DNA of 36,659 bases from Acidimicrobiia bacterium (GCA_030066875.1 JASJAS010000029.1:1-36659); one strand, 5' to 3'. Counted from the stretch's first letter, positions 1-36,659 are shown. Notes: generated by a model from the letters alone, not told the origin. Numbers and translations are program-made.

Positions 1-1692
1 ATGACCAAGTCCTTCACCGCCGACGGGCGATTGCTGGCATACAGTCTGGCTGAGGCGGGAAGCGACTGGCAGACAGCCCGCGTACTCGACCTCGCGACCG
101 GGGATCGTCGCCCAGACATGTTGCGCTGGATCAAGTTCACCGCCTTCGCCTGGCTGCCGGGCGGGGACGCGTTCTACTACAGCCGCTATCCCGCTCCCGG
201 TGAGGTGGCGGACGCTCCCCCAAGCACTCACCATCGCGTGTACCTCCACAGGCTGGGAACGGATCAGGCCGAGGACGAACTCGTCTATGCCAGACCTGAG
301 GCCCCTGACCTGGGGTTTCAGCCGATAGTCACCCCAGACGATGAGCTACTCCTGCTCCACGTCTGGCAAGGGACCGATACTCGTTCTCGCCTGTACTACC
401 GCCGGCTCGAAGACACCGGCCCCTTCGTCAGGCTCTTCGACGAGTTCGATGCCAAGTATCACGCAGTGGGGCATAAGGACGGCCGGCTTTATGTGCTGAC
501 CGACAATGCCGCGCCGCGCGGCAAGATCATCGCTGTCGACTTGGAACGACCGGATCCCGACGCGTGGGTGACCGTTATCCCGGAGACCACCGACACCGTC
601 GAGTTTGCCACCATCGTTGCCGACCACCTTGTGGTGGGACGTCTTCACAACGCCCACCATGTGGTGTCGATTCACGACATGGATGGCGCGCTGCTACGGG
701 AGTTGGATCTGCCCGACGTCGGTACGGTCACCGAGTTGGCCGGGAAGCCCGATCATCGGGAGCTGTTCATCGGATTCCAGTCGTTCTCCTTTCCTCCGGC
801 AGTGCTCCGCTACGACTTCGACTACGACACGCTTGACTTCCATGCCGCCTCGGGTGGGAGTCGTGATCCCCACAAACTGGCGACGGAGCAGGTGTGGGCC
901 GAAGCCGACGACGGTACGGCGATTCCCATATTCATTACTCGTCATCGAGATCTGTCCTCAAACGGGGCCGCGCCGACGATCCTGTACGGGTACGGCGGTT
1001 TCGACATCAGCATGACACCGCTCTACGCGCCAGACCGTATCGCTTTCATCGAAGCGGGCGGCATCTTCGCTGTGGTCAATCTCAGGGGTGGAGGGGAGTT
1101 CGGTCAGGATTGGCACCGAGCCGGCATGTTGGACAACAAGCAAACAGTCTTCGACGACTTCGTCTGCGCCGCTGAGCATCTCATCGAATCTGGGATCACC
1201 ACCCCGGACCACCTGGGCATCTATGGCCGGTCCAATGGAGGGCTGCTGGTAACGGCGAGCGTGCTGCAGCGACCCGACCTATTCGGCGCCGTCGTTGGCA
1301 TGGTTCCCGTCACCGACATGCTCCGTTATCACCACTTCACCGCGGGGCGCTACTGGACGCCTGAGTACGGTAATGCGGAACTCAACCCTGCCGACTTCGC
1401 CTACTTGATCGACTATTCGCCGTTGCACAATGTGGCGGAGGGCATCTACCCGCCCATCTTGATTACGACCGGGGACACGGACGACCGTGTCGTCCCCCTG
1501 CACGCCTACAAGTTCGTGGCCGCCATGCAACCGGCAGCCGGCGAGTCGGGCCCGGTGCTTCTCAGGGTTGATCGACGAGCAGGACACGGGCTCGGCAAGC
1601 CGACGACGATGGTGATAGATGAGGCGGCGGACATCTACGCCTTCTTCTTGCATCACCTTCGCTCGGCAGCCGGGGGCGCCCACAAGCTCTGA
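1..1692 (+). CDS. prolyl oligopeptidase (S9A), N-terminally incomplete
   Basis: A serine peptidase of the prolyl oligopeptidase family, which cleaves short peptides after proline. The 563 visible residues hold most of the beta-propeller and the complete alpha/beta-hydrolase domain. The nucleophile is Ser411 in the GRSNGG motif, the acid is Asp494 or Asp495 in TDDRVVP, and the base is His529 in GHGLGKP. Family members usually have about 680-720 residues. The protein starts inside a conserved early-propeller stretch (DGRLLAYSLAEAGSDW), so roughly 120-140 N-terminal residues are missing. The ATG at the first base is probably an internal methionine and the gene is cut by the window edge. No signal peptide can be judged. 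A short gap separates it from the downstream histidine kinase, with no clear functional link. Confidence 0.9.
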   Translation: MTKSFTADGRLLAYSLAEAGSDWQTARVLDLATGDRRPDMLRWIKFTAFAWLPGGDAFYYSRYPAPGEVADAPPSTHHRVYLHRLGTDQAEDELVYARPEAPDLGFQPIVTPDDELLLLHVWQGTDTRSRLYYRRLEDTGPFVRLFDEFDAKYHAVGHKDGRLYVLTDNAAPRGKIIAVDLERPDPDAWVTVIPETTDTVEFATIVADHLVVGRLHNAHHVVSIHDMDGALLRELDLPDVGTVTELAGKPDHRELFIGFQSFSFPPAVLRYDFDYDTLDFHAASGGSRDPHKLATEQVWAEADDGTAIPIFITRHRDLSSNGAAPTILYGYGGFDISMTPLYAPDRIAFIEAGGIFAVVNLRGGGEFGQDWHRAGMLDNKQTVFDDFVCAAEHLIESGITTPDHLGIYGRSNGGLLVTASVLQRPDLFGAVVGMVPVTDMLRYHHFTAGRYWTPEYGNAELNPADFAYLIDYSPLHNVAEGIYPPILITTGDTDDRVVPLHAYKFVAAMQPAAGESGPVLLRVDRRAGHGLGKPTTMVIDEAADIYAFFLHHLRSAAGGAHKL

Positions 1693-1751
1693 TTGCGGTT
1701 CAGTGCCCCTAGCGGCCTGCCGATAGCACATCGAGCGAGCGATTATCGGTT

Positions 1752-3134
1752 ATGTCCACGAATGCTGAGAAACGATCAAACCTGCCCCGATGGGCTACGG
1801 GGGCGACTGCCATAGTCGCGCTAGTCGCCGTTTCCGCGCTGGTTTTCAGCAACGCTCGCATCAGCTCCGCCAACCTCGAAGAAGCCACTGCACTACACGC
1901 CGCAGACATGACCCTGGCCGCTCAGGACGTTGCTCTCAAGTCCCTTGGGCAGGTTGCTTTGCTCGCTCAGGATCTCGAGACAGGTGTCGCCGCTCGAGAG
2001 ACCGTCGATGCAGCGGTCGCCGAAGCGGAAAGAGCCATGATCGAGTTTCGCAAGCGATCGGCGAATCTAGACGAAACAGTTGCGGGCAACCTGGCCGCGA
2101 CGCTCGATGCGTTCGACGAAGCAGCGACCGCGACCATCACCCTGGCGGCCGACGGCGACGGCGCTGGCGCTTCCGCTCAACTCGTTGACTCGGCTGTTCC
2201 CGCTGCAGAAGCACTCGCCGCCGACCTGATTGTCGAACGCGACGCCCGCGCCCTGGCGGTAGATGACGCGCAACGGCGCGTTGGTCGCTTTGCCCAGGTA
2301 GCCGGGTTCTTGGCGGCATTCCTCCTCCCCGTGGCTGCGATGGTCGCCTACCGCCGCTCGGTGCGGCGTCAGCTGGAAGCAGCAGAGACACATCTGGAGG
2401 CCCGCCTCGAATCCGAGAAGGCGATCGGCCGTGCCAAGGACCAGTTCATCGCAAACATTTCTCACGAGCTGCGAACCCCCCTCACCTCAATCTATGGCTT
2501 CTCCGAGGTCCTGCTCGATCAGGGCTTTGTCGACCCCAACACGGCCGAAGATCTCGTAAGTCTCATCAACAGCGAATCCGCCGAGCTCGCTCGCATGGTG
2601 GAGGATCTGTTGGTGGCGGCGCATGATGGAGCTTCGCCTCTGGCGATCGAAGCAACTGAAGTCTCGATCGGCGACGAGATCGAAGCGGTGATTGGCCCGT
2701 TCCGTCGTCGCGACATAGCCATCGGCGGCAACTATGCCGATGCCACCGTGTGGGGGGATCAGCTCCGGATCCGGCAGATCCTCCGGAACTTGCTAGCGAA
2801 CGCTGTCCAACATGGCGGCCCTACCATTCGCGTGTACGGCGACGTCGCCGGCTCGAGCTATGTGGTGTCGGTCGAGGACGATGGGGAGGGTGTGCCCGAA
2901 CATCTCGAGTCGCGCCTCTTCACGCGCTTCGTGCATCAAGGAGAGACTCCGCTCACCGCCGGCTCGATCGGGCTGGGCTTGGCGGTTGCCCGCTTGCTAG
3001 CGGATGCGATGGACGGCTCGCTCGAATACGAGCACATCACGGGCCGCACGAGTTTCGTCCTCAGGCTGCCACTCGTCGGGATTGTCGAGCCGGAGATGCG
3101 GTCAGACGAGGCCCTCGTCCCGACGACACAATGA
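1752..3134 (+). CDS. membrane sensor histidine kinase (orphan)
   Basis: A 460-residue sensor kinase. TM1 is at about residues 14-34 and TM2 at about 181-200; they bracket an alanine-rich, probably helical extracytoplasmic sensor of about 145 residues. A charged helical linker follows (about 200-228), then the HisKA box SHELRTPL with the phosphoacceptor His238. The ATPase domain shows the N box (NLLANAVQHG), G1 (DDGEGVP), F box (LFTRF) and G2 (GSIGLGLAVA). No HAMP domain is obvious. No response regulator gene lies in the window, so it is an orphan kinase whose partner must be elsewhere. The stop codon overlaps the start of the next gene by four bases (ATGA), which suggests translational coupling with the Ig-repeat membrane protein. 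No Shine-Dalgarno sequence is evident before the ATG. Confidence 0.92.
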   Translation: MSTNAEKRSNLPRWATGATAIVALVAVSALVFSNARISSANLEEATALHAADMTLAAQDVALKSLGQVALLAQDLETGVAARETVDAAVAEAERAMIEFRKRSANLDETVAGNLAATLDAFDEAATATITLAADGDGAGASAQLVDSAVPAAEALAADLIVERDARALAVDDAQRRVGRFAQVAGFLAAFLLPVAAMVAYRRSVRRQLEAAETHLEARLESEKAIGRAKDQFIANISHELRTPLTSIYGFSEVLLDQGFVDPNTAEDLVSLINSESAELARMVEDLLVAAHDGASPLAIEATEVSIGDEIEAVIGPFRRRDIAIGGNYADATVWGDQLRIRQILRNLLANAVQHGGPTIRVYGDVAGSSYVVSVEDDGEGVPEHLESRLFTRFVHQGETPLTAGSIGLGLAVARLLADAMDGSLEYEHITGRTSFVLRLPLVGIVEPEMRSDEALVPTTQ

Positions 3135-6100
3135 TTGCCGTTCGTCGTCGGGCCGCCATCGTCTCGGCCATTCTCTTGCTGGGAGTTGCCGCAGTCGCGC
3201 CTGCTTCTGCCGGCTCGGGCGAGACCGTCCGCGACGAATTCGATTCGATCGCGTTCGACGGCAATAACGGCTCTGTTGCTTGGTCGGATGACTGGCGCGA
3301 GCTGCCGTTCGGAGACGGCCCGGCTACCGGTCAGATTCAGGTTGTCACCGGCAGTAGGTGTGCCGCCACCAACTGTCTTCGTCTCGGTGACCAGGTGCTC
3401 GCGGCCGGGATTGCGCGGGAGGCTGACATGGCAGGTCACACCTCCGCGGCCCTCGCTTTCACCTATAGACGTGACCTGGTCGACGGAGATGGAGATCGCA
3501 ACGGCAAGATCAAACTCCGGGTGGGCACCAGCGTCTGGTCCTGGACCACACTCGCCACCTATCCGCTGACCACTAGTGACTCGAGCCCCGTGATGGAGAC
3601 CTTCGACATCTCCGATTACGCCGGTGCGCCGGTCTATGTGGGCTTCTTCGGCGAGGGATACCTCGACGGGCATTTCTATGTCGACGATGTCCAAATCACG
3701 ATGTCGTCGAACCGTGACCCGTTCTTCGAGGAGTCGATGCCGGACCGGCACGATGCCGAAGGCGACTGGATATCCATCACGCCCGAGGTCTCCGACCCGG
3801 ACTACGACGCGTTGTCCTTCGCCGCATCAGGCCTGCCCCAGGGAGTCTCGATCAACACGGATACCGGCACGATTTCGGGGGTGTTGGGCCGCGGTGCTGC
3901 ACAGTCTTCACCCTATGCAACGGTCGTCACAGCATCTGATGGCCTGGGAGGCCAAGACGCGGAGTCCTTCACGTGGACCGTTTCCGACGTCAATCGGCCT
4001 CCAGAACTCGATCCCATTTCGGATGCAGCGATTGGTGAGGGATCGCTGCTCAGCATCAGCACCGAGGCCATCGATCCTGACCTTCCCTTCGACTCTCTCG
4101 GATATGTCCTGACCGCAGCGCCCACCGGGGCCACGATCGACTCGCGCGGCAAGCTCACGTGGACGCCGGCAGAGTCCCATGGCCCCGGTTCGTACAACTT
4201 CTCAGTGAGAGTGATGGATTCAGGCGATCCGGCGCTCTCGGTGACTCGCTCGTTTGCCGTGACCGTGACTGAGGTCAACCGACCACCCACTCTTTCGGCC
4301 ATACCGGATCAGGCCAATGGTGCCGGCGACAGGGTTGCGCTGTCGGTGAACGCAGTCGATCCCGACGTGCCGGGCAACAGCCTTTCTTACTCCGCCACCG
4401 GCCTTCCCCCCGGCGTGTCGATCAGTGAGTCTTCCGGGGTGATCAGCGGCATCATCGCCGGGAGTGCCGCTCCTTCGAACAACACCGTGACGGTCACCGT
4501 GGTGGACGACGGTGCGCCGGGTCTGCAGGCAATGCAGACGTTCTCATGGCAAGTGACGGAGGGCAACCACGCCCCGGTGCTGAACCCGATTCCCGACCAG
4601 CAGCCGGGAACCAGTGGTGTGGTGAGCTTCACCGCAGCGGCCACCGACGCCGATTCCGGAGATAGCGTCACATTCTGGCTGGCCGACGGTATCGATCCCG
4701 TGCCGAGTGGAGCATCGATAGATGCCAAGACGGGGGAATTCTCCTGGAGTCCAGCCGATGACCAGCACGAAGCGACCTACCGCATCAACATTGGTGTGTC
4801 GGATTCGGGCTCACCGCGCCTGTCCGACACGCAGCTGGTGACGATCACCGTGCCGAAGCTGAATCAGGCACCGACCATTGTGAATCCCGGCGACCAAAGA
4901 TCAGCAGAAGGGGACGTTGTCTCGCTGCAGATCGAAGCCCAGGATGACAACAATCTGCGCTATCGCGCCATCGGTTTGCCCACCGGGCTCTCCGTCGACC
5001 CGGCGACCGGCCTGGTGACGGGGACCATTGACTACGAATCCGGCGGTGGTTCGCCGTACAGCGTCACGGTTGAAGCTACGGACGATGGTGCCCCGGCAAA
5101 GACCGGAAGCACTTCCTTTGTATGGACCGTCGCCGAGACGAATCGCCCACCTCAGGTGGATGAGATCACCGTTGTGGTCCTGGTGGGGCAGCCGAAACAG
5201 ATTCTGCTCACTGCTGATGACCCTGACGGGGACACATTGGCGTTCGAAGTAGTCGCCGGGCCTCAAGCTGGGTCGCTACAAGGCGAGGGGCCGGCATTCG
5301 TGTACACATCGCCGGGCGGCGCCGAGAGCGACTACATCCTTGTTCTCGTTAGCGACGGCGAACTGGAGACAGAGGCGGAGGTCGCCATTCAGATCCGGGC
5401 GAGCAACTTCGCACCCACCGCGGACGGCGATAGCTACGACCTTGCCGAAGGGGAATCGCTGCGAGTCGAGGCCCCCGGTGTGCTCGGCAACGATTCCGAC
5501 CTCGATGCCGATCCTCTCGTGGCCGAGCTGGTCTCACCCCCTGCCCACGGCCATTTGGAGCTGAACGAAGACGGTTCGTTCAGCTATGTCCCTGATGCCG
5601 GGTTCGCCGGCGGCGACAAATTCATCTACTCGGCGGTTGACGTTCTGGGCGAAGAGTCATCGGCCACCGTGATCCTCAACGTGGCCACGATCGAGGCGGC
5701 AATACCCCCGCCAATCGACGATGGGCCCCGCGATGCAATCGTTGCTGCCACAGATCTGCTGTGGCTCCCACCGCCAGCGAACGACGGATCATTCATCGAG
5801 GGTATCCCTCGGGCGATCGTGGCTGCGCTCAATCAGGGGATTACGACCTTGCCGGCGATGAGGTACACGCTGCTGCTACTCGCCATCGCCCTGCTTCTGG
5901 GTTTGACGTTCGGCCGGATCTCGGTCCTTCCCACGGGTGCCGGGAAGCACCAGGAGGATGGCTGGGTTCAGTCCTACGACCAGCCGTACGCCATCGGACG
6001 GATAGTGCCCGATGATGGCGAAGCGGAGGTGTTTGTCACCGGCCGGGCGCTGGAGAAGACTGATGAACTGGCCACGGGTCAACGAGTTCGGTTTGTCGCC

Positions 6101-6154
6101 GCCACGATCCGAGGGCGCCGGATCGCTCTCAAGGTCTGGCCGGTTGCCGACTAG
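3131..6154 (+). CDS. secreted Ig/cadherin-like repeat protein with TM helix and cytosolic cold-shock-like domain
   Basis: A 1007-residue single-pass membrane protein. A signal peptide covers about residues 1-27 (arginine-rich start, hydrophobic core, ASA-GS cleavage-like site). An N-terminal beta-sandwich-like region of about 200 residues follows. About five putative-Ig (He_PIG type) repeats share the pattern NRPP...DPD...LP.G..ID..TG..SG and are separated by TVxExNRPP linkers. After these come a degenerate repeat and one cadherin-like/Big_9 repeat (LGNDSDLDADPL...GSFSYVPDAGFAG). A hydrophobic helix lies at about 912-932. The last 60 residues (944-1005) resemble a cold-shock OB fold: GRIVPDDGEAEVFVTGRAL, then GQRVRF. 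The RNP1/RNP2 aromatic residues are largely lost. The start is the ATG overlapping the kinase stop; the frame is open further upstream, but that part is the shadow of the kinase gene. An adhesin or carbohydrate-binding sensor is possible; the function is unknown. Confidence 0.85.
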   Translation: MIAVRRRAAIVSAILLLGVAAVAPASAGSGETVRDEFDSIAFDGNNGSVAWSDDWRELPFGDGPATGQIQVVTGSRCAATNCLRLGDQVLAAGIAREADMAGHTSAALAFTYRRDLVDGDGDRNGKIKLRVGTSVWSWTTLATYPLTTSDSSPVMETFDISDYAGAPVYVGFFGEGYLDGHFYVDDVQITMSSNRDPFFEESMPDRHDAEGDWISITPEVSDPDYDALSFAASGLPQGVSINTDTGTISGVLGRGAAQSSPYATVVTASDGLGGQDAESFTWTVSDVNRPPELDPISDAAIGEGSLLSISTEAIDPDLPFDSLGYVLTAAPTGATIDSRGKLTWTPAESHGPGSYNFSVRVMDSGDPALSVTRSFAVTVTEVNRPPTLSAIPDQANGAGDRVALSVNAVDPDVPGNSLSYSATGLPPGVSISESSGVISGIIAGSAAPSNNTVTVTVVDDGAPGLQAMQTFSWQVTEGNHAPVLNPIPDQQPGTSGVVSFTAAATDADSGDSVTFWLADGIDPVPSGASIDAKTGEFSWSPADDQHEATYRINIGVSDSGSPRLSDTQLVTITVPKLNQAPTIVNPGDQRSAEGDVVSLQIEAQDDNNLRYRAIGLPTGLSVDPATGLVTGTIDYESGGGSPYSVTVEATDDGAPAKTGSTSFVWTVAETNRPPQVDEITVVVLVGQPKQILLTADDPDGDTLAFEVVAGPQAGSLQGEGPAFVYTSPGGAESDYILVLVSDGELETEAEVAIQIRASNFAPTADGDSYDLAEGESLRVEAPGVLGNDSDLDADPLVAELVSPPAHGHLELNEDGSFSYVPDAGFAGGDKFIYSAVDVLGEESSATVILNVATIEAAIPPPIDDGPRDAIVAATDLLWLPPPANDGSFIEGIPRAIVAALNQGITTLPAMRYTLLLLAIALLLGLTFGRISVLPTGAGKHQEDGWVQSYDQPYAIGRIVPDDGEAEVFVTGRALEKTDELATGQRVRFVAATIRGRRIALKVWPVAD

Positions 6155-6205
6155 CTGAGCCTGCTCCCTTCACGTGATTGTGTCTCGGGTCTGTTGTCGG
6201 GCGGC

Positions 6206-7408
6206 TCACTCGGGGAGCAAGCGGAATCCAATCTGGTGGACATCGATACGCCCGATGGTGAACCCGGCTTCGCAGTACGCGAGGTAGTACTGCCATGTCC
6301 TGCGGAAGCGCTCATCGAATCCGCTGCGGGCGATCGTTGGCCACATCGCTTCGAAGCGGCGGCGCCATAGCCGGAGTGTCGTTGCGTAGCAGCTGCCGAA
6401 CCCGTCGACACTCGCTACCTGCAGGCTGTTATTCGCTGCCAGAGCATGCAACCCGGCCACCGTCGGCAATGCGCCACCAGGAAAGATGTGTTTGCTGATG
6501 AAGTCATCGCGACGCAGCAGGGACTCGAAGAGCTCGTCGGCAATGGTTATCGCCTGCATGGCTACCAATCCACCGGGGCGTAGCACGCGAGCGATCGTGC
6601 TGAACAACTCCGGCCACAGGCTCGCAGAAATCGATTCGATCATCTCGATGGACACGACCTTGTCGTATCGACCGTCTTCCTCCCGGAAGTCGATGAGCTT
6701 GATTTCCGTTCGGTCGTCGACTTTGGCGTGCTTGAGGCGATCTCTGGCGTACTCCGCTTGCTCGCTGCTGAGGGTGAGGCCGGTTACCCGGCAACCGATG
6801 GTGGTTGCGGCGTACTCTGCGAAGCCGCCCCAGCCGCAACCGATCTCGAGCACGTGATCATCAGCGGTGAGCCCGGCGAGCTCGGCAAGGCGCCGATACT
6901 TCTCTTCCTGGGCTGAGGAGAGCGGCTGGTCGTCTTCCGTGAAGACCGCCGACGAGTAGGTCATGGAAGGATCGAGCCATAGTTCGTAGAACTCATTGCC
7001 GAGGTTGTAGTGGCGGTCGATTGATTCGATCGCACCTCTTCGTCGGCTGGTGACACGCTGCCACAGCCGGCGGACCGGCTCGAGTAAGCGGTTCGGCCTT
7101 CCGACACGGACGTAGCTGTCGAGATTGCGACCTGCGTTCTCTAGTACCGACACCAGGTCAGTCGTGTCCCAGTCTCCCGCCAGGTATGCCTCGGCGAAGC
7201 CCACTCCGCCACCCATAGCGATCCGGCGTAGTGCTGCACCGGGCCGTACCAAGGTGATCGTCGCAGTCGGTCCCGGTTGGTCTCCGACCTGATGCAGCCG
7301 TTTGCCGTCGGGCAGTTCCAGGATGACGGTGCCGAACCGAACCCGCCGCTGCAGCCAGACCCAAACCAGCCTGCTGATCCAGTTCCCGATCGTTGTGAAC
7401 AGTCTCAT
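6206..7408 (-). CDS. ufaA1: UfaA1/Cfa-type SAM-dependent fatty-acid methyltransferase
   Basis: A 400-residue methyltransferase of the cyclopropane-fatty-acid synthase family, which modifies unsaturated acyl chains of membrane phospholipids using S-adenosylmethionine. Visible motifs are HYNLGNEFYELWLDPSMTYS (substrate entry), LEIGCGWGGFAEYA (SAM loop), VVSIEMIES, QAITI and FISKHIFPGG, and a C-terminal WQYYLAYCEAGFTIGRIDVHQ. Compared with E. coli Cfa, the EHVG and HTIG active-site segments are replaced by ESIS and AITI. As recalled, this pattern matches mycobacterial UfaA1 better than classical Cfa, so the product may be a methylated rather than a cyclopropanated chain. It is the last gene of an operon, and its start overlaps the DUF1365 stop by four bases. 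The same three-gene set occurs beside sigK in mycobacteria. Confidence 0.88.
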   Translation of the reverse strand: MRLFTTIGNWISRLVWVWLQRRVRFGTVILELPDGKRLHQVGDQPGPTATITLVRPGAALRRIAMGGGVGFAEAYLAGDWDTTDLVSVLENAGRNLDSYVRVGRPNRLLEPVRRLWQRVTSRRRGAIESIDRHYNLGNEFYELWLDPSMTYSSAVFTEDDQPLSSAQEEKYRRLAELAGLTADDHVLEIGCGWGGFAEYAATTIGCRVTGLTLSSEQAEYARDRLKHAKVDDRTEIKLIDFREEDGRYDKVVSIEMIESISASLWPELFSTIARVLRPGGLVAMQAITIADELFESLLRRDDFISKHIFPGGALPTVAGLHALAANNSLQVASVDGFGSCYATTLRLWRRRFEAMWPTIARSGFDERFRRTWQYYLAYCEAGFTIGRIDVHQIGFRLLPE

Positions 7409-8193
7409 GATGTGCCCTCAAAGGTACCCTCGAATCTGATGGCTGTGTCCGGCGGGTTCGGCACGGGCCGATACTTCGCACCCTTGAGGAGCAGGAGAAG
7501 GGCGTTCCAGTGGATGCCCCAAATCACCTTGGCAGTGAGCAGGGGGTGGGTGAGGAACAAGCGCACCAGATTCGCGTTCGTCAACGGCCTACGCTCCAGG
7601 TTCATGGTGGCGGTCATCATCTTGGTGCCTTCTACCGTGTAGTCGATCGACACGGAGAAACGTCGCCCTGGGGGTCGCAACGTAAACGAATACTCGCCCG
7701 TGCGATCGAAGAACGGCGATACGTGTAGTTCCTTCGCGAAGGAGTGGCGGAGGGGTTGGTTGGTGCTCGAGTCCACCGGGATCACATGGCTCAGACTGTG
7801 TCCAAAGGTGTTGTGAATCTCGTAGACCAGAGCGCGCAGCTCACCCGAGCTGTCTCGACAAAACCATATGGTTAGCGGATTGAACGAGTACCCCAGAATG
7901 CGGGGGAATGCCAGCAGTTGGACGGACCCACCCTCGAGTTCGATTCCTGCCTGCTGGAGCTGCGAGTCGATCCACGCCCGCAACGGAGAACCGTCGCGCG
8001 GACCGAAGTCACGGTCGTAGATAGAGAATATGTTCCACCGGTTGTAGCCAAGCAGGCTGGGCCGAGCCGTGGCGCGATCCAGGTCATCCAGGTCGAGAAG
8101 CAGCGAGTACGTCCTGTAGCGCAGCCGGTGGCCCATCGGTTGAACCCGACGGTGGCTCACCCGGCCGACGTAGACGGCGCTCGAGCCGGTCAT
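7405..8193 (-). CDS. DUF1365 family protein
   Basis: A 262-residue member of DUF1365, a family usually found between a FAD oxidoreductase and a Cfa-type methyltransferase. Characteristic segments are VYVGRVSHRRVQPMGHRLRY near the N-terminus, LLDLDDL, GYNRWNIFSIYDRDFGPRDG, RILGYSFNPLTIWFC, YEIHNTFGHSL and the C-terminal IHWNALLLLLKGAKY. Its biochemical role is not established; conserved clustering implies a part in modifying unsaturated acyl chains. The start chosen is the ATG at 8193, which overlaps the upstream stop by four bases and begins directly at family-conserved sequence. The open frame extends further upstream, but that arginine-rich part lies over the neighbouring gene. It is flanked on both sides by four-base overlaps, so the three proteins are probably made at similar levels. 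Confidence 0.88.
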   Translation of the reverse strand: MTGSSAVYVGRVSHRRVQPMGHRLRYRTYSLLLDLDDLDRATARPSLLGYNRWNIFSIYDRDFGPRDGSPLRAWIDSQLQQAGIELEGGSVQLLAFPRILGYSFNPLTIWFCRDSSGELRALVYEIHNTFGHSLSHVIPVDSSTNQPLRHSFAKELHVSPFFDRTGEYSFTLRPPGRRFSVSIDYTVEGTKMMTATMNLERRPLTNANLVRLFLTHPLLTAKVIWGIHWNALLLLLKGAKYRPVPNPPDTAIRFEGTFEGTS

Positions 8194-9515
8194 ACTGCGA
8201 TCTGTTCTCGGCGAGGGGCGGCCACGCGTGCGGCGGGACTCATTGGCCTCACCCGACCCGCCCAGGGTGCCGGCGAGCCAAGTTCGGCGGCGACGGTGAG
8301 GCCCGCCTGGAGCCCATCTTCGTGAAAGCCGTACCCGCAATAGGCGCCGGCGAACCATGTCCGGTTGCGACCCTGGATGATGCCGAGGTCTTTCTGTCCC
8401 TGTGCAGACCCGGCGTCGAATTGGGGGTGCTCGTAGAACACGTCGTCGATGACCAGTGCCGGGTCCGGCGACTCAGCTGGGTTGAGCGAAACGAAAACGT
8501 CGCGGCCAGCTGGAAGAGACTGCAGTCGGTTCATCCAGTACGTGACAGTGACCGGGTGCTGCGCTGCCGGGCCGACAGACCCGATGGCATTCCAGCTTGC
8601 CCAGGCGCCGCGGCGGCTAGGCATCAGCCGGGGATCGCCGTGCACGATGGCCCGATTGGTTGCGTAGCGGAAGGAACCCACAATGGCTCTCTCCTCGACG
8701 CTCGCTTCCGACCCGAGGATCTGGAGGGCACGGTTTGCATGAGTGGCGAACACAACGTGGTCGAACATCCTTCTGCCTCCGCGCGCGTCGACCACCATCA
8801 CATAGTCGAGAGTGCGGTTTACTTGCACGACTGGATGTCCGAGCAGGGTCTCATCAACACCGGAGATCGCCCGCTCGACGTATCTACGGCTCCCTCCATC
8901 TACCGTGCGCCACTGGGGTCGATCGTTGAGCCTGATCAGGCCGTGGTTGGAAAGGAAGTTGAGGAAGGTGCGAGCGGGCATGTCGGCAACGTCAGCGCCC
9001 GTTCCCGACCAGACTGCGGCTGCCAGCGGCAGCAGGTAATGGGAGGAGAAGGACTCCGGGTAGTCACGGGTCTGCAGGTATTGCGAAATCGAAATGTCGT
9101 CTGGCACCAGGCCCGAACGAAGCCGTGCCTGTTCTCCGCGAAACTCCTGGATGCCACGCAAGACCGACCACATGGCTGGTCGCAACAGGTTGCTCCTTTT
9201 AGCAAGTACGCCACCCACACTGCCTGCATACTCCAGTCCGGTTTCCGGATCACTCACGGAGAAGGACATATCGCTTGGCTTGGTCGCGACGCCCAGCATC
9301 GCGAAAAGCTCCGTCAGATTGGGGTAGTTGCGCTCGTTGTAGACGATGAATCCCGTATCCACAGGGATCGAACGGTCACCGAAGGCGACGTCGATCGTCC
9401 GGGCGTGACCGCCGGGTCGTGCCGCGGCCTCGTATAGGGTGACGTCGTGGTGTTGCTTCAGAGCCCAAGCGGCGCCGATGCCGGTCACACCTGACCCAAC
9501 TACTGCGATTCTCAT
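8190..9515 (-). CDS. FAD-dependent amine-oxidase-like oxidoreductase
   Basis: A 441-residue flavoprotein of the NAD/FAD-binding amine oxidase type (COG2907-like). The N-terminal dinucleotide fold is MRIAVVGSGVTGIGAAWALK, followed by LYEAAARPGGHARTI. VDTGFIVYNERNYPNLTELF is characteristic of this subfamily, and the C-terminal FAD-contact region is NRTWFAGAYCGYGFHEDGLQ. The ATG at 9515 is preferred over an upstream in-frame start because the Rossmann fold begins there and an AAGGA sequence lies just upstream. It probably acts with the DUF1365 protein and the methyltransferase on membrane acyl chains, perhaps introducing unsaturation or oxygen; this is inferred from gene clustering, not shown here. 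It is the first gene of the lipid operon. An ECF-type promoter candidate precedes it. Confidence 0.88.
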   Translation of the reverse strand: MRIAVVGSGVTGIGAAWALKQHHDVTLYEAAARPGGHARTIDVAFGDRSIPVDTGFIVYNERNYPNLTELFAMLGVATKPSDMSFSVSDPETGLEYAGSVGGVLAKRSNLLRPAMWSVLRGIQEFRGEQARLRSGLVPDDISISQYLQTRDYPESFSSHYLLPLAAAVWSGTGADVADMPARTFLNFLSNHGLIRLNDRPQWRTVDGGSRRYVERAISGVDETLLGHPVVQVNRTLDYVMVVDARGGRRMFDHVVFATHANRALQILGSEASVEERAIVGSFRYATNRAIVHGDPRLMPSRRGAWASWNAIGSVGPAAQHPVTVTYWMNRLQSLPAGRDVFVSLNPAESPDPALVIDDVFYEHPQFDAGSAQGQKDLGIIQGRNRTWFAGAYCGYGFHEDGLQAGLTVAAELGSPAPWAGRVRPMSPAARVAAPRREQIAV

Positions 9516-9541
9516 AGTTCCTTCTTGGAATGTCTGGTCGG

Positions 9542-9569
9542 TGTTCGACGCAGCGCGGCAACTTGGATC
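9542..9569 (-). promoter_or_regulatory. candidate ECF-sigma promoter for the lipid operon
   Basis: On the minus strand, GATCC is followed after 17 bases by CGAACA (9547-9542). A start site about 7 bases further would give a leader of about 20 bases carrying the AAGGA ribosome site of the FAD oxidoreductase gene. The opposite strand of the same intergenic region holds a matching pair for the divergent gene. The pattern resembles the published SigK-type consensus as I recall it (CCATCC and CCGAAT), so it may be read by the sigma factor encoded nearby. Confidence 0.5.
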
Positions 9570-9579
9570 GGTGTGGCTC

Positions 9580-9606
9580 AATCCATCCTGTCGCACGCAG
9601 CGAACA
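9580..9606 (+). promoter_or_regulatory. candidate ECF-sigma promoter for the SRPBCC gene
   Basis: AATCC (9580-9584) is followed after 16 bases by CGAACA (9601-9606) on the plus strand. A start site near 9613 would leave a short leader with AAGGA at 9619-9623 before the ATG at 9632. This mirrors the element driving the opposite operon, with the same CGAACA hexamer and nearly the same spacing. A CCATCC at 9583-9588 also occurs but is too close to CGAACA to be its partner. Confidence 0.5.
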
Positions 9607-9631
9607 AGTCATATAGACAAGGAATGGATTG

Positions 9632-10081
9632 ATGATTCGTCTTACTGAAACTGCATCTACAACCCTGCCCCGTGAGGTCGCCTTCGAACACATCGGTGAC
9701 TTCGCCAACGTCGAGAAGTGGGATCCCGGTGTCGTCTCGGCGGCCAAGTCGACCTCAGGTGACGTTCGCGTGGGCACCGCCTACGACCTTGTGATTTCGT
9801 ACGGAGGTCGCGAGATGGCAATGACTTACGTCGTCACCGATTACATGCCCGGTCGGAAGATCGTCCTCGAAGGCAACGGATCCAGAGTCAAGGCCGTTGA
9901 TGTCATTGACTTCATCGACGAGGGAACCGGGACCTTGGTGACCTATACAGCCGATCTCTCTCTCAAGGGTCTGGGCAGGTTGGTCGAGCCGCTTCTCAAG
10001 GCGCGACTCTCCAAGGTAGGAACGGATGCAGGAGAGGGAATGCGCCGTTGGTTGACCGAACTGGAAGTGGCCCGCAACTAG
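9632..10081 (+). CDS. SRPBCC (START-like) family protein
   Basis: A 149-residue protein of the SRPBCC/polyketide-cyclase fold, a helix-grip domain with a deep hydrophobic cavity that often binds lipids or polyketides. The start has the typical form (TETASTTLPREVAFEHIGDFANVEKWDPGV), followed by alternating strands (YDLVISYGGREMAMTYVV, GTLVTYTADLSLKG) and a long C-terminal helix with several lysines and arginines. The ATG at 9632 is chosen over the TTG just before it because AAGGA lies 8 bases upstream. The gene diverges from the lipid operon, and its stop overlaps the convergent short-chain dehydrogenase stop by four bases. It may bind or carry a product of the lipid pathway, which is inference from position. 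Confidence 0.8.
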   Translation: MIRLTETASTTLPREVAFEHIGDFANVEKWDPGVVSAAKSTSGDVRVGTAYDLVISYGGREMAMTYVVTDYMPGRKIVLEGNGSRVKAVDVIDFIDEGTGTLVTYTADLSLKGLGRLVEPLLKARLSKVGTDAGEGMRRWLTELEVARN

Positions 10082-11058
10082 ATCCGGGCGACGGTCGACT
10101 CGAGTTGTTCCCAGAGAAGGCCCCTGTCGGAAGCTGTTTCTACAGTGCGCTTGAAGCGGTGCTCGGGACGGGGCAAGCGGTCGTGCCACAGCTTGCCGGT
10201 CTCGGTGGCCGGAGTCGCGGCGGTCGCCAGCCATAGAATTGTGTCCGCCCCCTGGCTCACGTCGCGCAGGAAGGGGCCCATCACCTTGTGGAAGGTGGGG
10301 ATGGAGGTTTCGACCCCCGGAGTGTTGACCCAGCCCGGGTGTGTCGCATTGGCGGTCACGTTGCCGGATCGCAGTTGTTCCGCCCAGAGCTTCGTGAGGA
10401 TCATCAAGCCGCGCTTGGCGCGGGCGTATGCGATGGTTCCCCGATATTCGCCTTCCTCGTAGTTGAGATCGTCGAGTCGCAGACCTTCTGCGTACATACC
10501 ACCGGAGATCACATTGATGATCCGCGCCGGCTGTGACTCGAGCATCCGCGGGACGAGGTGATTCGTGAGCACGAATGGGGCGACGAGGTTCGTGGCGTGA
10601 GCGAGTTCGAGTCCTTCATCGGTGACAATTCGCTCAGGTGGCAGGACCACCGCGTTGTTTATGAGCCGGTGAATCGCCGGCTCGGTGTCTGCGATCTCGG
10701 CTGCAACTCTGCGGACCTCGCGAACCAGAGACAGGTCGGCGAGGTAATACGAGATGTCGGCGTTGCCCGTCGACGAGATGAGATCATGTCGAAGCGTCTC
10801 CGCCTTGCCCTCATTACGGGCAACAAAACGGAGTCCGGCGCCATACCCTGCTAGCTGCCTTGCCACCTCGGTCCCGATGCCCGAAGTGGCCCCGGTCATC
10901 ACGACGGTCTTGCCGGCGACAGCGGACCCGTCGATCGGCTCCCAACCTCTGGATCGGACCTTGTGACCGATGGAGGTGAAGCTCCCGACGATCGTCTTCT
11001 CCAAGAGCCCATCCCAACGGCTGATGGAGTTGGATTCGGAGCTGGTCTTGCTAGGCAT
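10078..11058 (-). CDS. short-chain dehydrogenase/reductase
   Basis: A 326-residue NAD(P)-dependent oxidoreductase of the classical SDR fold. The coenzyme loop is TGATSGIG (about residues 55-62). NNAVV is seen where NNAG is usual, the serine region is INVISGGM, and the catalytic YxxxK is YARAK, followed by HPGWVNTPGV. The length and the N-terminal extension of about 45 residues resemble the retinol-dehydrogenase/DHRS-like subgroup. The substrate is unknown; a lipid-derived alcohol, ketone or aldehyde would suit the setting. Its start codon overlaps the anti-sigma stop by eight bases, so it is the third gene of the sigma operon and is probably translationally coupled. SDR genes also occur in light-induced clusters of other bacteria. 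Confidence 0.87.
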   Translation of the reverse strand: MPSKTSSESNSISRWDGLLEKTIVGSFTSIGHKVRSRGWEPIDGSAVAGKTVVMTGATSGIGTEVARQLAGYGAGLRFVARNEGKAETLRHDLISSTGNADISYYLADLSLVREVRRVAAEIADTEPAIHRLINNAVVLPPERIVTDEGLELAHATNLVAPFVLTNHLVPRMLESQPARIINVISGGMYAEGLRLDDLNYEEGEYRGTIAYARAKRGLMILTKLWAEQLRSGNVTANATHPGWVNTPGVETSIPTFHKVMGPFLRDVSQGADTILWLATAATPATETGKLWHDRLPRPEHRFKRTVETASDRGLLWEQLESTVARI

Positions 11059-11755
11059 CGCGCAGCCAGAGGGCTACCGGGTCGTTCTCGGAAACGGCAA
11101 CGCCGCCCGCCACCTCTTCGCTGATCGCCATCCCGGCGATGTTACCTTCGGCGCGGAACTGAACCACGTCGGGATCGTTACCGAGCAAAGCTGCAGAGAC
11201 GATTTCATCTCCGACGATGACCCAGAGTTGATAGGTGCGATCCTCGGCCAACGCGGGAAGCGAGTCGACGGCCAGATAGCCGTTGCCCTCGGCATCGAGG
11301 ACCGCAGAAGCAGCAATCGTGCTGGTGTCTGCAGGATCGGACATCTCGATGGTGACGGCCGCTTGATCCTGCGCAGCAGCTGCCAGTTCGGCCAGGCTGG
11401 GCTGCGAATTGGTGAAGTAGGAACCTGCTGCAACCCCGACTATGAGTGCCGCGGCGACCGATGCAATCGTGTACAGGAAGCCCCGTCCCCTTCTGCGGAT
11501 GGGCGCGATCTGCGGCTCGGCCTCCGGCACGCGGGGCTCCAGACCCGCTTCCGCGACGATGCGCTCCCAAATGGCGGGAGGCGCAACCGGGACGATATCG
11601 GGCAAGCCGTCCACCAACTCGGTGGCAACGCGACGAAACGAATCCGTGTGGTCGCGCAGGTACGGGTCGCCCTTGACCAACTGGTCGAATTGCGCCGCTT
11701 CATCCGCGGGCAGGGCGTTGATCGCCCTGGCAGCCGCGCTATCGATATTCTTCAT
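11051..11755 (-). CDS. rskA: RskA-type anti-sigma factor
   Basis: A 234-residue membrane-bound anti-sigma factor. The cytosolic N-terminal part (about 1-90) has the ALPADEAAQFDQLVKGDP pattern of anti-sigma domains that clamp a partner ECF sigma factor. One transmembrane helix lies at about 93-114. The extracytoplasmic domain (about 118-234) has the RskA features DRTYQLWVIVGDEIVSAALL and VAVSENDPVALW. It starts two bases after the sigma stop, the usual sigma/anti-sigma order. In mycobacteria RskA is cut by regulated proteolysis and restrains SigK under non-reducing conditions; whether this one senses redox is unknown. No HCxxC zinc motif is seen, so it is not of the ChrR zinc-binding class. 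Confidence 0.88.
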   Translation of the reverse strand: MKNIDSAAARAINALPADEAAQFDQLVKGDPYLRDHTDSFRRVATELVDGLPDIVPVAPPAIWERIVAEAGLEPRVPEAEPQIAPIRRRGRGFLYTIASVAAALIVGVAAGSYFTNSQPSLAELAAAAQDQAAVTIEMSDPADTSTIAASAVLDAEGNGYLAVDSLPALAEDRTYQLWVIVGDEIVSAALLGNDPDVVQFRAEGNIAGMAISEEVAGGVAVSENDPVALWLRDA

Positions 11756-11757
11756 GG

Positions 11758-12381
11758 TTACGCGATTCCGATCAGTTCCGTTCCGAGCGATTCGCGCAGC
11801 TTCGCCAATCCCGACCGTATACGGCTCTTCACTGTGCCCTCGGGGACTCCGAGAACGTCGGCGACTTTGCGGTACGAGTAGCCCATGTAGAAGGCCATGG
11901 CGATCGGTTCGCGCTCCGTTTCCTTGAGCTGGTAGAGCGCTGTGCGCACCCGCTCGGAGGTGATTCGCTTCATTGCCTCTTCTTCGGGGCTGGGCTGATA
12001 GTCGGATGACAGACGCTCATTTGCGATTTCTCGCTTGTTGCGGGCTTCCTCGGAACGGATCAGGTCGACGCTGCGACCGTGGGCATCGAGCTGGAGAAAC
12101 GAGCTCAAGGCACCTCGCTCCGGGTCGTAACGCTCGGGGCGCTTCCAGAGACGGACAAAGACCTCCTGGGTGATGTCCTGCGCGAGTTCTTCCCGGCGGA
12201 GGAGTCCGTAGGCCACCCGGTAGACCCGGTGACCATATTGGCCGTACGCCTCACTGAGCGCCCCCGGATCCTGCGCAACGAGCCGGGCGGCCAGGGCTGC
12301 ATCTTCAGCGCGGATGGTGCCGGCGGGGCTTTCGGTTGTTGCGACTCTTTCCAGTGTCTGTGTTGCTGCCAAGGTTGACAT
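11758..12381 (-). CDS. sigK: ECF RNA polymerase sigma factor, SigK-like
   Basis: A 207-residue extracytoplasmic-function sigma factor. Region 2 is AYGQYGHRVYRVAYGLLRR...AQDITQEVFVRLWKRPERYDP, and region 4 is AFYMGYSYRKVADVLGVPEG followed by TVKSRIRSGLAKLR, with the recognition helix in the latter part. Region 3 is absent, as expected for this class. The ATG at 12381 is chosen because GGAGGGA lies at good distance upstream and a housekeeping-type promoter sits just before it; a longer in-frame reading would run through that promoter. It heads an operon with its anti-sigma factor and a dehydrogenase. The SigK assignment rests on the RskA partner and the ufaA1-DUF1365-FAD oxidoreductase neighbours. 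An equally fair comparison is the LitS/CarQ-type sigma factors next to B12 light regulators. Confidence 0.87.
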   Translation of the reverse strand: MSTLAATQTLERVATTESPAGTIRAEDAALAARLVAQDPGALSEAYGQYGHRVYRVAYGLLRREELAQDITQEVFVRLWKRPERYDPERGALSSFLQLDAHGRSVDLIRSEEARNKREIANERLSSDYQPSPEEEAMKRITSERVRTALYQLKETEREPIAMAFYMGYSYRKVADVLGVPEGTVKSRIRSGLAKLRESLGTELIGIA

Positions 12382-12401
12382 TCTTCCCTCCAGGTGAAGA
12401 T

Positions 12402-12438
12402 TTAGTACTAAATTAGATCCTAGCTCTGGATTTGTCAA
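12402..12438 (-). promoter_or_regulatory. housekeeping-type promoter of the sigma operon with palindromic operator candidate
   Basis: On the minus strand TTGACA (12438-12433) is followed by exactly 17 bases and TAATTT (12415-12410), close to the primary sigma consensus. The perfect palindrome TTAGTACTAA (12402-12411) covers the end of the -10 box and the expected start site, a classical repressor position. The sequence GTACTAAAT within it recurs as GTGCTAAAT at 12509-12517, just before the divergent B12 regulator. This suggests a shared operator for that regulator. Confidence 0.6.
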
Positions 12439-12508
12439 GAGATAAATGTGGACAAGGGTCTTCTTGGCATTTGACAATGGGCAAACGACTGGCAATGTCG
12501 CGCATTAT

Positions 12509-12525
12509 GTGCTAAATATATGGTC
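12509..12525 (+). promoter_or_regulatory. start region of the B12 regulator, possible leaderless promoter and operator half
   Basis: No Shine-Dalgarno sequence precedes the regulator gene. The -10-like TAAATA (12513-12518) lies seven bases before the ATG at 12526, compatible with a leaderless transcript, although its last base is A rather than T. The overlapping GTGCTAAAT resembles part of the palindrome before the sigma gene, so autoregulation is plausible. Confidence 0.35.
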
Positions 12526-13344
12526 ATGCCCGCTGAACATCTGACTCTCAATGAGGTCGCCGAAGAGCTCGACGTCCACTACATGACCGTCTATCGCTAT
12601 GTGCGTCTCGGTCACCTGCCGGCCCACAAGGAAGGCGGGTCCTGGCGTGTGTTGAAGTCCGATGTGGACGCACTACGCAAGGAACCGCCCGCGGCTGGGC
12701 GACGCGGGCATCCTTCGACCCCCTGGAATGAGCGGCTCCTTCAGCGCTTGATGGCGGCGGACCAGGCCGGAGCCTGGAGCGTGGTTGAAGCCGCCCAGGC
12801 CTCCGGAATGCCGCTGCGCGCGATCTACCTCGAAATGGTGATTCCTTCGCTGCGAAAGGTCGGGGAGGAGTGGCACAACGGCAACATCTCAGTTGCAGAG
12901 GAGCATGCGGCGTCCCAGATCGTCACCCGGATCGTGTCCCGGCTCTCCGCACAGGTCGGCAAGAGAGGTGTCTCCAAAGGAATGGTGGTCCTGGGCACCA
13001 CCGCTCACGAATTACACGGCCTTCCGGTCATGCTCGCCGCTGATCTCATCCGGATCGAAGGTTTCGAAGTACTCGATCTGGGAAGCAACCTGCCGGCCGA
13101 CGCATTTGCTGAGATAGCTGAGAGACAACAACGGTTGGTCGCCGTAGGGGTGAGCGTGACCACGCCGGGGCAGGCAGAGACGGTCGCTGAGACCATATCT
13201 GCGTTGCGGGAAAGGGTGGACGTACCGATCTTCCTCGGTGGCGGTGCAATCGACGGTGACGAGCACGCTCGGCTCCTGGGGGCCGATGGTGGAACTCCTC
13301 GCGTAGAGGACATGGTTCCGAAGCTGCTCGAGCTCGTTGCCTAA
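12526..13344 (+). CDS. carH: CarH/LitR-like B12-binding photoreceptor regulator with excisionase-type HTH
   Basis: A 272-residue regulator. Residues 5-53 form a short winged-helix DNA-binding domain of the excisionase/HTH_17 type (LTLNEVAEELDVHYMTVYRY...GSWRV) rather than the usual longer MerR head. Residues 66-145 form the helical B12 cap, and 150-272 the Rossmann-like cobalamin domain. The photoreceptor signature W-x9-EH is present (Trp116, Glu126, His127). His117 follows the Trp, as His132 follows Trp131 in Thermus CarH, where it binds cobalt after light exposure. The lower-ligand motif is ELHGLP (His164), with Pro replacing the usual Gly. In the CarH family, adenosylcobalamin in the dark gives a DNA-bound tetramer, and light breaks it up. 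The gene diverges from the sigma gene. An alternative ATG lies six bases upstream. Confidence 0.85.
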   Translation: MPAEHLTLNEVAEELDVHYMTVYRYVRLGHLPAHKEGGSWRVLKSDVDALRKEPPAAGRRGHPSTPWNERLLQRLMAADQAGAWSVVEAAQASGMPLRAIYLEMVIPSLRKVGEEWHNGNISVAEEHAASQIVTRIVSRLSAQVGKRGVSKGMVVLGTTAHELHGLPVMLAADLIRIEGFEVLDLGSNLPADAFAEIAERQQRLVAVGVSVTTPGQAETVAETISALRERVDVPIFLGGGAIDGDEHARLLGADGGTPRVEDMVPKLLELVA

Positions 13345-14012
13345 CTGAGTCCTGCCGCCATCTGACGGAACGACTCGAGCCCCTGCTGCAGCGCTTCGGC
13401 AAGCGCGGCGAGTTCTGTTTCTGCGATATCGATGACGATCGGCACGTCCAGATTCACCGGAACCTCGGTTTGAATGGGAATTGTCTCGTTAACCGGAATC
13501 GCCACATCCAAATCGATAGGAAGGTCGAGTTGGATGGGCACTGTTATGTCCAGCGGAATGTCGATGCCGAATGGGCCATTCACGGTGATCGTGGTGTCGA
13601 TGGTCTCATCGATGGGCAGGGTTGTCTGAATGGGCACATCAAGCGTGCGGTCGAGTACGACCTGGGTGTCGATCGGCACCGTTTCGTTGATGGCCACGTC
13701 AAAGGTGATCTGAGATGTCCGGAAGGTCTCGATCCCGACAACGGCCTCGCTGAGCGCCGAGTCGAGTGTTGGGCCCAGCGAGCCTAACTGTTGCTGGAAA
13801 GCGGTGATTTGAGCCGCATACAGGGCGGCACCGCCTTCGACACGGGACATGTCCTCGACCAGCTGGGTACGCTCTGCTGCGGCCTCCTCTAGATCCGATG
13901 AGAGAGACGAGATCCGCACAGCCATGAGGATGGTCGCAACCAGCAGCGCAAAGACCACGGCAGCCGTCGCAACGACGATGGCACTCAGGTGACGGACGAT
14001 GAATTGTTTCAT
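13341..14012 (-). other. possible internal start giving the C-terminal repeat module alone
   Basis: Within the fused MFS gene an ATG at 14012 is preceded five bases upstream by AAGGGGG, a strong ribosome site. Initiation here would give a separate 223-residue protein starting MKQFIVRHL: a TM helix, a coiled coil and the VPI-type strand repeats. The frame is open through the junction, so both a fusion and a free form are possible. In an ancestor these may have been two adjacent genes. Confidence 0.5.
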
Positions 14013-15638
14013 GGGCACCCCCTTGGCTGCCGTGGGATTGGTCGACTGACCGGACTTGGTTGAATCTTGCAGAGCATCCGATTGCTGTAGGGCGCTGTGG
14101 TCCTGCGGCGAACCTCGTCCGGGTCTCGTATCACGCTCTCGTGGAGTGCGTCGCATCAGCAACGCAACGAACCAGGCGATGACGACGAGGACACCGGCGG
14201 CGACGAAGGTCTCGGCAAGCGACGCCGTCGTCAATTCTGCCGAGGCCTCTGCCGCCAGCTGGGCGTAATCAGGATCGGTGAGCGCCGGCAGATCGATCTC
14301 CTTGCGAAGCTGGTTGAAGCGGTGCAAACCCCATGCCGTGAGGCCCGACAGACCAACGGACAGCCCCATGAGACGAAGCACCATGACCAGACTTGCCGCC
14401 GTGCCACGACGGTCCGCCGGGGCCGCATCGACGACGGCCGCGGTGGTTGGCGCCATGACCAGGCCGAATCCCGCGCCGAGTACGGCGAGCTGCAGAGCCA
14501 TCGCTGGATAGGCCGTCATCACATCCCACCCGAAACCCATCGCAAAGAAGCCGGCTGCAGACATGCCGAGCCCGATCAACACCGGGGGCCGGTACCACCT
14601 GCTCTCGGTAATCCGTCCCCCCAGGTAGGAAGCTACCGACATCGATGCCGTGAGCGCGCTGAGCACCCATCCCGTGATCACTGCAGCCCGTTCCAGGTCC
14701 ACCTCGACGACATTGATGAACAGGGGAACGTCCACCATCGCGATCACAAGCGTTGCTCCGACGAAGAAGTTGACCGTAACCGCCGCCACCAGGTTGCGTC
14801 CCCTGAACAGACCGGGATCGATCAGCGGGTATTCGGTCCGCCGCTGCGTGTACACAAAGGCCACACCGGCGGCTAGCGCAACCGGGTACAGCCACACGAG
14901 CCCGGCTCCCGTGCCACCGGTGAGTTCTTCGAGACCGGTGACGCTCTGAATCTCGGCTGCCCCGAGCAGAGCCAGGTTCAAAGCGACAAGCGCGGTTGTC
15001 AACAGTGCCGCCCCGGTCCAGTCGATCCGGGCGGCCCGCTGCTCTTCGGTGGAATCGCTCAGCACATACCAGGCGGCGACGATGCCGAGAATCGCCAGCG
15101 GGATGTTGAAGTAGAACTGCCAGCGCCACGCAAGGAAGCGAATGATCATCGCCCCATACAGCGGTCCCCATACCCAGCCGAGGGTATCCACAGCACCAAG
15201 GACGCCCAGGGCCCGGGCTCGCTTACCTTCGACGTAGGCATCGCTCACCGCCGCCATGCCGATCGGCACCAGCGCTCCGCCTCCCATCGCGGTGAGCACC
15301 CGCCCAAACAGAAAGGGACCGAGCGTGTTGGTCATGGGGATGATGATCGAACCGATGAGGAAGAGGGTGAGGGCTCCGATATACACCCGGCGCCGGCCCA
15401 GCACGTCGCTCAGCCTTCCCATGAAGGGCATCACAGACACGTACGCGATCAGGTAGGCGTTGACTATCCACGCGGCGTCGTCGAGCCCGTCGGGCAACAC
15501 CAGACCCAGGTCGCTGATGATCGGACGCAGCATTGTTGTCACGACGGTGAGGTCGTCGGCGGCAATGAAGACCCCAAATGCAACCACGATCAAGACGGTC
15601 CTTGGTGAAGCCTCTCGCCGGGTTGCTAGCAAAGTCAA
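13341..15638 (-). CDS. P55-like MFS lipid/drug exporter fused to a TM-anchored strand-repeat domain
   Basis: A 765-residue protein. Residues about 10-490 are a 14-helix MFS transporter of the DHA2/P55 type: DDLTVVTTMLRPI in helix 1, the loop motif GRLSDVLGRRRVYIGAL, then GPLYGAMI. A polar linker (about 495-542) precedes a second module at about 543-765: one transmembrane helix, a short coiled coil, then about 100 residues of alternating hydrophobic strands with VPIQT, LPIDE and VPVNL repeats, and a final helix. The upstream lipoprotein resembles LprG, and lprG-p55 is the mycobacterial operon that exports triacylated lipids and glycolipids. The preferred start is the TTG at 15638, which overlaps the lipoprotein stop as TTGA; another TTG lies at 15632. 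The stop overlaps that of the convergent B12 regulator. Confidence 0.82.
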   Translation of the reverse strand: MTLLATRREASPRTVLIVVAFGVFIAADDLTVVTTMLRPIISDLGLVLPDGLDDAAWIVNAYLIAYVSVMPFMGRLSDVLGRRRVYIGALTLFLIGSIIIPMTNTLGPFLFGRVLTAMGGGALVPIGMAAVSDAYVEGKRARALGVLGAVDTLGWVWGPLYGAMIIRFLAWRWQFYFNIPLAILGIVAAWYVLSDSTEEQRAARIDWTGAALLTTALVALNLALLGAAEIQSVTGLEELTGGTGAGLVWLYPVALAAGVAFVYTQRRTEYPLIDPGLFRGRNLVAAVTVNFFVGATLVIAMVDVPLFINVVEVDLERAAVITGWVLSALTASMSVASYLGGRITESRWYRPPVLIGLGMSAAGFFAMGFGWDVMTAYPAMALQLAVLGAGFGLVMAPTTAAVVDAAPADRRGTAASLVMVLRLMGLSVGLSGLTAWGLHRFNQLRKEIDLPALTDPDYAQLAAEASAELTTASLAETFVAAGVLVVIAWFVALLMRRTPRERDTRPGRGSPQDHSALQQSDALQDSTKSGQSTNPTAAKGVPMKQFIVRHLSAIVVATAAVVFALLVATILMAVRISSLSSDLEEAAAERTQLVEDMSRVEGGAALYAAQITAFQQQLGSLGPTLDSALSEAVVGIETFRTSQITFDVAINETVPIDTQVVLDRTLDVPIQTTLPIDETIDTTITVNGPFGIDIPLDITVPIQLDLPIDLDVAIPVNETIPIQTEVPVNLDVPIVIDIAETELAALAEALQQGLESFRQMAAGLS

Positions 15639-16351
15639 CTCTCGATGTCGGGGGCTGAGATTTCGACAGGTTCTCCGAATTCGGTGAATTCGATGTACCA
15701 ATCACTTGTTTGACCCTCGTGGACGGTGGAGAGTTCCGCTTCGCGCACATACCCGGTGGTCGGTTCGATCCACATGTCCAATTCGACCGGCTGTCTCCGG
15801 ATGAGCCCGGCCAGTATCACCGCCACCCGGTCTTGGTCTGCCTGGGCTCGAATGTGATAGCGGGGTTGGTCATTCCTGGTGACTTCCCCCACCCATACGA
15901 CGTCGTCCAAACCCTCCGCAAGAAGCGGTCGCCAGCCCAGTTCCGGGTCGAAGAGCGTGGCCGGGTTGAAGTCGTAACCTTCCGGGGCGTTCTCCCACTC
16001 GCCCGTAATCGGGTTGGTGAGCCAGGTTGTGCCGTCGATGGCAATAGCCCCGATCTGGGCATTGATGTTCCCTACGGCCAGGGTGACCACGGCGTTGGCC
16101 GAACTCGGGGCAGCGAACTGTCCCTCTGCGATCGAGAAGTTCAGTGTGTCGAGCGGGTCGATGTAGACGGGTGCGCCAGAACGCTCGATCCGGAAACGCA
16201 CGTAGTCGACCGACCCCATCGCGGCCGACGAGGCCTCGAGCACGGAGTCGGAATCGGGAGGCAATGTCGATGCCGATGTATTGCCGCCACCACATGATCC
16301 GGTCACCAGCGCGAGGACGACGAGAGCGACCAAGCGGCGGGCAGGCTTCAT
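15635..16351 (-). CDS. lprG: LprG/LppX-like lipoprotein
   Basis: A 238-residue lipoprotein. The signal peptide ends in a slightly atypical lipobox TGSC, after which a Gly/Ser/Thr-rich tether begins. The mature part follows the LppX_LprAFG pattern: IAIDGTTWLTNPITGEW, FNPATLFDPELGWRPLLAEG, a central ligand-cavity region, VELDMWIEPTTGYVREAEL and the terminal FGEPVEISAP. In mycobacteria LprG binds triacylated glycolipids or triacylglycerol and hands them on in cooperation with the MFS protein P55. Here an MFS exporter of the same type follows directly, with a four-base overlap. The ATG at 16351 is chosen because TATCGT lies exactly seven bases upstream, the arrangement expected for a leaderless transcript; a GTG at 16360 is the alternative. 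Confidence 0.85.
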   Translation of the reverse strand: MKPARRLVALVVLALVTGSCGGGNTSASTLPPDSDSVLEASSAAMGSVDYVRFRIERSGAPVYIDPLDTLNFSIAEGQFAAPSSANAVVTLAVGNINAQIGAIAIDGTTWLTNPITGEWENAPEGYDFNPATLFDPELGWRPLLAEGLDDVVWVGEVTRNDQPRYHIRAQADQDRVAVILAGLIRRQPVELDMWIEPTTGYVREAELSTVHEGQTSDWYIEFTEFGEPVEISAPDIES

Positions 16352-16358
16352 GGGCGTC

Positions 16359-16364
16359 ACGATA
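16359..16364 (-). promoter_or_regulatory. -10 box, leaderless start of the lprG-like gene
   Basis: On the minus strand TATCGT is followed by seven bases and then the ATG at 16351, with no Shine-Dalgarno sequence. The same TANNNT-N7-ATG layout recurs before dnaX, ybaB and the Lrp gene in this window. A clear -35 box is not seen. Confidence 0.45.
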
Positions 16365-16635
16365 ACTGACGCTCGGTTTTCGGCGCTACGATCGCCGAGG
16401 CTGCGGACGAAGGAAGGATGAGCGATGTTACGGACCGGCTCGAGCGGCGACGATGTGCAGAAACTGCAGCACCCCGCAGACCAAAGCCAAGCGCATCGAC
16501 GCCCGAGCGCACCTCTTAGGCAGGATCTAGGCGGCGGGACACCTCGGTTTGCCCAACAGCCCGCTCCGGACGAGGACGCCGACCGGGCCGGCCGGGCACC
16601 GGTCTGACAAACGCGCTGTGGACGATTCGGGCGCC
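16365..16635. other. intergenic region without a convincing gene
   Basis: About 270 bases lie between the divergent lipoprotein and GNAT genes. GGAAGGA near 16412-16418 precedes two short overlapping reading frames, ATG 16418 (33 codons) and ATG 16425 (60 codons). The second begins MLRTGSSGDDVQKLQ, which resembles the start of a peptidoglycan-binding repeat but then turns into low-complexity sequence. It may be a decayed fragment, a short leader peptide or chance. No RNA gene was recognised. Confidence 0.4.
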
Positions 16636-17145
16636 GTGATCAGAGTCCGTGCCGCCACGCCGTCTGATGTCCCTCAGCTCGCCGCAGTCCAGCGCCAGAG
16701 TGCACTCGCTGCCTTTGCCGACATTTTCCCGGCTTCGGTAGCCAAGCCGCAGCAAGGAGAGCTCGTGGAGGAATGGGGTGCTTTGGTGGAAAGCGCCGCC
16801 CATGACGTACTCGTTGCCGAAGTGCGCGGTGAGCTGGTGGCCGGAGTTGTGTTCGGTGCCGATGATGCGCTGGCGCCTCCGGGCCATGGTTTGCTCGCAA
16901 AGCTGTACGTACGGCCCGACTTCTTCGGGCGGGGCATCGGTGGCGTTCTCTACGAAAACGCGATCGACCAGATGCGTCGAGAGGGTTGGGCCAAGCTGTG
17001 GCTCTGGGTGCTCGAAGGCAACGTGGTAGCTCGTCGGATGTACGAGAGGCGGGGCTGGCTTCCTCAAGAGGAGAGACGGACCGACTGGCCCGGCAGTGGC
17101 ATCTACGAGATTGGCTACTCGCTAGACCTTACTGGGGAGGACTGA
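16636..17145 (+). CDS. GNAT family N-acetyltransferase
   Basis: A 169-residue acyltransferase of the Gcn5-related fold, transferring an acetyl group from acetyl-CoA to an unidentified amine. The start is typical (IRVRAATPSDVPQLAAVQ). The acetyl-CoA pyrophosphate loop is at LYVRPDFFGRGIGGVLYENA (Rx2GxG/A type). The C-terminal part is LWVLEGNVVARRMYERRGW, with the helix and tyrosine usual for the family. The GTG at 16636 is preferred because the domain begins there; a GTG at 16618 would add six residues, and neither has a good ribosome site. It stands alone, converging on a small conserved protein. The substrate cannot be told from sequence. Confidence 0.85.
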   Translation: MIRVRAATPSDVPQLAAVQRQSALAAFADIFPASVAKPQQGELVEEWGALVESAAHDVLVAEVRGELVAGVVFGADDALAPPGHGLLAKLYVRPDFFGRGIGGVLYENAIDQMRREGWAKLWLWVLEGNVVARRMYERRGWLPQEERRTDWPGSGIYEIGYSLDLTGED

Positions 17146-17149
17146 GTTC

Positions 17150-17386
17150 CTACTCGTCCTTGATGTAGCGGTCGATGTGCTCGTGGATCCACTCCATCAG
17201 CTCTAGCTCGAGGGCTCGCATAACCCGAGCTACGGCAAGGTCGTGTGCGATGCGGTGGTCACGATGGTTTTCCGGCGCGTGGGCGGACGCCCGATAGGTC
17301 TTGCCCGAGAGGTCAAACCAGCCGGTGGCGTCGACGCCGAGCTCGGATTCGGTCAGCTCAATCGTGGTCGAGATGATCTCGGGCAT
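17150..17386 (-). CDS. small DUF1876-like protein
   Basis: A 78-residue acidic protein with a strand-rich first half (STTIELTESE, GKTYRASAHA) and a helical second half. Part of it (IAHDLAVARVMRALELEL) resembles the conserved tail of DUF1876, a small double-stranded-RNA-binding-like family of actinomycetes. The match is by eye and weak. The ORF is supported by AAGGAGAG just upstream of the ATG and by coding-like composition. It converges on the GNAT gene with four bases between the stops. Function unknown. Confidence 0.6.
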   Translation of the reverse strand: MPEIISTTIELTESELGVDATGWFDLSGKTYRASAHAPENHRDHRIAHDLAVARVMRALELELMEWIHEHIDRYIKDE

Positions 17387-17517
17387 ACCAACTCTCCTTA
17401 AGAGGCTATCCAGTTCTCACCATGATCCCCAGCCGACGGGCATGGTCCTAGTGCCGAATGTCACGAGAGAATTGGGATTTGCCCACCTAGGATCGCTTCA
17501 TTCTGGAAGGAGGAAAC

Positions 17518-18759
17518 GTGAGTGCCCTTGACTCCCTGACGATCCGTTCAGGTCGGCTCCGCGGTGACGGTGAGCTTGTTGATATCTCCATGCATGACGG
17601 CGTCATCACCGCGATTGACCCAGCCGGCAGCGGCGCTGCCGAAGACCACGTTGTGGATGCCGGGGGCAACCTCGTCACCGAGTCGTTTGTCAACACTCAT
17701 CTTCACCTCGACAAAGTCTTCACACTGCGTCAACTCGGCGACGCGGCGCTCAGCCACTACCAGGAGAGTGGTATGGGCAAAGCAATGACCGCGATCGAAA
17801 CGGCTGCAGCGGTGAAGCGGGGCCAGGATGCCGAGACCATGCTGGGCGCCGGGCGGCGGGCGCTGGCGATGGCGGCCTACTACGGCAACACGCACATGCG
17901 GGCGTTGGCGGACGTTGACTCGAAGGCGGGAACGAGGGGTGTCGAAGTGTTGGTCGCGTTGCGCGACGAGTTTGCCGGGGTGGTCGACGTTCAAGTGGTG
18001 GCGTTCGCCCAAGACGGCATAGTTCGTGAGCCGGGGACAGATCGCTTGTTGCGTCGCTCCATGGAACTGGGCGCCGATGTCGTCGGGGGCATCCCGTGGA
18101 TCGAATACACCGAAGCCGACATGGCAGCGCATGTGCAGACCGTCTTCGACATCGCGGTCGAACACGACGCCCCGGTTTCGATGCTGCTCGATGACGCAGG
18201 AGACCCGGGGTTGCGCACCCTGGAGATGATGGCAACGGAAGCGCTCGAGCGCGGGTGGATCGGGCGGGCACTAGCCCATCACTGCCGGGCGATGCAGCTC
18301 TACCCGGATCCGTATTTCGAACGGCTCTTGGGATTGCTTGCCGAAGCCGGAGTTGCGGTGGTGTCCGATCCCCAGACCGGCCCGTTGCACGCCAGGGTCC
18401 GGGCGCTGACGGCCGCGGGGATCAACGTCAGCCTGGGACAAGACGACATCTCCGATGCCTATTACACCTTTGGCCGCAACAACATGCTGGAGGTGGCGTT
18501 CCTGGGTGCGCACCTGCTTTGGATGATGACGGAACCGGACATGGAACTTCTCTACGACATGATCACGGTGAATCCGGCCAGAGCGATAGGCCATCAGGAT
18601 CATGAAATGGCCGTCGGCAACGTTGCCAACCTCGTTGTGCTCGAGGGCGACAGTGTCCGAGAGGCCCTACGTTTCCACGCTGCACCCCGGGTTGTTGTGA
18701 GCCACGGGCGGTTGGTGGACCGCAACGCCATGTGTAGAGCGGCGGGTGTTCCCGACTGA
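17518..18759 (+). CDS. cytosine-deaminase-like amidohydrolase with altered active site
   Basis: A 413-residue metal-dependent hydrolase of the CodA/AtzC branch of the amidohydrolase superfamily. It keeps the HxH metal pair (His61, His63 in NTHLHLDKV), Gln165 (VAFAQDGI, equivalent to the CodA pyrimidine-binding Gln), the His of AHHCRAM (254/255) and the metal Asp of GQDDISD (309). Where CodA has HCDE (metal His214 and catalytic Glu217), this protein has LLDD (residues 223-226), so one metal ligand and the general acid/base are changed. It is therefore unlikely to be an ordinary cytosine deaminase. The GTG start has an ideal GGAGG upstream. It stands as a single gene without a partner permease. 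Confidence 0.8.
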   Translation: MSALDSLTIRSGRLRGDGELVDISMHDGVITAIDPAGSGAAEDHVVDAGGNLVTESFVNTHLHLDKVFTLRQLGDAALSHYQESGMGKAMTAIETAAAVKRGQDAETMLGAGRRALAMAAYYGNTHMRALADVDSKAGTRGVEVLVALRDEFAGVVDVQVVAFAQDGIVREPGTDRLLRRSMELGADVVGGIPWIEYTEADMAAHVQTVFDIAVEHDAPVSMLLDDAGDPGLRTLEMMATEALERGWIGRALAHHCRAMQLYPDPYFERLLGLLAEAGVAVVSDPQTGPLHARVRALTAAGINVSLGQDDISDAYYTFGRNNMLEVAFLGAHLLWMMTEPDMELLYDMITVNPARAIGHQDHEMAVGNVANLVVLEGDSVREALRFHAAPRVVVSHGRLVDRNAMCRAAGVPD

Positions 18760-18776
18760 GACGGGTCCGGCGCGTG

Positions 18777-19682
18777 CTACCAACTGACCTCGGCACATCC
18801 GGTATGGGTGTCGGGCTCCACCTGGATGGTGGCGTGTGCAATGCCGTAGTCGGACTCGAGCAGATCGCGTGCCTGATCGAGGACCGGGTGCGGGTCAGTT
18901 GCTTCGTCGGTCACTAGATGCAATGTCGCCACATCCATTTCCGAAGTGAGAGTCCACACGTGGAGGTCGTGGATCTCAACGACTCCGGCTATGGCGTCCA
19001 GCTTGCTACGGACCTCTTCTATGTCCAGCCCCTCCGGGGCGGCCTGCAGGAGAATCTGGAGTGATCTCCTGCCCAGATTCCAAGCGCGAGGCAGGATGAA
19101 TACGCCGATGACGACGGCGAAGACGGGGTCGGCCCATGTCCAGTCCGCAAAACGGATCAACAACGCGGCAACAATGACACCAACCGAGCCGAACAGGTCC
19201 GCAAGGACCTCGAGGTAGGCCCCTTCGACGTTGATCGATTCCGCGGCACCAACCCGCAGCAGCCTCCAAGCAATAAGGTTGACGATCAGTCCGAGGATTG
19301 CCACGACGAGCATCGGTCCCGACACGACATCTGGTGGCTGGTCTATACGTCGGGCCGCTTCGAACAGCACATAGCCCGCTACAACGATCAGCAAGATGGC
19401 GTTGGCCAGCGCGGCCAAGATCTCCAGTCGGTAGAGCCCATAGGTATGGCGACCACCCGTGGTCGCCCGGTCGGCAGCACTGATTGCGGCTAGTGCCATT
19501 CCCAGTCCGAGCGCGTCCGTGGCCATGTGGCCGGCATCGGACAGTAGGGCGAGTGATCCGGTTGCGATCCCGGTGACGATCTCAACGACCATGAATACCA
19601 CGACGAGCAGGAACGCGACGATCAACGACCGCTTGTGGCGAATCCCGGCGCGAGGCACCCCGTGATCATGCGTGGCTGCCAT
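18777..19682 (-). CDS. cation diffusion facilitator (CzcD/ZitB-like metal exporter)
   Basis: A 301-residue CDF transporter that exports a divalent metal, most often Zn(II), in exchange for protons. Six transmembrane helices are visible. The helix 2 site is LLSDAGHMATDALGLG, a histidine-containing loop follows (GGRHTYGLYRLE), and the helix 5 site is EVLADLFGSVGV. The second metal-site residue is Asp in ADLF, where His is common in zinc exporters, but the SDAGH half is Zn-like. The C-terminal cytosolic domain (about 205-301) has VVEIHDLHVWTLTSEMDVATLHL. Its ATG follows the upstream stop with no gap (TAGATG), so it is the last gene of the PspC/LiaF-like operon. Confidence 0.9.
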   Translation of the reverse strand: MAATHDHGVPRAGIRHKRSLIVAFLLVVVFMVVEIVTGIATGSLALLSDAGHMATDALGLGMALAAISAADRATTGGRHTYGLYRLEILAALANAILLIVVAGYVLFEAARRIDQPPDVVSGPMLVVAILGLIVNLIAWRLLRVGAAESINVEGAYLEVLADLFGSVGVIVAALLIRFADWTWADPVFAVVIGVFILPRAWNLGRRSLQILLQAAPEGLDIEEVRSKLDAIAGVVEIHDLHVWTLTSEMDVATLHLVTDEATDPHPVLDQARDLLESDYGIAHATIQVEPDTHTGCAEVSW

Positions 19683-19874
19683 CTACGTTGCAGGGTTGTC
19701 TTCGTCGTCACCACCAGTTCCGGCCAAGACAGCGATTCCCAACGCCACCAAGAGCAGTGGCCACAACGTGGCCGGTTCCAGTTCATAGACCTCGAGCGCC
19801 TCGAGAAGGAACAAGATCCCGAGCAGGACGAAGAGGATTCCGCCTACCAGCGCACGGCGCTGCTGTTTGCTCAT
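19683..19874 (-). CDS. small two-helix membrane protein (LiaF/LiaI-like)
   Basis: A 63-residue protein with two hydrophobic segments (about 9-26 and 36-51) around ALEVYELEPATLWP, and an acidic tail. The two-helix pattern resembles the N-terminal membrane part of LiaF/LiaI-type envelope-stress proteins. The start overlaps the upstream stop by four bases and the stop abuts the CDF start. It probably works with its two upstream neighbours in sensing or buffering envelope stress. Exact role unknown. Confidence 0.75.
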   Translation of the reverse strand: MSKQQRRALVGGILFVLLGILFLLEALEVYELEPATLWPLLLVALGIAVLAGTGGDDEDNPAT

Positions 19875-20518
19875 CGGCTCACCTCGATCTGGCCGAACGC
19901 CACCCTGGCGTCGATCACCAGGCGCCGCGGTGCCGTCTCGAATCCGTCATCGACTGTCTCCGCCTCGACGTTCACGCCTTCCCATTTCGAATCGAAGATG
20001 GCGATCTGGCCGGCAGCGGCCGACGCGACGACGGACACCGCTACGTCATCGGGTATGTCCTCGATGACTAGCTTGCCGAAAGTCACTCCGACCTCGATAC
20101 GCGTTTCGCCCTCGGGAAAGCTGATCTCGCCCAGACTGAGATCGAGCTGGCCTGCGATCAGGTGGTATTCCGGGGAGAGACTCGCGGTTGTAGGGCTGTA
20201 ATCCCGGTCTCCAAACCCGCCACGCAGAGGGACCGCAAAGGCCGCGCTGACCGTGCTGAGTACAGCGAGAATCACGACAAGAGTGACTCCTGTCGACATC
20301 AATCCCCCCGGAGCCGCTCCCTGCGACGCCGCAGCGGCGAGGGCGACGCCTACCACTACCAACACTGCCGCCAGGAGGGCTCGCCACGGGATCGTGGCCA
20401 CATCCATGGCCGCCAACAGCCAGCCGACCCCGATCACGACCAGAACGGCGCCGGTGACGATCTGCCCTACCGGGATGGAAGAGCGTTCCTCAACGGGACT
20501 GAATAGATCCTCGTTCAT
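19871..20518 (-). CDS. LiaF-like membrane protein
   Basis: A 215-residue protein with about three transmembrane helices (residues 17-37, 44-64, 76-96) and a soluble C-terminal strand-rich domain (about 115-215: LDLSLGEISFPEG, VTFGKLVIEDIPDDVAVSV, AFGQIEVSR). Repeated G-K/Q-(L/I) turns resemble the LiaF C-terminal/toastrack beta-helix domain, which in Firmicutes takes part in the LiaRS envelope-stress response. No LiaR/LiaS pair lies next to it. Both ends overlap neighbouring genes by four bases, which supports a single transcript with the PspC protein. Confidence 0.8.
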   Translation of the reverse strand: MNEDLFSPVEERSSIPVGQIVTGAVLVVIGVGWLLAAMDVATIPWRALLAAVLVVVGVALAAAASQGAAPGGLMSTGVTLVVILAVLSTVSAAFAVPLRGGFGDRDYSPTTASLSPEYHLIAGQLDLSLGEISFPEGETRIEVGVTFGKLVIEDIPDDVAVSVVASAAAGQIAIFDSKWEGVNVEAETVDDGFETAPRRLVIDARVAFGQIEVSR

Positions 20519-20874
20519 TTCTTCACCGAATAGACGATCACACCCACGCCGATGGCGATGAGCACCGCCGGGAGAATGAGGTCTTTCATCCAGGGAAGGT
20601 ACTCGCGAGCAAGCAGCGAACCACCGACAAGGACCAGGATGCTCCCGATGATGAGCCGGCCACTCTCTCCCTCCTTCCTGGCCCGCACCGGCGCGGTGTC
20701 GGCCTCGTCATCCGTTTCCGGCATCACGATCCAGGCGATGATGTAGAGGATGAATCCCGGTCCGAGGACCAGTAGCGCCAGCCAGGCGATTCTGATCCAA
20801 ACCGGGTCCACGTTCATGTACTCGGCCATACCGCCGGCGACACCGCCGACCATGCGGTCGCGGCGGCTTCGCAT
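20515..20874 (-). CDS. PspC-domain membrane protein
   Basis: A 119-residue protein. The N-terminal PspC domain is RRDRMVGGVAGGMAEYMNVDP, followed by the helix IRIAWLALLVLGPGFILYIIAWIVMP. After a charged linker (about 55-70), two further helices resemble LiaI/LiaF membrane segments. PspC proteins take part in phage-shock or envelope-stress responses. It is the first gene of an operon ending in the CDF metal exporter. The ATG at 20874 is chosen; a TTG directly before it is an alternative. No Shine-Dalgarno sequence is seen. Confidence 0.85.
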   Translation of the reverse strand: MRSRRDRMVGGVAGGMAEYMNVDPVWIRIAWLALLVLGPGFILYIIAWIVMPETDDEADTAPVRARKEGESGRLIIGSILVLVGGSLLAREYLPWMKDLILPAVLIAIGVGVIVYSVKK

Positions 20875-20938
20875 CAAGCGAGCGGGACGCTGCCCTGATG
20901 GAACCTGTGTCAGTTTGCTGCTGCCTTTCGGTTGTGGG

Positions 20939-21157
20939 TCAGCGGACAGCGAACGCCAGCTTCACGTTTGCCCGGTACTGGACGACCTTGCCATCGCGAA
21001 CCCGGGCGTTCAGATTCTGCACCTCTACGCCCGTGATTCCAGAGACGCTTTCGGCAGCCTTGGAGACGGCGTTATCGACCGCGGCCTCGAACCCGTCGGG
21101 AGAGATACCAATCACCTCGATGACTTTGACGGCGCCCGTCTCGATGAAATCACCCAT
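20939..21157 (-). CDS. dodecin-family protein without the flavin-stacking tryptophan
   Basis: A 72-residue protein of the dodecin family, which forms dodecameric hollow shells that store flavins (and in some species coenzyme A). The family pattern is VKVIEVIGISPDGFEAAVDNAVSKAA and DGKVVQYRANVKLAFAV. In typical flavin-binding dodecins a Trp lies in the central strand (xWFEV). Here that place reads GVEVQNLN, and the protein has no Trp at all, so classical flavin stacking is doubtful. GGAGGAG lies at suitable distance before the ATG. Single-gene unit. Confidence 0.85.
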   Translation of the reverse strand: MGDFIETGAVKVIEVIGISPDGFEAAVDNAVSKAAESVSGITGVEVQNLNARVRDGKVVQYRANVKLAFAVR

Positions 21158-21248
21158 TGTTGTGTGCTCCTCCGGTTGACGGTTCGAATGCTACCCACCG
21201 AGCGCCGACCCTACGGCATGCTCATCTGCTTGCGCGTGGGCAGGCCGT

Positions 21249-21254
21249 TACCCT
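21249..21254 (+). promoter_or_regulatory. -10-like box before the GTG at 21261
   Basis: TACCCT is followed by six bases and the GTG start, with no Shine-Dalgarno sequence. The identical TACCCT-N6-GTG arrangement occurs before the DUF3152 gene. Probably a leaderless start. Confidence 0.4.
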
Positions 21255-21260
21255 GGGTGC

Positions 21261-21671
21261 GTGGCCTCCGATATCGATTTTTCCTCGCGTCGAAAGGGAG
21301 TATCCCGAACGGTCGGGGGGGTGCTGTCATTGGTGTTTCCGCTCGGACTCACCGCGCTCGCGCTCAGCGTCGGCCTCCGGGAACTCGGCGACATGACCGA
21401 CATAGCGGCTTCGCTGCTGGCGACGATGCTCTTCCTGGTGGCGGCGCCAACCGGGTGGCTCTTCACCGTCGAGTTCATAGAAGCCGGCAGGCTGCTCATC
21501 ATCACCTCGGCCCTGTTCACCTCCTTGCCGCTGTGGTACCTGGTCGGGTCGCGCCTGGCGAGCTATTCGCCGAATTGGGGCATGTGGTTCCGCAACTACT
21601 GCGTTCTATGTCTGGCCTGGAGCGTCGGCAATGTCGTTCTGGTGGTCGTGGCCGGTTCGATCGCAGGCTAG
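21261..21671 (+). CDS. hypothetical membrane protein
   Basis: A 136-residue integral membrane protein with four predicted helices (about 18-38, 46-70, 76-96, 112-134) and a short charged N-terminus. I recognise no family. The GTG at 21261 is preferred because the composition becomes coding-like there and a leaderless -10 box sits six bases upstream. It converges on the next membrane protein gene with ten bases between the stops. Confidence 0.65.
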   Translation: MASDIDFSSRRKGVSRTVGGVLSLVFPLGLTALALSVGLRELGDMTDIAASLLATMLFLVAAPTGWLFTVEFIEAGRLLIITSALFTSLPLWYLVGSRLASYSPNWGMWFRNYCVLCLAWSVGNVVLVVVAGSIAG

Positions 21672-21681
21672 GGGAGCCCGG

Positions 21682-22131
21682 CTAGAGACCGAGTCGCTTG
21701 ACCATTGCCCAGATTGTGAACAGAAGTAGCAAGACGTCGATGGCCCCAAACATGGCGATCCTGCGGTGTGATTCCGATGCAGCCGCCTCGTCTCCGGCCT
21801 CATGCGACTCGGCGGCCTTCTTGCCTTCTGGCCCGAAGACGCGGGTGCCGAGCACCGCTCCGACAACAACCATGGCGATCCCGATGGCGACGAAGGCTTG
21901 CTCGAATTCGTAGACATCTTCGCGCAGAACCATCCACACGCCGGTGACGAGCAGCAGGACGGCAGCCGGCATCAACACGGCAGTTCCAAGCCGAACAGTC
22001 TGTCTCATCCATGCCGCAGCCGGAGCGCCGCCGGCATTGCGCAGCGCCGGCGTGACAACGAACTGGGTTACGCTCGCTCCGAGCCAGACCCCGGCTCCGA
22101 TGATGTGGAGGAACAACAGCAATGCTCCCAT
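21682..22131 (-). CDS. DUF2269/CopD-like membrane protein
   Basis: A 149-residue protein with four transmembrane helices. The first has the pattern LLLFLHIIGAGVWLGASV, with a His and a WLG step as in DUF2269 and CopD-like proteins. A polar, alanine/glutamate-rich loop (about 104-125) precedes the last helix. Function unknown; related proteins may bind haem or copper, but ligands beyond the first His are not evident. A purine-rich AGAGGG lies before the ATG. Confidence 0.7.
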   Translation of the reverse strand: MGALLLFLHIIGAGVWLGASVTQFVVTPALRNAGGAPAAAWMRQTVRLGTAVLMPAAVLLLVTGVWMVLREDVYEFEQAFVAIGIAMVVVGAVLGTRVFGPEGKKAAESHEAGDEAAASESHRRIAMFGAIDVLLLLFTIWAMVKRLGL

Positions 22132-22226
22132 ACGGCTCGCCCTCTCTGTCGACTAGGCGGAATCCTACGCATCCGGCCGGGCCCCGTGCACAACCGGTGA
22201 CCCGAGCCTCGGTTGCGCGAAGAGGC

Positions 22227-22257
22227 TTGACTCTCAAGCTGCTGGAGACTGCATACT
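22227..22257 (+). promoter_or_regulatory. MerR-type promoter with 19-bp spacer
   Basis: TTGACT (22227-22232) and CATACT (22252-22257) are separated by exactly 19 bases, the overlong spacing typical of promoters that MerR-family activators twist into an active form. Within the spacer is an imperfect dyad, ACTCTC and GAGACT. It lies about 40 bases before the MerR gene, so autoregulation is likely. Confidence 0.65.
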
Positions 22258-22261
22258 GACG

Positions 22262-22275
22262 GTGAAGGCCTTCAC
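22262..22275. repeat. 14-bp perfect palindrome near the MerR-gene transcription start
   Basis: GTGAAGGCCTTCAC reads the same on both strands. It lies just after the expected start site of the MerR-type promoter and before the GGAGG ribosome site. It may be a second operator or simply a small leader stem. Confidence 0.45.
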
Positions 22276-22298
22276 AACGTGAACGAGCGGAGGTAGAG

Positions 22299-23114
22299 GT
22301 GTATCGGATCGGCGAATTCTCAAAGATCTGCAGAGTGCCCGTTTCGGCGCTGCGCTACTACAGCGATCTTGGGTTGCTGCCCCCGGAGTCAATCGACCCG
22401 GAGTCCGGCTACAGGTACTACTCGGCCGGGCAATTGCCGCGGCTGAACCGGATCCTGGCACTCAAAGACCTCGGGCTATCTCTCGAAGAGATCAGCGCCA
22501 TTCTGGACGAGGATCTCCCCGCCGGTGAGTTGCGCGGAATGCTGCGTCTCAAGCGGGCCGAGATCGGCCAGCGCGTGTCCGAAGAGCAAGCGCGGTTGGC
22601 CCGGGTGGAGAACCGCCTCCGCATGATCGAAAGTGAGGACAGAATGCCCGATCAAGAGATAGTGCTCAAAGAGCTCGAGGATGTCCCTGTCGTATCGATA
22701 CGAGAGGTGCTGTCCAATCCCCAGGACGTCGGGATGCTGATAGCCGACGGCTACTCAGCGTTGATGCCCGCGGGGATCATGCCGATTGGAGCCTGCTTCT
22801 CGATCTACCACGACCCGGAGTTCGACCCGACCGCGTTGGACGTGGAGATCGCCTACCCCGTGGCTGAGACCGTGACCGACGTACCCGACACACCGGGTGG
22901 TCGCTCTTTCGAGCGTCGTGTCGTTCGCGGGGGCAGAGCTGCGGTAACCATCCATCAGGGCCCGTACGACATGATCGATCAGGTGTATACGAGGATCGGC
23001 AAGTGGATCTCCGACCACGAACTACAGATTGCCGGCGAACCCCAGGAGGCGTATCTGACCGCCCCGGACGATCCGGGTGGGCCGGTCACTGAGATCCGTT
23101 TCCCGGTTGCCTGA
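22299..23114 (+). CDS. MerR-family regulator with GyrI-like effector domain
   Basis: A 271-residue transcription regulator of the BmrR/TipA type. The N-terminal winged helix is YRIGEFSKICRVPVSALRYY followed by SDLGLLPPESIDP. A long dimer helix spans about 75-117. A GyrI-like effector-binding domain (about 125-271) has VPVVSIREVL, FSIYHDPEFDPTALDVEIAYPV, VTIHQGPYDMI and the terminal TEIRFPVA. Such proteins bind bulky, often cationic drugs and activate efflux genes. The GTG start has GGAGG at good spacing. A separate GyrI-like protein follows two bases after the stop; no efflux pump is adjacent, so the regulated pump, if any, is elsewhere. Confidence 0.9.
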   Translation: MYRIGEFSKICRVPVSALRYYSDLGLLPPESIDPESGYRYYSAGQLPRLNRILALKDLGLSLEEISAILDEDLPAGELRGMLRLKRAEIGQRVSEEQARLARVENRLRMIESEDRMPDQEIVLKELEDVPVVSIREVLSNPQDVGMLIADGYSALMPAGIMPIGACFSIYHDPEFDPTALDVEIAYPVAETVTDVPDTPGGRSFERRVVRGGRAAVTIHQGPYDMIDQVYTRIGKWISDHELQIAGEPQEAYLTAPDDPGGPVTEIRFPVA

Positions 23115-23116
23115 GC

Positions 23117-23731
23117 ATGGCATCGATCGACCTCAAGCGGGTCTACAAGGAGCACTACAGCGCCAGGGCCGGGAAACCGGCCCTGGTGGAAGTGCCACCG
23201 CGGAGTTTCCTGATGATCGATGGCAACGGCGATCCGAATACGGCTCAGGAGTACGCCGACGCTGTGGCTGCGCTCTATCCGCTGGCCTATGGACTCAGGG
23301 CTGCCGTCAAGAAGGAGACCGGTGACGGCTACACCGTGATGCCGCTCGAGGGTCTGTGGTGGGCCGACGACATGAGTCGGTTCTCGGTGGAGCGGAAAGG
23401 CGACTGGAAGTGGACCATGATGATCTGCCAACCCGATCTGGTCACGGGAGCCATGGCCGACGAGGTCATACCAGAGGTCACCAGGAAGAAGAACCTCGTA
23501 GCGGGGCACAAGGTCCGCCTCGAGGTCTACGACGAAGGGCCGGCGGCTCAAGTGATGCACATCGGTCCTTACGCGGCTGAGGCCCCCACCATCGAGCTGC
23601 TGCATGACTTCATTGCGGCCCGCGGCCTGGCGCTCTCGGGTCTCCATCACGAGATCTACCTCGGAGACCCTCGCAAGAGCGACCCGGCCAAGCTGAAGAC
23701 GATTATCAGACAGCCCGTTGCCGGCCGATGA
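23117..23731 (+). CDS. GyrI-like small-molecule-binding protein
   Basis: A 204-residue stand-alone GyrI-like protein (COG4832 type). Matching segments are PRSFLMIDGNGDPN near the start, YTVMPLEGLWW, WKWTMMICQPDLVT, VRLEVYDEGPAAQVMHIGPY and the C-terminal HHEIYLGDPRKSDPAKLKTI followed by IRQPV. The family binds or hydrolyses hydrophobic small molecules; a catalytic Glu/Tyr pair known in some members cannot be assigned safely. Its start is two bases after the MerR stop, so it is co-transcribed and may sequester or destroy the ligand that the MerR protein senses. Confidence 0.88.
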   Translation: MASIDLKRVYKEHYSARAGKPALVEVPPRSFLMIDGNGDPNTAQEYADAVAALYPLAYGLRAAVKKETGDGYTVMPLEGLWWADDMSRFSVERKGDWKWTMMICQPDLVTGAMADEVIPEVTRKKNLVAGHKVRLEVYDEGPAAQVMHIGPYAAEAPTIELLHDFIAARGLALSGLHHEIYLGDPRKSDPAKLKTIIRQPVAGR

Positions 23732-23778
23732 GATCAGCTCGGAGTTCGATGAGATCGAACTCTCGACGTGAGAGCTAC

Positions 23779-24210
23779 CTACGACTTGGTCGTCCTGAGG
23801 ACGATCCGGGTCTGCATCTCGGCCACGTCGCCGGTCTTCTTCAATTCCGCGAGAAGCCAATTCAGCTGTTCCGCAGATGGGACCCAAACGTCGAGCGCGC
23901 AGTCGAATGGACCAGTGACAAACCTTGCGGCGGTGACCTCGGGGAGGCTTTCGAGTAGTGGAATGAACTCGTCGCCGAACCTCGACTGATTGAACTTGAT
24001 ATCGACCAGTGCGTGGATGGTGTTGCCGAGAGCAGCATGATTGATGCGTGCGCTGAATCCGGCGATTACGCCTTCGGCAACGAGGCGGTCGACCCGAGCT
24101 GCCGCCGCCGTGGGACTCAACCCAACACGGCTCCCGAGCTCTCGATAGGACATTCGCCCCTCCGTGTCTAGAGCACGAAGGATTCCAGCGTCGATTGCAT
24201 CGATCTCCAT
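23779..24210 (-). CDS. Lrp/AsnC-family regulator
   Basis: A 143-residue feast/famine regulator. The N-terminal helix-turn-helix is IDAIDAGILRALDTEGRMSY followed by RELGSRVGLSPTAAAARVDR. The C-terminal RAM effector domain (about 65-143) has ALGNTIHALVDIKF and FVTGPFDCALDVWV. Such proteins sense amino acids. The family-length start at ATG 24210 is chosen; a much longer in-frame reading is arginine/serine-rich and unlikely. TACACT lies exactly seven bases before the ATG, pointing to a leaderless mRNA. The gene is single; its targets are unknown. Confidence 0.88.
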   Translation of the reverse strand: MEIDAIDAGILRALDTEGRMSYRELGSRVGLSPTAAAARVDRLVAEGVIAGFSARINHAALGNTIHALVDIKFNQSRFGDEFIPLLESLPEVTAARFVTGPFDCALDVWVPSAEQLNWLLAELKKTGDVAEMQTRIVLRTTKS

Positions 24211-24217
24211 GGAAACC

Positions 24218-24223
24218 AGTGTA
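24218..24223 (-). promoter_or_regulatory. -10 box, leaderless start of the Lrp gene
   Basis: On the minus strand TACACT is followed by seven bases and the ATG at 24210. There is no Shine-Dalgarno sequence. The -35 region is not distinct. Confidence 0.5.
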
Positions 24224-24307
24224 GTTCGAGCGATATGGGTCGGAATACGCTGACACATAGCGTGCGACCTTCGGCATAATGGCACCACGCTACGAAAGGC
24301 GGCGAGC

Positions 24308-24577
24308 ATGCTCACAGACCGTTTCTCTCGACTCTTCGGACGCCTCCTATCTCGTTGGGTGAAGTACCAGGACGCGCCCCGTGATCCGGCACGCGTCACC
24401 GAGCTGGCCGCTGCCCGCATCGAGCTGGACGAGGTGCGCTCGGAGATCGCCGGGGAGCGGGAGCTCTTGCTCGTCCATGCAGCACCGGTCCGGTCGGATG
24501 CACCGCGCGTTGCCGTCTCCGACGAAGGTCTGCGCCGTCTCCGCGTCGCCGGGATCGGTCTCGACACCAACGGTTAG
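24308..24577 (+). CDS. small hypothetical protein
   Basis: An 89-residue basic protein, mostly helical, with a possible short amphipathic N-terminus (LTDRFSRLFGRLLSRWVKY) and a central helix rich in Glu/Arg. No family recognised. Support is modest: an AAAGGCGG upstream of the ATG and a frame open between the divergent Lrp gene and the convergent dGTPase gene. Confidence 0.5.
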   Translation: MLTDRFSRLFGRLLSRWVKYQDAPRDPARVTELAAARIELDEVRSEIAGERELLLVHAAPVRSDAPRVAVSDEGLRRLRVAGIGLDTNG

Positions 24578-24595
24578 CGAGGCCCACCCCTTCCG

Positions 24596-25594
24596 CTAGA
24601 ACAGCCGCGGGCGGTACAGCTCGTCGTGAACGCGGATGGCGTAGCGGTCGGTCATGCCCGCCACGTAGTCAATGACCTGTGTCATAGTGTCGGCTTCGGT
24701 GTGACGGTAGCTCTCCGGTATCTCGGAGTCGTGGTCGACGAAGTAGCGCACGAGGTCACCGATGATCCCGATCACGGTACGCCTCTGTCCCTCGGTCTCC
24801 GGCCTGAGGTAGACCCGCTGAAACATGAAATCGCGCAGCTCGTTCATGACCTCTAGCGAGTCATCGTCCATGACGACTGCACCGCGGTCGACCGACTCGT
24901 TGACCACCGCCCGAATCATGGAAGCGACCCACTCGCTGCCGGGCTCTCCAAAAGTCGACAGAGCTGCAGCCGGCAAGTCGGTACGCCTGATGACTTCGGC
25001 CCGCATCGCGTCCTCGACATCGTGTGTCAGGTATGCAATACGGTCGGCAAAGCGGCACACATATCCTTCAGGAGTGGCAGGCGCCTCGGGAATCTTCCAG
25101 GAATGAGCGCGAATCCCGTCGAGGACCTCCCAAGTCAAGTTCTTCGGTTCGAGGACCTCGAAGATCCGCACGCCCTGGGCGGAATGCAGCCACTCACCGG
25201 GAACGAATTCGCTCAGCGCATCTTCCCCGGTATGACCGAAAGGGGAATGGCCGACGTCGTGGGCTAGGCAAATCGCTTCAGCTAGGTCCTCATTGAGCGC
25301 GAGGTTGCGCGCAATCGACCTGCCGATCTGGGTCACCTGCAGCGTGTGTGTCAACCGGGTTACGTAATGATCCCCCTCCGGATTGATGAACACCTGGGTC
25401 TTGTGTTTCAGCCGGCGGAACGCCTTCGAATGAACAATCCGGTCCCGATCGCGCTGAAAGGCGGTTCTGTAGGCGCCCTGCAACTCGGGGAGGGCCCGTC
25501 CCCGAGTGTCCGCCGACAACGTGGCGGCCGGGGCCAGGTTCTCCAGTTCGATCCGCTCGGTGTCCTCTCGGGTTCTCCGGATGTATCTACTCAT
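24596..25594 (-). CDS. dgt: deoxyguanosinetriphosphate triphosphohydrolase-like protein
   Basis: A 332-residue HD-domain dNTPase, which cuts dGTP or other dNTPs to the deoxynucleoside and triphosphate. The metal-site residues are visible: His83 (RLTHTLQV), His112-Asp113 (LAHDVGHSPFGHTGE) and a later Asp in DRIAYLTHDVED. The conserved N-terminal RIVHSKAFRRLKHKTQVF is present. The length is that of the short bacterial class (about 330-400 residues). It starts 12 bases after the importer permease stop, so it may be the last gene of that transcript. No ribosome site is obvious. Confidence 0.92.
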   Translation of the reverse strand: MSRYIRRTREDTERIELENLAPAATLSADTRGRALPELQGAYRTAFQRDRDRIVHSKAFRRLKHKTQVFINPEGDHYVTRLTHTLQVTQIGRSIARNLALNEDLAEAICLAHDVGHSPFGHTGEDALSEFVPGEWLHSAQGVRIFEVLEPKNLTWEVLDGIRAHSWKIPEAPATPEGYVCRFADRIAYLTHDVEDAMRAEVIRRTDLPAAALSTFGEPGSEWVASMIRAVVNESVDRGAVVMDDDSLEVMNELRDFMFQRVYLRPETEGQRRTVIGIIGDLVRYFVDHDSEIPESYRHTEADTMTQVIDYVAGMTDRYAIRVHDELYRPRLF

Positions 25595-25606
25595 ACAGAG
25601 GAGCCG

Positions 25607-27892
25607 TTAGACGAGACGCTCGCGCAGGCGGGCCGAGATGTAGTCCATGGTTGCCACAACGATCGCGATCGCCAGCATCTGGGCGGCGGCCGCCCGGTAT
25701 TGCAGGAGATTGATGTTCTGTTGGAGGAGGAAGCCGATACCACCGCCACCGACGAACCCGATGATCGTCGACATGCGGACGTTGATATCCCACCGGTACA
25801 TCGTGAATGAGATATACGGCGGAACGATCTGCGGGACGACGGCATAGACGACGGTTTGTAGCCGCGTCGCGCCGGTAGCGCGAACCGCTTCGAGCGGGCC
25901 GGCGGCAATGCTCTCCACCTGCTCTGAGTACAGCTTTGCCAAGGCAGCAGTCGTGTGCAGGGCCAACGCCAGCGAACCGGCAAACGGGCCAAACCCGACC
26001 CACACCACGAACACGATGCCCATGACCAAAGGTTCGATTGACCGCAGGGTGTTGAACAACGTGCGCGCTGCGTAGTAGATGACCAGACCGACCCCGACTG
26101 ACTCTTTCCTGTAGGCGCGTATCGCTAGGCCCAGGCCGATTAGTGCGCCGATCATGACGGGGATCCAGAACGTTCGCATCGGATTGTCGAACTCGTAGAA
26201 CCAGTTGATGATCATGCCGATGATGGCCGCGACGACGGCCCCTGCAGCTGCAGCTAGCGGCAGATTGATCGTCCGGACCAATCCCGCAGGGAGCCTGGTG
26301 CGCATGGCGTAGCCCAGCCGGCCGGCCAGATTCATCAGTACGCCGGCTCCGAGGATGGCGCTGATGATCACCAGGATCGCCTCGAGCAGTTCGCCCATGG
26401 TGGCGATGAATGTGCCCAAGAAGCCGAACAGCCCGAGATTATCTCCCAGGAACCCGCCGACATCCATCGAGAGCTCGGAGAACAGGTATAGGAAGAGGAT
26501 CCCAGCGAAACCGACAACACCAAGAGCTGCTCCACGAGCAGCTTTGGTCTGGGTGGAAGGTGGCTCGACATCGTGTTCGGGGATGGCCCAGCGGATGGTG
26601 TAGTACATCGCGAGTGGAAGCAAGACCAGCCCGATCACCATCACGCCCCAGTTCTCGGTAAGCGTGCCGGAGATGTCGCTAGCCCATCCGGCAAGCAATG
26701 CGCCGAGGACCAGGCCGACCGGAAAGGCGAGCATGTTGAGCGCCAGATTGGTTACCGGGGTGCTTATGTCGCGCATCAGGTTGCGGGCCGCCAGGAAGGA
26801 CAGCGGTATTGCCAGGAGCAGGCCAACCGTGGTGGCAAGAAAGGCGAGGGCAACCGTCTCGATGATCTTGTCCCAGGTCTCGAGAGCGTTCTCGGAAAGG
26901 CGTGGAGACAGGGCGAACAAATCCCCAATCGCGGTTCGGTCAAATCGATTGAGCTCGTCACTGTCGTAAACCACGACTTCCCACTCGCCGAGGTCGGTTC
27001 CTGCGTCGCCGGAGATCGTCACCTGTGGTGGATCGCTCTCGAGATCCGCCGCACTGACAACGACCTCGGCGCCGTTGCCGGTCACGTCACCCGAGAAGCT
27101 CTGGATACGCGCCTCTCCGACGTCGAACGGGATCTCTCCCTGGGCCGGGCCTGAGGTCGGGCTGCTCTCGTTACCGAAGGAGATGAATTGGACGAGGTTG
27201 TCATCGGGACCGACGAGAACCACCGCGCCGATCTCCTGGACCCGACCGGTGAGCACGCTCAACGCAATTTCGCCGGAGTCGGGAATCACTCCGGTGTCCT
27301 CGACGCCGTTTTCGTTGGCATCTGTCCACACAGAGACGCGATTGGTCCAGCTTCCGACTTCTGTCTTGGTGCGCGCCTGGATCTGTTGAGCGTTCTCCGA
27401 TTCACGGGCCGGTAGCTCGACATCGATGGTGAACTCGCCATCGGCGTCGGTCTCGAATCGATCGAGCGTCAGCGTGATGGCGAATTCCGAATCCGGGACG
27501 AAGTCGAGGCCTGCGGACGCTTCGGGTTCGAATCCGAATCCTTGAACGGTGACGATATCGCCGGGACTGCCGCATGAGGGTTCGACCACAATGTACGGTT
27601 CAGTGCGGTCGATCTCCGGAGTTACGTCCGAGCACGGAACAAAGAGGTCGGCCGTCACCAGGATTTCTTCGGTGTCGTAATGAATCAGATCTGGGTGGGC
27701 AAGTGCGCGCAGAATGCGGAACAGTTGCTCGCGGCGGGTCTCGTCTTTGATTTGGGATAGGTCGACGTCGGTCGCTTGCACGCTGAAGGCGTAAGCAACA
27801 AACGCCAGCGCGATGCCGAGAATGATCATGAACCAGCGGCGACCCGAACGCTTCCGTTTCGGCTCGGAGGCGGTGGTGTTCTCATCCGACAC
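25607..27892 (-). CDS. phnE: PhnE-type ABC permease with large extracellular domain and membrane insertion
   Basis: A 761-residue permease, compared with about 260-290 for ordinary PhnE. TM1 is at about 21-38. An extracellular region (about 42-325) follows, with an IPT/Ig-like part (VVEPSCGSPGDIVTVQGFGF) and a second strand-rich part. The permease core begins at about 336 (LETWDKIIETVALAF...AARNLM) and resumes at about 614 (NTLRSIEPLVMGIVFVVWVG), with the transport motif EAVRATGATRLQTVVYAVVP and the terminal MDYISARLRERL. Between the two halves is an insertion of about 240 residues with several extra helices. The GTG at 27892 is chosen because AAGGAGG lies six bases upstream; it overlaps the phnC stop by 11 bases. 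Confidence 0.85.
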   Translation of the reverse strand: MSDENTTASEPKRKRSGRRWFMIILGIALAFVAYAFSVQATDVDLSQIKDETRREQLFRILRALAHPDLIHYDTEEILVTADLFVPCSDVTPEIDRTEPYIVVEPSCGSPGDIVTVQGFGFEPEASAGLDFVPDSEFAITLTLDRFETDADGEFTIDVELPARESENAQQIQARTKTEVGSWTNRVSVWTDANENGVEDTGVIPDSGEIALSVLTGRVQEIGAVVLVGPDDNLVQFISFGNESSPTSGPAQGEIPFDVGEARIQSFSGDVTGNGAEVVVSAADLESDPPQVTISGDAGTDLGEWEVVVYDSDELNRFDRTAIGDLFALSPRLSENALETWDKIIETVALAFLATTVGLLLAIPLSFLAARNLMRDISTPVTNLALNMLAFPVGLVLGALLAGWASDISGTLTENWGVMVIGLVLLPLAMYYTIRWAIPEHDVEPPSTQTKAARGAALGVVGFAGILFLYLFSELSMDVGGFLGDNLGLFGFLGTFIATMGELLEAILVIISAILGAGVLMNLAGRLGYAMRTRLPAGLVRTINLPLAAAAGAVVAAIIGMIINWFYEFDNPMRTFWIPVMIGALIGLGLAIRAYRKESVGVGLVIYYAARTLFNTLRSIEPLVMGIVFVVWVGFGPFAGSLALALHTTAALAKLYSEQVESIAAGPLEAVRATGATRLQTVVYAVVPQIVPPYISFTMYRWDINVRMSTIIGFVGGGGIGFLLQQNINLLQYRAAAAQMLAIAIVVATMDYISARLRERLV

Positions 27893-28634
27893 GCTCGGCC
27901 TCCTTCCCATAGATCTCCTTGAACTTCTCGTCATCGATCTCTGACGGCGGCCCTTCGAAGACGAGCCTTCCTTCATTCAGGGCTATGGCCTTGTCCGCAT
28001 AGCGGTGCACCAGATCGAGGAAGTGGAGCGAACAGAGCACCGTGACGTCTTCCTCCTGGTTGATCGTCTCGAGGTATTGCATGATGGAGTGGGCCAGCAC
28101 CGGGTCGAGGCTGGCTACCGGTTCGTCGGCGAGAATGAGTTCGGGCGACTGAATCATCGCTCGTGCAATGCCGACCCTTTGCTGCTGACCCCCCGACAGC
28201 TCGTCTGCTCGGTTGTTCGCCTTCTCCCGCAAGCCGACCCGGTCGAGCTGTGCGTAGGCTCGGTCGACGTCGTCTCTCGAGAAACGGTTCACCAAGCTCA
28301 TGGCCGGGTTGGTGTAGCCGAGCCGGCCGGACAGGACGTTGGTCAACACCTTGGACCGTTCGACGAGGTTGAAATGCTGGAAGACCATGCCCATCCGTCG
28401 GCGAATCCGACGCAGGTCTTCTTGAGAGGCGTTTGTGATGTCCTCACCGTTCCAGGTGATGCGGCCCTCGGTCGGTTCGATCAGCCGGTTGATGCAGCGG
28501 AGGAGTGTTGACTTGCCTGAACCCGAGAGGCCGATAACGGCCAGGAACTGGCCCGGCGGGACTTCGAAGCTCACATCCTCCAGCGCCAGAACCCCTCCCT
28601 CGTAGACCTTGGCCAGATGCTCAACCTTCAGCAT
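27882..28634 (-). CDS. phnC: PhnC-type ABC transporter ATPase
   Basis: A 250-residue ATP-binding subunit for import of phosphonate, phosphite or phosphate esters. Walker A is GLSGSGKST, the Q-loop region is GMVFQHFNLV, the ABC signature is LSGGQQQRVGIARAM, Walker B is LILADEP followed by VASLDP, and the switch His is in CSLHFLDL. Length and motifs match PhnC. It overlaps the permease gene downstream, and a strong hairpin separates it from the binding-protein gene upstream. Confidence 0.92.
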   Translation of the reverse strand: MLKVEHLAKVYEGGVLALEDVSFEVPPGQFLAVIGLSGSGKSTLLRCINRLIEPTEGRITWNGEDITNASQEDLRRIRRRMGMVFQHFNLVERSKVLTNVLSGRLGYTNPAMSLVNRFSRDDVDRAYAQLDRVGLREKANNRADELSGGQQQRVGIARAMIQSPELILADEPVASLDPVLAHSIMQYLETINQEEDVTVLCSLHFLDLVHRYADKAIALNEGRLVFEGPPSEIDDEKFKEIYGKEAERVG

Positions 28635-28694
28635 GCCAACACCATTGCTTCCCCTCGATTGATGCTCAGTTCATTCTGGTCGGTGGTCAACGCT

Positions 28695-28737
28695 CAATGC
28701 GAAACGGGCGGGGATAATCCCCGCCCGAATCGCATTG
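28695..28737 (-). terminator. strong stem-loop between binding-protein and ATPase genes
   Basis: A nine-base stem CGGGCGGGG / CCCCGCCCG with loop ATAAT (28705-28727) is extended by an outer pair CAATGCG / CGCATTG (28695-28701 and 28731-28737). No T-run follows on the transcribed strand, so it is probably not a full intrinsic terminator. It is better explained as an intercistronic hairpin that stabilises the binding-protein message or partly terminates transcription, keeping the binding protein in excess over the membrane subunits. Confidence 0.7.
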
Positions 28738-28753
28738 ATCTGTCGATATCGGT

Positions 28754-29899
28754 CTAGAAGTCGTCGAGCGTGTAACCCAGACCCTGCAACAAGGCGCGGA
28801 TTGAGTCGAACTCAGCATCGTTGGTCGGTGCCACGTTGTCCCAACTGTATGCATCGAATGCAGTTGCGAAACCATCAGGATCGTTTTCTGCATAGTCGAG
28901 CATCGCCTGGACGATCATGTCCTTGAGATCGGTCGGGAAGTCGGGGCTGAAGGCCATTCCGTCGTTGGGAATCGGATCTGAAAGCCCAATGATCTTCACT
29001 TTGGCCACCACGTCAGGAGCTTCCTCACGGATATTCCGACGAGCATCCCGAACCTCTACATCGCCACAGACGAGGTCGCCCTCGCCGAACTTCCCCTCTG
29101 CCTGGTCGGCGGCCACGATGTAGCAGTCGTCCGGGTTGGTGACGTCGGCGTTGGCCGGGTCGTTGTCCCACTGGCTCACGCCATCGACGCTGATGTAGGG
29201 GCTGTAGAACGTGGTTCCGAAGTCGGCCTCGCCGTTGTAGACAGCCCGCGCCGTGGCCGAGTGGCCTCCGGCCTCGAACGAGTCGCCGACCTCGAGGCCC
29301 AGGGAATTGAACAGAGCCGTCGGGACCAGGAACCCGGAGGTCGAAATGGCTTCCGGATAGGCCCACTTCTTGCCAGCAAGGTCGTCGATCGTTTCAATCC
29401 CGCTATCTCGCTGAACAATGAACTGCGTCCAGTACTCGAAGTAGCCAAATCGCTTCGACTTGAGTGCCATTTCGACGTCACAGAGGTCGCTCGCCAGCAC
29501 GTAGCCATTGGCCGGGATGAACCCGATAGTCCTGTCACGGGACGCACACATCTCCTCGATGGTTGCCGCGTATGAGGAGCCCACGCCGACGTCGAACTCG
29601 AGGCCGGTCGCGTCTGTCAGCACCTGGTCCAGCAGCTCGCCACCGGCGATGATCTCTTCGGCGCTGACCGACGGGACGAAGAGCACCCCGATTGGGTTCT
29701 CCGCCGTGCCGATCTGCGGTGCCGGAGCCTCAGTCGTCGTCGGTGCGGCCGTTGTCGTCGTCGGAGCCTCCGTCGTCGGTGCGGCCGTTGTCGTTGTCGG
29801 TGCTGCAGTTGTCTCGTCTGCGGTGTCGTCAGAGTCGCCACAGGCGGCCATCAGCAACGCCAGAACAGCAAATAACGCAAATAGCTTGCGAATAGTCAT
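28754..29899 (-). CDS. phnD: PhnD-type substrate-binding lipoprotein
   Basis: A 381-residue lipoprotein. The signal peptide ends in the lipobox LMAAC (Cys20), then comes a Thr/Pro/Ala linker of about 40 residues tethering the domain to the membrane. The periplasmic-binding fold of the PhnD/PtxB family follows: IGVLFVPSVSAEEI, a binding segment near GSSYAATIEEM, DLAGKKWAYPEAISTSGFLV, GGHSATARAVYNGEADFG and the late SDPIPNDGMAFSPDF. The ligand may be a phosphonate, phosphite or phosphate compound; no phosphonate-degrading enzyme lies in the window. The ATG at 29899 is chosen because the signal peptide starts there and AAGGGAG lies upstream. Confidence 0.9.
   Translation of the reverse strand: MTIRKLFALFAVLALLMAACGDSDDTADETTAAPTTTTAAPTTEAPTTTTAAPTTTEAPAPQIGTAENPIGVLFVPSVSAEEIIAGGELLDQVLTDATGLEFDVGVGSSYAATIEEMCASRDRTIGFIPANGYVLASDLCDVEMALKSKRFGYFEYWTQFIVQRDSGIETIDDLAGKKWAYPEAISTSGFLVPTALFNSLGLEVGDSFEAGGHSATARAVYNGEADFGTTFYSPYISVDGVSQWDNDPANADVTNPDDCYIVAADQAEGKFGEGDLVCGDVEVRDARRNIREEAPDVVAKVKIIGLSDPIPNDGMAFSPDFPTDLKDMIVQAMLDYAENDPDGFATAFDAYSWDNVAPTNDAEFDSIRALLQGLGYTLDDF
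29737..29794. repeat. direct repeat in the lipoprotein linker
   Basis: Two identical 22-base copies start at 29737 and 29773, 36 bases (12 codons) apart. They encode the Thr/Ala/Pro linker of the binding lipoprotein. Such a repeat can change in copy number by slippage, altering tether length without a frameshift. Confidence 0.7.
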
Positions 29900-29932
29900 T
29901 GCGAATGCACTCCCTTTGGTTGCCCAGTGTGT

Positions 29933-29951
29933 GTGTACCACTCGCGTACAC
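29933..29951. promoter_or_regulatory. inverted repeat upstream of phnD
   Basis: GTGTAC and GTACAC flank a seven-base centre about 34 bases before the phnD start. It may be an operator or a leader stem. The surrounding 190-base gap (29900-30089) holds no gene that I can see; TAGTGT at about 29959 on the minus strand is a possible -10 box without a good -35. Confidence 0.4.
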
Positions 29952-30089
29952 CCCGAACACTAGACCTCAGAGCGATTTGCGCCTATTTCGCAACCGGCCT
30001 TTTCGCGCGAGCTGGCCGGACCTCGTCGATGCCGACCTGCATGAGCGCCTGAGTCGCGGGTCGATCGGGCACGCGGCAGTGGAGTTCCG

Positions 30090-30659
30090 CTAGGCCGTCT
30101 GGCTCCAGACGCACTCCTCCTCCTTGATGAAGGAGCAGAACTCAGCCCAGTCGCGGATGTCGCGTACCCCGATGACAGGATCGTTCCACGGCCGGATGTA
30201 GCGGCACACAATCGCCTCAGGACGGTGCTCGACCAAGGCCGCCAACGCCGCCGGCGAGTCGTCCAGATAAACGTCACATTGCACTCGCCACTTGTCGCGA
30301 ATCAAGTGGATCTCGCGTGTTGGGATGTGATGCTCGGCAATCCACGCGAAGGTGTCCGATGCAGCCCAGTCGGGCTTCATCGAGAGGATCACGATGTCGT
30401 GGTTTGCGGCGAGTTCGTTGAGTGTGCTCAGCGCACCCGGATACGGGATCAGATCGCGAAACACTGTCGGTCCGCCACCGGCGGCACCCGCCCAGTCCCA
30501 GAACGCTGCCATGTCGGTGAAGTGGGTCAGGTCACCGGCGGCGTCCCAATGCTCAACCATCTCCTCATTGAGGTGGGTCCCGAATTCCATGTTGTAGCGA
30601 GTCATCCAGCCCAGGATGAAGTTGGCGACAACACCGTCCAGATCTATTCCAAGGCGCAT
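30090..30659 (-). CDS. HAD-type 5'(3')-deoxyribonucleotidase-like phosphatase
   Basis: A 189-residue haloacid-dehalogenase-fold protein of the NT5C (5'-nucleotidase, deoxy) type. Motif I is GIDLDGVVANF, with nucleophile Asp6 and acid/base Asp8. Motif II is around VILSMKP, and the acidic motif IV is VYLDDSPAAL. A helical cap lies between about 15 and 70. It probably removes phosphate from a (deoxy)nucleotide, but related proteins act on other phosphoesters. The ATG at 30659 is chosen because motif I follows at once; it lies two bases after the DUF3152 stop, so both genes share a transcript. Confidence 0.8.
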   Translation of the reverse strand: MRLGIDLDGVVANFILGWMTRYNMEFGTHLNEEMVEHWDAAGDLTHFTDMAAFWDWAGAAGGGPTVFRDLIPYPGALSTLNELAANHDIVILSMKPDWAASDTFAWIAEHHIPTREIHLIRDKWRVQCDVYLDDSPAALAALVEHRPEAIVCRYIRPWNDPVIGVRDIRDWAEFCSFIKEEECVWSQTA

Positions 30660-30661
30660 GT

Positions 30662-31573
30662 CTACCTTTCGTCCACAGTCGGCCAGCCATTTAGGAGGCA
30701 TTCTCGGAGGCCCTTCGTTTGTTGCATCATGACCGGGGCAACTTCACCGGGTCCGGGACACGATCTGTGTCCATGACCCAGGAAGTGACCGACTTCGTGG
30801 TTCACTAGATACTGTCGGTAGATGCCGAGGTCGTTTGCGTACTCCTCGGTTCCCGTTTCCCAGCGCATCACGTTGAGGACCACCCGGTTCCCGTTGCGGC
30901 ACGAATACTTGCCCGCGGTCCTCATCGGGTAGCACAGCCGGTTCGTGGTATCGGGAGAAGCAAGGACTACACGAAAGTCGAACTCTCCGTCGTCGACGAG
31001 TCCGAACATGAACTCTCCGTCGCCACCCCAGCCGCGAGAGTCGTTGAGGATTGCTGCAACGGCTTCAGCAAAGCAACCGCCGTCGATGGCGAGACCGTCC
31101 TCGACTTCGACGAGAAAGCGGAGGGATCCGTCGACACCCGCAGGTAGGCCGCTGGCAGCGACGACGCTGGTGCTTCCCTGCGGGTCGTGTTCAGCCTCAA
31201 TCGTGCAAGATGGAACTGTGTCGGGTGACAGGGCGGCTTGTAGAAGCTCGTCGGGCGGAGCTGCGCATTCGTTGGGAGGAAGCGCGTCGCACAGGTCGGC
31301 AGGCGGGGGGACGAGCGGCCCGTCGGCCCGGGGACTCGTGGCCGTCTGTTGGTCCGGAGGGGAAGTCGGGGTCGCCGGCGGATCAGTTGTCACCGGCCGG
31401 ATTCCGACCGGTTCCGTTCGCGTATCTGACTCTGCAGCATCCAAATCGTTCAGCCCCGATGTGAAGGCAGCGACGACGAGAAGCGATGCGATCGCGAGCC
31501 CGATTCTGAAGACGTTTCGCAGGCGGAAGCGGCGCCGTCCGGCTACCCGCAAGCCGATGGGGGAAGTACTCAC
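30662..31573 (-). CDS. DUF3152 protein, membrane-anchored metallopeptidase-like
   Basis: A 303-residue actinomycete-type protein. A basic N-terminus precedes one transmembrane/signal-anchor helix (about 22-40: FRIGLAIASLLVVAAFTSG). A Pro/Thr-rich linker follows (about 50-95), then the DUF3152 domain with FLVEVEDGLAIDGGCFAEAV, NDSRGWGGDGEF, NRVVLNVMRWETG and the zinc-type motif HEVGHFLGHGH (about 259-269), followed by a Met-turn-like PVMMQQ. Several paired cysteines suggest disulphides outside the cell. This is the pattern of a zinc metalloprotease; activity in this family is not established as far as I know. GTG start at 31573, with TACCCT six bases upstream. Confidence 0.85.
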   Translation of the reverse strand: MSTSPIGLRVAGRRRFRLRNVFRIGLAIASLLVVAAFTSGLNDLDAAESDTRTEPVGIRPVTTDPPATPTSPPDQQTATSPRADGPLVPPPADLCDALPPNECAAPPDELLQAALSPDTVPSCTIEAEHDPQGSTSVVAASGLPAGVDGSLRFLVEVEDGLAIDGGCFAEAVAAILNDSRGWGGDGEFMFGLVDDGEFDFRVVLASPDTTNRLCYPMRTAGKYSCRNGNRVVLNVMRWETGTEEYANDLGIYRQYLVNHEVGHFLGHGHRSCPGPGEVAPVMMQQTKGLRECLLNGWPTVDER

Positions 31574-31579
31574 GCCCGC

Positions 31580-31585
31580 AGGGTA
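31580..31585 (-). promoter_or_regulatory. -10-like box before the DUF3152 GTG start
   Basis: On the minus strand TACCCT is followed by six bases and the GTG at 31573, with no ribosome site. The same arrangement occurs at 21249-21263. A divergent leaderless-type start for dnaX lies about 100 bases away. Confidence 0.4.
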
Positions 31586-31673
31586 AGCCCAGGAAAATGA
31601 CACGCGTGTGATTTCCGCTGTTGGCGCCGTTCTGGGCGAGCATCGAGCCGGGCGGGATGTCACTCGGCTCAGG

Positions 31674-31679
31674 TACCAT
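31674..31679 (+). promoter_or_regulatory. -10 box, leaderless start of dnaX
   Basis: TACCAT is followed by exactly seven bases and the ATG at 31687, with no Shine-Dalgarno sequence in between. A clear -35 box is lacking. Confidence 0.5.
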
Positions 31680-31686
31680 CGCCGCA

Positions 31687-33495
31687 ATGGACTACCAGGC
31701 GCTCTACCGGAAGTATCGGCCGCAGCTGTTCAGCGAGGTCATCGGCCAGGACCACGTGACAACGACCCTCTCTCGCGAGGTGATCGAGGGCAAGGTCGCG
31801 CACGCCTACCTGTTCGCCGGTCCCCGTGGAACCGGAAAGACCACGACGGCTCGCCTACTCGCAAAATCGCTCAACTGCGAGAACCGTGCCGCCAACGGGG
31901 AGCCGTGCAACGATTGTCTGTCGTGCGCCTCGGTAGCCGAGGGCAACTCGCTCGACGTCATCGAACTCGACGCGGCTTCGCATAACAAGGTGGAAGACGT
32001 ACGGGAGATTCGCGCCAACGTCGGCACCGTTGCCGTCGCCGGCGGTGCTCGCAAGGTCTACATCCTCGATGAGGCACACATGCTCTCGAGGGCGGCGGGC
32101 AACGCCTTGCTCAAGACGCTCGAGGAACCGCCGGAACATGTGATCTTCGTGTTGGCGACCACTGAGCCCTACAAGCTTCTCGACACGATTCGCAGTCGTG
32201 CGCAGCGGTTCGACTTCCTGCCGGTGCCCGTCGAAATCCTCATCGACTATCTGGCGGAGATCAGCCGGCGGGAAGGCTTCGATGTGACCTCTGACGGGTT
32301 GGCCGGGGTGGCGACCCATGCCAAGGGCTCGGTTAGGGACGCGATGAGCTTGCTGGAACAAGTCGCCGCTCTTGGTGGTGGTTCGGTCGAAGCAAGTGTG
32401 GTAGCTCGTGCACTCGGGCTGGCGGATCGCGACGCCTTTGCAAAGTTGGCTGAGGCCATATCCAATCAGGATGCTCCCGCAGCTTTGGCTCTCGTTTCGG
32501 AGTTGGCCGCACGCGGCGGTGATCTGAGACGGTTTGTCGCTGAGGCGATGGGGTTCTTCAGGGGAGTGTTCCTGGCGCAGTACGCACCCAATCTCGAGGA
32601 GATCGCAGACGAACCCATCGACACCCTCGTCGAATGGCGGCGTCACGCACAATCGCTGAGTGCGGCCGAGGTCCTGCGGGCGGTCGATCAGCTTTCCGAG
32701 GCGCTGCTGCATCTCCGCCAAGGCCGCGAAGAGCGTCTGGTCACCGAGTTGACACTGATTCGGTTGACGCGTCCGGAGACGAGCGTCGATGCCGATGCCC
32801 TGAATGTACGTCTGGAGCGGCTCGAACAGCAACGTCACAGCGGTGGGGGGGCGGCCACGCCCGCCGTCGCCGGATCCGGCGAACCGGTGCCAGCGCCCGT
32901 TCCTGAAAGCACAGCTGTGGCGACCCCAGCAGAGCATGTGGACGACGAGGATTCCACTGCGCCGTTTGAAGCAGCTGTCGAGCCGGCACCCACCGTCGTG
33001 CCGGATCCGGCCGTCCCAGTACCGCCCGACGAGTCCAGCGTGGAATCTGATTCGTCGCTTGTCGAAGCTGCGACCGAGGAAACGGTGGCTCAGGTTGACA
33101 TCGCGACTTTCGAATCGGCCTGGCCGGCGATCGCAGCGCGAATGCGCGACCTCGCCGGTCCTTCGCGCCATGCCCTACTCAAAGAAGTGCAGCCGGTTCG
33201 AGTCGATGACGGCACGGTCGTCTTCGAACTACCGGCTCACCTCCCGTTCCACCTCCAGCAGCTGCGGGCCGACCGCGAGCTTCACACGCTTCTCCAGCAG
33301 GCCGCGGCTGAGTTGATGGGCGGTGCAGTCGGGATCGAATTCCGGGCTCATGTGGCCACCGAGCGCCCGCAGGTGTCAGCGGCGGAACCGTCCCGGACCC
33401 CCGATGAGCATGAGTTGCTCGACGAGGATGAAGGGGCAATCGACCCAACAGACCTTGTCGTCGACATTCTGGGCGGTGAGATCATCGACGAGTAA
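31687..33495 (+). CDS. dnaX: DNA polymerase III subunit gamma/tau
   Basis: A 602-residue clamp-loader ATPase subunit of the replisome. The start MDYQALYRKYRPQLFSEVIGQ is diagnostic. Walker A is GPRGTGKT (45-52), and the zinc module has Cys64, Cys74, Cys77 and Cys80. The DEAH-like YILDEAHML and the SRC-like IRSRAQRFDF follow. Clamp-loader domain III ends near 360. A Pro/Ala/Glu-rich disordered stretch (about 390-480) leads to a tau-like C-terminal domain (VDIATFESAWPAIAARMRDL). The start at 31687 fits both the family N-terminus and the -10 box seven bases upstream. It heads the dnaX-ybaB-recR block. Confidence 0.95.
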   Translation: MDYQALYRKYRPQLFSEVIGQDHVTTTLSREVIEGKVAHAYLFAGPRGTGKTTTARLLAKSLNCENRAANGEPCNDCLSCASVAEGNSLDVIELDAASHNKVEDVREIRANVGTVAVAGGARKVYILDEAHMLSRAAGNALLKTLEEPPEHVIFVLATTEPYKLLDTIRSRAQRFDFLPVPVEILIDYLAEISRREGFDVTSDGLAGVATHAKGSVRDAMSLLEQVAALGGGSVEASVVARALGLADRDAFAKLAEAISNQDAPAALALVSELAARGGDLRRFVAEAMGFFRGVFLAQYAPNLEEIADEPIDTLVEWRRHAQSLSAAEVLRAVDQLSEALLHLRQGREERLVTELTLIRLTRPETSVDADALNVRLERLEQQRHSGGGAATPAVAGSGEPVPAPVPESTAVATPAEHVDDEDSTAPFEAAVEPAPTVVPDPAVPVPPDESSVESDSSLVEAATEETVAQVDIATFESAWPAIAARMRDLAGPSRHALLKEVQPVRVDDGTVVFELPAHLPFHLQQLRADRELHTLLQQAAAELMGGAVGIEFRAHVATERPQVSAAEPSRTPDEHELLDEDEGAIDPTDLVVDILGGEIIDE

Positions 33496-33606
33496 GCGGC
33501 TGTGTCCAGGCCGTGTCTATTCGGCTGTGAGTCCCCAGCCGAGCACATGCGGTCGACTGACATCGCGCAGCCGCTCCACATGCACTCGCATCCACCGGAA
33601 CTCCTC

Positions 33607-33612
33607 TACTCT
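33607..33612 (+). promoter_or_regulatory. -10 box, leaderless start of ybaB
   Basis: TACTCT is followed by exactly seven bases and the ATG at 33620, with no ribosome site. It indicates that ybaB-recR has its own promoter inside the conserved block. Confidence 0.5.
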
Positions 33613-33619
33613 CTGGCCT

Positions 33620-33946
33620 ATGGGACGAATGCCAAAAGACATGCGCCAGTTGATGCAGCAGGCGCAGAAGATGCAGGAAGAACTGCAAAAGACCCAATCG
33701 GACCTGTCGGAGCGCACCTATGAAGCGACCGCAGGGGGCGGTGTGGTCAAGGCTGTCGTGAGGGGGTCGGGTGAGCTCGTTTCGGTCGAGTTCGACCCCA
33801 CGGTCCTGGATCCGGACGATCCGGAGATGGCGGGCGACCTCGTAGTGGCCGCAGTCAATGCAGCATTGAAGATGGCCAGCGACGACGCCGGGGCTGCGAT
33901 GGGAGGCTTGGCCGGAGGTCTCGACCTCGGCGGTCTCCTCGGCTGA
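33620..33946 (+). CDS. ybaB: YbaB/EbfC nucleoid-associated protein
   Basis: A 108-residue DNA-binding protein of the YbaB/EbfC family, a dimer that grips DNA like tweezers and lies beside recR in many genomes. Matching segments are MRQLMQQAQKMQEELQKTQS, the strands YEATAGGGVVKAVVRGSGELVSVEFDP and VVAAVNAALKMAS. The C-terminus is glycine-rich. The ATG at 33620 is supported by the -10 box seven bases upstream; an ATG three codons later is possible. The stop shares one base with the recR start (TGATG). Confidence 0.93.
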   Translation: MGRMPKDMRQLMQQAQKMQEELQKTQSDLSERTYEATAGGGVVKAVVRGSGELVSVEFDPTVLDPDDPEMAGDLVVAAVNAALKMASDDAGAAMGGLAGGLDLGGLLG

Positions 33947-34539
33947 TGTACGAACCTCCCGTTCAGCGTCTGGTCGACGAGTTGGCGCGTCTGCCGGGTG
34001 TCGGGCGAAAGAGCGCCCAGCGCCTCGCCTTCCATCTGCTCCATATCGATCAAGCCGATGCCGAACGCCTCGGGAACGCGATTATCGATCTGCGGCGGCA
34101 GGTTCGGCTTTGTGAGAGGTGTTTCAACATCACCGCCGATCAGCAGTGCTCGATTTGCCTCGATCTGAGGCGCGACCCCACATACGTATGTGTCGTCGAG
34201 CGGGCTCAGGACATATCGGTGCTGGAAAGGACCCAGGAGTTCAACGGGCGCTATCACGTCTTGGGCGGCGCGATCTCCCCGATCGCCGGCATCGGTCCGG
34301 ACCAGCTGCGAATGAAGGAACTGGTTGCCCGTGTCGAGGCAGAATCGATCGCAGAAGTGATTGCAGCTACCAACCCGACCGTGGAAGGCGACACGACAGC
34401 GCTGTACCTCGCTCGGCTGCTGAAGCCTCTCGGTGTCAAGGTTTCCAGACTCGCCAGCGGGCTTCCGGTCGGAGGCGACCTCGACTACGCCGACGAGATC
34501 ACGCTGGGCCGGGCGTTGGCGGGTCGCAAAGAGCTGTGA
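33946..34539 (+). CDS. recR: recombination protein RecR
   Basis: A 197-residue RecFOR-pathway protein that helps load RecA at gaps. It has the helix-hairpin-helix LARLPGVGRKSAQRLAFHLL, a C4-type zinc finger (CERCFNITADQQCSIC) and a Toprim domain (VCVVERAQDISVLERT, ATNPTVEGDTTALYLARLL), ending in the Walker-B-like segment DLDYADEITLGRAL. Length is standard. It is translationally coupled to ybaB upstream and overlaps the downstream glycosyltransferase by four bases (GTGA). Confidence 0.96.
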   Translation: MYEPPVQRLVDELARLPGVGRKSAQRLAFHLLHIDQADAERLGNAIIDLRRQVRLCERCFNITADQQCSICLDLRRDPTYVCVVERAQDISVLERTQEFNGRYHVLGGAISPIAGIGPDQLRMKELVARVEAESIAEVIAATNPTVEGDTTALYLARLLKPLGVKVSRLASGLPVGGDLDYADEITLGRALAGRKEL

Positions 34540-35639
34540 GGGTCGCCGTTGTAGAGCCCTATCTCGGCGGCTCGCACGCCTCCTGGGCTCTTGGCTACCA
34601 GGCGCATTCCGAACACGAAATCGTGGTTCTGTCGCATACGGACAGGTTTTGGAAGTGGCGCATGCACGGCGCTCACGTAACCCTGGCCCAGGATCTCGAG
34701 GCGGAAGTGGAGGAGAATGGGCCCGTCGATGTCGTTGTCGGCAGCAGCATGCTCAATGGGGCGGGTTTCGTCGGCTTGGCGAGGCGCGTCCTCGGATCTG
34801 CGACGTTTGTCGTCTTCATGCACGAGAACCAGTTGGGCTACCCGCTGTCGCCCCGGGACCGAGCCGACCTGACCTACCCGATGATCAACTGGACGTCGAT
34901 GGCCGTCGCCGACTTGGTGATCTTCAACTCGGAGTTTCACCGCACAGAGTGGTTCGATGAAGTACCCCGTTTCTTGCGACAGTTTCCCGACTACCAGCAA
35001 CAGTCGTTCGTACCTGCGGTCAGAGAACGGTCCCTTGTGCTTCCGGTTGGAGTCGACTTGCGCCGGTTCGACGGCGTCGCACGTTCCGAGAATGAAGCGC
35101 CGCGGATCCTGTGGAATCAGCGCTGGGAGTACGACAAAGGTCCCGGCGAGCTGGCCGCGGCTATGCAGGAATTGGACCGTCGGGGTGTCGAGTTCGAGCT
35201 GGTGCTGGCAGGAGAGCAGTTTCCGACGGATCCCGATGAGTTCGTGAGCCTTCGGGCTGAATTGGGCAACAAGCTCATTCACTACGGGTGGGCGGAGCCG
35301 GATACGTATGTGGAGCTTCTCGCTTCGAGCGACATCGTCGTGTCCACCGCACACCATGAGTTCTTCGGCATCGCCATAACCGAGGCGGTCTACGCCGGCG
35401 CTTTTCCGGTATTGCCCAATCGAGTTGTCTATCCCGAGCGGATCCCGGCCCGATTCCACGACAAATGCCTATATCGCGACTCGGCGGGACTGGTGGACCG
35501 CGTCCTCTGGGCGACCGAGAACAGGGAGGCAGCGCGTGCCGTCGCCGCCATCATCGGGGAAGGCATGGCGACCGCCGATTGGTCTGTTGTGGCCCCGCGC
35601 TACGACGAGGCGCTGACTGCGGCTGCCACCGCAGGCTGA
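34536..35639 (+). CDS. DUF3524 glycosyltransferase, tRNA-queuosine mannosyltransferase-like
   Basis: A 367-residue GT-B glycosyltransferase resembling human GTDC1/QTMAN, which attaches mannose to queuosine in tRNA-Asp. The N-terminal DUF3524 pattern is VEPYLGGSHASWALGY, FWKWRMHGA, VVVGSSMLNG, FMHENQLGYPLS and NSEFHRTEWF. The C-terminal nucleotide-sugar half has NQRWEYDKGPGELAAAM, LVLAGEQF and the donor-site motif HHEFFGIAITEAVYAG. The GTG at 34536 overlaps the recR stop; the frame is open upstream, but only as a shadow of recR. The function is by homology to the eukaryotic enzyme; bacterial members may use another sugar or acceptor. Confidence 0.82.
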   Translation: MRVAVVEPYLGGSHASWALGYQAHSEHEIVVLSHTDRFWKWRMHGAHVTLAQDLEAEVEENGPVDVVVGSSMLNGAGFVGLARRVLGSATFVVFMHENQLGYPLSPRDRADLTYPMINWTSMAVADLVIFNSEFHRTEWFDEVPRFLRQFPDYQQQSFVPAVRERSLVLPVGVDLRRFDGVARSENEAPRILWNQRWEYDKGPGELAAAMQELDRRGVEFELVLAGEQFPTDPDEFVSLRAELGNKLIHYGWAEPDTYVELLASSDIVVSTAHHEFFGIAITEAVYAGAFPVLPNRVVYPERIPARFHDKCLYRDSAGLVDRVLWATENREAARAVAAIIGEGMATADWSVVAPRYDEALTAAATAG

Positions 35640-35646
35640 CCTCTGC

Positions 35647-36630
35647 CTATATCTCGAAAGCGCTCAGGTCACGGAGTTGATCCACAGAGTGAATCGCGTT
35701 GATGAATCGCACCGTCCCGGTCTTTGACCTAAGCACCAGCGAGTGGGTGTGAACGTTGTGACTACCGAAGCGCACACCCTCGAGGAGCTCTCCAGTGGTC
35801 ACTCCGGTTGCGGCGAAGAACGTGTTGTCCGAGTCTACGAGGTCGCGGGTAGTCAGCACCTGTTCCAGGTCGAGCCCCTCTTCGGCGGCGAAAACCCGTT
35901 CGCTGTCGTCACGCGGCCACAGCTTGGCTTGGATCTCTCCGTTTAGAGCGGCGAGCGCGCAAGCCGACGTCACGGCCTCGGGCGAACCGCCGATGCCGAA
36001 CAGGATGTCGACCCCGCTGTCTGCCTTGGCGGTCGCGATGCTGCCGGAAATGTCACCATCTCCGATAAGTGCGATCCTGGCGCCGGCTTCACGTACTGCC
36101 TGCACGTATGGTTCGTTGCGGGGCCGATCGAGAATGATCGCGGTGACGTCGGAGATCGGTTTGTCCTTGGCCTTGGCGACCTGCTGCAGGTTGTGCACCA
36201 CGGGTGCCTCGATGTCGATCATGCCGGCAGTCGCCGGACCGACTGCGATCTTGTCCATGTAGACGAGCTTTCCGGGCGCGTACATAGTTCCCCGCGGCGC
36301 CAGTGCGATCACGGCGAGTGCCCCGGGCATACCCCGGGCGGTCAACCGGGTGCCGTCGACCGGATCGACGGCGACGTCAACTAGAGGCGGATCCCCGTTG
36401 CCGACGATCTCGCCGTTGTACAGCATCGGAGCTTCGTCCTTCTCGCCTTCGCCGATGACTACGACGCCGTCCATGTCGATGGTGCTGAGCACTTGCCGCA
36501 TGGCATCTACCGCAGCTTGGTCGACGGACTCCTTGTCTCCCCGGCCCTGGTGTCTGGCTGCCGCGATGGCGGCAACCTCGGTGACACGAACCAGCTCCAG
36601 TGCGAGGTTTCTGTCTGGTGCTTCAGCCAT
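35647..36630 (-). CDS. glpX: class II fructose-1,6-bisphosphatase
   Basis: A 327-residue class II FBPase, catalysing the last irreversible step of gluconeogenesis and, in many actinomycetes, the only FBPase. Motifs are the lithium-sensitive-phosphatase-type metal sites GEGEKDEAPMLYNGE and VDPVDGTRL, then GIGGSPEAVTSACALAALNG and the C-terminal THSLVLRSKTGTVRFI. Length is standard. AGGAGG lies well placed before the ATG. It converges on the glycosyltransferase gene with seven bases between the stops. Confidence 0.95.
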   Translation of the reverse strand: MAEAPDRNLALELVRVTEVAAIAAARHQGRGDKESVDQAAVDAMRQVLSTIDMDGVVVIGEGEKDEAPMLYNGEIVGNGDPPLVDVAVDPVDGTRLTARGMPGALAVIALAPRGTMYAPGKLVYMDKIAVGPATAGMIDIEAPVVHNLQQVAKAKDKPISDVTAIILDRPRNEPYVQAVREAGARIALIGDGDISGSIATAKADSGVDILFGIGGSPEAVTSACALAALNGEIQAKLWPRDDSERVFAAEEGLDLEQVLTTRDLVDSDNTFFAATGVTTGELLEGVRFGSHNVHTHSLVLRSKTGTVRFINAIHSVDQLRDLSAFEI

Positions 36631-36659
36631 TGGAGTCCTCCTAGTGGACCTTCACGATG

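Follow-up and report, generated by a model that had tools for sequence, protein, structure and literature searches.

The window, a stretch of 36,659 nucleotides, is a contig of a metagenome-assembled genome (MAG) of an Acidimicrobiia bacterium (3.16 Mb, 81% complete), whose close relatives with names are likewise Acidimicrobiia MAGs. Between positions 6206 and 13344 it carries genes for a SigK-like ECF sigma factor and an RskA-type anti-sigma factor, a set of genes of predicted lipid metabolism and a gene for a B12-binding regulator (Table 1). Gene calls, Pfam and NCBIfam recovered in place every gene that an earlier note, made from the sequence alone, had named in this region, and the coordinates bear out its observation that the regulator gene (plus strand) is divergent from the sigma gene (minus strand). 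The SRPBCC gene, on the plus strand, sits inside an otherwise minus-strand block.

Table 1 Features of the regulator-sigK-lipid locus in the window
Feature	Position	Strand	Basis
Cyclopropane-fatty-acid-synthase (CFA)/UfaA1-type methyltransferase	6206..7408	-	PF02353, 264 bits
DUF1365 protein (Rv0448c type)	7405..8193	-	PF07103, 255 bits
FAD/NAD-binding amine-oxidase-family protein (Rv0449c type)	8190..9515	-	PF01593, PF13450
Candidate sigma-K-type promoter CAATCC-N16-CGAA, 50 bases 5' of SRPBCC gene	9579..9604	+	Motif match
SRPBCC protein (polyketide cyclase/lipid transport type)	9629..10081	+	PF10604
Short-chain dehydrogenase/reductase (SDR)	10078..11058	-	PF00106
RskA-type membrane anti-sigma factor	11051..11755	-	PF10099, 3.6e-14; NF052375, 98.7 bits (cut-off 100)
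SigK-like ECF sigma factor	11758..12381	-	Pfam, NCBIfam, PDB match, tree
Putative operator TTTAGTACTAAA, perfect palindrome, on -10 of sigK promoter	12401..12412		Sequence, weight matrix
sigK promoter, housekeeping-type: -35 TTGACA (12433-12438), 17-base spacer, -10 TAATTT (12410-12415)	12410..12438	-	Read from sequence
Second, imperfect putative operator TTATGTGCTAAAT, directly 5' of regulator start codon	12505..12517		2 mismatches
B12-binding regulator: HTH_17, four-helix B12-binding_2, Rossmann B12-binding	12520..13344	+	Pfam, alignments, AlphaFold model

The DNA-binding domain of the regulator is of the HTH_17/excisionase type (PF12728, E=1.8e-13 in Pfam). Pfam returned no MerR domain for this protein, while a MerR-type LitR from locus L217, serving as control, did give MerR_1. 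As its helix-turn-helix is excisionase-type and not MerR, the regulator is not LitR or CarH proper, and its classification as a simple member of that family was ruled out; its score against the NCBIfam CarH model is 75 bits (cut-off 400). An AlphaFold model built on 30 homologues has a mean pLDDT of 93, and its best matches in the PDB are full-length CarH of T. thermophilus with AdoCbl and DNA (5c8e/5c8f), further matches being photocobilins, one of them from an Acidimicrobiaceae bacterium, and CtMerR. Judged by sequence and model, the C-terminal B12-binding_2 and B12-binding domains form a CarH-like fold. Counted from the ATG at 12520, the ligand-type residues are W118, H119, E128, H129 and H166, in addition to G188...P192. 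The earlier note had rightly recognized residues of the CarH type but numbered them two too low, because its count began at the second methionine. His166, the lower ligand, along with W118, E128, H129 and G188/P192 is invariant in alignments of 22 and 30 homologues, and the arrangement GxxW-x9-EH was found in 81/81 homologues of the regulator. The genome has six further proteins with a B12 domain, all of which lack this arrangement and resemble ordinary corrinoid carriers. A CobO/BtuR adenosyltransferase is encoded in the genome. For the regulator family, 292 stretches coding for relatives of the query turned up when about 85,000 species genomes were scanned.

Four motifs, GxxW, EH, GxxH and GxxxP, have been published for light-responsive B12 domains (SignatureFinder, PMC11796333). 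The regulator has three of them, GxxW (G115/W118), EH (E128/H129) and GxxxP (G188/P192). In place of GxxH it reads HELH; the glycine is a threonine in the genus and is kept in most of the wider family, and the contact made at this replaced position is a main-chain contact. The equivalent of H132, the residue with which T. thermophilus CarH makes its bis-His light state, is present in only 10 of the 81 homologues, the window regulator included. A protein with these features could bind AdoCbl and yet sense B12 supply or redox state instead of light, repressing the SigK locus in a B12-dependent manner. Both the loss of the GxxH glycine in the clade and the rarity of the upper histidine in the family would fit such a role. 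We consider this unlikely, because GxxW, EH and GxxxP are intact, the nearest structures are photoreceptors and not enzymes, and the targets (the CFA/FAD/SDR module, a fasciclin protein and, elsewhere, photolyase) correspond to gene sets that light induces in other bacteria (PMC9758184, PMC9861118). We favour AdoCbl binding and a light response as the predicted properties of the regulator. Its HTH being unlike that of CarH, the binding mode and even the sign of regulation are properties that we infer.

The linkage of regulator and sigma factor was followed in 60 relatives, 22 with the regulator and 31 with a sigma factor of the window type. Both are present together in 20 of the 60, i.e., in 20 of the 22 that have the regulator (Fisher p=2.9e-6), and in 16 of these 20 they lie side by side. 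The sigma factor is retained in 11 of the 38 relatives lacking the regulator. The arrangement is kept in five relatives within the genus, where the complete block regulator-sigK-rskA-SDR-SRPBCC-FAD-DUF1365-CFA is conserved, and also in other genera and families; in other genera (L058, L060, L061, L074) the same parts occur in shuffled order. The position of rskA beside the sigma gene is identical in relatives. Note that two genomes of the genus, L053 and L056, have near-identical regulators, so that the loci are not all independent. Lack of conservation in relatives had been named beforehand as an outcome that would speak against the note's proposal; the linkage holds, and on comparison of these sequences the arrangement is not due to chance.

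In the intergenic region between sigK and the regulator gene, the palindrome TTTAGYRCTAAA, present in the window as the perfect copy TTTAGTACTAAA, overlaps the -10 element of the sigK promoter TTGACA-N17-TAATTT, the -35 and -10 elements of which are kept in most aligned relatives. A site just 5' of the regulator gene is conserved in position among relatives with the sequence TTTTGTGCTAAAT, and autoregulation via its window counterpart TTATGTGCTAAAT is likely. Scoring with a weight matrix, which was partly trained on the scored sites, placed the operator at sigK wherever the regulator lies nearby (16/16 loci) and in none of the sigma loci without a linked regulator (0/15; 7-20 kb searched in each; Fisher 3.3e-9), it being understood that these loci share descent. 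One of the 16, L060, has regulator and sigK about 5.6 kb apart. Counted without the weight matrix, near-perfect sites number 18 in 225 kb of sigma loci and 11 in 185 kb of sigma-less lipid loci (29 in 0.41 Mb), and none occurs in 1.28 Mb of control loci (DUF1365, regulator-less sigma, MerR-LitR and mutasome). These comparisons support the palindrome as a conserved putative operator placed where repression is expected. The B12 protein is its predicted binding partner; the palindrome might instead be the target of a third, unlinked regulator, with the B12 protein working elsewhere. We hold this to be very improbable, given that the palindrome tracks the regulator across 31 sigma loci, is missing from the control loci and also lies directly before the regulator gene in many loci.

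The operator is found in a second setting. In regulator loci that lack the sigma gene it lies in the FAD/SRPBCC or FAD/SDR promoter in 9 of 13 cases, compared with 0 of 7 for that lipid promoter in sigma-bearing loci (p=0.005). Since the operator is on the lipid promoter in sigma-less loci only, the repressor would act directly on the lipid genes there. We therefore propose two wirings of one circuit, one in which the repressor controls the lipid operon and one, presumably realized in the window, in which it controls the sigma factor. In a tree, the regulators fall into three groups: those linked to the sigma gene, those linked to the lipid genes in its absence and those linked to the mutasome. 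As this tree has no root, the rewiring can be read as insertion or as loss of a sigma factor. The imuA-imuB-dnaE2 mutasome was considered as a target of the third-clade regulators but is not claimed as one: imuA in those loci has a LexA-type box of its own (CGAAC-N4-GTTCG) and no TTTAGYRCTAAA operator was seen there. It could further be argued that the window regulator is a mere neighbour of sigK that acts on an MFS gene or on itself, while sigK answers to RskA and membrane signals alone, as in mycobacteria. RskA is indeed present, and the sigma factor kept by relatives without the regulator can evidently function without it. A conserved operator on the -10 element of sigK that is absent wherever the regulator is unlinked, and the same operator on lipid promoters of sigma-less loci, are not expected on these grounds, and we regard a bystander role as quite improbable.

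The perfect operator occurs three times in the genome, at sigK, before a gene for a fasciclin lipoprotein (L198) and before a gene for a secreted DUF4397 protein (L199). A fourth site, with one mismatch, precedes a DUF4397-SLH gene (L200). The fasciclin proteins mpt70 and mpt83 are the best-known SigK targets, and the L198 lipoprotein is of the MPT70/83 type. The operators in L198, L199 and L200 each touch a CATCC-N16/17-CGWA element that points the same way as the gene, a coincidence with a probability of about 0.002 per site. In the form CAATCC, such an element precedes the SRPBCC gene of the window, and CATCC-type elements also lie before FAD and fasciclin genes in L060 and L074 and, in regulator-less genomes, before DUF4397 genes divergent from sigma. 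Apart from the CATCC-type match, the FAD and SRPBCC promoters of the genus yielded no clear consensus. The mycobacterial SigK promoter reads approximately CCATCC...CCGAAT; the element resembles it, and pairing of this promoter type with the window sigma factor is our prediction. With operator and sigma-type promoter together on the fasciclin and DUF4397 genes, the regulator may control these directly too. A candidate promoter before heliorhodopsin genes was seen in 11 of 23 sigma-bearing and in 0 of 7 sigma-less genomes (p=0.03), and the strict form of this motif is missing in the window genome; heliorhodopsin is a weak candidate as a sigma target.

The best NCBIfam match of the sigma factor is SigK (141 bits, under the cut-off of 226 bits), and its best PDB match is M. 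tuberculosis SigK (4NQW). In the tree, the regulator-linked sigma factors, including that of the window, form a clade of their own (100/98). The sister clade (99/99) unites mycobacterial SigK with sigma factors of another genus with genomes of 7-10 Mb, one of which has a MerR-LitR gene as well as the same lipid genes close by (L217, L222). A single clade of SigK and the window sigma factors is not rejected by the data (p-AU 0.18), and the clade of the window sigma factor does not include those encoded beside MerR-LitR in another genus. Of the wiring put forward in the earlier note, the tie of a CarH-like regulator to sigK-rskA and the lipid genes was upheld by comparison and the identification as LitR, a MerR protein, was not. 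Its suggestion that the SigK locus and the LitR/LitS circuits share an origin is not borne out in that form, the window sigma factor belonging to its own clade and the regulator being non-MerR. A common ancestral light-responsive sigma factor is possible but unproven.

The locus is probably a B12-dependent light switch set above a stress sigma factor of the SigK/RskA type. In the dark, an AdoCbl-bound oligomer of the regulator would occupy TTTAGTACTAAA over the -10 element of the housekeeping promoter of sigK, hold sigma-K, RskA and SDR low and probably repress its own gene. Light would break the Co-C bond, the oligomer would dissociate and the operon would be transcribed. A second gate on SigK would be RskA, the membrane anti-sigma factor, a layer that counts against a simple light model. 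Once free, SigK would be directed to CATCC-N16/17-CGWA promoters, those of the SRPBCC/FAD/DUF1365/CFA lipid module, the fasciclin lipoprotein and the secreted DUF4397 proteins. Direct action of the regulator on the fasciclin and DUF4397 genes may make this a feed-forward loop of the coherent type. By modifying acyl chains and the envelope, the gene products probably protect against singlet oxygen. The path from light via the repressor to the sigma factor is well supported by comparison: the domains, ligand residues, linkage, operator and the operator's dependence on the regulator in its neighbourhood are established at the level of sequence, and the shared presence and absence of operator and regulator strongly suggest the mechanism. 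Repression as the direction, the lipid chemistry and light sensing itself are what we infer.

With CarH/LitR (class I LitR) the regulator shares the C-terminal four-helix and Rossmann B12 domain with its W, E, H and H ligand residues, a gene next to its target and an operator over a sigma-70-type target promoter; known targets of that family include ECF sigma, CFA, FAD and SDR genes. It differs in the N-terminal HTH_17, the replaced glycine of GxxH and the palindromic TTTAGYRCTAAA operator. The mycobacterial locus consists of sigK, rskA, Rv0446c, ufaA1, Rv0448c and Rv0449c and has mpt70/mpt83 as its regulon. Common to both are a SigK-like sigma factor, an RskA-type anti-sigma factor, CFA/UfaA1, DUF1365 and FAD oxidoreductase genes in one locus, and a (predicted) regulon with a fasciclin protein and a CATCC...CG-type promoter. 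The window locus, on the other hand, adds the B12 regulator, SDR and SRPBCC, lacks an Rv0446c-type gene in the block and has a sigma factor of a separate clade. Its sigK has a housekeeping-type promoter with an operator, whereas mycobacterial sigK is autoregulated via the Rv0449c promoter (PMC7509140). In Pseudomonas, the LitR repressor (PplR/PmlR) likewise lies beside SDR, FAD oxidoreductase and ufaM lipid genes with a sigma-70-type promoter, and these genes are light-inducible, so that a linkage of LitR with CFA, FAD and SDR genes is already known; that LitR, however, is class II, lacks a complete B12 domain, is under the control of a LOV protein and has no sigma layer (PMC9758184). In Rhodobacter, the ECF sigma/anti-sigma pair RpoE-ChrR drives CFA and furan-fatty-acid genes under light stress, but the signal runs via proteolysis of the anti-sigma factor with no B12 repressor involved, and ChrR of R. 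sphaeroides is not RskA-like (PMC7380195, PMC7074977). The photooxidative RpoE/ChrR of R. capsulatus do resemble SigK/RskA (PMC7074977), UV lowers RskA in Nesterenkonia (PMC8965627), and M. kansasii responds to light by inducing mpk70/83, fasciclin genes that are putative SigK targets (PMC9861118). In the literature searched, mostly open-access, we came across no paper connecting a B12 regulator with SigK/RskA, describing HTH_17-B12 repressors or dealing with B12 photoreceptors in Acidimicrobiia. As far as searched, a CarH-like, non-MerR B12 regulator placed over SigK/RskA is, on sequence evidence, real, conserved and undescribed.

Tentatively, and with clear doubt, we suggest that SigK/RskA was originally a photo-oxidative stress sigma system, under non-MerR B12 photoreceptor-repressors in Acidimicrobiia, that the sigma factor was inserted into or lost from a direct repressor-lipid circuit while operators moved, and that mycobacteria lost the photoreceptor and kept the regulon. 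If true, this would explain the light induction of mpk70/83 as well as what SigK senses. The SigK-RskA pair (ECF19) sets the levels of major antigens in the tuberculosis complex, and its signal is described as unknown (PMC7509140). The environmental relative of that locus described here, with its apparent sensor, defined operator and mycobacteria-like predicted regulon, turns 'light or singlet oxygen' into an answer that can be tested directly. As a family, the regulators would provide B12 photoreceptors with a further scaffold, one that is not MerR, and the two wirings illustrate how circuits may gain or lose a sigma factor. In these little-known environmental actinobacteria, a repressor resembling a B12 light sensor, together with its conserved site on the promoter, suggests light as the natural trigger of the SigK/RskA membrane-stress switch.

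Regulators of the same family as the window's CarH-like B12-domain protein also form a third group, which adjoins the translesion mutasome genes imuA'-imuB-NUDIX-dnaE2 (L080, L081, L096, L099 and L101, among other loci of relatives) and beside which a divergent acyl-CoA dehydrogenase gene is also found. In these loci imuA carries a LexA-type box of its own, and the operator TTTAGYRCTAAA was not found there. DNA photolyase genes adjoin family members in L062 and L124.

The regulator and lipid genes of L068, L077 and L121, and those of L074 and L127, group with acidimicrobial ones, an awkward fit with the titles of several public MAGs (Bifidobacterium breve, Armatimonadetes, Chloroflexi), some of which may be mislabelled.

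Next to the window's regulator lies a transporter gene that is a single long frame kept across the genus, with a membrane-anchored C-terminal extension rich in threonine, isoleucine and proline. The end of the surface protein beside the CFA gene gives a weak cold-shock-domain match.

Features and their coordinates
Feature	Locus	Position	Remark
Long cadherin/He_PIG-repeat surface protein	window	2750-6154	adjoins CFA gene
MFS (DHA2) transporter ORF	window	13341-15701	convergent with regulator; 786 codons
Heliorhodopsin	L268	11310-12086	
Heliorhodopsin	L271	11196-11972	
Heliorhodopsin	G000:C111	15411-16130	

In regulator-less relatives, a heliorhodopsin gene adjoins the SigK-like sigma gene. The candidate promoter element CATCC-N16/17-CGWA lies upstream of heliorhodopsin in 11 of 23 sigma-bearing genomes versus none of the seven others. 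The genome from which the window comes also encodes a heliorhodopsin, but its gene lacks the strict form of the element. Regulator-less relatives (L267-L270) also retain the CATCC element in the DUF4397 promoter upstream of the sigma gene, where it is adjoined by TATCACTAAG, which by its sequence looks like a decayed operator half-site.
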